DNA from: Ascidia mentula
Taxonomy: Eukaryota > Chordata > Ascidiacea > Phlebobranchia > Ascidiidae
Length of the DNA: 64,000 bases
Direction of reading: 5' to 3'
Assembly: GCA_947561715.1 (NCBI GenBank)
Contig: OX387200.1
Coordinates: forward strand, 18,354,501-18,418,500
Shown here piece after piece: positions 1-64,000 of this stretch (positions are counted from its first letter, which is position 1; every line of letters starts with the position of its first letter). Under the pieces are notes generated by a model. The model saw nothing but the letters and a program-made list of their open reading frames with translations. It was not told the origin of the DNA and ran no database searches. The position numbers and the translations under genes are program-made.

Positions 1-133
1 TTTCTTGGCAAATAGTGGCGGCTTTCCTGGTCAAAGTTACATGCGTTTTGAACCTGAATAACTCTACGATGAAATCTTACTTTTGAGTCATAAAACTCAT
101 TTTCGCTTTCTGGCACCAGATGCTTTCCAGGAG

Positions 134-750
134 TTAATGTTGGACAACAGAAAAGTGGAAATTTCTTATCACGTAGATTACCTGGAATGAAAGGATAATA
201 ATACTTTCTAAATATCTAGTATTATTCGGGAAAATTATTCTTACTTTGACACCATTTGCGAGGTATTTCTTCATATTAATCAGAGGTGCTGGAAGATGAG
301 TTGCAAAAACTTGGCGCAAAAACGAAAATTTTTTCTATAGTTGGTATTTAAAGACTGAAACAATAAAGTCACAATCGAATAAAGGTGAGCTGTTATACAA
401 TATTCTGTCCCGAGACGTTTAAAAGCACAGTTAGCCTATTTACCTGGTCCTTGATGTTTCCAATTAACTGACGGAGAACCACATGTTTTTCCAGCTCCTG
501 AGGATCTTTGTCGTGCAGAATATATTGAACGATAGAACCCATCCAAGTCGTTCCTTCAATTAAAAATAACAAGAAACCAAGCAATCTATAGGTTTGTTAT
601 TATAATTTTACCTGTTTGGGGGTAGTTTGAAATGTAAATGTCGCCCTTCTTTAACTCCAGATTGTGGTAGGCATATTTCGCTGTTTCGGATTTGAAGAAA
701 AAGGGTATTCGGTAACCCTTCCATTCTGACGGCAGGTCAACCAATGTTTC
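134..750 (-). pseudogene. Cytosolic sulfotransferase (SULT family), partial and probably degenerate
   Basis: Four in-phase exon pieces (about 612-750, 444-553, 245-334, 134-181) encode the front half of a PAPS-dependent sulfotransferase, which moves sulfate from PAPS to small hydroxylated compounds. The first exon carries the usual lead-in (EWKGYRIPFFFKS) and ends inside the 5'-phosphosulfate loop, read as YPQTGTTW across the splice. Later pieces give FATHLPAPLI and VIYVIRN, both at the expected spacing. Oddities: the loop normally has Lys (YPKTGTTW) and here has Gln. The expected RNxKDxxVSY block reads RNFHFSVVQH and then meets a stop. No initiator exon was found upstream up to 1.9 kb. Family knowledge says the loop Lys and the block's Ser bind PAPS, so this copy is likely inactive or a pseudogene. 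The remaining 3' exons, if any, lie left of the window. Confidence 0.65.
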
Positions 751-1907
751 CTGGGAGTATTTTGTAATAGAACTGAATGTACAGGTGATATGTTATAATA
801 CAGTGTATAAATTGCAAAAGAAACATGTAAGCTATATATACCAACATTAATATTTCTAGCTATAACATATATACATGAAATGGCAACTGTCTTTGACCTT
901 CATAATTTGTAGCTTACCTTCATTTACTGGTTAACTACAAGAAATATTTAAACGCTGTTACTTCGCGCCGACACAGTTATAGGTGGAAAAGGAGGCTTGA
1001 TTTCACATTTTGCCGTGATATATGACCGTTGATCACATCAAAACATTAAAATTAGAAAGTCTGTTATCACCCCTACTTCGTGTATCATTTGCTATTACCA
1101 TATTTTGAGTACACATACAGTTTAATGTCATCTCGCAGAGTTTTTTTTTGTTTTAGAATCAGTCACCGGATTAAAGGTCTGAACTCAAAGTGCTCCTTGT
1201 AACTAAGCTTAGATGTAGAAGGCGCAATAAGAAATAGTTCGTTTCGGGCAGCGGAGCAGAAATATTTTGGGCACATAGAGACATGATGTCACATTACCAA
1301 ACGAGATTCAAATCACAAAATGCGCTGCAACACTCTCTACTTGGCACCTATGTTGTGTTGCACATGGTATTATTTTAAAGATGGGAAATAGTGTAGCAGA
1401 AATATTCCTTTTATTTGAAAGCTCTTTGGCAAATTTTTGAAACACAGCTTTTGTAATCACTTTTTTAATAATACACAATGCGGAGATCGGGTCAGGGTAT
1501 TTTCGTGATGAAATAAACCAGAGGAAGATAGATTTTTGAGGTTGCCGAACAAATGAACTTTTTTGAATTATACATATTGCATGACACTAAGTTATATGGA
1601 ATTAAGAATGCGGTGCTACAGTGCATGGACGTACTACAAATCAAACGACTGCAATGTTTTGTGTCAGCAGTAAGTGCTTCTCAAAATGGCAACATTTTGT
1701 CACAATAAACACAATCGCAATTCTTTCAATATTTACGCAACTTCCCGCAGTGATAAATGATACAAAATAAGTCCCTATTGCATATGGATGAACATGAATT
1801 CATGTGACATAAATGCATTGGCAGGAATGAGATTTTTCAGCCTGGATACATAAAATTGCAATTAAATGTGGGGCTCATTTCACCATCTTCTCTCCTGAAG
1901 CTGAATC
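751..1907. other. Intergenic spacer, sulfotransferase to hexosaminidase A
   Basis: AT-rich sequence with no coding exon I can support. It must hold the 3' UTR of the minus-strand hexosaminidase gene to its right. Any upstream exon of the sulfotransferase would also have to lie here, but I see none with a start codon. Confidence 0.5.
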
Positions 1908-4900
1908 TTAATAGTTTTCCCACTCGTGTGGGCAGTATCCCGGATGTAGTGGTTCAGCCGGGATTCCCCTCCTGCGTGCAAAAAACAGGTGTTAGATTCT
2001 TGGCCGATCGCCAAAGAACTAAGTCACCAAAACTGTTCCACCGACTTACCTAACCATGTTGCAACGGTGCTGGTGAAGGCGAGGTGTGGCTTTTTCTACG
2101 TCGTTTACATCCTCCGCACTCCAAAGCCTTTCGGCAACGGCACTGGCTCTTGGCCTAGAAACGAAGACGTGTTTAATCAAGTTTAAAAATAAATTGTTTG
2201 TCTGCTGCAGGAGAAGGATATTAAAAATTAATTAACTTCGTTTTCTGTGGCAAATGAAAGAAATGAACAGTGTGATAAAATTGTTACTTTCAAAATCAGT
2301 CAATATTACTGCTACAAACGAGTGTCTATTGAAAAATATTTTGAGATGATGTAGCAACATGCACATCAAATTTATGTGAGTTGAATGGTGCAAAAATCAA
2401 ATACTGTTTACTTGTTAAAAATCAAGTACCAAGTATACAATTGCAACATACCACAATCTTGGTGTGACATTGGACCCATCGACATATTCCCCCCATAGAC
2501 AAGCTTCCCCTCCCATAAGCAGTTGTTTTTGTGCTGCAGTGCCTAAAAAAAAGTTTCGCACACACTTGTAAAAGGTAATGAGGTATAAATTCACTTCCCG
2601 TATTTGTGCAGTAGGTAATTACACTACCTCCGAAACAAAGTCAATACAGACAAACGTTTTCCTACCGTTGAAGTTGGATGGCTCGTACAAATAGTATTTG
2701 TGCCAATCTTCTCCAGTGGAAATGTAGTCAAGGTACCAAGGAGCTGCCAACAAAGCTCTGTAACCTTTTGCTGTTACTTTTGCAAGTTCCTCATCTGGTT
2801 TGTTGTTAATCCAAACTTCCACAACTGTGTCGTTCTTAATCTTAAAACACCAAGCAGAGTTGTGAAAGCCATGTCTGAAACTTTACTGCTTGTAGTTTGA
2901 TTAAGAACTGTGTATGGTATTGCTGAAGATGTTTTCCTCTGTTTACTGGTAGAACAAATCATTGCTTGGAATCATGAATCAAATTACCCACTTAATTTTA
3001 AATAATACTTTTAATAATTTTAAATTGCAACTGCACAGTACAAGGTGACAATTTTACATGTTCTCAGCATTTTTGCAGTCAAACGTTCCACCCATAGGCC
3101 AAAATTCTCCTTGTTTCAGTTGGGAATAAGTAGTGAACATTTGCCAACTAAACCGACCTGTACACCATTGTCCAACACCTCCTGCCACACTATGTAGCTG
3201 TAACCAATTGACGCAGATATATCGAGAATTTGTTGGATGTAAACCTCCTCAAGCTTGGCATAGTTACCGGTAATGTTGTTGTCTGACATCCACTTGGTTA
3301 TATCAGGGTTTGACTTCCTGCAAGTGTTTTTTTTGGGTTACAATATCTGCAAAAACCTAGTTTTGTGAAAACACTGCTGCTTAAAAGTAGGGTGAATACT
3401 TCACCCAGATGTGAATGGATTCCTTTTAGTGTTAATAAAATGGGCAGGGTATATGAAAGATACGATTGGTTTTACACACACCTAACGTCAGGTTTGGCTG
3501 CCACATTTCTAACATTTGTCCTTAGCTTTTACTTGCAACAAATATTTTTCTGGCATTGCCCCTGAATGTCAATGAAATGGCACAAGTTTGAGTAGGAATG
3601 TAACTAGAAAAGGTTAAGATGCACTGGTTTAAACTGTCAACATATGGTTTTACATGCAAGTAAGCACACAAATGGTTTTACACCTGAATGCAAGTAAGTT
3701 GAAGCTTACCAACAGTTAAAGCTGACTTCATCTCCACCAAGGTGAATATACTGATCATGAAAGACGCTTCTCACTTCAGTGAATAGGTTTTTAATGAAGG
3801 TGTAGGTGGAGTTAACGGTTGGGTCAATGGGGCCGAAGCTTCCGTCAGCTTTACCACCTACAAGTGTAAACACATATTTTACAACATTGAAGCTGATATG
3901 ATCATAGAGCTGCAGACAGTGGTACAAAGTGGTACATCTCTGTTGTTTGGCACCTAGTTACAAGTACCACAAGTGGAAAATTCTGGGCCTAGCAAGTTTA
4001 TCACCGCTACAGTTGAATTAGTCTGTGTTACCATATGCAGCTCAATAATTTACAATGTTTCAGAGAATAGAATCTATGCCAAAAGCACATGTAATACTTT
4101 AAATAAATGGCTCTAATCCAACACTTTGGGAATTTGGGACAAACTAAAAACACCAACAACCCATGTTAATGTGGCACAATATTTGAAAATGTCCCTGCAT
4201 TTGCATGAAGTTTTGCAAACAGTCATTAGGCTGCAATGGTGGCGTCGTAAACCTTGCAACAGCCGGCATCACATGGCACCAAATGTTTGTATATTGTGCT
4301 TACCCGAGTAACAAGGTGTCAGGAGGTCTGTTTGCCCTTTACCCCATGACTGGGAGTGGCCCGGTGTGTCAAACTCTGGAATGACCCTGATGCCTCGCAG
4401 TCTCCCAAACTCAATCACTCCTGCCACCTCTTCTGGTGTGTAGATGTGAGTGGCTGGATTGTAAGCACCCTAAATGCATAAGACAGTGTTTTAAAATAAA
4501 ATTCGTTCACCAACCATAAAACTTTATAAATATGACCAAAACTGTATAGTTTGTAAAGCTTAAATGTGACCCAAGCAGTATTTAGAGTTGAATGCAGACA
4601 ACACCACAATCTTAAATACAATTAAAATCACATTTTCATGCATAGTTTAAAGAACCATACAACATCATTACCTTATCACTTAAATCTGGGTATGTTCTGC
4701 TCACAAAAGGAAACGATTGGTCATCAACAATATGCCAGTGAAACACATTAATTTTATTGTACGCCATTCCTTCCTGTCAAAAAAATGCGTTTGTTTTAAC
4801 CAGAACATAATAAATTTCCATCAGATTAACTTACTAGGTTGCGGAAAATGGCTTCCAATGGAAGATAATGTCTGGAGGAATCTAGCAATATGCCGCGATG

Positions 4901-6006
4901 TGAGTAGCGTGGAAAATCCATGATGCTTGTTTTGTTTACGACAACCTGCATGAAGATGAATAGTATTAAACTACTGCTATTTTTTATTTCAAGTCAGATT
5001 TCAAAATTTGGAAATTGCAGATTGATGTCTCTCTTGTGGACCTGATAATATCAATGCACACAAGTACAAATGACTAAAAGCAAACCAAACAATGCAACAT
5101 ACTGTACCTGGTTGCTGTCAGTTTGCCACAAAAGTTGGGAAAATGTTTCCAAGCCTTTAAAAAAAAACTTATTAATATTAAAATACCAAACAAATAAACA
5201 ACTCCACCTCTAAGAATTCCCCATACTGATGGTGCTGTCAGAGTTGACTTGTCTCCAATTTCCAGTGCATCTGTAACAGATAGACAAAGTTTTTATTTTT
5301 GAAACAACGATCAATCAAAAATGTTAAATTACAGCTTTCGTTCATGTTGAGGGAAGGGTAAACTTCACAGGTTGACAAAAGGTTCACTTCCAATGTAACC
5401 AAGGTTGGAGTAGCTCTGGGTCTGCAAATGTTTTAATATGACCAGATAATATATGCGAATTTTCACATGCTACATACACAAATTTAAGCTTGGCAGACTG
5501 GTAGGTGTTGTATATTAGCATTTCATATCTCTTGAAAGCTTCTGCAGTCAGGTCGCACATATGAGACGTTGGGGAGTAACTAAAGGCAAACTTTGCCACT
5601 GCAACCTCGTAGATCTGAAACAATGTAAAAACTTTCACACAAAATGAACATCAGATCTTACCAAACAAATACATCATTTTACAACCACAGTGTGAAAAAG
5701 TAATATTGCATCACATCAAAGTGCCACCCGCTTCTACTGGACCTTAATATCAGTAATGCATTAAATATTGTATAGTTAAAACCACAATACAGTAGAAAAA
5801 AAGATCAAAAAAATTTTGTTGGCCACTTCCACTACCTGTGCAGAAGACATTTGTAGTTGGGGATGGGGCCACACACTCCCGGGGCTTGTATTTCCAAGAA
5901 GAGGAACTACACCAAGAGCTGACTCCACACCATCACCATTAGGCTGGCGGTTGGCATCGGAACAATGCACTAATAGAGCCACAAAACACAGAACTAAATA
6001 CTTCAT
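1908..6006 (-). CDS. HEXA/B: Beta-hexosaminidase (GH20), tandem copy A
   Basis: A lysosomal enzyme that removes terminal N-acetylhexosamines from gangliosides and glycans. It starts at 6006 with a signal peptide ([15 protein letters not shown]); exon 1 ends at 5836. About 14 minus-strand exons follow. They include the N-terminal domain (5.4-5.6 kb), [18 protein letters not shown] (about 4.9 kb), [13 protein letters not shown] (about 4.75 kb), [20 protein letters not shown] (about 4.35 kb) and the catalytic Asp-Glu pair in [12 protein letters not shown] (about 3.74 kb). [14 protein letters not shown] (about 3.2 kb), [13 protein letters not shown] (about 2.5 kb), [11 protein letters not shown] (about 2.1 kb) and a last exon ending [10 protein letters not shown] at 1908 complete it. 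All GH20 hallmarks are present, so the gene looks intact. The C-terminal QPL-x-x-GYC type is nearer to HEXB than HEXA. Introns and exons are CpG-poor, unlike the 3' half of copy B. Confidence 0.93.
3931..3960 (+). repeat. Dispersed repeat fragment, copy 1
   Basis: This intronic 30-mer matches 37318-37347 in a TOP3B intron at about 25 of 30 positions, sharing the core TCTCTGTTGTTTGG followed by ACC. It is probably a remnant of a dispersed element. The family is unknown to me. Confidence 0.45.
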
Positions 6007-7000
6007 CGTATAAGTGCTAATCTAAAAAGCAAAAGTGGAATACTATAAAACCACAGGAATGTGCTTCCCTGTAATAATCATGGTGGAGGTGTCAACTGGG
6101 ACTACTTTATAGACAAAGTTAAAACCAACACCAAGGCAGCGAAGCTGTTCTACACAACGACCTTGTGCAATACTTCCGTTAAGCGCCAATTACAACGGAA
6201 GCAAAACATAGGAAATCACGCTCCAAAACCTCCGCCGTGAAACTGCTAAGTGTTTATCAAACGAACGAACATGTTTCTTGCTTTTTTATTTTCACAGTTC
6301 TCGGGGATTACCCCTGTCACATGATGATTTGCCTTTTTTGTTTGTAAATGATTGCGACTTCCCTTTCGAATACTGACCATTGATGTTGCTCTAGTTCTTG
6401 CAATGGAACGAGTTTTGAACAAAACCAACATCGGTAATAAAAATGAAAACTCTGTATCCATTTGTTTTTTTTACATCTAACAGTATGACTACAAATTTTC
6501 CGTCAGCAAAATCAAACCAAAAAGGCACAACTATATCACACAAAATTTTCTTTATGCGCAAATGCTGCACAATCGGTTAATGAAACGCAAGCAAAGCACA
6601 AAAGCAAATTTTCAGAATAATCGGGCTTCAACGTATACATTATTGCAATACTGCTCTAACGGGTGGCATTGCTAGGGACTTAGTGGATTTGGGCACTTGT
6701 ACAGCTGGATCCCTCTAGTACCATTGCAAAGAATGGCGAGAAACTAAGAAGCTAAAACAAAATTGCAATATGACAAAATACATTACACAAACAATCACGA
6801 TTATAGGGTTTTCTTGAGTTAGCGTATAGTGCATATATGTGACAGTAGAGAACTTGAACTTCACTGAACAATTAGTTGGTATTTAAAGAAGTGAAAAAGG
6901 ATTGCAGTCTTTGAGACATAAGGCGCAGTTGCTCAGCGCGTGATGAAGATGAAAGCAATAGGAGATAATTGAGTGAAATGAATAGTTTTAGTTGATGAAG
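6007..7000. other. Spacer between the two hexosaminidase genes
   Basis: Holds the promoter side of copy A (right of 6006) and the 3' UTR of copy B (left of 7001). I see no further gene. Confidence 0.5.
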
Positions 7001-11628
<4,628 letters not shown>

Positions 11629-13540
11629 GGCTAATTGCTGTATGGAATATCCAAAGGTTTTTATAAGTGAATGCATTTCATGTAAGCCTTAGTTAAAAAA
11701 ATGTCGTGCAAATTTATGAAATTTTATTGGTTATTGTAAAGTAAAAAGTAATAAACATGTACATTTTCATAAAAAAGCAATCAACAGTCACCAAAAATAT
11801 TTTTGTAAAAAGTACAAACTTTGCCTCCAAGTACATTTCTACAGGTTTCTCAACAAAACAAATGCAAAATTGCCTTGCTTGCAATGTCAATTAGGCCTAT
11901 GAGATTGTTGCGCAGTGTAATCACAGCAAGCTTTGAACATCGTTATGAGAATCTTAAATTCTTGATACGCAACGTAAGGTTTTTCGGGCAATGAACGTTT
12001 TGTTTGTTCTGCAGTTTCACAGTGCCCTCTTACGGTTGTTTTGTAAGGGGGGAGTACAACGTTGCTACAACGATGTTATAATGCAGATTTAAAAGATTGG
12101 ACAAATTTTAGGGCAATTTTACGTATTTTTTTCAAAAGGTGAAGGTTATATTCTTGTTGAACGCATTTTGGAGTCGTGCAGAACACAAAAATTGGCAACA
12201 TTGGTGAAGCGCCCGAACCATATACCTGTACAAGAGAACCTAACAGGGATTCGTGTCCTGGATATCTAGGGTTCAAATCCCGATGTGGTCTAAAAATAAA
12301 AAAGCACAGCAAAAGTAGATAAACTCATGAATATAATAACTATCCACCCCCCACATGAAGATATTGCTAACTCATATACCACGCACAGTGTGTGTTTTCC
12401 ATCAGTTTCTTTTAAGCGAAGTTTTTGGTCGCTTTCGACACATGTTGGGCTTAGCGTAGTGACGTTCCCAGTATCATATTATCCGCCCGGTCTGATCCGA
12501 GCAGTTATCAGACAAATCCGGCCGGATAATTTGGATTCGGTAGATTGATAACCGCAAAATAAGCGTGCGTTTCACCGACGTAATGAAAAGCTAATACTTG
12601 GAAGTTTTGTTACTATGGGCTTATCATGAGTTTAACAAATTAGGGGCCTGGCATTTATAAATGTGCTAAAAACTTGCGTATGACGTGGTTATCCTCTGTA
12701 CAAAATAGGCTATATTCACTGGGGAAGCTTTGCTAATTTATTGACCATCAACTAAATACAGCACCTTGATATTGTATAATCACGTCACACAAAAGGATAA
12801 CCTTTTTACCCATTGTGAAAATGGAAGTCGGTAAGTATCATTTGCCACTGCAGGGTCCCCGAAATGAGAAATAATTATTTGGTGTTTTATGTCGTAAATT
12901 CTGTAATGCAATTACGAGACAAGAGGACCAATGAAACGCTGGACGACAAAACCTCAAACACACAGAACTTTGCTGTTTCTCAATGGATTTTGATGATTGC
13001 ATAGAATGAAACGTACTTTGACAAGCGCACATCAGTTCTGAATGTTTGGGTTTACGCCTATAATCTGCACATTTGGGCTGTGGGTAAAGTTTCATTTCTG
13101 GACGTTAACCATTGGTTTGACTATCTTTGGCACAGGCTTGCAATACTTTGATAGTTACCAATACCCGTTCAGGCGAGACCATCCTCTTTAAAAACCTTGT
13201 TGGAATTTGTCAGAGGATCGAGCATGAGATTGTTCAATGCTGTTGTCTGGCAAAACTTGTGAAAAGGAAGATAAATTTGGAAAACATATAAATCCACACA
13301 TGAAATAGAATAATTAGGACAACCTTCAAATCAAATTTCACCAACGTAGATTTTAATAAATTCTATGTTTGTTTTGTCATGCATCGTTGATTTGAAAACG
13401 TGCGTAGTAACAATTTCATTATGACGCTGCAGTTTTATAGTTACACGTTCAATTGCATACCGGTGGTACAATTTAATTTTCACTTATCTGCAGACTATAA
13501 ATCTACCAAGGAACAATTCTTTTTCAGGATAACAAATAAC
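11629..13540. other. Spacer between hexosaminidase B and the GDPD gene
   Basis: Divergent promoters face each other here. Around 12.8 kb an ATG with three codons runs into a good donor (GGTAAGTATC), and an acceptor lies at about 13528 just before the GDPD start, so a 5' UTR intron for GDPD is possible. A tRNA/SINE-like stretch lies at 12.2-12.3 kb. Nothing else is supported. Confidence 0.45.
12195..12295 (+). repeat. tRNA-derived SINE-like fragment
   Basis: Contains a Pol III B-box-like GGGTTCAAATCCC within a partly paired T-arm and an anticodon-arm-like CAGGGATTCGTGTCCTG. It ends in an A-rich tail (AAAAATAAAAAAG). I cannot close an acceptor stem or find a good A box, so it is not a working tRNA. 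A decayed SINE is the better reading. Confidence 0.35.
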
Positions 13541-15069
13541 ATGACTTTAAGCGTGGGAGCAACGGTTGGATATGCCGTTCTTGGTACCTTTGGTGCTTAT
13601 GTGGTCTCTTCAGTATTTTTACTTAACTGCCCTACAGCAATTCATAAAAAGAAGAAACGTCATTTCTACTGTGCTCATATAAGTCACAGAGGAGGTAAAT
13701 GTGTTTGAGTTGTACAATACACATAGACATGCACCACTCCAAAATAATGGCCAACATTTTCAGGCGCTGCGGAAAGACTTGAAAATACCATGTCTGCATA
13801 CAGACAGTGAGTAGTGTTTTACTTGCAAGTATGTAGTATCTACATTTTGGTTGCCTTTTTAGTGCAATTAAAGCTGGGACCCAAATGCTGGAGCTTGATG
13901 TGCAATTAACCAAAGATAATGTGGTACTTGTGTCTCACGATGAGGATTTGGCTAGATGCTGTGATGTTGAATCCAAAATCAACGACTTGACATTTGAGGT
14001 GGTGTATCTTGACAAATGAACTCTTATTGTATTTGACAGTGTAAATACTGTTTCAAGGAGTTGCCAAAGTTAAAGGACACTCTAAAAGTAACATTCTACG
14101 GAGGCCACAACTGTGAAAATTGTGAGGAAAAGCAGGGTATGCCTACCCTGGAAGAGGTTTTCCAAGCATTTCCTGATACACCAATTAACCTGGATGTTAA
14201 AGGCCCACAGGAAGATCTTATCTTCGAAGTAAGCTGTCTTTCTTGTTGAATCAGAACAATTAACATGCGCAGTATGCACTGCTCTATTACAACACACCAA
14301 TTTTTTGTAGGCTGCATCGCTTGTTCAAAAATATAATCGAGAGAAAATTACAGTCTGGGGCAACTTCAGAAACACTACTGTAGAAAAACTTCACAAACTG
14401 GTGGAAATATATCTTTATATCCAGTTTAAATTTTTTTTAACACCAAAATGTTTTGTTTTCAGTGTCCTGACGTGCCCATAATGTTTTCCATGAAAAGAGT
14501 GGCACTGACATATTTGTGGTTTTACACTGGTCTACTACCTTTCATACCACTAAAAGAGTCATTTTTTGAAGTACCTCATCCATATTGTTTTAAGCGGTAT
14601 GTTCTTCTTCCAATGTTACAGTTTTCTACTTTTATTTTACTGGTTGTTGTTGTAGTATTTCTATGACCCTGACCCCGATGCAGAAAGGACTTTTTTCAGT
14701 TGTTGGATTTCTGATGAGAAGTCGGATACTAATTAACCATCTGAAAGCACGTGGAATACCGGTAAGTTAGCAGAATGCCCCACGTCACAGGGTTTCAAAT
14801 CTTACCAGAAGTGTAATTTTCCACATCTCACTTTGCCATAACATAAAAATTTGGTTTGACTGTCTCTATTTATTTTGATTAAAGAAATCTAATATGCAGT
14901 TAAAATTTTGCAGACATACCTGTGGGTTTTGAATGAAGAGGAAGACTTTGAAGATGCTTTTAAGATTGGTGCTGAGGGCGTTATGACTGATTGTCCAACC
15001 AAACTTACAGCATGGTTAAATGAACATCCACAGTATTGGGTTGGAAAAAGACTTGAAGAGGATTTGTAA
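13541..15069 (+). CDS. GDPD1: Glycerophosphodiester phosphodiesterase, membrane-anchored (GDPD1-like)
   Basis: Hydrolyses lysoglycerophospholipids or glycerophosphodiesters; vertebrate GDPD1 acts as a lysophospholipase D at internal membranes. Exons: 13541-13694, 13764-13806, 13863-13998, about 14040-14229, then exons near 14.31-14.40, 14.46-14.60, 14.66-14.76 and 14.91-15.07 kb. The protein opens with one membrane segment (VGYAVLGTFGAYVVSSVFLL). It continues with the catalytic HISHRGG box, then MLELDVQLTKDNVVLVSHDE, FPDTPINLDVK, PIMFSMKRVAL, and TYLWVLNEEEDFEDAFKIG with GVMTDCPTKL near the end. These are the motifs and order of GDPD1/GDPD3/GDPD4; GDPD1 versus GDPD3 cannot be settled by eye. 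Length is about 320 residues, as in the family. An acceptor TTTTTCAG lies 13 bases before the ATG, which is either a 5' UTR intron or a trans-splice site. Confidence 0.88.
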
Positions 15070-17897
15070 GCTTGCATGGAGTGTTTTTTAATAATGTTGT
15101 TACAGTGATGATTTATATGTTTGGTATTTTATTACTATTGTGCTGGTTCCTTTTTATTCTTGCTTTTACGATATAATTAACATTCTTCATTTACTCACTT
15201 CACTGTTCTTGGAATTGATTTACAAACTTTTGCATCATAGATTCAAGTCATGCATAGTTGTTTTGCAACATTCAATTTGTAGCTGAAAGTTATAATTTAG
15301 ATCTCCACAGCATTTTTCATCTTGTGTATTTTGTACTGCTACATCCTGTGTCAAGTACCAAAGTTGTTGATTTACAAGTGTTTGAAGATCTACTGATTGT
15401 TTGTGATGCAATATGGAAATGGAACATTTTTCGCGATTTCTCAGTTTGTTTTGCAGAAAAAATATATCGCATAAATTGTATGTAACACTGCGTCTGTTTC
15501 TTCACACAAGCCAAGGTTTTCTGATTTCTTACAAGCAAAGGTCGTCTGTAAACAAACAGATGTGAAATTCGCATCTCTACCGCCATGTAGCGGCGAAGCA
15601 CATAATCAGAGACTACAATTGAAGGATTGGTTGAGGCAATCGGAATAAATTTATACAATCTAACACGGGGAAAATTATTTATGTAGTAATTGTGTTTGAT
15701 TACAAAATTCGTTTTTGGAAATAAATATTATGTTTTTGTCGTGCAAACATATAGCCTAAAAAAAAGATATATGAATTACTATTTTAAACCAAGGCAATAG
15801 TACCTATACTCAGTACACAGAGAAAAGGTTTTGAAAAATCATTTGGATCATAAACGGGACATTCTAAATAGCACTGCGGAGATATGGTTTGCTAAATTTT
15901 TCACCGTATTCAATAGTGTCAAGCAGGATGTTCTGCAGAGTGCGCAAGCCCTCCGATACGCTGCGAATAAAAACACGTACCGTGACCCACATACACGCCC
16001 TTCTCACCAACAAGGGTTCTTCCGGCTACTCGTTTGCAGCGGCTAACGTATCGCGCCCCTTGTTTTTTCCATCTCCCGGCACGGAACAGCTGACTCGAAA
16101 GGCTGGCAACCATCGAAGCGTCGTGCCTCGCTGCACACAGTAAGTGGCAACGAACAATGGACAAACAAAGCAACTGAGGGCGGCACACGCCCACGCTGGG
16201 GTCGTGTATGCGTGGGTTGTTACGGAGGGCACTTGGTTTAGGTGTTTGCATATGTGCTCACACTCTTTCAGGCGTAGTAACCTACACCACTGCCGCCCGT
16301 TTTTATCTGTTGAGCTTAGGTTTAAGGATTGTTAGAATCGCTTTTTAAGCCGCTGTCCGGGTGTCGTCTATCACCAGCAGGTTATTTGTTTTATATCTTA
16401 AGAGCCAGAAAAGTGTACTGTTGCCCACTCCAGGTTGAAAGGGTGTCAGATAACTGTGTCAGCTCAAGTTATTTACCCAGTAGAATGTGTTTTTTCGTGA
16501 GCAGTGTATCTTCGTATCTGACGCCGGCCGTGGGGTGTGCCTTCTGTCATTTTATCGATAACTAATTAAGAAGCAGTCCACGTGGATAGCCCGTGGGACC
16601 TCATGAAATTCGCATTTGTCTTCGGCCAAACAACCTTGATACAAAACAGGACGATCAATGTAAACAAAGGGCTTTTGTAATTACCCGTACACGTCCCTTG
16701 GTACTGAGGCTATCTTGCCAGTTGTTCCAGGATTGTAACCTGAAATTTGTTTGTGACCTGAGCAGCTTTACTATATTCAGTGATTGCGGCACAAATATCA
16801 GGTTAGTTGCTGGGCGGTGTCCACTTGAGTGGTGATATAGCGTCCTGGGGCATATGGTCAGCTACTTGATGCGCAATTTCAATGAGGGTCTTGTTCGATT
16901 GTAATCAGATAAGCGCGGGTACATCAAATCGTGTTTACCGCGTCCAGCTGACCGGCTGCACAAAAGTCTATTAACTAAACAGAGGACGCTATGGAGTGGG
17001 CAACGTCGGCGTATTGACGCTTATTAAACACAAGGGCGCTCGTCCCGCTGTTCAAGGGTTTTTTAAAGCGTTGTAAAGCTTATCAACACACGACCACCAC
17101 TGCTGGAAGTTACAGACCGAAGCAAACACACTGAATCGTGTCCAATAAACAGATCTGGGTCGTAATATAAAACTAGAGGCGTGCTACAACCGCCACAAAG
17201 GGCGAGCGGTGGTCATAAAAGAACTTTGCAACTGATGAACGCGGAAACAAAGCCGTGAAGTCGGAGCGAAAAACCCGTTGTCTTCGGGCGAGAAGAACTT
17301 ATCGCCTACTCTCTCTCTCTCGCCGGCGATTTTGCCTTTTTTTCGTTTCTGGCCTATTTGTCGCCCACGAATTCTCGAAAGTGTTCATTAACTCTCGCCG
17401 ACGAACGAAACAGTTCGACGCCCAGGTCGGAGGAAATCGGCCGGGGGATAATCCTGCTGTACAACTGCGATGGAAGATTAAGTTGTGATCGAAAGTAAAG
17501 TGCGAACGGTATATAGCAACGGGTTTGTTTCAGTCGCGACAGGTTTCAGAATAGTTGGTTAGGTATTACGGAATGTACAAATATTGGCGTAGCGAAGAGG
17601 CAAACAATAGGGCATCGTTTTGTTTAACGATAAAGCTTGCGCCAGCATTGTAAAGTTGCAGTTAGTAGCGTATTATATGTGGTTTAAGTGCGAAATAAAT
17701 TCCATTGCTGCTTTTGCCTGCAGTAAGTCGGGATTTTATGAATTTGTTTGTCAAAAGTTCGTGGCACAGAAAAGTGTCTGTTGCATAAACTTGATCTAAC
17801 ACTTTACTTCTTGTGTAGTTCAACCTTTAGGCAACTTACATATATATCCAGTATATCTACTCTGTGTGTTCGTCCACCGTGTTTCGACTGCCGAAAC
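15070..17897. other. 5' flank of TRAF4
   Basis: From about 15.8 kb the sequence becomes clearly richer in GC and CpG. There is no convincing coding exon. An acceptor-like TTCTTGTGTAG lies just before 17820, so a non-coding first exon of TRAF4 may lie in 17.1-17.7 kb. Open frames here look like chance. Confidence 0.45.
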
Positions 17898-20800
17898 ATG
17901 CCCGGTTATCAGACAAAGTTCGTCGATAAGGTTCGCAAGCGACATCAGTGCCCCCTGTGCCATTTTCCAATGAGAGACCCCGTGCAAATAACCGCCTGCA
18001 GACACCGGTACTGCGACACTTGTCTTCAAAACTTTCTCGGGTAAGTGTTAGCTAAAAGGATTCATACCGTTTTTCTGTATTCCAAACGCATTGCCAATGC
18101 TTTTTTGGGGCTGTCCGCAAAGTTTCATAGATGTGTGATAAATTTGCGTGTCCTAGTGTTGGGTGTGTAAAGTTTAATCCTTGCGTCACAGGGGATAATA
18201 TGAGGTTAGTCTTTAAATTTAGTCATGGACTACGTTAAATAAAAAACACCAGATTAACGCATAATAGACTTTAACACAGTATCGAAGGAGCTTCTAGTTA
18301 TTAAAAAGCTGACCCATGCATCCTTTATATAAACTTTCTGTTTACGTAGCGTTAATATCTCATTCATCATATAATATACTATAGTCTATGGTTATCGATG
18401 CGAAGATATCGTTCGTTTCATCGGCGCCGGGTTTATTGGTACCGAGCACGGGTGGCGTGAAACGAATGCCGCGCTTCGATTTTCACCGCTTTGTTAAGTG
18501 CAAACGTGCGTGCACGGCGACGTGCAGTGATAGCCTGAAGTGGTATTGCGGCTGCCGTCCACTCTTTGATATCGACCAGCCTGTTAACATGACCCATGGT
18601 TTTCGTCCTGGAATGACAGACGGATCACCGACGTCATGACGTCAGACACCAAAAATTAGTTAGATCTTATGGGGGTTTTGTTAACATTCACAAACTTTCA
18701 GTACAGTGCGAGTGCTGAGCGACTGTGATTGTAGTCTGCAACCTCGGGGGCATCTCGGCAACAGAGCAACGCGGAATGCTTTTGTTCGAACTCGAGACGC
18801 GGCGATAGATACTCGTATCTGCCCGCAACTGTATGGCCGAACTCGGGCAAATGCAAACAGAATTGCCCTTTCGATGTCGCTTTGTCCGTCCACTGTCATT
18901 TGGTCCTGTGCTTCCACGCCTTTGATCGAAAAATTCCGATTATGTCTTGTTCGTTCGTTCAAGTCTGTAAGGACAAGATGTTCGTCACATGTTATCACTA
19001 TAGTGACTACATGGCCTAAAGGTCGTCATTTTGGATGTGATGATATAATTTCTTGGATAAACATAGCGGTCGGTGTATTTGACATGAATATCTCTGTTCT
19101 TATAAACTAAGTGTCACCTGTTCCAAACCTGTTACTTACCAACGCCCACCATGTTTCGTTTAACAACACGAGGTAACGAGGGGCGTTTATGGTTTATGAT
19201 TGATTTATCACTGACTCACCGAATTTTGCTCCCGCTATCTGCGCTGTAGCCTCGAAGTTGTGGGAAAATTAGATAAGTTGCTCTTCTCGGCTCTCGGCCT
19301 ATCAGCTTACATAACACATCGACGCTCGAGCCTCCGTTTCTCATCGACCGCTGGCATTTTGTCTACCGTGGGAAGGCGGAACCTAGAGTTATGTGTATTG
19401 CCTTTGTCCATTGAAATTAGGTATTGTGTAACGACGCTTTGGACTCTGAGTGGGGTATAAAGGTGGCTCGTGGTTTGCGTCGAGGTTTCGACCTGCTGTG
19501 TTATTAAAATGCATGATGATGTGTTAGGGGGTCACACATAACATATTTGCCACGACGAAGTTTACTTACAATCTTCTGATATTTCTTGCGGGTTATCGAA
19601 AAAAAATGGCCTTACTAATATTGTTGTGTTTTTACGGGGATACAATGTCGCAACTAAGCAACAATTATCCCCTCTTTAAGGAGAAGCCTTTCAGCTCATC
19701 AGGGTGTTTCCAAACTCACGTGTGTCAAATACAAAAGCAATAACCGACAATCCGATTTTCCGTCTCCTGAAGGGATCGTTACAACCCTACTCACGACGGT
19801 AGCTCGTCGTGTCTTCCTTTGTCCGTGTCCTGGCAATCCGTGTCAAAGTGCTCGTAATCATCCTACCTCGCGTTAATGAATTCCGCCCATTCGCCTTGAT
19901 GTGCCTCGTTGTGTCGCAGCGACATAATGCCCGTGTTTCACACGCCGAGTGGCGACAAGAATTGCGGCGTCGGCTAACGAGCGGTTGGCCAGCTTTCAGC
20001 ATTTCGGTACCACTCGATCTCGAGAGCAATTTGATAGCGCCAGAGTTGTTAATTAGCCGAGCCAGCTTTGACGCACTGCTAGCCCTTCAAGCGAGCGGTG
20101 ACGTTCTTAACTTGTTCTCGGTGTTCGAGATTTTCCGAGAGCGGTTCGAAGCGTCCGAAGGTCGAGGGGTGCTTTTGTTGCAACGGAAACGCAGCGAAAA
20201 GCAACAAAAAATCTTCACATTGTCGAGCGATGAGGTTCTATCGCATAGCGCGCGGGCAAACGCGTTCGACTGGTGCAGGTATTTGAACGTTGACTCATCG
20301 TTTGATGAAAGTGGCGACCTTTGGGAGCTTCTTTTCTCACACCCCAGTATTACGCGATGTTCGCTAAACATTTGCTTATCTTCAACTTTCGGTAAACACG
20401 CCGGGAAGACATGGTTTCTTGTACGACCACGAACTGGTACAGGGCAAACTCCCAGTCGCAATGACATGTGTTATGGGTTTATTAATAGCCCCCTTCGCCG
20501 ATGGATTCCGTACCACTACTTGAGAATAGAGTCCTTGTCTGCTCTGTTTGCGCTGTCGAATTTACGTTTCCGCGCTTGTATTGGTCCGTTTGTGTGTGGG
20601 GACACGGGGTCTTTGATTCTCGCATTTCAAAACAAATACTGACGTCGAGGCCAAGTACCAACATTGCACAACCCCGAAGCAACCGCTTGAAAGTTACGGT
20701 CACGACTCGCCGCGCCTTTATACATACAGGTGCACTATAGGGTGGTGTTCGTGGTGCGGAAAACACCGCAATGTCAAAGGAACTGTGGCGGGTTTACAAC

Positions 20801-23800
20801 ACGCAACACCACCCGTGCACCGGGCACTGTGGTTTCATTGGACATGCTCTTGTTTAATCAGAATTTAGAATAAGAAGTTCAACTCCGCCTTCTCGATGAA
20901 TTATCTGCCTAATGTTGTTCAGCGACCGTGAAAGTGATGATCTGCTCGGGTTGGTGCTCGTTAGCGGAATCGGTTTTTGTTGTCTTGCCCTCAGCTTAAT
21001 AATCCGTTAATCTTGACCGCTTGCTGACATAGCGTAAGGACATCGCATACGTAGCCATGGCCAATCCGATTATAAAGGTTAAACGCCCCGAGAACGGCCT
21101 CAATTGGAAACATATGCCTGGTCGCAGATGTCAAAGTCCTTTGTCACATCGGCCGTGAGAATCGGTCGTCATTAAGTAGAGCTTAATTCAAGCATTTAGC
21201 GAACGTCTGGTGCTGTTTTGTTGGCCTTTCTTAAAAATGTTAGGTTTTGTTTCAAATATTATTGGCGCGTTTCCATGACTTGGCGACAGATCGCCAGTCT
21301 GTCGGGCATCCAGTTCGATTCGAGTTACGGATGTTTTGGTCACGTGATCCGGGATCTGGCGACGTAATCCCGAGTGGGTTTTGTTTCTTGGTCGCAGTGA
21401 CGTCAAGCGGGCATTGTCCTAAAGCTTCCGATGTCGCGGCGGTTTCTCGTTGATCAGCGACACACCGGCGCGAAGTTTGTTTGAGATGATGCCTCGTCTT
21501 TCGGGAATATTGGGAGGCGTCGGCTGGGCGCTGCCAGGAACCCCGAAGGAAACCCATGAGGCATTCCCGCCCAGACTGTTGTTACGCAAAGCGAAAGTGT
21601 GAAACGCGTAGTTGCCTAATTTGGCGCCCAATATAAAGGCCATCGACCAGCGTCTCGTCCGAAATCAGTCGTCTGGTTTCACGCTTGAAGAAAGTTAAGC
21701 GCAAAAAATGCAGAGTTGTGTTTTCACAGTACTTGGTCTGGCGATTAAACTATCACTTTACGGAGTTGGTTTGTGTTGAACAAAATACCATTTCGATGAA
21801 GTTCTCCTCACGAAAGTCCTGGAATTCGCTCCAGTGGATGCAAGGATGAGTGTTACCACTTACATCAATAAATCAGCAAAAAAGCCTCTGAGCGGCATTT
21901 AATCAGATTAGTAGTAGTTGGAATTTACTTTGCAAAAAAACTCCAGCTGCGAAAGCCGACGTTTGTTTAGCTGCGTCGGAAGACTTGCTCTCCACTCCAC
22001 AGCGGCACGTGGATTGGATTAAGGTCGATCGTTCGCAACGATGTTTGGCGTTGAAGCGAGTAAAGCAAACTTATAACCAGTCGCAAAAAGGCTTTTCTTT
22101 ATTTGATTGATGAAAAGCTACCGTCATAGGACTTTGAAAGCCGATGCGTAAACGAACGAGTAATTAAACGGAGTCACCTGCCGACCGAACAGCTCAAAGG
22201 TTGGACTACGTTCGCTGAACCGGTGACCGCTCGTTCGCTGCTTATATGACCCCAAAGTTTAAGTTTCCTGTTTAGCGTTAATGTACCCAATTTCCTTGCC
22301 CTGCGGGGTCATGGTCCGCAGCGCATGGCGGAGCAGCTAAAACCTACTGTAGGTTGAGAGAGTTACAGGATTAAGCTCACTTTCAATGCGCACACCGCCG
22401 TATCCATTAAGTGCCTGCCTTTCACAACTGCAAGCCGAGACGCGCTCTACATTCCGTATACGTTCACCAAAGTTTTGCGTTGTTTTGTTGTTAGTGGCGG
22501 ATGATCGGTCTCGGCAAAAACCTTGCTTCAAAAAATCAGCCGCTGCACCAATTGTGCACACAAAGAACTTTGTGAGCTTTGTGCAAACTTGAGCAGCCGT
22601 TTTGCAACTACAGAGGGGCGGATTCACCTTGTCATGATAACCATCTGTTGTTATGACGTTAATAGCAGGGCGGTAAGCAAGAGCTGGCAGTTGTGGTGTG
22701 AAAATTGCAGCTCTTTTACCTGGGTCTGTGTATAGTGGGATAAAGGGCAATGCCACAGTCTCACGAGGTGTAGGTTATGAACCAGGAAGATTACGCGTCT
22801 ACGACGAGGCTGAGGGAAAAACTAATGAAGCACGCTAAGGCCATGAAATGAAAAACTGGCGATTAATCAAGCAACATAAGTACCTGCACCCTGTTCTGCG
22901 CAATGAATACTTGATGCCAAGCAGACGGAAATCCGATGCCCTCGTGCCCCACAGAGATGCATAATTTGTCCCACAAGCGACCACCAAGCGCGCGAAGGTA
23001 TACCACAGCGGCGATTTTAATTCGCGTTTCGATCCTCTCGCGTGCCACTGCTTGCAGGCGACGTGTGTTTATTACTCGGACACGCACGTCATCGATTGTA
23101 AACCTAATTCCAGCACTATCTACGTCGAGGTGGGCGTGAAACGGCGGCGAGCGCTGAGCTGTCATAATTTATCTCGCTGAGTAGCGATTAACGGTGTATA
23201 CGTGTGTCCAATAGCACGGCGAGAGCGATTGACCGTTTTGCGTCAAAGTATCGTTCATTTGTGAGTAAACATTGACAATAATTGTACTCCCGGGTTGCGT
23301 TGGCCCATTCTCATGTAAAGGAGAAACTTGTAGCGGAGGTTAATTAGCAAACATAACATAAAGCTGTCAAAGCGGGGGCGGAACACTTCCTGAATAAAAC
23401 ATCTTAAAACCACAATGATTTTGCCTGATCACATAACCTTTATTTGGCAAATGACGCTTGTGAAATAGAAGCGGTTTCCAACCATCACTGCCACATATTA
23501 TCTGTGGACAGGACCGTTAGGCGCTTCTGGTAAGACCGCGTCGGTTTCCTTCGCAAGGCAATCATCCTATCCGATTGCGCTAAGTGGAAATAGGAATGCT
23601 TTGTGTATTTTCGTTGCCGGGTTTGAGCGTAATGAAGAGGTATAATATTCCCCGTCGACTCCGTCAGGCGTATAGCCCGCGGGCTTACAACGCTCTTTCT
23701 TGTCTTTCATTTATAGCACTGAAATAACTCTTGAGTAAATAATTGCCTATATGATATATAGTATGGTGTAATAAGCACGAACAAAAACCTTTTTTCTGGA

Positions 23801-26800
23801 CACAGTGGTAATGGTTTATTGGTAATATTCAATTACTTTTTGCAAGCAATATGGAAACAAGATTCCCGGGCCCAGGCGCTTTGGAGTCTATTCACATCCA
23901 ATCTAAATGATCAACATTTGTATAACACAGACCAAAGTTATAAGTCAAGCAATTGCACTACGAAACACCAAGTTGCAATGTTGTCCAAATCACGTTGATT
24001 TTTACCATCAAATACGTGTTGCAACTTCGACATTACGTTGTTTGGAAATGAATGACCTACCTATTGTTTCCGAGGATGCAAATCCCGCGTCAATGACATA
24101 ACGCGCGAGGCTCTCAATGCGGCAACCTGCAATTTAGACGGTCCGCGCCGTACCAAGCATTTACATCGGCCAGAAGCAGGAAAACGGATCGCGCCCATAT
24201 AAGGGGCTCGACACGGCTTCGCAAATTAGCGGCGCAATTTAACCTGTCCGAGAACTGGTATTAAATCGTTACTGAATCGTCTTGCCACTTCACAAGCTCG
24301 TTTTGCGTATTTGACACACGTCTGCGGTTGGTCCCTTTATATTATACGTTCTAAGGCGGCTTTTAGGCCTAAAGGTGCCGAAAATCACCGGTGTTCGACA
24401 CTGAATACGAAACATACTGGATTGGGCTAAGGTACTCGGAATCATATTTTTGTGTGGCTGTGCTTGGGGTTGGTGTTTAGTCAGTGGATTGAGTCTTTGT
24501 GTTTGGGGTTTTTAGGGCTACGTTCTGTGGTTATAGATTGTAGTGAAGAATTGCTTTTCGTTTTATATTTATTTGAAGCATTTTTGTTATGACACCATAA
24601 CTGTGCTAGTTTTACATTTGCGAAGATCGAAAGTGAAGGTGAAGGCAGAAAATAAAATCCCTGTTTCCAACGTTCTTAATTTGTTGCGCCTAATTTTCTG
24701 GAGACCGCCTGTCTGCCTTGACTTGTTTTACAAATTGCTGCACAATTAAGCTTGGGCACGAGGTGCGTTTAATTAGAACTAAGCGGTTTTGTGTCGACCG
24801 GAACGCAACGCACCAACCACCGCCGGCTTAGCAGTTATGAAAACATGGCACTCGCAAAATGATAATCCCCTAATAAAACCTTGCACGTAATATAATCATT
24901 GGTTACCTCTCGCGTCTTTGGCGTCGACCTAATCCATCAGGCGGATTTTCGCACTAGTTCTAATGTGGCAACAAGCTCCAAGTGCGTCAACGGGATTGCT
25001 CGGTGCCTCGCTGACCTCGTTTCGTGTGTACGGAAAAGCTTGTTTACCGGTAAAATTGAGCAGTCAAAAAACAACGCTTTCAGTGGTTTTGCCGATGAGC
25101 CGTTTGCATCATCACATCAGTGATTAGATCTTTTGGAATCAACCTAAGGAGGTTTGAGCATCTTACTCAGAGACTCGTTGAGTCACTCGCGTTCGTCTCC
25201 CCTTGGACAAGTTGTTGACTAATTAGGGGGTCAAGTGCAACGTGAGGAGTTGTTACAAAACGCTGGTGACGCCCGTGGGCCTTGATGGGAGAAAGTAGCA
25301 TGCAGTGCTGAGTGAGCTGCTGGTACCGCTTCCACCACGCGCTTTTGTTTGCTTTTCTGGGAGTTGACAAATTCTTGCGGTTGCGACCTCTCGTTGACAA
25401 TAGCGGGCGGACGTGGGTTTATGTATGACATATGCTGGCTTTGGTTAAAAAAACGATGTATTCGATGAGTGAATAGCTAGTCATGTAAAAACTGACTGGT
25501 ATTGTCTGGGATGCTATTGTGTTCGTATTTCTAAATAAATATCACGCATGACTTTGCGTTCACAAAAAAACTTTGTATGTTTCGAAAAGTGCAGAACTTT
25601 CAAATCCATTGATTTGCGTTCAAAAATAAAAAAAAACGTATGTAAGCAAACACAAACGCTTTTACCTGTGTCATTCGACGCAAAATTACCAAGGAAAACA
25701 ATAAGAGGGCATACATGATTCTACCAACAATTAGCCAAAAATGTAGCCAAAAATAACGCGGGAGACTCAAGGGGGCAAGCCTGGACAAGCCGAAATAAAA
25801 CCACCATTCAGTGGCTATCAATCTATGCCGAATGCCCCTTTGTTATACTTCCGCGATCTATCACTGTCGGAAATTCGTATTTGCTCGGCAGTGCCAAGTA
25901 ATGACATTATGACAGTTGCGGGTTTTGCTCATTTTCAAGTTTTTTTTATCAATTGTGTATTTTTGTGACGTCTATCTGTTTTGTTATTAATTTATGTCCT
26001 TTTGGGAAAAGAACCCTTTTAGTAGATTTACTTTTGATTAACCGTGAATCGTATTTGTTTTGCAGGGAAGGAGTATTTAACTGTCCTGTTGACCATCTTT
26101 CCTTGGATTATGCAAAGGTGAGTGTCCTTATATTTATGTCACATTTCGCAGAAAAAAAACGACTGGATTTCAAAGGTTACAACTACACGTAATGATCAAT
26201 GTCTGTGGCAATGATCAGATAAACAACTACTCACTAGATCGCGTAATCCCGTGTGGCGGCTTTTAATCGCCGATCGCATATCTTAGTATCGGTTGCAGAG
26301 CCTGTGTTTGGTGTACACAGGGCAAGTAGCAATTCTATCTGGCGTAGTCAAGGCCCTTCGCTGGACACCTGCGCATTACAGCTTTGACCACTGCGTAACG
26401 CGATGCACACATGGCAGTAGCTCAAGCGTTCAAGGCATTTTCACACAACAAACGAACATTCTTGCTCCTTTTCCCATAACCTCCAGCCTGCGGGTGCAGC
26501 GAAAAAGATTTTTCTGGTGTCGCAACTGCAACTGGAAGTTACGTTTTACTCATTGTGGCGCAACAGCACGGAAACCAGGCAGTGCATGCATGAAGGGACA
26601 AGAACGGTCTGGTTTTTAAGTATCCAAATTCAGCCCCCGAGGCTTTGCTTATCTGGGAACAATTTGAACCCTTCGACCCGTGTCCAATATGTTAACTTAT
26701 AAGTGTGTGAATTTTGCTGCGCCTGTGGTTCCAGTAAGCAGACGCTTGGCTGTCAGCGAAATCATGATAAATGACTGTTTTGTGCCGACTATACGTTCAT

Positions 26801-29800
26801 GTGGTGCAAGAACAAGTAGCAAGGCGAAGATCAATGCCGAAAGGTCATGTGCTGACTTGCGGGAAGGCAATGTTTCTCCTTTAAAAATAGCCCAATGCTT
26901 ATTTGTCTCTTTTAGTTCGTAATCACACTGTGCGCTCGGCTGGTTAGCGGTTTTTGCAACATCGCTTGCCTTCTAAACAAAGCAATATTGCGGTCTCGAA
27001 GGTTTAGAAAGTTGCCAGTCGCTTTTTTTCGCTGACAAATCATCTTTGCGAATTTAGCACGTAAAGCTAAGACCGATGAACAAGCTGTAATTTATTCGGA
27101 ATGACAATACCCGCTTTTTGTCGTGTGCGTGGGAGACTAAAGTCGCCTAGTGAAAGAATACCACACGGATAAGACTCACGCATGGTTGAGTCAACGTCAT
27201 TCGTAAAACGAAGGTGTGTGATGCCTGTCGCCGTGAAGTCAGTGGCGCAATAAGTCTGTGGTCTAAATGGCGCAAGACCCTGCGTCGCATTTCCGAGTCA
27301 AGATCACTATCTCCGTTTGTGATTGCTGGTCGATTTGACGTTTGCTGTGTTACACCAAGCACGGGCAAAGTAAATGTAATCTAAAGAAGGAAATTTTTAT
27401 ATTCCACTGATTTTAGATTATTTTTCAATGAGGCATATTATATCAGTTCAACATTATTTTTACAATTTCACCAAATGCAAATGATGATGGACACATAATA
27501 AACTGTGGCATTTGTTTATTGTTTTCATCGACAAATGGTGACTGTTATTGGACTGAAACTATCACAATATATATTTATGAACCATGGCGACAGTTACATA
27601 TAAATATATACAATCAAATTATTATCACGTAATGATACCAACGACCATGCGTTCTGAGCTCAAACATGGATAGAAATTTCCTAATGAGTATCTTTTCATC
27701 ATCACATCCGAGGCCAAAAAAACAAAGCAACCAGGCAGGGGCAGAACCATTGCTTGCTGTTAAATGCCGGGTATGCGCCAGTTGGCGTGTCAGGAATTCG
27801 CTCTACCATCGACAGGTGCCGGGCGATACGTTTTCGGCCACAAATATTTACGTTCAAATGTCGCCGGAATAATTTCAGTCTTTCGCATCTAATTTTCAAT
27901 TAGCCGACCAGTATCGAATATCAAAGGCGTGCTGTCCTTGTTTATTTTCAATTTTGCCACGGCGCCATATGGCTCGCAGGACCGTGACTGCGTTGTTTTC
28001 TTCGATAAATAGAAATTGATCGCATTGTCTTTCACGCCCGCCCGTCAAGTTCACGTCCAGAGTATGACCAAAAAGGATTTTCAACAATCCGGGAAACTTG
28101 TTGTGCGTAAAGGAGCTTTACGCCGTCTGTATTTTCCCTAAAAAGCGGGCGTAATCTCCTTGGTGGCTTATTTGGCATGTGTCATTGTGGCATTCATTAA
28201 ACGTCCGTCAGACGCTAACAGGACAAGATAAGAGGACACACGACGCACAACTGAATGCCCACGTGAATTGTAAAGCTGTCAACGATTTGACAGACGCACC
28301 GTGACCGTCCGCTTAGGGATAGGATTAAAACGTACTTAGGATGACTTTCAAATCGCATGTTCTCCTCCAGTTTTTAACAATATAAGGTCCTCCTTTGACA
28401 CATTCGATATTTAAATGAGCCAAATTGCGTCACCCTAACCAATGCTGTTTGGTTTTCAGATTTATCCCGATCCGGATTTAGAAGCAGATATCATGGCTTT
28501 GACCACCCACTGCAACAATTACCAGGCCGGCTGTAAATGGACCGGTAAACTACACAACCTTAAGGTTGGTATTGATTTCTCTATAAAAGATTGGTAAACA
28601 AATACCAGGTGCCATACGATAAGAATTTTCCATGTGGTTTTCAAACCGATGAACATTCCTGTGGTATTTTGTATGTTGCCTGTTATCTTAGGGTCACGTG
28701 AACATGAACACAAAGGCGTTAGAGTTATTCGGTATAATGTTAACAGGACAAGTGAACATGCTGAGAAAAGTTGATGTTCACAATACACTTGCGGTTTGGA
28801 ACGTAATTTTTAAAGAAATTTTAAACATACATGTCAAAACATGTGCAAAGTTCCTCATTTGGGCATTTGCAATTTTAGGCACATCAGGACAAATGCAGCC
28901 ACAGCGAACGTGAGTGTCCCAATCGTTGTGGAGTACGCGTACGAACCATGAAACTAGCTGACCATCTGGAATACGATTGTATGAAACGGAGAGTGACTTG
29001 CAACTTTTGTGCCAAGGATTTCAACGGCGAACAGGTAAGCACAGCAGCCTGTAATGTAATTAACCTTGGCCTCAATGGTGCCTTTGTTATACCGTACGCT
29101 CTGTTGCCAAATAAGAAACGCGTTTTTGTTTATTTCGCCACGCTTCAAGACTTTCCATCGCTGTGGAGAATAAACGTAACGCACTTTGTTGAAAAGTTTA
29201 TTCATTGGAAGAATGTTTTTGCTCCACCAAAGATTCCTTTTTTTCGCAAACTCGGTCTTATCTTTTGTCAATAAATTGGCTGTCCTCTGCGTGCGGTCTA
29301 AGTTTACCAAACTTTTTAGATGCAGGAACATGAGGGGTCTTGTCCGATGGAAAGCGTTCACTGTGAGAACAAGTGTGGAGCCAAGATGCTGCGCAAGTAC
29401 CTCAACCGCCACATGACTGGAGACTGCCCAAAGCGTGCCACCAAGTGCACTTACTGCGCCAAGGACTTCAATTACGACATTCTGCAGGTAAATGCCGGTT
29501 TGTCAACTATGCCGTTTAACTGGAAATTGTGATGTCAAGATTAAATTTAACTCACGCTGCGTTGATTGTATGTTGTGGTAGCGAAATTAAGCGCAGCGTT
29601 GCGTTACAATGTGCCAGAGATGTATTCGCTTTGTTTAGAACCTTTGTGCATGTAGGAGGTTTGCCGTGATTCGCCACTTTTGCTTGTTACGCCGAGTGTT
29701 TTTGGATAAAAACAGAAAATGATGTATTTGTTCGAAAAATTGATTTTCAGTCCTGATATGAAACATTATACCTACAATGTACCTTTCTTCAAATAGTTTT

Positions 29801-32294
29801 CAATTTTTTGGTAATCAAATACCTGCAACGACAAAACCATGGCGCCCAAAACAACTCATACAAAAAACACTGTGTGACATAACTTAACTTACGCATATTC
29901 CAATCGACAGACGCATCTCGGCAACTGTCCACGTTATCCGATCGGTTGTCCAAACCGCTGCGACGTCATGAAGATTCCGCGAGAGGAGCTCGAGTTGCAT
30001 CTGAAAGAGCAATGCAAGTCCGCACTCACCACTTGCCCTTTCAAGGAAGCAGGCTGCAAACACAAGGTAAGCCACGTGTTATTTTAAACCAACTTTTCAA
30101 TGTTTGGTCTTCCGACCACAGTCAACACACTGTTTTTACAGTTTCATACTTGCAACACAAATAACGTGTAAATCCTATAGGACGTATACGTGGCCAAAGA
30201 TTTAAACTTTGGCTTCTGAAAAGCTTTTCAGTGCTCCTAAAAGCTTTGCAATATTTTAAACCTTCCGGAAGTCTCGTCTCGCGCATCCTTCTGCAAACGA
30301 GACGCAAACAGATATGCGGGGTTCCTGGTTTTGTGTTGGCATTACGCGAGAATGGTAATTGCGAGCATTCATCTTTATTGTAGAAAACCACATTAATTTG
30401 AAAGTTAAAACCGGTTTGTCTATATAGGAAAACACCATACAAGGCGCGCAGCTGTAACCATGTTGTTTCTGATGCAAAAAATCCTTTGCACGAAAGTAAA
30501 AGTTGTTTAGCATAAATTCTTACACACCGTTTTTTCAAGCCAATATGCTTTAGCTTTATTGTGTTTAAAGGCATTAAAATATAGTTTGGATGCGTTGGGC
30601 GAAGATAATTTGGGCATCAATAATTTGAAATCAGAACGTTTCCGATTGAATTCACCTGGTCACTAAGATTTAAGTCACAAATCATAGAAAAATCGATTTC
30701 GCCTTCACGGGCAATAAACCAGTTCACTTCAATCGGAAACGTTTTGTTTCATATTATTAACTTCCTATCCTATAATAAATTGGTTTCGCTGGTAGAAAGA
30801 AAATGCCCAGTAGAGCGCTAGATTCCGGCAAAATTAAGGATCCTGTCTTAATTTGGACATTTTTAGTATTTTGTTGCTACAAATAGTCAACGATCTTTGT
30901 GCGTAAGAAACTACGTAAATCAACTGATTCCATTAAACCTAAGTGATATATGACGCTATGTTCAAAATGAGTCAGACTGATTTCTATTCACTCTCTAAAT
31001 GTCGTGTATATCGCCCACGCAGTAACACCGTCATTCGGTCCGAATATGCTTGAGCCATATCTACGGGCGGCTATTTTATCAACACACGCATCGCTGGAGC
31101 TACGGATGCTCGCGTATTTGCGGCACTCACCGATTCCCTGGCTTAAAGAGCCGGCCCGTCTCTACCTCAAACAATGCGTTTCCGGCCACACCGTCCTCAG
31201 GGCGTTAGAATATTAAATGTGTTCCACACAAGGGATTCGTGGGCAGGCTCTCAGTAGGAAGTGTGATGACTTTGGATGCCTTTGTTGTGTAGGTGGTTTT
31301 TAGTTGAAAAAACCTGCGTGTGGTCGTTGTTGCCATAGCCGGTGATTCATTCACTTGGAAAAGCTTTTAGCTAAACCGCCGGGTTGTTATGTTGCCAAGG
31401 ATTTAGATGAAAATTCGCCCCTTGAGGAACAGTGATGATTTTTATTTAAAGTCGTTTCGCGTTTGCTATTTAGCTTGTTTTTGTCTTTCCCTATTAGTCC
31501 ACACTTCTTTCAAAAGAGAGAACAAAATGCGAAACACAACTTATCATAATTACAATCAAGCACTATTGAGAGGGTTGTAAAATCAACTTAGGCGTCTTGC
31601 CCAACGCTGTGAGATATAACCTACCCATAACTGTTGTGCCGAAATTAACGTTCGTATTTTGTTGCAGTGTCCCCGTTACCACCTCGATCGCCACCTAGCG
31701 GAAGCAAACAGCACTCACATTCGAAGTATGTTTGAACTGGTCAAGTCACAACGCCTACAAATCTCCGACTTGCAACGGCAAGTGAGCGAGATGAGTATTG
31801 ACAACAAGGGGACTCTGCTGTGGAAAATCACCGACTACGCGAAAAGATTACAAGCTGCAAAAACCGACCAGCTTATAGAAATCAAAAGTCCGCCTTTTTA
31901 TACACACCGCTATGGGTACAAATTGCAATTGTCAGCCTTCTTAAACGGCAACGGCAGCGGGTTAAACTCTCACCTGTCCTTGTACATACGCGTTTTGCCC
32001 GGAGACTACGACACGTTACTCGAGTGGCCTTTTTCACACGATATCACCTTCATTATCCTGGACCAGGGCGACCCACTTTCCTCCAAACGTAGCCACATAA
32101 GCGTGAGATTCACACCCGACCCCACATGGAAAAACTTCCAGCAGCCAACGCCCGACTGCGACGACGACTCAACCCTTGGTTTCGGCTATCCAAAGTTTGT
32201 ATCTCATAAGGAGCTGAAGGACAATAACTATTTGAAAGGTAACTCGTTGTTCATCAAGGCCACCGTAGACACATCGCGAATTGTAATACCGTAA
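17898..32294 (+). CDS. TRAF4: TNF receptor-associated factor 4
   Basis: RING-type adaptor that binds receptors and polarity or junction proteins through its MATH domain and acts in morphogenesis and signalling. Seven exons join in phase: 17898-18040, 26066-26117, 28460-28564, 28879-29034, 29320-29487, 29911-30066 and 31668-32294, giving 468 residues against 470 in human TRAF4. The start MPGYQTKFVDK matches human MPGFDYKFLEK. RING at about residues 18-58 (CPLCHFPMRDPVQ, CRHRYCDTC). TRAF-type zinc fingers follow at about 100-260, several encoded one exon each (CPNRCGVRVRTMKLADHLEYD, split by family spacing). A short coiled coil at about 285-305 and the MATH domain at about 308-468 (YTHRYGYKLQLSAFLNGNGS, LGFGYPKF) complete it. 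It appears intact. Intron 1 is 8 kb, far longer than the rest, which suggests regulatory content. Confidence 0.97.
18041..26065. other. TRAF4 intron 1, long CpG-rich intron
   Basis: 8 kb without recognisable host exons on either strand. Base composition is near 45-50% GC with frequent CpG, unlike the AT-rich flanks. TATA-like motifs occur (GTATAAAGG near 19456, ATTATAAAGG near 21070, AATATAAAGG near 21630). A GTG-initiated open frame of 277 codons runs 19809-20642 (+). It matches no family I know and may be chance. Confidence 0.5.
30612..30762. mobile_element. MITE-like inverted-repeat element in TRAF4 intron 6
   Basis: The left arm contains AACGTTTCCGATTGAA (about 30635-30650). The right arm contains TTCAATCGGAAACGTT (about 30728-30743), with similarity continuing outward (AATAATTTGAAA against the complement of TTTCATATTATT) and inward (ACCTGGT against ACCAGTT). 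The loop is about 75 bp and has no coding capacity. It is a short palindromic non-autonomous DNA element, unrelated in sequence to the one at 8.7 kb. Confidence 0.55.
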
Positions 32295-33305
32295 TTTACA
32301 TTCATTTGCGTAATTTTTCTTTTTATTTTCACCCAACACCTGTTAAAACTGTACACGAGTCCTTGACGATCCCATTACACCACTTTTTCAATCATGAACC
32401 TTGATGAGGTCGTGGCGAGAAACATGCTGGAAATGTTTCCTCGTAAACCAATATTTATGCTTCGCTTGTGACCGTGTCAAATTGTTGCTTCTCTATTTTC
32501 TTCCACCATTTTTCTTTTACATGTTTTTTTTCCTCTTTTATGTTGAATGTTGTTTGCTTGTGTACCTGTGATAGTTTTATTTTAGCCTACATCAGTTAGT
32601 TCCCTTGTGTTCAGCATCAGCATTTAAACATTCGAGTTAAAATTTATCAAATGATTTAATTTTGAAAGCAGTCATTCTGGAATTTTATTCAAAATTGATT
32701 TTAAAATTTGTTCGTTTATCAATCTTAACAATACTTGCGAAATCGGCTTCGATAAACGATTAACAACATTTTGTTAGTGGCATTTTACGAGCACATCCCC
32801 TGTTTTGATTTGTTTTCTTGTATATTGGTTGCATCGTAATCGACCCAATAAACCCGTCGACAAAATTTGTATTGAATAAATTTATGTACTCAGATTACAC
32901 ATTGCTAGAACCAGAAATGTTTGTTTTAGTTATTTTCCCCAGAAACACAAGTTGACAGAAAGATTTCGGTAAATGCCTGTGTGTCTTTACCCGCAAACGC
33001 TCACAAAAGTAGGATTCCATTTGTTATGGTGTGATGAATATACAGCAACAATGATTTGGTAGCAATAGTTATTTACAATCAATCAGTCATAGAAAGAAAC
33101 AAAAAATCAACTCAACTTGAATTCAATATTTCTATGCCAATAAATGTTCACTACATTAATTTTACTTAACGCTTGAGTGGTTTTTGCACGCGAAAAAGAA
33201 AAATAACAAACGTGTAAGTTCACGGTTTGCTAAATTTGAAATTATTCTAATTGTTTGTTTTCGATTTTTAGACAGTTGGGTAATTAACTTTGCACAAATG
33301 CATAT
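32295..33305. other. TRAF4 3' UTR and LYRM2 upstream region
   Basis: AT-rich, no coding exon. Holds the TRAF4 polyadenylation signals and, at about 33270, an acceptor-like TCGATTTTTAG 35 bases before the LYRM2 start. Confidence 0.55.
32847..32852 (+). terminator. TRAF4 polyadenylation signal candidate
   Basis: Canonical AATAAA about 550 bases past the TRAF4 stop. A second AATAAA lies near 32873. Confidence 0.5.
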
Positions 33306-33566
33306 ATGGCTAGTAAACTACCCACTGGTATACCCAACTTAAAAGCGTTTATGAAGCGACGAGAAGTGTTGCAGTTGTACAAAGACATTTTGACATGCAT
33401 TCACAGAATCGACTCAAATGCGGATAAGAAATACTTTTTATCATGGGCCAGGGACGAATTTAAAAAATACAAACATGAGACGGAAGATGAAGTGATCAAT
33501 TTTCACATCAACCGTGGAAAACAGCAATTAAAGCAACTTTCAGCAGGCTTGGGGGGAGTGAAATAA
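33306..33566 (+). CDS. LYRM2: LYR motif-containing protein 2
   Basis: Small mitochondrial LYR-family protein; human LYRM2 is linked to complex I activity. Single exon, 86 residues (human 88). It aligns along its whole length: LKAFMKRREVLQLYKDIL (human LKQFVRRQQVLLLYRRIL), then KYFLSWARDEFKKYK (human KYLKDWAREEFRRNK). The LYR signature reads LYK here. The ATG at 33306 is the first in frame and matches the vertebrate start (MASKLP). A variant polyA signal ATTAAA (33568-33573) directly follows the stop, and the JMJD8 acceptor is only 200 bases on. This spacing suggests the two may share a transcript. Confidence 0.92.
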   Translation: MASKLPTGIPNLKAFMKRREVLQLYKDILTCIHRIDSNADKKYFLSWARDEFKKYKHETEDEVINFHINRGKQQLKQLSAGLGGVK

Positions 33567-33768
33567 CATTAAATGTTTGTTTGTTGAACAATTTGAATTG
33601 AACTCGTGATGGGCTTTTCATTAAGCTCCCAGCATTTTATTGAATTATGTTCGTTGCAGGACATTTTGTCTGCTATTTGTGTTTGATCATTCATGCATCA
33701 CTTGGATGTATTCATCATTCAGATATTTATTATTTGTAAAACATTTTTTATGCCATCTTCTTTCAGAA

Positions 33769-34575
33769 ATGAAAATGATCTTGGGTAGTATACTTGTAGT
33801 ATTTATAGCCACTGCATTTGTGTCTCTGTGCCAAGAAACTGCACAGTGGTGCTCTGGCCTTGAAGGAACATGCTCAAGGGAGATTCAATCTATAAACTCT
33901 TCCATATGCAACATTGACAGACGAGGACAAATTTCACAAATTGAATTTTTGGAGGAGTATGCGTTTAAAGCGCCAGTGATCTTGACTGGCGTCTCCGACA
34001 ATTCCGAGTTTCAAACAATGTGTCAGCCTGAGCAATTGCTGCTTGACTATGGAAATAAAACTGTGACGCTCAGCACTGCCAATACCCATTCATATGATAA
34101 GGTTGAGATGACTTTTGCTGAGTATATGGATAAAGTGTTTTCAAAGCAGGAGTATCACAAGACCGGGCCCAATACATTGTACTGGTTTGGAAACCACAAC
34201 TATACAGAATGGGATAGTTTGTTCAAGCATTATCAAACACCTCCATATTGGCTACCAGACAAGACAATAGCACTTAGTTTTGGAGTTGCAGGACCTGGGA
34301 CTGGGGTTCCATTTCATTTTCATGGTCCTGGATTTTCTGAAGTAATTTTGGGAAGCAAGAGATGGTTTTTGCTTCCTTATGAAAAGAAGCCTGAATTTGA
34401 TCCAAACAAAACAACTTTACGCTGGGTTTTGGAGGAATATGCCAATTTGGAGGATGATGAAAAACCTTTTGAGTGTGTCATAAAACCAGGAGAAATTTTG
34501 TACTTTCCTGATAAATGGTGGCATGCCACACTAAACTTGGAGGATTCTGTTTTTATGTCCTCATTTTTGGGATAA
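33769..34575 (+). CDS. JMJD8: JmjC domain-containing protein 8 (ER lumen)
   Basis: Orthologue of JMJD8, an ER-lumenal JmjC-fold protein tied to protein-complex assembly and NF-kB signalling in vertebrates. Single exon, 268 residues. I start it at 33769, right behind an acceptor (CTTCTTTCAG), because MKMILGSILVVFIATAFVSL makes a good signal peptide. The longer open frame from 33640 would read through that acceptor. Family blocks: YAFKAPVILTGVSDNSEFQ, VTLSTANTHSYDKVEMTF, TLYWFGNHNYTEWDSLF, GVPFHFHGPGFSEVILGSKR, FDPNKTTLRW, and the C-terminal LYFPDKWWHATLNLEDSVF. The human motif HWHGPG is HFHGPG here. Human JMJD8 has several introns; this copy has none in the coding region. Confidence 0.94.
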   Translation: MKMILGSILVVFIATAFVSLCQETAQWCSGLEGTCSREIQSINSSICNIDRRGQISQIEFLEEYAFKAPVILTGVSDNSEFQTMCQPEQLLLDYGNKTVTLSTANTHSYDKVEMTFAEYMDKVFSKQEYHKTGPNTLYWFGNHNYTEWDSLFKHYQTPPYWLPDKTIALSFGVAGPGTGVPFHFHGPGFSEVILGSKRWFLLPYEKKPEFDPNKTTLRWVLEEYANLEDDEKPFECVIKPGEILYFPDKWWHATLNLEDSVFMSSFLG

Positions 34576-34937
34576 TTCAAAGTTGGTTTTTAATTGGCGA
34601 TGGCAGTAATTTAGTTGGTAGAAGTTCCATGATACATTTCAATGCAGTTCAACTTTTCTGCAGTATACATTTTAAATGAAGCCAATGTTTGTTTTGGTCA
34701 ATGTATTGGACTGTTTTAAAGTATGCAAATGTGATGAAACACACTGTGTTATGTGTCTATGTATTTATAAGGTGGATGTGAAACTTACAGCAGTTGTTAA
34801 ATCATAACATAACGTGTTTTTTTAACGTACTATTTTATTAAACATTGTGTATCTGCAGCCAACTTAGGAAAATAATATATATGTGTCTTTCAATCCACAG
34901 TTCCATTTGTACTTTGTAATGTAAAACTGATTTAGTC

Positions 34938-37900
34938 ATGCCAGTTGTTTTAATGGTGGCTGAAAAGCCTTCACTGGCTCAATCTATTGCAAAAATTTTG
35001 TCCAATGGCAAAAACATATCTTCCAAGAAGGGCATTAGCAGTGCTTGCACTATACATGAATATCCAGGTACAAGTAAAGAAAAAGTGTTAGAAATAATTG
35101 TAGAGCTTATTGTGTTCTATATTTGTAGGTCAGTTTCAAGGTGAGAATGTGCAGTTTAAAGTCACGTCTGTATGTGGTCATGTTATGGCATTGGATTTTG
35201 ATGCAAAATACAACAACTGGGAAAAGGTCGACCCGTCCGAACTGTTTCTCGCAACAACTTACAAAAAAGAATCAAACCCCAAACTGAACATTATCAAGTA
35301 AACAATTTACCAATAAACATGTTGTCTTGAGTTGATTCACATATAGTAAATCTTTTTTAAAAAAAAACATGTTTGCTATAAAAGTTGTTGCACCCCGTAT
35401 TTTTGCTCCTGCTGTTGTTACTGGCAAATTATGTAAATTTCTTTTTTAAAGATTTTTAGAGAAAGAGGGTCGTGGGGTTGACAGCATTGTGTTGTGGCTT
35501 GATTGTGACAAGGAAGGAGAGAATATTTGCTTTGAAGTGTTAAAAATTGTTCAACCTGTGATGAAACATGTAAGAACTGTTCTGTATTGTTAAAAATGTA
35601 TTTGCACTAACTTAAAAACTGTGTGCTGCTTCTTCCAGACTGGCTCACAGAGGCAGAATGTGTTTCGAGCTCACTTTAGTTCCATAACAGACAAAGACAT
35701 CCACGCTGCCATGCGATCTCTTGGTACTCCCAATGAAAATGAAGCACTTTCAGTGGACGCGAGACAAGAATTGGACCTCAGAGTAGGATGTGCTTTCACA
35801 AGATTTCAAACCAAGTATTTTCAGGTATGTATGCAATTATTTGTGGAGATATCCATGACTGCTTAAAATTTATCTATTGATTTAATAGGGAAAGTATGGA
35901 AACCTGGATAGTTCCCTCATATCTTATGGGCCCTGCCAGACACCCACCCTTGCATTTTGTGTTGAAAGACATGACAAAATACAGTCTTTCAAACCAGAGA
36001 CATATTGGCAGATTGAAGTTGATGCTAAGTGCCCAAATGACGGCCCACTAATTAGTTTGGATTGGTCAAGGTATGACATAAATACTTAAAAGTTTATTTG
36101 TGCAAACACGGTACGTTTTCTTTGCTTTTTCCAGGGGGAGGATTTTTGACCAAATCATTGCCAACATGTACCTTGGATTTGTAAAAGACAAAAAGAAGGC
36201 CTTAGTGCAAAGTGTTAAGTCTGACGAGAAAAAGAAGTCAAGGCCAAATGCCCTGAACACAGTTGAACTTCTGAGAGTTGCCAGTTCAGCCCTTGGCATC
36301 GGACCCCAACAAACTATGCAGGTAAGTAAACCACAACACACGAGCCCTACAATTGGTCACATAACCATTGATATTTAATGTGTAGTATGCTGAGCAACTG
36401 TACACCCAGGGATATATCAGTTACCCAAGAACTGAAACCACCCACTACCCGGAGAACTTTGATTTCCGTGCCCCCCTAAACCAACAAAGTGGAAACCCAC
36501 ATTGGGGGCAATATGTCAAATCCCTGTTGCAGAATGGACCAAATAAACCAAAGAAAGGTGTTGATGTTGGAGATCATCCACCTATTACACCCATGCGGGG
36601 AGCTTCTGAATCTGAACTCGGTAATTTGTTGTCGACATTTTCCTTGTAAAAATCCAAAACAAATAAACTTAGTTTGTTTTAAAGCACAAGGCTTTTCAAA
36701 AGTTTGTCTGATATTCTGATCCCATAATGCAGATAACATATTTTATTTAAGATACTTTAGTTGTCACTTATGATGTAACCCTGCACAGCGGTCCTATCTG
36801 TGTCATGGCCAGGCCAACCCTTTATAACTCTGTAGTTAGACCACCCACTATTTTGTTGAACTGATCATGGCACAAGTTACTGCTGAAACAACAAGTCCAA
36901 GTCAGTGTTATCAGTATTATGGGTCAGCCTTTTTTGGTTTCTGATCTATTTGCAAATCGGTGAATAGAGTTCCTAATTTAGTTGATGTTCCTTTCTGTAT
37001 TTAAAGATTTGTAAGCAAAAGTTTTACTATTTCTGCAGGTCATGATCAATGGAGGGTATATGACTACATTGTGAGGCATTTTCTTGCTACATTAAGTGAA
37101 GATTGCACATACCTTCATACAGAAATTGTGTTTAAAGTTGGTGAGGAAACGTTCACATGTACTGGGAATGCACCACTCAAGCCGGGGTTCACTGAGGTTA
37201 ACTTGTGACTACAATGTGAAGTTGTAAAAACGCATTAATTCTCTTTAAACAAAAAGATTATGGACTTAACATTAGTAAGGAAATTTGCAGTTGTTTGGCC
37301 ATAGTGCACTCCACGGTGGTTCGTCTCTGTTGTTTGGTACCCAGTTGGGTGCCCAACGTTCACCAAAATATTTTGACAAACGTCCTGTACACATGCTGAA
37401 GCAAAGATAATTTATAATTCTCTCCTTATCCAAGTATCCTTTTTTTACAGATAATGCAGTGGCAGTCCATCAGTGACCATCAAACTGTCCCCAAACTAAA
37501 AAAGGGTGATGAGTGCTCCATTGAAAAAGTGCGTCTTAATGAGAAGAAGACCGGCCCACCTGATTACCTCACGGAGAGTGAGCTGATAACACTGATGGAG
37601 AAGCATGGTATTGGCACTGATGCCAGCATTCCTACCCACATCAACAACATTGTGCAACGTAATTATGTTACTGTTGTGCCTGGAAGAAAACTACAACCCA
37701 CAACTCTTGGTAGGTTTTTGTTCCATTCCCCTAATTAAAAATATGTATATTTTCATATGTAAAGTACTTAGTTAGGATGTTATTCTTTGATTTTCTCTTA
37801 TTTTTTACTTTTATTTTATTTCAATTATGTTTTACTACAAACACATATATAATCTATCCTTAGTACGTTTTCCTACAAATATATAATCTATTTTTACTTA

Positions 37901-40183
37901 TACTCAACCAAAATTCATTGCACTTTTTGTATGTATTTTACATCAAGTGAATGAGTTGTATATGATATAACATTACAGTTGTGCCAAAATTTTTTTTTTT
38001 TTAAGGTATTGTGTTGGTCCATGGATACAAAAGAATTGATCCTGACTTGGCTTTACCCACTATACGCTCAGCTGTAGAGAAACAACTCAACCTCATTTCC
38101 CAAGGTATGTGTTAATAGTGTACAATACCTCGTTCGCTGCACAGTCCCTTGGTCGCTAAATGTTAGTGTTTAACTTGAAGGAAAGGCTGAACACAGAGAT
38201 GTATTGAAGCATGCCACCACAATTTTCCAACAGAAGTTTCATTTTTTCGTGGACAAAGTTCTTTCCATGGACAAGTTGTTTGAGGTTTCCTTCACACCTC
38301 TGGCCGAGAGTGGAAAGTCCATGTCCAGGTTTGATGGCATACGGTGGCTCCATGTCGGGCCTCGCGTGGGGAAGGGGGCAATTGTTTACTTTCCTGTCAA
38401 GGAACCTGCTTCTCGTACTGATAAACTAACTGAATCAAAAATACCCAAATCTGAAAAATGAACTGTGGAAGATCGCACATTTTTTCTCTGTCACTTGCGA
38501 ACGTTCCACTGAACTAAACGAGAGTTTGAAAATCGTAAAATAATCTAAGAATCGTCTCATGGGAAAATACACCGAGATTTTTAATAACCTCTGCAGGGGA
38601 GATTCAAAACACATACCGCTTTTATATATCGGCTTAACATACCACGGCCCAACAGACAACCACTCGATTTTAGGTGCGGCAAGTGCAGACGTTTTATGAA
38701 GTTCATCGCCACAGCGCCGCCCCGTCTGCACTGCAGTACATGTGACGAGACGTACGATCTGCCAGCCAGGGCAAACATCAAGTTGTACAAGGAGCTCAAG
38801 TGTCCTCTGGACGAGTTTGAACTACTCATGTGTTCCACAGGTAAGCATATTTGGTGGATCGACTGGCAGAGCAATATTAAGTGCTCAATTAACCCCAAGT
38901 AACCTCAATGGCAATCGGCAAATATGTTCCTTATTCATTTGAAAGCACAATTAAGCAGATATTAACAATTTCATTTCGAAAATCCGACGTTATAAGCCTC
39001 GAAATACAATGATGAACTTAAATTAGGTTACTTCGATAAGTTAAGTGTATTTAAGCTGGTCCTAACAGTATACAATGATTAATTTCTCCCAGGCACCAAG
39101 GGGAAAAACTACACCCTATGTCCCTACTGCTACAACCACCCACCTTTCCGTGACATGAAACGGGGTTCGGGTTGCAATGCCTGCACCCACCCAGGATGCG
39201 TCCATTCTCGATCCACGTTAGGTGTTGCGTCGTGCATGTCGTGCGAGAACGGGATACTGGTGTTGGATATGGCTTCGGCTCCCAAGTGGAAGCTGGCTTG
39301 TAATGATAACCGGTGCTCTACCGTGATACAACTCTTCGAGAATGCTCACAGGGTAGGTTTTGATTTTTGGTAAATGGTAGATTTTCCAGTCGAAATATTG
39401 TTTTTGTGTCAAACGACAAGTGCTTGGCAGACTGCAAGGATTATTTTAACACAGTATTAATGAGGGGTTGTCAAATTTATACTACATCCTGACTGCAGTT
39501 TTAATAGTTAAGATTAATTATTAATATTATATTAGCCAGCTAAAGGGGATAATCATTGAAGGGTTGATGACCATTAATCCGACGTTGAGTAGCTGGAGAA
39601 ATGGATTTAGCATTCCAAACCTAAATTGTTTTGCATTTCATATTCTCTTGTTTTCAGATAAGCGTCACCGAGGAGGCTTGTGATAAATGTAGCGCTTACG
39701 AGTTGTCTGTCGATTTCCACAAGGACAAAACACCTTTGGAAACCAATGAAACGAAGCACACAGGTGATAACTCGATCCTATGGCCTCGACAGCTAATCTA
39801 ATATGATAATTCATTCATATCGATTTCAAAGTTTGCAGCTTTGCAATAATATGTTTTTTTTTGCACATAGATTTCAAAGTTCCTGTGTCAAATATTCTGT
39901 GTAAAACAAATTTGCGAGGTTGTAATGGCAGCTTACACTTTGTTGTATTCTGGCCTAACATGTATTTCCATAGGCCTCGTTTTATGAATGTTTGAAAATA
40001 TGGGCGTTTATAGGCTGTGTGTTCTGTGATGACGTCTTCTCAAAGCTGATCAAGTTAAAGCAGGCGCGCCTGACAGTGAAACGACCTCCAAGCAGTCGAG
40101 GTCGTGGAAGAGGAAGATCCAGGGGTCGTGGACGACGGGCGCCAAAAGACAAAATGTCCCAACTCGCTAATTACTTTGTTTAA
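34938..40183 (+). CDS. TOP3B: DNA/RNA topoisomerase III beta
   Basis: Type IA topoisomerase acting on single-stranded DNA and on mRNA. About 15 exons from 34938-35067 to 40014-40183. N-terminal TOPRIM starts [20 protein letters not shown], with the acidic [13 protein letters not shown] motif near 35.5 kb. The catalytic tyrosine sits in [19 protein letters not shown] (about 36.4 kb). [20 protein letters not shown] (about 37.6 kb) and [19 protein letters not shown] (about 38.05 kb) follow. Zinc-ribbon exons come next ([70 protein letters not shown]). The tail is an RG-rich segment ([14 protein letters not shown]) and ends [12 protein letters not shown], as in human TOP3B (KDKMSALAAYFV). The RG tail is the known RNA/TDRD3-associated part. 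It appears complete. The 5' exons are CpG-poor, those after about 38.6 kb CpG-rich. An acceptor TCCACAG at 34900 precedes the start. Confidence 0.96.
37318..37347 (+). repeat. Dispersed repeat fragment, copy 2
   Basis: Intronic partner of 3931-3960, about 25 of 30 positions identical. Confidence 0.45.
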
Positions 40184-40187
40184 TAAA
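40182..40187 (+). terminator. TOP3B polyadenylation signal overlapping the stop codon
   Basis: The stop TAA (40181-40183) continues as TAATAAA, so AATAAA begins inside the stop codon. The 3' UTR must be very short if this signal is used. Confidence 0.6.
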
Positions 40188-41020
40188 TTTACTTGTAAAC
40201 TGTTTTGGTTTTTTCATGTTTAGTTTCGTAGCGTAAATATTCTTCACTTTTGCGTCTAAATCGAATTTAATGTTAAACATCCGCGACACGCGACAAACCT
40301 TCCATTAAACGATTTTACCATCCACTAAAGGGTCATGAAATTTTAATATCATTTCCATCCTCCGGTCTGAGTAATCCTCTTTGCTTACGTCACTCCGGTG
40401 TTGGCCATCCGGGAATATGACAATTTGCTTCCTGTTAAATGACCACTTCCCCATATGTTTGGTGTGACCAATACTTGAATGATATAAAGTGATGTTGGTA
40501 TCAGAAACACATTTCCAAAGGTGGTGAATAAAACGTGGGCAAGTGATTCTAGAGAAGGTTTTAGTAAAATTTAACGCTAACTTATATGCAGAATTAATTT
40601 TGCGAATAATCGAAGGAGTAATGAACAATTGTTAATTAAGTGACTCAACATACAAGGCCATCCAGGAGAGCAACCGTGCAAATAACGTCACTGTTGGCAC
40701 AATTCTAATGTACTGAAATAACTCTTGGGCACTTTGTCTAATTTACTCAAACAACACATACACATTTTCCCACGAGGTTATTTATTATTTGTGCTGCTGG
40801 CACCTGATACAAGCCAACTTCTTCAAAATAAAACACAACGAAAGCATATGTACAGTGACTTCTAAGCTCATGCAATTTACAGTAAAATTGCATGTATTTT
40901 TTTTTCTTTTACAAACATGCCACAAAGCAATTTCGTGAAAGTTACAAATACTAATTGTGGTACTGCCAGAGCAGTAATATAGCAAAAAACAACCTGGAAC
41001 CTTCTTTTGCACACTATAAT
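40188..41020. other. Convergent spacer TOP3B / MSRB3
   Basis: A minus-strand open frame of 107 codons (40305-40628) ends ILKFHDPLVDGKIV. It begins at TTG, has a stop directly upstream and no ATG, and matches no family I know. It could be an exon behind the acceptor-like TTCTCTAG near 40552, but support is weak. TTTATT near 40780 is a candidate MSRB3 polyA signal on the minus strand. Confidence 0.35.
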
Positions 41021-41830
41021 TTACAATTCATCTTTTTGCTTCTTGTCAAATGAAAGTGAAGCACTATTGATGCAATATCTCTCTCCAGTTGGTGCTGGGC
41101 CATCAGTGAACACATGGCCCAAATGAGCTTTGCACTGTAAGGTAAAACAGCAATAAAGTTTGCTGTGCATGGCAAAAGCCTGCAGGATTAGTTACACACC
41201 TTGTTGCATACAACCTCAGTGCGTTTTGTTCCCAAACTGGTGTCAGAATGCTCTTCCACAGCACTTTTATCACTTGGTTGGTAAAATGAGGGCCAACCAG
41301 AACCAGAGTCATATTTATGATCAGACCTGTTATTAGTATCCACCAGATTAAAATGTGCATTTAAATAAAATCATGAATATAATACATAACACTATTAACT
41401 TAGCACTGGTCGCTATTTAAAAAAACATATAACTTACATGAAAAGCTCAGTGCCACACACTACACATTTGTAAGTCCCAGCTTCCTTGTTTTTTTCATAC
41501 TCCCCAGTAAACGCACTGAAAAAATATTGATCAAGCAAAACTAGAATCCAAATATTTCTGGTAATTTTACATGACACTGTGGAGATTAGGGCAGTACATA
41601 TATAGAGGTAAAATATGTTTAGCTTAAATAGTTTTTTTTTTTAATGCACAAAGGGATAAACTTGGTTGATTTACAACTTACTGCTCAGTTCCTTTCTCTT
41701 GTGTCACTTTATATTGCAAAGGAGTGAGTCTCTTCCTGAGTTCTTCATCTGAATAAAGTGAGTTTGTTGATTGAGCATGGTGAGCAAAAAATGCTCCCAT
41801 TACCAGCACTACAAGCCACTGGTAAGTCAT
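41021..41830 (-). CDS. MSRB3: Methionine-R-sulfoxide reductase B, ER-type (MSRB3-like)
   Basis: Reduces the R form of methionine sulfoxide in proteins. Four exons: 41682-41830, about 41418-41519, about 41207-41324 and 41021-41135. The start at 41830 gives a hydrophobic leader ([19 protein letters not shown]), then [20 protein letters not shown]. Zinc cysteines are CVVC and, across a splice, [23 protein letters not shown] and [20 protein letters not shown] carry the catalytic Cys of the RYCINS motif. The protein ends KKQKDEL, a textbook ER retention signal. Leader plus KDEL matches human MSRB3A, which ends in KAEL. It is thus most likely an ER-lumenal enzyme. All expected residues are present. 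Confidence 0.93.
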
Positions 41831-43242
41831 GAAATTTGTTTAATTATTAGAAACCCATTTCTAATACAGAGAGAATATTACTCAATCAATTGAAACAAAG
41901 TATTGTAGTTCAATTTTTTAAAATAAGATTTGCTGTAGGTTCCATCTCCTATATGGCACAATGGCCACCAAAACACAAATTACGATGGGGCACTCACAAC
42001 CAATCTACCCAAATTGCTGGAAAATTCTATCAAATGTCAACTGACGTGCACTACACAACACAACGACAGTTGTAGTTGTGTCCAATGGCGTTGCACAACA
42101 CAACACGACACGACTTTATCGTTAAACAGTCGGCAACAGTTTTTTGCGGAAGTTATGTCGATATTAGCGTTGTTAAATATTAACTTTTACTTACCGTTTT
42201 TAGACATGTTTGCAACACCGCTTGAGATCAAGACGCGAGAAACAGCTGAAGGTGCGGCGATCGGAAATTTTACAAAGCGAATGACTCGGAAAGTTTTCTG
42301 TAACATGATGCAACAAAAGATCTGATGCGTAACGAGACAATAGGAGTTAGAATGTTTGCGCTGTAGTAAATCTCCGTAAAATAGCTTTGTCACAATGACA
42401 ACCAAGTTTCGGGGTGTCGTTTTGGCAAACAACTGTAACCTGGAGTAACACCGTGTGTGACCGGTGTGACATATCATGTCTCTCAGCGTGGCTTTTAGTG
42501 ACAATAATATCACAAAACTGAAAAACAGATATGATCAAAACATGTGCAAAACCTTCAAGGTAACAAACAAATCATTAAATTTACTACTTACGTGGGCTAG
42601 TTGTCATTACATTATTTATTGTCTTTCTCTATGGAGTCGCAACACAAGGGAATGGAGTATGATGCTTTTCACCATTATACAACCTACTGCATTTCACCAT
42701 TATATTGTGTTTATAACAGTTTTAAAAGTCCTTGAACAGAGATTACATAAGTTCTGAATGTTTTTTCTGGCGGGGAATGTGGATTAGGCGATAATGACGT
42801 AAGGTGTCGCATGAGTGATTTTAAGTTTTTGGGAAAATGCTTGTATTGTGTTTCGAAGAAAGGGAACAGTATGGATTAACAGTGCTTTTCTTCAATATGA
42901 CCATACATGTTAAACTAAGTAAGGTAACAAGTACAAAAAATAGATACCTACATCTACAGCTTCGTGGTAATAAGTTACAATTCAAATTCGTCCGTATCGT
43001 ATCGTTACGATAATCACTCCGCATCACTGACACTGCATGCATCATCGTATGTTTGGTACGTAGTATGCAGTCCGAAGCCCAATCTTGCCAAACAATCACA
43101 TTGCTGATTGTAAGTAACCAGTGATTTTAATGTTAAATTTGCTGGTGTCAGCAACAATTGTTTGAGGTGTTTTATTGTATTCGCTTATATTTGTCAGCAA
43201 TTAGTTTGAATTTAATACTTTTTGTGTACATTGGTTGGGCGA
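41831..43242. other. Divergent spacer MSRB3 / USP48
   Basis: Two exon-like plus-strand stretches stand out. A 39-codon frame from the ATG at 42208 to 42325 follows an acceptor-like CCGTTTTTAG and reads MFATPLEIKTRETAEGAAIG onward. A 27-28 codon frame from 42476 (MSLSVAFSDNNITKLKNRYD onward) ends at about 42559 on a donor-like AAGGTAACA. I cannot link them to each other, to USP48 or to a known family. Confidence 0.3.
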
Positions 43243-46200
43243 ATGGGCAAAAAGACATCTGCTGCCAAGTCCATAGAGTCGCAGGTTTGGCAATGGGCTG
43301 AAAAAGTTGTTCCAAACCAGATCACAGAAGATCATATTTTAACATCATACCGCTTGAAACTTCCACCTTGCCAAAACAGCAAGAAAAATTGTCAGGGCAA
43401 CCCAAGATGTGTAAATGGACTGGGACAGTCTTACTGGATTAATTCTAATACTGAAACACTTAATGAACAGGAGATTGCCAGAGTTCAAAAAGAAATTGAC
43501 TCGGAACAACGGAAACAAGGAGAATTGGTGGGACTAAAAAACTTGGGTGCTACATGCTATGTTAACACATATCTGCAGCTGTGGTTGCATAATGTTAACT
43601 TCAGAAATGCAATTTACTCATTGAATGAAACGGATTGTGATATCAAAGGTAATTATCAGCAGACGGTTTGCGGTCAACTACAACTTGTGTTTGGACTTTT
43701 GCAGGGCAGCACTTCCAAGAGCATTGACCCGTCCTCTTTTATCCAAAGCCTTGGACTCCCAACTGACTTGCAACAAGATGCACAAGAATTTTCTAAGCTT
43801 TTCATGGGTGTGCTCGAAACCAATCCTACATTATCCACTGTCATTCATAATCAGTTCTGTGGAAAGTATGAATATCGCACTAAATGCCTTTCATGTAACA
43901 CTGTTACAAGTCGCCCCTCCTTATTCTATGAATTGGACTTGAACATACAAGGAAATAAGGAACTTAAAGATTGCATCAAAGAGTTTTTGAAAAGGGAGAT
44001 GTTGTGTGGAGATAACCAGTATCACTGTGACTCATGTGCATGTAAGCAAGATGCTGTGAGGCAAATTTTCCTTAACAAACTTCCACAAACTTTAAGCTTG
44101 CAGCTTTTGCGGTTTGTGTATGATAAAAACACCCACCAGCGCCATAAAATTGTTACCAGCTTGTCATTTCCCGACACACTGGATTTTTCAACCATTCTAG
44201 GCAATGACTGTAATCTTGATAATAGTGATCTGCAGTATCAGTTATCTGCAGTTTTGATTCATCGCGGCCCAAGCGCATCATCTGGACACTATATCGCACA
44301 TATAAAAGACACTTCAGATGGAAACTGGTATAAGTTCAATGATGAAAATGTTGCAAAGATGAAGAACGGCAAAAAACTTGACCTTGGGGCAAACAAGGAT
44401 GAAGAGGATTTATGGAGTGAGTTGCTGCCACCTTCCCCTAAAAAGCAGCGTCTTTCTAAAGGTTACCATTCTTCCAAAGATGTCTACATGCTTGTGTATT
44501 TAAAAACTAGCTCTTTGGGGTTGTCAAAGGCATGTATTCCAATGCCATACAGAATTAGGCAAATGGTTGAAGAGCACAACCTTTCCATTCAACAAGATGC
44601 CGAAGCCCGACTGGAAAGTGTTTGTCTGGAACAATCCAAGTCTCTCGCGCACCGAAAAGGAATGCAACATTTTGTTGAATCACTTGGAAAAGAAAGTGAT
44701 GACAATGAATGGATGCATTTTTCTGTTTTAAAATATTACCTGAATCCTAATCGTACTCAAAAGGGAGTGCAAAAAACTGGCGATGCACTTTTATGTCGCC
44801 ATGGTAACTTAAATGTTGATAAGGTGTCTGTTATGAAATATATTCCCAAACAAGCAGCAGACCGCTTGTATGCAGAATGCACAGATATACCACGTCCTAA
44901 ATTGGAAGTATGCCCGGACTGTGTGCAAAATCGCTGTTTATTTATACAAAAGAAACACAAGCTTTGTGAGGATTATGAAACTGTGAGCCAGCACCTCAAG
45001 TCATTCAAAAATACCCTAGACAGTATCAACAAATGCTTTTACATTGGCAAAATATCTCTACGTAAATGGAAATCAATGGTTTTTGATTCAATCCGTCTCC
45101 AATACGCAACAAAATTGCAGGATGCCAAATCCTCTTCTGAAAACAGTGAATCTGAAGACTTTGAGTTCAACACTGATGTGCTTTGTGTGCATGGGAATTT
45201 ATCAACAGGATCTTCAAGCTATCAGTTAGTCCCTGCTGAATGCTGGCACACATTAAAAAGTTATTTTCCCAATTGTGTTGAATTTGTGGAAAACACTGAT
45301 CCATGCGATGAATGCATGTCAGATATACAAGTGGAGGAGCTTAGATTGGCACAATTGAAAAAGATGGCACTAGAACAAAAATCTGACTTGCACCAGTTGT
45401 TTCTTGGCAAAAACAGGCCCAACTATAACACACTGACGAGAAACCAAAACCCCCTGGCAATCTATGCTGTGGTCTCAAAAAGTTTGGAAAAATGGAGAGA
45501 ATTTCTTCGACAACCAACAAAAAATGACCCTCTCACTGGAATCAATAACCAAGAGCTTTTGTGCAAGCATCATATGTTGCTTTATAATCCATTGGACATT
45601 TTAAATAGCTCACTTATCCATGAGGACTTAAATCAACCAACATGTGAACTGCTGTGGAGTGAAGAGTGGTCAACAATACAAAAGCACTTCTCTGTTGATC
45701 ATACAATAAAACTATCCAGACCTTTTACTATGGACTGTTCTGTTGTACTTTGCAAATTAGGCAATGGCGTTGACAATGGGAGTCCTTCAAAGAAAATAAT
45801 CCAACCAGACAATTCTCAATCAAAACCTCCTTCCGTTATAATTCATTCTGATACAGTCAAAGACGCCACTTTAAATTCTTCCAATCGTGATAAAAACATG
45901 CGCTCAGTGGTGTTCAATCCAAACCTCTGTGACATATGCATGCAAGACCTTGCCAACGAGCAGAAGCAAAAGTTGTATGATTTTGAGAGTGCAGATGTTT
46001 ATGTGCACAAAGTTGCCAGTTCACTAATTGAATCACAGTCAATCTTTCCAGAAAAACCAACTGCCACTGAGGGAAAATCTTCACGTCGAGCAAGGAGATG
46101 CACTCGAGGTGAAAAAAAGCTCACTGAGATTTCCTCCGCAATGACACTCAGGGACTTGAAGCTTAAAGTGATGAGTATATTTTCAGTTCCTCCATTTGAC

Positions 46201-46395
46201 CAGAATCTGTGGCTTAATGGCAAGCTGCTTGTGGGTGACTCTTCCACATTAGGGAATTTACTGGTTTATCCAAATTGCACTGTCACACTTATTGAGGATG
46301 AGCCTAATCCTGACAACTTACCGGTTGTGTTGGAGCCTGTTAAAGAAGTTGAACCAGAAAGGGGTTTCAAGGGAACTGGGTTGATGGGATTCTAG
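43243..46395 (+). CDS. USP48: Ubiquitin carboxyl-terminal hydrolase 48
   Basis: Cysteine-protease deubiquitinase. Single uninterrupted exon of 1050 residues (human 1035). The start is the ATG at 43243 (MGKKTSAAKSIESQVWQWAE), since the human protein also opens just before its AWRWAE block. Catalytic Cys is near residue 105 in NLGATCYVNTYLQLW. The USP zinc site is CLSCN plus CDSCACK. Catalytic His lies in SSGHYIAHIKD with the partner NDENV. Then come the DUSP-like repeats with paired cysteines (CPDCVQNRCL, CDECMSDIQ, CDICMQDL) and a C-terminal ubiquitin-like domain (MTLRDLKLKVMSIF to CTVTLIEDEP). Vertebrate USP48 has more than twenty exons, so this is either an extreme intron loss or a retrocopy that replaced the parent. 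The reading frame is clean, which argues for function. The gene body is CpG-poor. Confidence 0.95.
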   Translation: MGKKTSAAKSIESQVWQWAEKVVPNQITEDHILTSYRLKLPPCQNSKKNCQGNPRCVNGLGQSYWINSNTETLNEQEIARVQKEIDSEQRKQGELVGLKNLGATCYVNTYLQLWLHNVNFRNAIYSLNETDCDIKGNYQQTVCGQLQLVFGLLQGSTSKSIDPSSFIQSLGLPTDLQQDAQEFSKLFMGVLETNPTLSTVIHNQFCGKYEYRTKCLSCNTVTSRPSLFYELDLNIQGNKELKDCIKEFLKREMLCGDNQYHCDSCACKQDAVRQIFLNKLPQTLSLQLLRFVYDKNTHQRHKIVTSLSFPDTLDFSTILGNDCNLDNSDLQYQLSAVLIHRGPSASSGHYIAHIKDTSDGNWYKFNDENVAKMKNGKKLDLGANKDEEDLWSELLPPSPKKQRLSKGYHSSKDVYMLVYLKTSSLGLSKACIPMPYRIRQMVEEHNLSIQQDAEARLESVCLEQSKSLAHRKGMQHFVESLGKESDDNEWMHFSVLKYYLNPNRTQKGVQKTGDALLCRHGNLNVDKVSVMKYIPKQAADRLYAECTDIPRPKLEVCPDCVQNRCLFIQKKHKLCEDYETVSQHLKSFKNTLDSINKCFYIGKISLRKWKSMVFDSIRLQYATKLQDAKSSSENSESEDFEFNTDVLCVHGNLSTGSSSYQLVPAECWHTLKSYFPNCVEFVENTDPCDECMSDIQVEELRLAQLKKMALEQKSDLHQLFLGKNRPNYNTLTRNQNPLAIYAVVSKSLEKWREFLRQPTKNDPLTGINNQELLCKHHMLLYNPLDILNSSLIHEDLNQPTCELLWSEEWSTIQKHFSVDHTIKLSRPFTMDCSVVLCKLGNGVDNGSPSKKIIQPDNSQSKPPSVIIHSDTVKDATLNSSNRDKNMRSVVFNPNLCDICMQDLANEQKQKLYDFESADVYVHKVASSLIESQSIFPEKPTATEGKSSRRARRCTRGEKKLTEISSAMTLRDLKLKVMSIFSVPPFDQNLWLNGKLLVGDSSTLGNLLVYPNCTVTLIEDEPNPDNLPVVLEPVKEVEPERGFKGTGLMGF

Positions 46396-46615
46396 AAACA
46401 GTTTATGATTGTATGGTTAATTTAACATTTATAAGAAAGGTTTTTAATTTGCAAGTTACTTGTATCATGTAATAGACATTTTAAGTGATTCACCTTTGTA
46501 CTTACTGAAAGAGTCTTCAAAACTAGTTTTGCATGTTATTAAAACAAGGTGTTTTTTGTTCAGTGTTCTGTATGAAAAACGTTTGTTTTCAGTGGAGGAA
46601 AACATTGATGTCGAC

Positions 46616-46621
46616 AATAAA
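46616..46621 (+). terminator. USP48 polyadenylation signal candidate
   Basis: AATAAA 221 bases after the USP48 stop and about 125 bases before the CCDC28 acceptor. Confidence 0.45.
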
Positions 46622-46772
46622 TTCGTAAAGAAACATTTCCTTTGACAGAAAAATAACTTTCAAATATGTGCTGGATTTTGAATGTTCTTAATTTTTCTGC
46701 TAAAGACTCGTGCTTTATTTCTATAAACGCCATTTGTATTTTCAGACAAGAGTGTAAATTGTCAACTCTGCA

Positions 46773-47174
46773 ATGGCTGAAAAAAACCAAACAGACAGAA
46801 ATAGGTGGAAGCTCTCTACTGAAGAAAACAGAAGCTCATCTCCACAAAGCAACTGTGATTTTCCCGATATGCAGTGCATGAAAGAAGACCTCCAAAATCT
46901 CCTTTTTTCATTCCGTGGTGGGAAGCTGAAAGCGTTTGGTGATGAGAATGCAATTAAGAAAATGGAAAACATAAGGAACATGCAGGGGAAACTAGCTCGG
47001 CTTCATTTCGGACTGGACGGTCAGATTGATTACAATGATGCGGAGGACTCAGCGGCTAATCAGAAACAAAGAAAAGAAAATATGTCGATCCTACTTGAAA
47101 ACCTGGAAGATTTGAGTTCTACTATTAAGTCACTTAACACTGCAGGCAACATCCCTGAAGCAGAGTCAAGCTGA
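46773..47174 (+). CDS. CCDC28: Coiled-coil domain-containing protein 28
   Basis: Orthologue of the vertebrate pair CCDC28A/B; CCDC28B is a ciliary modifier that touches BBS proteins and TORC2. Single exon, 133 residues, shorter than human CCDC28B (about 200) at the N terminus. The conserved block reads DLQNLLFSFRGGKLKAFGDE, then MENIRNMQGKLARLHFGLDG, and later MSILLENLEDLSSTIKSL (human LLNDFHSGKLQAFGNE, MQEKLARLNLELYGE, LLSDLEELNSSIQKL). The start at 46773 follows an acceptor (TATTTTCAG, ending 46745) by 27 bases. With only 378 bases from the USP48 stop, co-transcription with USP48 and trans-splicing is possible. An AATAAA lies at 47436. Confidence 0.9.
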   Translation: MAEKNQTDRNRWKLSTEENRSSSPQSNCDFPDMQCMKEDLQNLLFSFRGGKLKAFGDENAIKKMENIRNMQGKLARLHFGLDGQIDYNDAEDSAANQKQRKENMSILLENLEDLSSTIKSLNTAGNIPEAESS

Positions 47175-47435
47175 TGAAACCTTTTTTCATGCCATCATTA
47201 ACTGTGTATCTACTAAAATTCTTTGAAATCACTTTACCTTTGTTATTTATACTTTGAATAATTTCTGTTTTTGGAATTTAAATTTTTATTTCACGCTGGG
47301 ATATACGTTACCTGTTTGGTAAGTTGTGGTGTTTTTTTCTAACAAATGAATACCATTATTCAGCTGTAATTGCATTGACATTAACTCAGAAGTCCATGCT
47401 TCTGTCATATTTAGTTTATTTCATGCAACCTTAAA

Positions 47436-47441
47436 AATAAA
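47436..47441 (+). terminator. CCDC28 polyadenylation signal candidate
   Basis: AATAAA 262 bases after the CCDC28 stop. Confidence 0.5.
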
Positions 47442-48606
47442 TATACATTTATGAGTTTTATTTTTTGTCAATTTATTCAAATATGACATTTGGGCTTGAT
47501 AGTAACTTTTCTGGTCATTTTTTTGGTCTCTGCATAATCTATGCATATATAAATATCTAATATATGTATGATTATAAAATTTTCTTGTTATGTTGAAGTT
47601 ATTTAAGTAAATAGTCCATACCTTATCAACTTTGTGATTTAAATGACAGAAAAAGATCTGATTTAAATGACAATAAACCAAATGACATGGTGATTTTATC
47701 ATATGTGTGCTGCTCATTTGATATCTTCCAAATGCCAAATAATTATATGTTACCTTACTTGTAGGTGGCTTGTCTCAAGAGCGGCGCAATGGAGCAATTA
47801 TGTACGGCTGCTGGTGTCAAGATATCGTGACATGGTAAATGCTGGGCATCACCACAATCAAGTAAGCTTGAGAGGAAATGAGTAGGCCATAAATTGGCCA
47901 GCACTCTGCCAACTGCTGTGCATGTGTTATTTGTATGGAGTAGGTTTAGCTGTCACATGTACACAGAATAAGACAACTCCTCCCTATGTTTGTATTTGTG
48001 GTGTACTGGGTTTGTAAACATGTGTTTGCTAATCTGTCTAAGTCTTTGTAAGTGTTCATTAGATATCCTATGTGTTGCAACTTAAAAGCTACCTGTATAT
48101 GACAAGTAGCATCAGTTCTATGAAAAATGGCATTTAAAACTACTCAAAGGCTTGTGAAGTGTAATAGTAAGTGGATTGAGTTGAAAAGTAACATTTAAGT
48201 GCCAAGTGAACTGTGTAGGTCAATTCATTGATTGTCTGTGGGACACTTCATCAGTCAAAGGTACAGCAAAAGCGTGTTTATGACACTTGAAAGAGGATTT
48301 AAAGAGGTCAGGGTCGCAAAAGATAGACAGAAAACTGATCAGTGAGTAGGCATCACCCTGATGCCTCTATGAAAAAGGCCCCACAAAAGAAGGTTAATGC
48401 TAGCTTTATTTATCCCTTTCTGCATGCCAATCAGAGACAGGCCTTACACAGGAATGTTAAAGGTTGAGGTATGTGCAGTTTTGCCTTAAGCGTGATATTA
48501 GATGCAGTGGTCTATGCTTACCACAGGATATTGGTAATTTAGTGTTTTGATACAGTTTTGATAAATGTATACTTACTTTGCTATTCAAAGTTCGCTTAAA
48601 CAAGAT

Positions 48607-48653
48607 AATTGTTTAGACACAAAAGAGAGCAATTGTTTAGACACAAAAGAGAG
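48607..48653 (+). repeat. Tandem duplication, 24-bp unit, two copies
   Basis: AATTGTTTAGACACAAAAGA followed by GAGC is repeated at once as AATTGTTTAGACACAAAAGA then GAG, with no mismatch. It is a recent local slip or double-strand-break duplication. Confidence 0.85.
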
Positions 48654-49595
48654 AGGCAGCAAATGTTGTGGAGGTTTATTGCTATATAACCCATGCTAGC
48701 ATGAACAAAGTTTAATATATTAGTAGTCATAATGTTAAGAGTGCATGTAGTTGGCATTTCCGTGGCCTAGAACACAAAAAGCATGATGATACTGGCATCG
48801 ATTGTTGCATCTATGTCAGGCCAATCAAAGTTGAACATTTAACAAGGATGCATACAGTACATGCACACACATGAGAATCCACCACACAGGAAGTAGTAGT
48901 CACGAACCATTGTCTATCCCTTAAACAGACTGCAGTAATGTGGCTGGTAGTATAGCATGTGTACAAAGCATACTGAACCACCTGCTTCTTGGTGGTCTTT
49001 ACTAAAAATAGTCCAGGTTGTGATATAGGTAGCACAAAGCACATGTTGGATGGTGCGTCTGGTAGACAGGGCACATGTTGCCATGTCGACCAGCCTATAT
49101 GTTTCTTCAAGGTCCACTGACATTATTACATGTCCCTATCCAAAGTGAATTAGTATTGAGCAGGTGGCGGTGTTTTTCTAGGCACGGGTTTTTGTTGACG
49201 CGAAAGTAAATTTAAATAGACCTGTAGTGTGTAAACCACAGGAATGTGGAACTTGTACCAGCGGCATTTAATATTCTTACCAAAGGATATGCTTGACAAC
49301 CTATAAAGTTGACAACAGAGTTGATTACTATATGGTGCTAAACCTGTGGGAGATCAGACATAGTTGCACAGAAGCCTGCTGTGATCAGAGTTAATTGCAC
49401 TTCCTTTGTTTGTCTTACAGCCCTGCACAGTGAATTGGATAGTTGCATTTTTTCTTTTGCACCTATCACCTCTGTCTTTGAGCCAGCCTGTTATCTTCAC
49501 TCTGGAAGTTGAAGGGATGGTTTCACTTTCCATTGTTGTCCTGAGTTAAGTTAATTGTAGATTGCACTGAACTTTGGTGAAAGGAGCAGATAAAG

Positions 49596-52500
49596 ATGGA
49601 GAGAAAGAAGAGTACTAAGAGTATTAGGCGATTGTCTATCAGAAAGAACAAACCCAGTGAAATGGCTCAAGTCAAGATGCCTTTGCCAAATGTGGAATTT
49701 GAAGATGTTTTAGGTAAACAGAATATGTAGTCACTGCAAAACATTTTGCATATTATATATATATATGTAAAATGCAGTAGGAGGCAAATATGCATTTGTG
49801 TATTAAGTCATATTGGGCTGTTTGTGTCGGTATAGGTACAGTTGATATATGCATAAAATAATACATTGAATCATGGTAGTTATAGTTCAGCTATTAGAAG
49901 CATCCTACTATTACTAATAAATGTAAAAAATACGATAGGTAAAGATTTAGGTTTAAATGTAATAAAATATGTGCAAAGCAAAGCTGCCTAGTATCACATG
50001 TTAAAGTTTACTTAAATGCCATGAGCAATCGCAAGCTTCATCATAATCATTTTTGATCAGAACTTAATCAAACAGAGTTAAACCAAATGTAATTAATCCT
50101 GTTTCAGTGTCACAGCTGCAAGTGTCAGAGGTGGTCAGTCACAGTGTTTTAGAAGATGTGAGCACGCACAACCTCAACAACAGCATTCACTCATCACCAC
50201 ACATTCGAAGGCACCAGCCCTGTTTTTATCACCGTTGCTACCACAACACCGCCCTGGTCCCAGTATGGCAGGCATTTTCCGCCATTGACCCTCGCAGTTC
50301 TGGAAAAGCACTTTTGGGCCGACTTATGGTAAGAGGTGTTGTTTTGTTTTCATTTGTCATAGTGTATTTTATTTAATTAAAAATGCACCTGTGGCAATGA
50401 AATTATACAAAAATTGTAAATGGTATTACATCCACAATTTGACATTTTATGTACTGTTAGCATTATTTGTGCCTTTAGTTTTCTACATTCACTGTTATTG
50501 AATATGCCGATAAAGGCAGCTGCACTTTCTACATACCAGATCCATACATAATGCATGTTATACATGTATTTCCAGAGAATGTCCTCTGCCTTGTCAGGAG
50601 TTCTTGGCACTGAGAGGCATAGTGACCAAGCCATACAGAAACACTTCATTCAGGTTGCCCAGGTCACTTTCCCCAGCTACAAAAACTATGTTGTGGTAGG
50701 TATAAGTTTGGCCCCATTAACATCTAATGCTTTACAACAAATGGGCCTTGTTTGTAATAATTTCTTGTATATCTTTTAGGACACAACAGCTGGACAGGTG
50801 ATGGACCCAGAGGTGTTGTCAGCACATTCGTGGACAATATGCAAAGACCGTTTTTTGAACAACCCCCTTGTGGACAGCCTGGATTCAGTCGTGCCCCCTG
50901 AACTTGCCGATGCAATCTACTGGCTCTTCTGCATTTTCAACAACCTCACAGAACCTGATACATACCCTCCAAGCATGGATTATGAAGAGGTTTATTGGTC
51001 GTTCTAGTGCTTATGTGTCATTACCCAACGCCTTCCTCTTTTGCGTTTTATCACGTTTATGACAAAATAGGTGCGCAGACCTGTGGCAGCAACATATCAT
51101 TACCATAGGCAATAATTTTAAACAATGCCTTCCGTCCGTTATGTTTGAGAGCTGTGCGCGATCGTAGCGCACATTTTATGACATATATTTGCATATTTCG
51201 AATGCAGACGGACCTTTTGTTGAGAAAACTATTTGCTGCCTTGGGATTACCTTGGACCGCCAGTGATGCCGATTTCCAGCATTATGACGACACAAGTTCG
51301 GATTCCAACAGCATTTACGAACCGTCTTCCCCACCCCATGTACGTATTATCACCAATAGTTCGCATGGTTTTGTTGCGTTGATTTGCAATTGTACATTGG
51401 TTGGAAACAAACAAGCGGTTTTTCAACTTTTGTACGGCAAAAAATAAACGTTTAATTTTTCTGTAGTGGAAAAAAAACTTTGTAAAAAACTGCACACAAA
51501 CTTTTGTTTCTTATTCATTGTCGAGCAAGAAGAGCGGCAGTCATACTTAAGTCGCATTTAATCAATTACTTTCGCCAGAGAGTTGCTCTTGTCGGATATC
51601 ACAATGTGAAACACAAAGTGACGTTAAATCTTCCGTGCAAATTCAGTCGCGACGCTCGCGGAAGGTGTGTAATCGCACGGACATGTGAACTAATCGCACG
51701 CATTGCTCACCCGCCGAGCAAACTTCCTCCGAAATCCCACAGCCATGCTAATACTCCCTTCATTCTGCAGGTCACCTTCCAGCAATTCTTATCAGTGATT
51801 GCTGACATGGTGGGCACAGACCTGGCTCGATCCCACGCCTTCTACCGCGCAGTTCAACGCCTCTGCCTTTCGGAATACATGGAGGTGATGAAGACGGTAA
51901 GTTGTTTGCCCGTGTGGAGAATATGGCGGCTTGTTTACAAACTTTGGCCTTCCGTTTGTGCGCAAGATCATGGGTTACGATTATCTTGTGGCGGTTGACG
52001 TAGAAAATTGTGCTTTGCGTTTTCAAAGATCCACTCCAAGACAAATCTCGGCAGAGCTAATTTTTTGGCCTGGAAAATTAACATTGGTTTTTATTTACCT
52101 GCATAATTCTGCACCAAAACAAAAAACTAATTTCTTGTGTATTAAATTGTTTAATGTTACCGTCGGATGCTAACGTGACAAAAAATCCAATAAACCACTT
52201 CTTACATGACAAAGTTATTTTAACAAACCATGTTTAAAAGCGCCCCTGCAAATGGGTTAATTAACAAGATTTTACATGCCCTGCTTAAAATGTTTCATTG
52301 GTGACTTAATTTGTGTAAAGCGAACAACATGCAACACCCTGAGACCTTTGTGTCTGTGTTATGCTGCAACCAACTTGTATTATCCAAATTGCTGTCTGGT
52401 GCAATTGTAGTCGCCCACTGCACAGCACCAATTACCACTGACTGAATCATGACAATTACGTCACTTGTTGAAGTGGTGATTACTGCGATATTTTGACCTA

Positions 52501-55500
52501 AAATGGACCAGCGCGAACCTCGTTGCGAACAGACCAGCAACAATTTCGCTGTGGTTACTGGCTTCGATTGCACGCCTTTTTAGTTTTGCGATTTGTAAAG
52601 TGTCCGCGGTTGATCATAGTTTTTTGTTTTGTCCTTTGTACTGCGTGTAAGAAGTTTTAAAGCTGCTATTTGGTTTCATTAATCCTCAGTTTGTTGTAAT
52701 TTAAATACATTTTGTTGGGAAGAAAAACCAAAAGTGTCACCCCGTTCTGCAAGTTGGTGTGTTAAACTGCAAAGCGTGACGAAACGACAGGGCGACGTTA
52801 ATTTCTCAAATTTCCTTTCGCGAAGTTGTTGTAGAGTTATTAATGAATATCCTGACGCGCAGGATAATATTAAACCAATCCCCCGTCAACAAATTCCAGT
52901 GTTCTTGCGATACTCCAACTGTAACTAATTTATTTGTGAAATATTATCGCATCCTCGCGCCATCGTTTCGTTCTAAGGTTGTTGCAGCTCTAAAAAACAA
53001 GTCCTAGCAAACTCTCAAGCTAATCTTATCCATAAAAAAACTGAATACTACAATTGTATATATTTCATGTATATATACAGCAGAAGTGTTTCATGGTCAG
53101 TTGTAGTGCCTTGACTGCGATGCCAGTGAACTATGTGTAAAAACATACTTTTATTTTATTTTCTATAACGCAGGGTTGGATCAACGTCCGCAAAGCCGAC
53201 ACCGACGTTTGGAAGAAAAGGTGGGCGGTGTTGCACGGTCCCAAACTCACTCTCTTCTCGAGCCAGAACTGCCACGATTCGAAGGAAGAAATCAACCTCT
53301 CGCACAATATGCACATCGAGGTAAGCGTTTGTAAACTCCAATTCTTCCCTTTGTCGTCTGATGGAGTCAAAAGTAGAACGACTGCGGATTTAAAAAACAC
53401 ATTCACATAGAAATCGTACTGATCAGCAGACTAGTGGTTTAATTCGTTACTTTGCAATTGGTTGCCATGTCACTGTGTTCAGACCTGATTTTATCCGGTA
53501 TTTATAAAATTTAATACCCCGGTCCAAGTATTTGCGCCATTGCGAATTCTTGATGTATGCAGAAGAGCTTAATTTATGGTTACACCTGTTTTTCACATCA
53601 TGGGACTCAACATCGCTAATAACTCCGTCGTCAGCCATTGTTCTTCTTTATGCTACCAGCCAGGTTTATAATAGGGACTAACTAATACCCCTTACGTCAC
53701 CAAAAGTACGCACTTCCTACTGTATAGTTTTACACATTAACGATGACAGATACGGATTGTCTGTCGCCCCCAGTTACAGGGTCATGTCGGCTATGTACAA
53801 AATCTTCCCAGAAATAATGCTACAACGCATAATGGTTGCAGTGGCTAAACCTACGTGTTGATTGCCCATTGAATGTCAACCGCCAATATGTGTATTTAAA
53901 TTTTACCCAAACACAACGCTGTAAACATCCTTCATAATCAGTTTAATGTGCATATAGGCCGTATAGAAATATTCACATTTGACATGCTGGAGCATACCAA
54001 GTTGCAGCACGACATGACGCAGCTTCTGTCTGTCCGATGACACAGGTCGTTTACACAGTTTAAGACACTTTTCGTTCTGTTTTGCGTAAATTCTTTTCCA
54101 TGCAACAAACATCGTGCTTCAAAACTTTATCCTAACTTCCAGGCGCTGCCTGCCAGCGGTTCCCAAAAGCATCGTTTCCGAGTGGTTGAGAAGGAAGGTG
54201 ACTTCGCTATTACGTCAGAACACGAGTTCTCGGCATCCAACCAGAAGTCTTCGTTGTCGTGGCTCACTCTGCTAAGTGTGGCGATCAAGGTTACCGAAAC
54301 AGGTAAATTTATAAAAATTTGTTGAACAGTTATAGTGACGGGAAATTACATAGAAATTTTAGAAATTGCAAGCTTTTTGCGTTAAAATCGCAAGATCCAA
54401 TTATCTATGCAGGGCATTTCTTGAAATTAGTACTACTGATTTTTCTAAAGTTAAGGTTCTGGTACAGTTGACCAACTGCTACTGTTCTTGACGTGACAAC
54501 TTGCCTTTAACAGGTATGTCAGCGAAAACAAGCGAGATATGCGAACGACGTCTGGAACGATTCCAGAGGCGTGAGAGCGAACGGGAAGTTTACAGGAAAA
54601 AACGGGACGTCCTCGAAACATTCGACCGTCTTCAGGAAGCCAAAAAGGTCACTGTCTCATCTTTGACAAGCTTTGTGTTCTCGCAATGCAGTGTTTGTAT
54701 AAGTGCCTTCGAGGTTCCAAATTGCTGAGTTGAGTCAATCAGTGCGTGGTTACAACCCTAAAGTGACAAAAACACTTTTGGACTTTTCTCTGCGTGTTTT
54801 GGGGTGTTTAATGGCGCTTTTACTGCATCGGGGTTTACAGGCAGTGGGCACGAATCCCGATCAGGTTTTCTACTTGGTATATCATGGGTCGAGCGCCTTC
54901 ACTTTGCTCAATTGACTTTAAAATGCCATTTTTATTTCAATTCCCCAAACAGTATACCCGAATTCCCACTAGCATTAAAATTTTCAACTAAGAATTTAAT
55001 AATTGCATCTTTGCTATATCTGTTATGCTTTTTTTAAACTTTTTTGACTGCATGGCATGACCAAAAATGTACGACACAGTAAATACAGAACATAACATTT
55101 CTTTTCCAACTACTTTTAATATTTTGGTGCCGACTAATTACCCACCTACAACCCTATGATTTCCCACTGGATAAGAACTACTGATTTAAAGCATTGAACA
55201 TCAACCAAATCCAACTTGCCATTTTTACACGTAGGCTCGTATCGAGGTTGAAGAAGCTCTCGCCCAGAGGTCGCAACTTCGTGAAGGCAGAATGATTCAC
55301 CTTCTAAAGATGGACAAAATATACGAACGACTGGAATCCATACAGTTCCAACAAAGTCTGTTTAATAAAGCTGAACGTGAAAGGGGGTTGCTTCGTCTGT
55401 AAGTTCATTGCTTCATAGAAGTTTAACCTTTGTATGGATATGAACAAGGACCATATATGTGGGACACTTTTGTGCTTGTATCTGTCGGTGTGTTTTAAAT

Positions 55501-56430
55501 GTTATGATTATGCAATAGCATTTGTAGCTGTACGCTGTTTTGAATATTCCTTTGCTAATAGAGGTTTGGTTTGCTTAGCAACATAAAAAAAAAATATAAA
55601 ACATTTCCTTTAACCGTCCGTTTCGGAATAGCTTTCATTGAAAATGTTTAATATATTTTCTTTTTCAGATTATCCAGCTTCGAGCGCAATCTCAACGGAG
55701 AAACCAACCGAACTTCGACCTCCCCCGAAATGTCAAGTGAGAGGAACGGCATGTTGCTCCGTCTGACGGCCGAACGCGAGCACCTGGAGCAGGCGCTAGA
55801 GGTCGCTATATACGTTAAACTCTAGTTTTAACTTAGTGTTAACCCACTGGAACTGGTGACCGCCAGTTGAATGTGATGTCTGTATAAAGGTTGTGGTTTT
55901 GGGACGAACCCCGAACCAAACTTTTCAAGTGCTCTCGTACGGAATAAATGTCACAAACGCGGCGTGGCTTTAACCTTTTACTCTAACCCCAGCTCTCCAA
56001 GCAAGGTCCCGTGAAAAGATGTAAACATCGAACTTTGCCTGTTTTTTTACGGGTAATGCGTCACTCTTCTCTAGCGAAATTGAACAACAGTAATTTGCGC
56101 GTTATCGTTTCGGGCGTTTAATCTATCCGAAAAACCTCTGTGGCCCATTGAAAATGTCATTATGGCCTATGTGTGTGATAAATCACTTACGCCTTTGTGT
56201 GCTTCGTACAATAACGATGTGTTGCGTAACTGCAGGGATTAAGAGTGGAACCCGCCCGCATTCCGACCGAACCGAGTCTCTCATCTCGCAAACCATCGCT
56301 CGTCGTCCACAGAGTCGAATCACTGCCACTCGAATCGCCATTTGATTATCGCTCATCTTCAGAAAACATGTCGACCACCTCGACCGACTTTTCCCATCTT
56401 ACACTTCCTGACGTCACGTCGCACACGTGA
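49596..56430 (+). CDS. SWAP70/DEF6: SWAP70/DEF6-like PH-domain protein
   Basis: Vertebrate SWAP70 and DEF6 bind phosphoinositides and activate Rac-type GTPases in actin and immune signalling. Twelve exons join in phase to 619 residues: 49596-49713, 50108-50328, 50576-50695, 50780-50989, 51208-51339, 51771-51896, 53174-53320, 54143-54302, 54514-54647, 55235-55398, 55669-55801 and 56236-56430. Layout matches the family: an EF-hand-like N-terminal region (WQAFSAIDPRSSGKAL; ADAIYWLFCIFNNLTEP), a PH domain at about residues 309-410 (GWINVRKADTDVWKKRWAVL), and a basic coiled coil at about 415-555. The tail is Ser/Pro-rich. Sequence is clearly diverged from human SWAP70/DEF6, so orthology to one of them is unsettled. 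A basic extension (MERKKSTKSIRRLSIRKNK) at the front is not in the human proteins. Exons 1-4 are CpG-poor, later ones CpG-rich. Confidence 0.82.
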
Positions 56431-57123
56431 CCGGTTGGCGCTCTTTGATTGGCCAATCTTGAGTTTTAAATTTATTGGAATATTCTCGGTGTGAGAACTC
56501 TCCTTTCATCTTTGATTGCAAGATATTTTTATTGTGTTTAAAGCCTTTGTGTCATCGTATTTTGTACTACCATCGTTTACTCATGTGCGTGAGTGCCTTC
56601 ATCGCCGACCCATGAATTCCGAATCGAAGATTGCAATACAAGAAGCATTTGTAACCTTGCTTGTTGCACCAGGACAACGATTCCCAACCGGGGATAAATT
56701 TTGAAAGCAAAAAATTTACAAACTTTTCACTACACGCCATGTAGTTTTTGAACAGTTATATCAAAACCGTTGGTAAATTTTGCATTATTTCTTTGCTTCG
56801 CTGCAATGTTTTTAGCTTTTTTTTCTTTTTGTTTTGGTTTGTATTTCAAAACCTCTCTTTGTTTTACTCTAATTTTGCAATGTTAAAAATATGCCAGAGG
56901 TAAATTGGAGAAAAATGGTTGGGAACCTACGCACTGGGAGCTCAGTATGGAGAATAGTTAGAAGACCACAAGTTTATTTCAAAGTCACAGCGAGGCAAGG
57001 ACGAAACGTGAAACACAAATAAGCATGAACCGGTGCTCTGACACCACGGCCGACAAAAAAGGAAACAACAGAGCATATGGTTATAAGACGTAGTGATAAA
57101 AATAATCAGTTCTGGATACCACT
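56431..57123. other. Convergent spacer SWAP70-like / PTH-like gene
   Basis: Holds the 3' UTR of the plus-strand gene. No coding exon seen. Confidence 0.5.
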
Positions 57124-57126
57124 TTA
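57121..57126 (-). terminator. Polyadenylation signal overlapping the stop of the PTH-like gene
   Basis: On the minus strand the last codons read GTG GAA TAA followed by AGT, so AATAAA spans the stop codon (57124-57126) and the three bases after it. Confidence 0.65.
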
Positions 57127-58397
57127 TTCCACAAGGTCATAACTGACAGGAACATAGTCAAAGTGGTCCTCATACGGCGACATCATAACTTCATCCGAGC
57201 TTTTAAACTGGTAGCCGGTTGTTTCTCCGTTTTCGGGTTCTCGAAGGTTCTCCCCTGATGTAAGAAGTCGTTCCACGTCGAGGGGCTCAAGGGACGACAG
57301 CCATTTTTCGCCCACAAGCGCACGCAAATCTGCGAAGAGTATGTCTTTAGTAAGGTGTCAGTTTCTTTGCGGCGGGATGTCAACCAATACTACAAAACTA
57401 AAACTGTTAAGGGTCTGATCATTGTTTTTTTACATATATAGTGAAAGTACGTTTGTTCAGCAGTATTTTGTTATTGTCAGCTTTAAATTCGTATTGTGAA
57501 ATTTCTTCATGGGCAATTTTCGTCTTGGGTTAATTCGTTACCTTGGACCCTTGACATAAGATCTCTTTTGTAATCGATAATTCGATACACATCGTCGCTT
57601 GAACCGCCTGCAAAAGAACCCAAAAATAGTTTCGTTGGTCACAGCGATTTTCTGCTTGATTCCTTTATTTGGTAATCAACTAAAAAGCCTAGGAACACTA
57701 TTTGGGGATCTGCTCATAATTTTAAGAATAAAGAGATTGGTCCATACTGTTAAAAGCATTGGCATGTTTTATTTATTTACTGTTGTCAACAGTTTGGGAC
57801 AATCTATTTATTCTTAGAAACAAAAAAAACCTAAATCCAATCATAAGGTTCGCAAAATCCTTTTCATATATGGCCAAAAAAATAACAAACGGGTATACGT
57901 TATTGTTTTCATACTCACTAGACTTGGTTGAAGAGGGGATAATGACATTCTGTGAAGGAACGCTGGTTGTTCCTCGTTTCGTCATATTCTCCAGGAGTCT
58001 ATGTAAGTAGAGCTGGCGAAGGAGGGTCTGCATTTTTCGGTTGTTGTGTTCTGTTATCGCAATATCCGCGTTGGAGGCTCCCCGTCTTACCCTGTGTTAA
58101 GGTAACGTTTAGATAAGGTTACAGTTGACCAAAAACAAACCCATATTCTTGTTTATGTATTGTGACAGATGGTACGATTTTGCTTACTTCAAAACTTCGC
58201 ATTTTACAGCAAAACAACTACAAAGCACCAGAAACATCCAACGGATTTTCTCGCAACAAAAAGGAATGATAAAACAGTCCATTATACCTGGTTTGAACCT
58301 TTTGGAGCCTTCCAAGCGAGATTTTACCAATAAAACTCTTTCCGGAGGCATTTGCCACCACGAGGCACAAAGCGAGGCTCAACAAGCAAATCTGCAT
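57124..58397 (-). CDS. Secreted prohormone, PTH/PTHrP-like (proposed)
   Basis: Four coding exons (58288-58397, 57919-58091, 57542-57607, 57124-57329) with GT-AG borders and matching phases give 184 residues; human PTHrP precursor has about 177. Residues 1-16 form a signal peptide (MQICLLSLALCLVVAN). Arg-Arg at 39-40 sits at the very start of exon 2, as Lys-Arg does in PTH genes. Residues 41-74 are a 34-residue peptide bounded by Lys-Arg 75-76. Counting from S43, it aligns ungapped with PTH/PTHrP: S1, D4 for Glu4, I5, R13, R20, Y23, L24, L28. The stretch TLLRQLYLHRLLENM parallels human PTHrP DLRRRFFLHHLIAEI. The rest (77-184) is acidic and unrecognised. The start is the ATG at 58397, behind an acceptor at 58407. 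A TATA box lies upstream. A glucagon/PACAP-type peptide is the main alternative. A real secreted precursor is likely; the family is inference. Confidence 0.68.
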
Positions 58398-58591
58398 TTT
58401 TCTTTTCTGCAAACAAACAACGTTGATCATTTCACCGCAAAGTTGAGAAAAGACTTACAATACGCACTTTTTGTTTTTAAGCACAGCTCGTATGAACGCT
58501 AGTTTTCCAAAAACGTATTTCCTTGGTGCAGGCGTACGAAGACACGTTAATATTCTTGTGCTAAATTATGATGGATAACCCCTTGTCTGTA

Positions 58592-58599
58592 CTTTTATA
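58592..58599 (-). promoter_or_regulatory. TATA box of the PTH-like gene
   Basis: TATAAAAG on the minus strand, 195 bases upstream of the start codon. It fits a non-coding first exon of about 58567-58459. A donor GTAAGT follows at 58458-58453 and a 52-base intron ends in GTTTGCAG at 58407. Confidence 0.6.
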
Positions 58600-58771
58600 G
58601 GGAGACCCGAGCTGCCTGTCACTTTGATTGACACGGCCTCTTTTTTTCGGCTCCGGTCGTTGCCGAAAATTTCGCAACACCCTTAGGAGCCATTCCTCTC
58701 ACGCACGTGATTTTAAGCTGGGAATCCATTGTTTCCAATTTGGCAGGCACCCAAAACGGAGGCCAATTAGA

Positions 58772-59152
58772 ATGACTGGCAGCCTTTATTTCGCTGGGAT
58801 ATTTCTCTTTGCTTGTCTCTCTTACGTCAGCGATTCAGGAGCTGACAACAACAACAACAATAGCGACAGCTTTTCCGTGTTAGTGCGGTCGATTTACGTC
58901 AGGTGTCCAGGGGCTGTCTTTGGACAATGCACCGTACGGAACCAAGTGGACCCTCAGCTGCCGGGAGGACCATCAGAACCCCTTCGCTGCTTCCGCTTTC
59001 CGATTTGTTGTCAACGCGCGATGCAGAAATGCCTGAATTACTTTATGGAAACCCATTTTATTTTTCCCAAGTGTGTTGTGGCAACGGACAAGTTGTTGCC
59101 TTATATCGTTAATGACTTTCTCAGCTTATTGCCTCTGACATCCCGGCAATAA
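58772..59152 (+). CDS. Putative secreted cysteine-rich protein, family unknown
   Basis: Open frame of 126 residues from an ATG that gives a clear leader (MTGSLYFAGIFLFACLSYVS), then an Asn-run (GADNNNNNSD). The mature part has seven cysteines: RCPGAVFGQC, RCFRFPICCQRAMQKC and FPKC. The hydrophobic C-terminal stretch reads YIVNDFLSLLPL. It lies head to head with the PTH-like gene, 375 bases between start codons. I do not recognise the fold and see no introns. The leader and clustered cysteines argue against chance, but the downstream end lacks a clear AATAAA (only AATAAG at the stop). It could also be the first exon of a longer gene. Confidence 0.45.
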   Translation: MTGSLYFAGIFLFACLSYVSDSGADNNNNNSDSFSVLVRSIYVRCPGAVFGQCTVRNQVDPQLPGGPSEPLRCFRFPICCQRAMQKCLNYFMETHFIFPKCVVATDKLLPYIVNDFLSLLPLTSRQ

Positions 59153-60950
59153 GGACTGATATTTTTAAACGCGTCAGCGAACCACAACGCGGCGGTTAAC
59201 CAAAAATCCGTTCAAACACTTTGCCAGCATCATAAACAGCCTGGACACGGCACCGAGTTTGACGCCAGTCAACAACTCTGAAGTGGTGGCATAAAGGCCT
59301 AAGGACTCGGGTTTAAAAACTGGCCAGCGCTTGAACTTTTCGACTAGCCTAATGGCTTTTCGCGCCGCTCGGTATTTGAGCCTTGCGTAAACTTTGGTGC
59401 CCCAAAGCGCCAAAATGCACTGGATGTCATTTTTACGCCAATTTTCTTCTGCAGACAGCTCGGATCTGTGAACCTGAGGCAGCAGAGTTTGCGCAATCCT
59501 TGGACATAGAAATATTTCACCTAGTGGCGTGTGGGAGCATTAAATCATGCAATCTTTGGTATACAGTATATATTATTACTGGGTTTCACGACAAAGATTT
59601 AAATATCCTCAGATGACAGTTATTTCTGGTGTGACATATCCCGTTTACAACCTGATGACATTTAAGTCACCAAATACGCAACATCGCGGCACCTACATGA
59701 TAACACGATTGCACCGATGTCACTATAATGGTTCACATAAGCAAGTACAATGTTGGTTTAGTTCCTACTGACCTGACATTACAGACATTGCGATGAAACC
59801 AAACGTCCTTTTCTCCGAACAACAAACCCTTTGGCTCAGTTCCGTATTTTTAGAAGTCATCGTATCCTGGGAGTGCAGAACAGTGTCGTCCGCATCGGGG
59901 AATGCTTTGTTTGTCAAGACAGGGGGGCATTTGGCGGGTGCAGGCGACGTGTGTGCTCGCCGGATTAAAGCGACCGACTGTCTAGGACAAAGAAATCTAT
60001 AAGCGCAGTGTGATGGTGAAGAACTGAAAAAAAATCAATGATGTTCCCGCTCATCAGCCAGAGCACAGACGTAACATTGTCCACAGCGCACCTGGCGGAC
60101 CCGCTGTAGGTATAGAGAACGTCGTGAATTTCCTGAGCGTTTGTTCATCTTTCAATACACGACCTGTGTAATTTTTGTTTTGTGTGTGTATTTAAAATTC
60201 TGTTTTGTTGATTGTGGGTCTATTTAATCAATATCGGTCATGGCCAATTTGGTGCCAATCTGAAAGAGAGCTAGTGCTTCCATGTAATCCCAAACATCAA
60301 TTCTTCTGGTGGTTTCCATTGCAAACAAGAAACGCCTGGCAAATTGCGTGGATGATTCTCAGCAAGCAGTTCATTCGAGTCACAGTTTTCGTTGCAAGAA
60401 TCCGAATCAGCGATCCGTTATGATCTGGATCACTTTAGTTAGGAAACCATCATCAATAATTAATCGAATCTCCCCAGTGCGACCCCTGGCGTTGTCGGTC
60501 CAGGCAACTACGCAAGTTTATTTTATGCGGTGTGTCTTGGTTGGAACTGACCCCATTAACCCACAACGTGACACGGGACAAGTTTTGACATTCTGCAAGC
60601 TCCAAAACGATGCCCACGAGACATTTTTTGGCAAAAAGATTCGCTATCGCTACTAAGTCGTTGCCGCTAACGAAATAGCACGGGACGGCCACTTCAATTA
60701 ATATTCACACACTTTACCTTTGCCATATAAACAAGAAATTGGAATGACTTGGACAGCATACTCTGCAAAAAGCCTTTAAACTGGGCCTTGCCTGGTTTAA
60801 CTAATAGGATTGTGCACGCGTGATAAACTGCTCTAGGGCTCACTCTGGCGGTTAAAATAAATACTTTTTTTTTTCTTTTTACGGGAATTGTTTTTCACTG
60901 CAACATACCTACAGGCTATCTTGCGTGTTATTGCCATATGGATTTGGGGG

Positions 60951-60958
60951 TATATAAG
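60951..60958 (+). promoter_or_regulatory. TATA-box-like element
   Basis: TATATAAG preceded by a G run, 156 bases upstream of the 61-codon frame at 61107. Confidence 0.35.
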
Positions 60959-61106
60959 TTCTCTAAACTTACTGCTTTAAGCACCAAACAAAAAGCGGTT
61001 GCAAATTTGTCGGCCGCAACAAACAAACATAAAACAACTAGAAACTACACGTAATTTGGTAAACGTTTATAAATAATTTCCTTGGCAGAATCGCATCACC
61101 TTCAAC

Positions 61107-61292
61107 ATGGAACGTTTGTGGCGACTTCTGAAGATTTTCCACTGCTTTTATGGCCACACCTTGGTTCCAGAAAGTGCACATAATTTACCAAATTATCTGT
61201 GGATCTGTCGCTTTGAATTGTACACGGGTTGTTATATATTTCATGTCTCGATTCAGGCACTCTCAGGCATCCGAAACGGGGCAACACAATAA
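61107..61292 (+). CDS. Possible small gene, 61 residues, unknown
   Basis: The ATG lies in good context (TTCAACATGG), with a TATA-like motif upstream and an acceptor-like TTGGCAG at 61088. The stop codon sits inside AATAAA (ACACAATAAACA), as in TOP3B and the PTH-like gene. The peptide begins MERLWRLLKIFHCFYGHTLV and has no recognisable domain. This is circumstantial; the frame is short enough to be chance. Confidence 0.25.
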   Translation: MERLWRLLKIFHCFYGHTLVPESAHNLPNYLWICRFELYTGCYIFHVSIQALSGIRNGATQ

Positions 61293-62196
61293 ACATACTC
61301 GATGATCTCGTGCGACGACGCTAAATGAATGGCCGCGGCAAAAAAAATTGAATTGATTTATAAAATACATTTCTCTTACGAAGCAAGCACCAGCAAGTTA
61401 TGAACCCCGTACAGAATGGTGGGAGTAACAATATAAAGGTTTCTACGTGTAGATTCAGAAGAATTGTTAGGCAGTCAGTTCCTGAGACAAAAACGGTTGC
61501 ATCGGCTTTAATGCTGGGGGTATAGCTTTGGCTCTGCAACGACGTAGAAAAATAATAGCCTTTACGGGCGGCTGATGTGGTACGATACACGCTCGGTAAA
61601 AGTTGTTTGGTTAAAACATAAACGATTACAGGACATAAAATGCATTGAAACTTTCCCGTCCTCCAGATGGTGTACCAGGTTGTTATGTACAGCAGTACCA
61701 CGTCAACGCAGAGGGCGGTCTTACTCGGTCTCGGTCAAATTTTAACATTTTTAAGCAAATGGTTGAAATATTACTTTAAAATTACAGTTAAGACTATTAG
61801 GGGAACCACTGGAATTAAACCGAGCGACTAAAGGTCGCCCCCCAGTGGACGGGCAAAGGCCACAAAAGTAGTTTTTGGTCGTTAAACGAGATGGCGGGAC
61901 AGAATAGGGAAAGGCTTGTTTTGCAGGCTATGGTTTGTTCCACACATGCTAGAATCCCGGCCACAATAAGAAAAACGTAATAAAACGTCGCGGAAACTTT
62001 TACCCACTACTGACGTGGTCGCTAAGGCATCGATGCGGGATATGTACAAAACAATCGACAGAAAACTACAACAAGTAAAACCGCTTAAAAACGGCGGAGC
62101 GATACCATTGTCAGTATGTTACATCATCGTTCGTTGGTTAATTAATCATAAAAGTTCATTCGAGCTAACTAATAAAACAATTTGTTTCAGTTTTAC

Positions 62197-63615
62197 TTTT
62201 GGGATTGCACGAGCAAATCCCATATCATTTGTTCAACTTGCGTCAAATCGCCCTTGTAACGACCCTGTAACTCCTGCAGCTGTGCGAGCGTAAATTTTCC
62301 CAATTCTTCAACGCTATACGATTGGTGAAGGTGGGCACAACCCTTCGGCCCATCGCCGCCGCCTCCACGACCTGGAAAATCTTTTTGCTCCATAACCGCT
62401 TGAAGCTGTTGTTCCAGAATACGACATCGCTCTATCGTCATATTGCTGCGTTCCTCTGCAATCCTCGCGCGCTCGTTAGCTTCCGTGGCTTCTCGTTTCC
62501 ACGCGTCGCACGCCACTTTCGCCTGATTCCACGACTCCTCCCATTGTCTGCACTTCATCTGCATGTGTTCCAAATCTCCCGGTGCCGCGCTGCCCAAAGA
62601 AACACTCATGATAGACCCTGGAAGACTGCCTGGCGTTCCCACGCTAGCGGGGAAAGCACCCACGTAGGGAACCGAAGACGTCATTCCCGGCATAGGTTCG
62701 GTGCTAAACGCGTTGGCAAGTGACGTTGGTGATATGGAAGGCATTGGATTTCGCGGCACATTGGCACGCACAGCATCGTGCGGTATATTGACTGGATCAG
62801 ACATCGGGAATGATTGCTGAGCCCATACTGACCCCGCCTTCATCTTGGCCTCATGTAAATTGTTAGCATCGTGTTTTCCGTCATCTATCTCCAAGTCATC
62901 CAATGCATTGCCCACCACGGAGTCAACAGTCTCATCCGGTGGGTAGAACGGCACAGCGTCGCTGTTTAAACGACCCACGACACCCTGCTGGGATGTTACA
63001 TCGGCCGCAGAGCCGGTCCATGCAGAGGGAGCGGCGTAATTATTTATGAACGGGCTTTCGCCGCTGATGCGTTCAGATCCCGGGGCCTTTGAATAGTGAT
63101 CTCCTTTTCCGTTACTCAAGGACGTTGTGCGCGGTTTCGCGACAGGTGATGGACATGTCGGGAAGCTGCGACTCATGGCGTACTCGCTCAGCATAGACTG
63201 GTTTGGCATACTTCGACTATACTCATTTTCTTGACCGAAGTTTCGTGCAAAATCGCTCCACATATGGTTGCTATCAAGGGCAGATGGCGTTTCGTAGACG
63301 TTCATGACAGAGTTGTAGCTGTTTCTTTGCTTGCGTGGGTCGTTATCTACATCAATTTGGGCACTTTGTCCACCCATACCTCCATTTTGGTCCTCCACAA
63401 TCCTGATTTCTTGTTCAACGTGAGCAAAGGCGCAGAAAGGGCCACGAGGACAATAACCTGTTTGGGTCATGTCGTGGCATTTGGTACTTTTATATATCTC
63501 TGGGTGGAATTGCTGTTCAGTGCGTGTGTGGCAGTATTGGCAACTGTCTCCCTTGTCGCAACAAGAGGGATCTTTCCAATCGTCACCTTGCTTAACAATG
63601 GGACATGGGCTTGAT
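62197..63615 (-). CDS. UNK: Unkempt (CCCH zinc-finger RNA-binding protein), large internal exon
   Basis: Unkempt binds UAG-rich mRNA motifs and represses translation, shaping neuronal and epithelial cells. The exon enters at 63615 behind an acceptor (TTTTCGCTTAG). It opens with the late CCCH fingers: SPCPIVKQGDDWKDPS, CQYCHTRTEQQFHPEIYKST, CHDMTQTGYCPRGPFCAFAH. These match human UNK nearly residue for residue. A Ser/Pro/Gly-rich linker follows, then a coiled coil (QWEESWNQAKVACDAWKREA onward) and the block YSVEELGKFTLAQLQELQGR. The frame then reaches a donor-like AAAAGTAAAA at 62196 and a stop directly behind it. In Unkempt a C-terminal RING should follow; I could not find it. The first fingers lie beyond 64000. 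UNK versus UNKL is not separable here, as vertebrates split them later. Confidence 0.92.
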
Positions 63616-64000
63616 CTAAGCGAAAACACACAAAGTAAATATGATATGTTTACCATTGTTGCCGAAAAGTTCCCTTTTTGTTGTTACGACAAATACATCA
63701 TGAACACAGATTTACTTATTACAAATAAATCAATGAATTCATGGTCATAAATGGTATAGTTTGACAAAACTTGGCTTGTACATATCAGTGTGTAAGAATT
63801 ATTTATTGGCAGTAATAAATGCTTTAGAGAGTGCAGTCTGTACAACTGTAATCATAAACAGTGAAATGCTATGTAATCATGTAATATTAACAACCATATT
63901 TGCGCAACACTAGCCAATTTTATTTTTCCACAACTCTTTCAACCAATGTTGAGCACCCCTGATCTGTGTCAACAATATGTTTTATAAACATTCTTTTGGG
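63616..64000. other. Unkempt intron, runs off the window
   Basis: AT-rich, no exon seen. It continues into the upstream part of the Unkempt gene. Confidence 0.6.

Follow-up and report, generated by a model that had tools for sequence, protein, structure and literature searches.

A candidate parathyroid hormone-superfamily gene in the tunicate Ascidia mentula

Analysis of a 64,000-nucleotide stretch of the Ascidia mentula genome (contig OX387200.1, positions 18,354,501 to 18,418,500, here called the window; positions below are counted from its first letter) points to a compact minus-strand gene that quite likely encodes a tunicate hormone of the parathyroid hormone (PTH) superfamily. At the center of its predicted product is a 34-residue peptide, GASNADIAITEHNNRKMQTLLRQLYLHRLLENMT (57980..58081, minus strand), characterized by translation, alignment, and profiles.

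The gene opens with a TATA box recognized by motif only (TATAAAAG, 58592..58599), a non-coding exon 1 placed from sequence and inference with its start about 30 bases past the TATA box (58459..58570), and a 52-base 5'UTR intron defined by its splice-site sequence, GTAAGT...TTTGCAG (58407..58458). All of these are on the minus strand, as are the coding exons; the original prediction had proposed the same splicing but named no strand. The coding part of exon 2 (58288..58397) carries the signal peptide and most of the pro-region, and exon 3 (57919..58091) begins with the last base of a split Arg codon (residue 37) and continues with VRR, the entire hormone, KR, and a linker; both were taken from the spliced reading frame. 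Exon 4 (57542..57607), with another dibasic, YKR, and exon 5 (57124..57329), which encodes an acidic Tyr-rich C terminus and a TAA stop, were assigned from the spliced frame together with codon usage. The stop codon lies inside an overlapping AATAAA (57123..57128). The coding-region introns measure 196, 311, and 212 bases, all are GT-AG, and their phases are 2, 1, and 1; the four coding exons (57124-58397) join in phase into 184 codons followed by TAA, which reproduces the 184-residue precursor first proposed, its signal peptide being judged by eye. We grade the splice sites as plausible to good, with the four donors within the best 1.7-6.8% of GT sites in the window and the four acceptors within the best 0.7-3.0% of AG sites on an approximate textbook matrix.

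Using a codon-usage model trained on 2096 codons from neighboring exons, we obtained 0.15 bits per codon for the joined coding sequence with zero in-frame stops, compared with 0.016 and 0.009 in the other frames, which contain 5 and 9 stops. A value of at least 0.15 is reached by 11 of the 338 window ORFs of 60 or more residues, some of those 11 being training exons, and the ORF bearing exon 5 ranks first of all 338 (0.259). For exons 2 and 3, another frame scores higher than the one used (0.037 in the used frame versus 0.096, and 0.048 versus 0.146), which means that exons 4 and 5, rather than the hormone exon, supply the codon signal. This weak bias is what speaks for there being no real gene, or a wrong exon chain, a reading that we consider very improbable given four plausible donor-acceptor pairs with joins in phase, a clean signal peptide, a stop positioned at an AATAAA, and the location of exon 5 inside the most coding-like ORF of the window. 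When the 196-Mb genome was searched with the precursor, the matches were the four exons of the gene itself and a single site at chance level (E value of 5.9), and no additional copy turned up.

Three further features were observed within the gene. Spliced-leader trans-splicing is part of tunicate biology, and the acceptor of the 52-base intron, 9 bases upstream of the ATG, could be a trans-splice site instead; the candidate spliced-leader acceptor TTTGTTTGCAG (58397-58430, minus strand) terminates 9 bases 5' of the ATG. An in-frame upstream ATG would give 11 extra residues if the 52-base intron were retained. An inverted repeat (57720-57819) with 39-base arms, 79% complementary, and a 22-base spacer lies in the intron that separates coding exon 3 from coding exon 4 and is possibly a small mobile element.

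The precursor consists, in order, of a signal peptide (MQICLLSLALCLVVANA, approximately residues 1-17, by eye), a pro-region ending in RVRR (residues 37-40), the 34-residue peptide, a predicted KR cleavage site (57974..57979), and a 108-residue tail with one further dibasic site. The peptide had been expected between RR and KR, and this is where it lies, the upstream site in full being RVRR. Because glycine is missing before the KR, amidation is not expected, which argues against the amidated families. AlphaFold, run on the precursor alone, gave a mean pLDDT of 45, a quality too low for a fold search, with a helix at residues 28-75. After removal of the signal peptide, a furin-type protease or prohormone convertase would cleave after RVRR and at KR, and a carboxypeptidase would trim the KR to release a non-amidated 34-residue helix.

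To place the peptide among known hormones, we compared it with one human sequence each of TIP39, PTH, and PTHrP. MAFFT aligns it to all three without internal gaps, to TIP39 from the cleavage site and to PTH and PTHrP starting two residues in, and among these four sequences only R22 and L26 of the candidate are invariant columns. These are R20 and L24 in PTH numbering, common to the three human hormones and kept in the candidate at the correct distance from the cleavage site. The best ungapped offsets to TIP39, PTH, and PTHrP (0, 2, and 2) are those of the hormones' mutual register, and 2 of 4000 shuffles reproduced all three. The summed gap-free BLOSUM62 score to the three hormones is 71, which ranks first (runner-up, 17) among the 905 distinct 34-mers found directly after KR or RR in the six frames of 285 kb of this genome, comprising the window and overlapping loci. 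This score was reached by none of 90,500 shuffled dibasic 34-mers and, when the peptide itself was shuffled 500,000 times, by a single shuffle, odds that, like all shuffle odds given here, concern a peptide picked beforehand for its PTHrP-like look across windows and families.

Taken singly, with 100,000 shuffles each, the scores are 31 for PTHrP (reached by 2), 21 for PTH (reached by 71), and 19 for TIP39 (reached by 64). Most of the signal resides in the C-terminal half of the peptide, whose score was reached by 12 of 100,000 shuffles, and the N-terminal half is weak (1767 of 100,000). As a yardstick, we scored TIP39 and the candidate in the same way against PTH plus PTHrP, and the score of TIP39 was reached by 4 of 100,000 shuffles and that of the candidate by none; in this test the candidate is therefore as near the family as a recognized member.

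Profile searches with HMMER, on profiles built from one human sequence per hormone, agreed with this. On the PTH and PTHrP profile the candidate scored 8.3 bits, TIP39 6.9 bits, and the best other hormone 3.1 bits, among the 21 listed of 22. The 8.3 bits were reached by 2 of 5000 shuffles of the candidate (4489 listed), and the 6.9 bits of TIP39 by 14 of 5000 TIP39 shuffles (4660 listed). With all three members in the profile the candidate scored 7.8 bits, and 9 of 5000 of its own shuffles (4677 listed) scored as high, the top one at 11.4 bits. Leaving PTHrP out reduced the candidate to 3.1 bits, versus 16.0 for PTHrP itself; with PTH left out, it scored 7.1 bits versus 15.2 for PTH. Gapped local alignment gave a score of 42 with PTHrP (z of 6.45, 0 of 600 shuffles), was not significant with PTH (p of 0.23), and was weak with TIP39 (p of 0.04). 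PTHrP, whose likeness had first drawn attention to the peptide, carries most of the family resemblance of the candidate.

Family searches in databases returned blanks. Neither the whole precursor nor the 40-residue peptide region matched Pfam at E values up to 10, NCBIfam gave no match to the whole precursor, and the PDB gave none to the 40-residue region. Searches for relatives in viral_contigs and genome_contigs, described as viral and prokaryotic DNA, gave 6 and 75 pattern matches, 0 of them confirmed. The candidate did not reach the cut-off of PF01279 (Parathyroid), which PTH and PTHrP match and human TIP39 does not, or that of PF14980 (TIP39), on which human TIP39 scores 95.8 bits. Since these two models miss each other's hormones, the Pfam blank is weak evidence, and the failure of human TIP39 to match the PTH model means that the two models do not define the superfamily. 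Searches of the genome with PF01279, human PTHrP, and human TIP39 gave no match and missed the candidate locus itself, and the PTH Pfam family also went unfound by this approach in all 14 control genomes. Such blanks therefore do not speak for absence, and a better PTH-like ligand may lie elsewhere in the same genome. A 15-residue query likewise failed to recover its own locus in a genome search.

The absence of relatives in Pfam, NCBIfam, the PDB, viral_contigs, and genome_contigs would also suit a tunicate-specific secreted precursor whose amphipathic, Leu-rich helix came to look like PTHrP by convergence or chance. Identities to single members number only 5 to 7 over 32-34 positions and the resemblance rests mainly on PTHrP; amphipathic helices are common, and this one was selected for its look. 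Many Ciona peptides are without homologues, according to the available part of PMC8936170. We nevertheless regard this explanation as unlikely, because none of the 904 other dibasic 34-mers and a single shuffle in the half million matched the score, one register serves all three relatives, and the peptide stands above TIP39, an accepted member, on the PTH and PTHrP profile.

Membership of the PTH superfamily was also weighed against membership of other class B1 ligand families, as the peptide, on its sequence, shows a general class B1 ligand pattern. We consider it improbable that the gene encodes a glucagon/secretin-type ligand, such as a tunicate GCG/PACAP-like hormone, for a GCGR/VIPR-like receptor of the same genome. 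All nine secretin-family peptides compared fit best ungapped at offset 3 (VIP, z of 3.95; PHM, z of 4.08), NADIAITEH resembles HSDAVFTDN by eye, a GCGR/VIPR/secretin-type receptor is present (see below), and amphioxus PACAP/GCG peptides are described as highly divergent in the available text of PMC7251081. Yet the secretin-family profile gives 0.8 bits versus 7.8 for the PTH profile, the His/Tyr1-x-[DE]-[GA] start is absent at the cleavage site, there is no Gly for amidation, and the best local alignment is with PTHrP and not with VIP (score of 29, z of 2.9). CRH/urocortin was considered and rejected: an ungapped fit exists at offset -20 (z of 3.5), but the profile score is -3.4 bits and Gly is missing before the KR. 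The profile check that had been proposed for the peptide thus favored PTH, with no other family clearly better.

Compared with the individual members of the PTH group, the candidate is mixed. Human PTH has a non-coding exon 1, an exon 2 for the pre-sequence and part of the pro-sequence, and an exon 3 for the remaining pro-sequence and the hormone, and its intron leaves one nucleotide of codon -2 upstream (available text of PMC9974466). The candidate gene matches this exon plan, its exon 1 resting on sequence and inference, but its intron falls at codon -4 in phase 2; the comparison was with human PTH only, and intron position and phase are a supporting and not a defining feature of the superfamily. 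The original prediction that an exon starts at the pro-site as in PTH therefore stands as to an intron close by and not as to its position and phase. In the peptide, the likeness to PTH comprises the positions of S, acidic 4, I5, R20, L24, and L28, although 5 of 32 aligned residues are identical and W23 is replaced by Tyr. Among the activation residues (S/A-V-S-E-I/H-Q), S, A, D, and I fit positions 1, 3, 4, and 5, V2 and Q6 do not, and H9 of PTH is also not kept. The fit to PTH proposed for the N-terminal half is partial in these residues, and the shuffle score of that half is weak.

With TIP39 (PTH2) the candidate has in common an RxRR before the peptide and a two-residue N-terminal extension, and the residues A5, D6, A8, R15, L20, R22, and L26 are identical. 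Human TIP39 is preceded by PRPRR, which falls within the stretch matched by the Pfam TIP39 model, and TIP39 is not amidated, as is predicted for the candidate. It differs in having 39 residues, where the candidate has 34 followed by KR and 108 residues, and in W25, which is Tyr in the candidate; as noted, PF14980 does not match the candidate. PTHrP gives the best local score, TLLRQLYLHRLLENM of the candidate aligning with DLRRRFFLHHLIAEI of PTHrP, and the core LHRLL/LHHLI is nearest to this hormone. The PTHrP motif HQLLH is absent from the candidate, whose N terminus is two residues longer, and Pfam found no match in the precursor to the PTHrP mid-region or osteostatin. Some PTHrP genes have extra 3' coding exons beyond the hormone exon (PMC3009671, available text), as does the candidate. 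The insect ligand iPTH, as described in the accessible part of PMC7224569, acts on a PTHR-type class B1 receptor, carries the amidation signal GRR, and is less than 12% identical to human PTH, PTHrP, and TIP39; the candidate would be assigned to the same receptor type, and it lacks Gly before KR.

Within the PTH group, the sequence thus appears to combine a TIP39-like cleavage site and extension with a PTHrP-like core. The designation of the hormone as PTH/PTHrP-like survives insofar as the similarity withstands the controls, while the precursor anatomy fits TIP39 equally well. The residues held in common with the superfamily, a profile score above that of TIP39, and the exon plan on one side, and the unmatched Pfam models and differing intron phase on the other, lead us to regard the candidate as a probable PTH-superfamily ligand and not as an orthologue of PTH, PTHrP, or TIP39.

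If residue roles are carried over from PTH, the C-terminal face of the released peptide (R22, Y25, L26, L30, and M33, corresponding to PTH 20, 23, 24, 28, and 31) would dock on the receptor ectodomain, and the N terminus (S3-N-A-D6-I7, compared with S1-V-S-E4-I5 of PTH) would enter the membrane core, probably raising cAMP. A receptor of the PTH type is encoded in the same genome, as had been anticipated for tunicates. Pfam HRM and 7tm_2 searches with PDB comparison located a PTH-type receptor at C1:21.500-21.506 Mb, whose TM3-4 exon scores 77 bits with PTH1R, 73.7 with PTH2R, and 53.2 with the secretin receptor (the best non-PTH match), and whose ectodomain exon scores 41.9 bits with PTH1R, 31.9 with the secretin receptor, and 31.2 with PTH2R. 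A calcitonin-type receptor at C70:9.63 Mb gave 54.5 bits with the calcitonin receptor and 29.7 with the best match outside the calcitonin/CGRP group. The GCGR/VIPR/secretin-type receptor at C72:16.60 Mb gave 39.6 bits with VIPR2, 38-39 with the GLP-1, glucagon, and secretin receptors, and 31.5 with PTH1R. These types were assigned from single exons in a sample and not a census: of the 57 loci from the receptor searches, about 30 were inspected in translation, together with one additional stretch.

The PTH-type locus (C1:21500759-21506350; L001, L016, L020, and L053) contains one first-half ectodomain exon and two differing tandem second-half HRM exons (L016 and L020), which may be alternative ligand-binding exons or belong to two genes. 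Among the matches listed, a large cluster of 7tm_2-type receptor matches lies on one contig, C2, for example at 0.4-0.6, 1.5-1.8, 3.4-4.2, and 7.5-7.8 Mb.

Tunicate PTH signaling has a prior literature. Two PTH receptors are reported for Ciona (PMC2396169), and in 2012 invertebrate databases were described as containing no PTH-family ligand, with two PTH receptors in Ciona (PMC3483286), both in the available text. The original prediction suspected that no tunicate PTH ligand had been described; this proved incorrect, as two reviews, in the parts available, credit tunicate or urochordate PTH-like peptides to Mirabeau and Joly 2013 (PMC4354418, PMC5640766). The candidate is therefore not the first such claim; the tunicate and amphioxus peptides of that report belong to the same claimed family and animal group, a correspondence drawn from the description in the citing reviews only. 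One of these reviews notes PTHR-like genes in urochordates and calls for clarification of what the PTH-like peptides of invertebrates truly are (PMC4354418, available text). The PACAP gene is described as absent from tunicate genomes, though earlier Chelyosoma PACAP cDNAs are cited (PMC7251081, same part as above). The word parathyroid is absent from the main text, as available, of two recent Ciona peptide papers (PMC8936170, PMC12441681). Among open-licence papers, as represented by titles and abstract openings, we recognized none in which a PTH ligand from a tunicate was tested functionally.

With one ligand gene and one PTH-type receptor locus, the candidate might, as a tentative reading that we hold to be somewhat doubtful, be a single pre-duplication chordate PTH ligand, ancestral to the split of PTH, PTHrP, and TIP39. 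If so, the TIP39-like processing site and extension, the PTHrP-like core, and the 3' coding exons together would represent the ancestral state. With a ligand gene and a candidate receptor present in one genome, the role of PTH signaling before there were bones or parathyroid glands becomes open to direct test, and the candidate can serve as a tunicate seed sequence in the search for divergent orthologues missed by ordinary profiles.

In keeping with a tunicate source, glycoside hydrolase family 6, a gene that to our knowledge is found among animals only in tunicates, has two matching loci in the genome, which at 32 and 27.8 bits exceed the Pfam cut-off of 27. Around the candidate gene, ten nearby ORFs were scanned, eight of which contain domains and two none; the domains are TRAF zinc finger, MATH, LYR, topoisomerase, UCH with weak ubiquitin and DUSP, CCDC28, PH, and UNK-type CCCH. 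None of the usual neighbor genes of PTH, PTHLH, and PTH2 is among these ten. A divergent neighboring ORF (58772-59152, plus strand) encodes 126 residues that open like a signal peptide and include eight cysteines, and it is blank in Pfam; it begins about 170 bases from the candidate TATA box, so the promoter region may be common to both.
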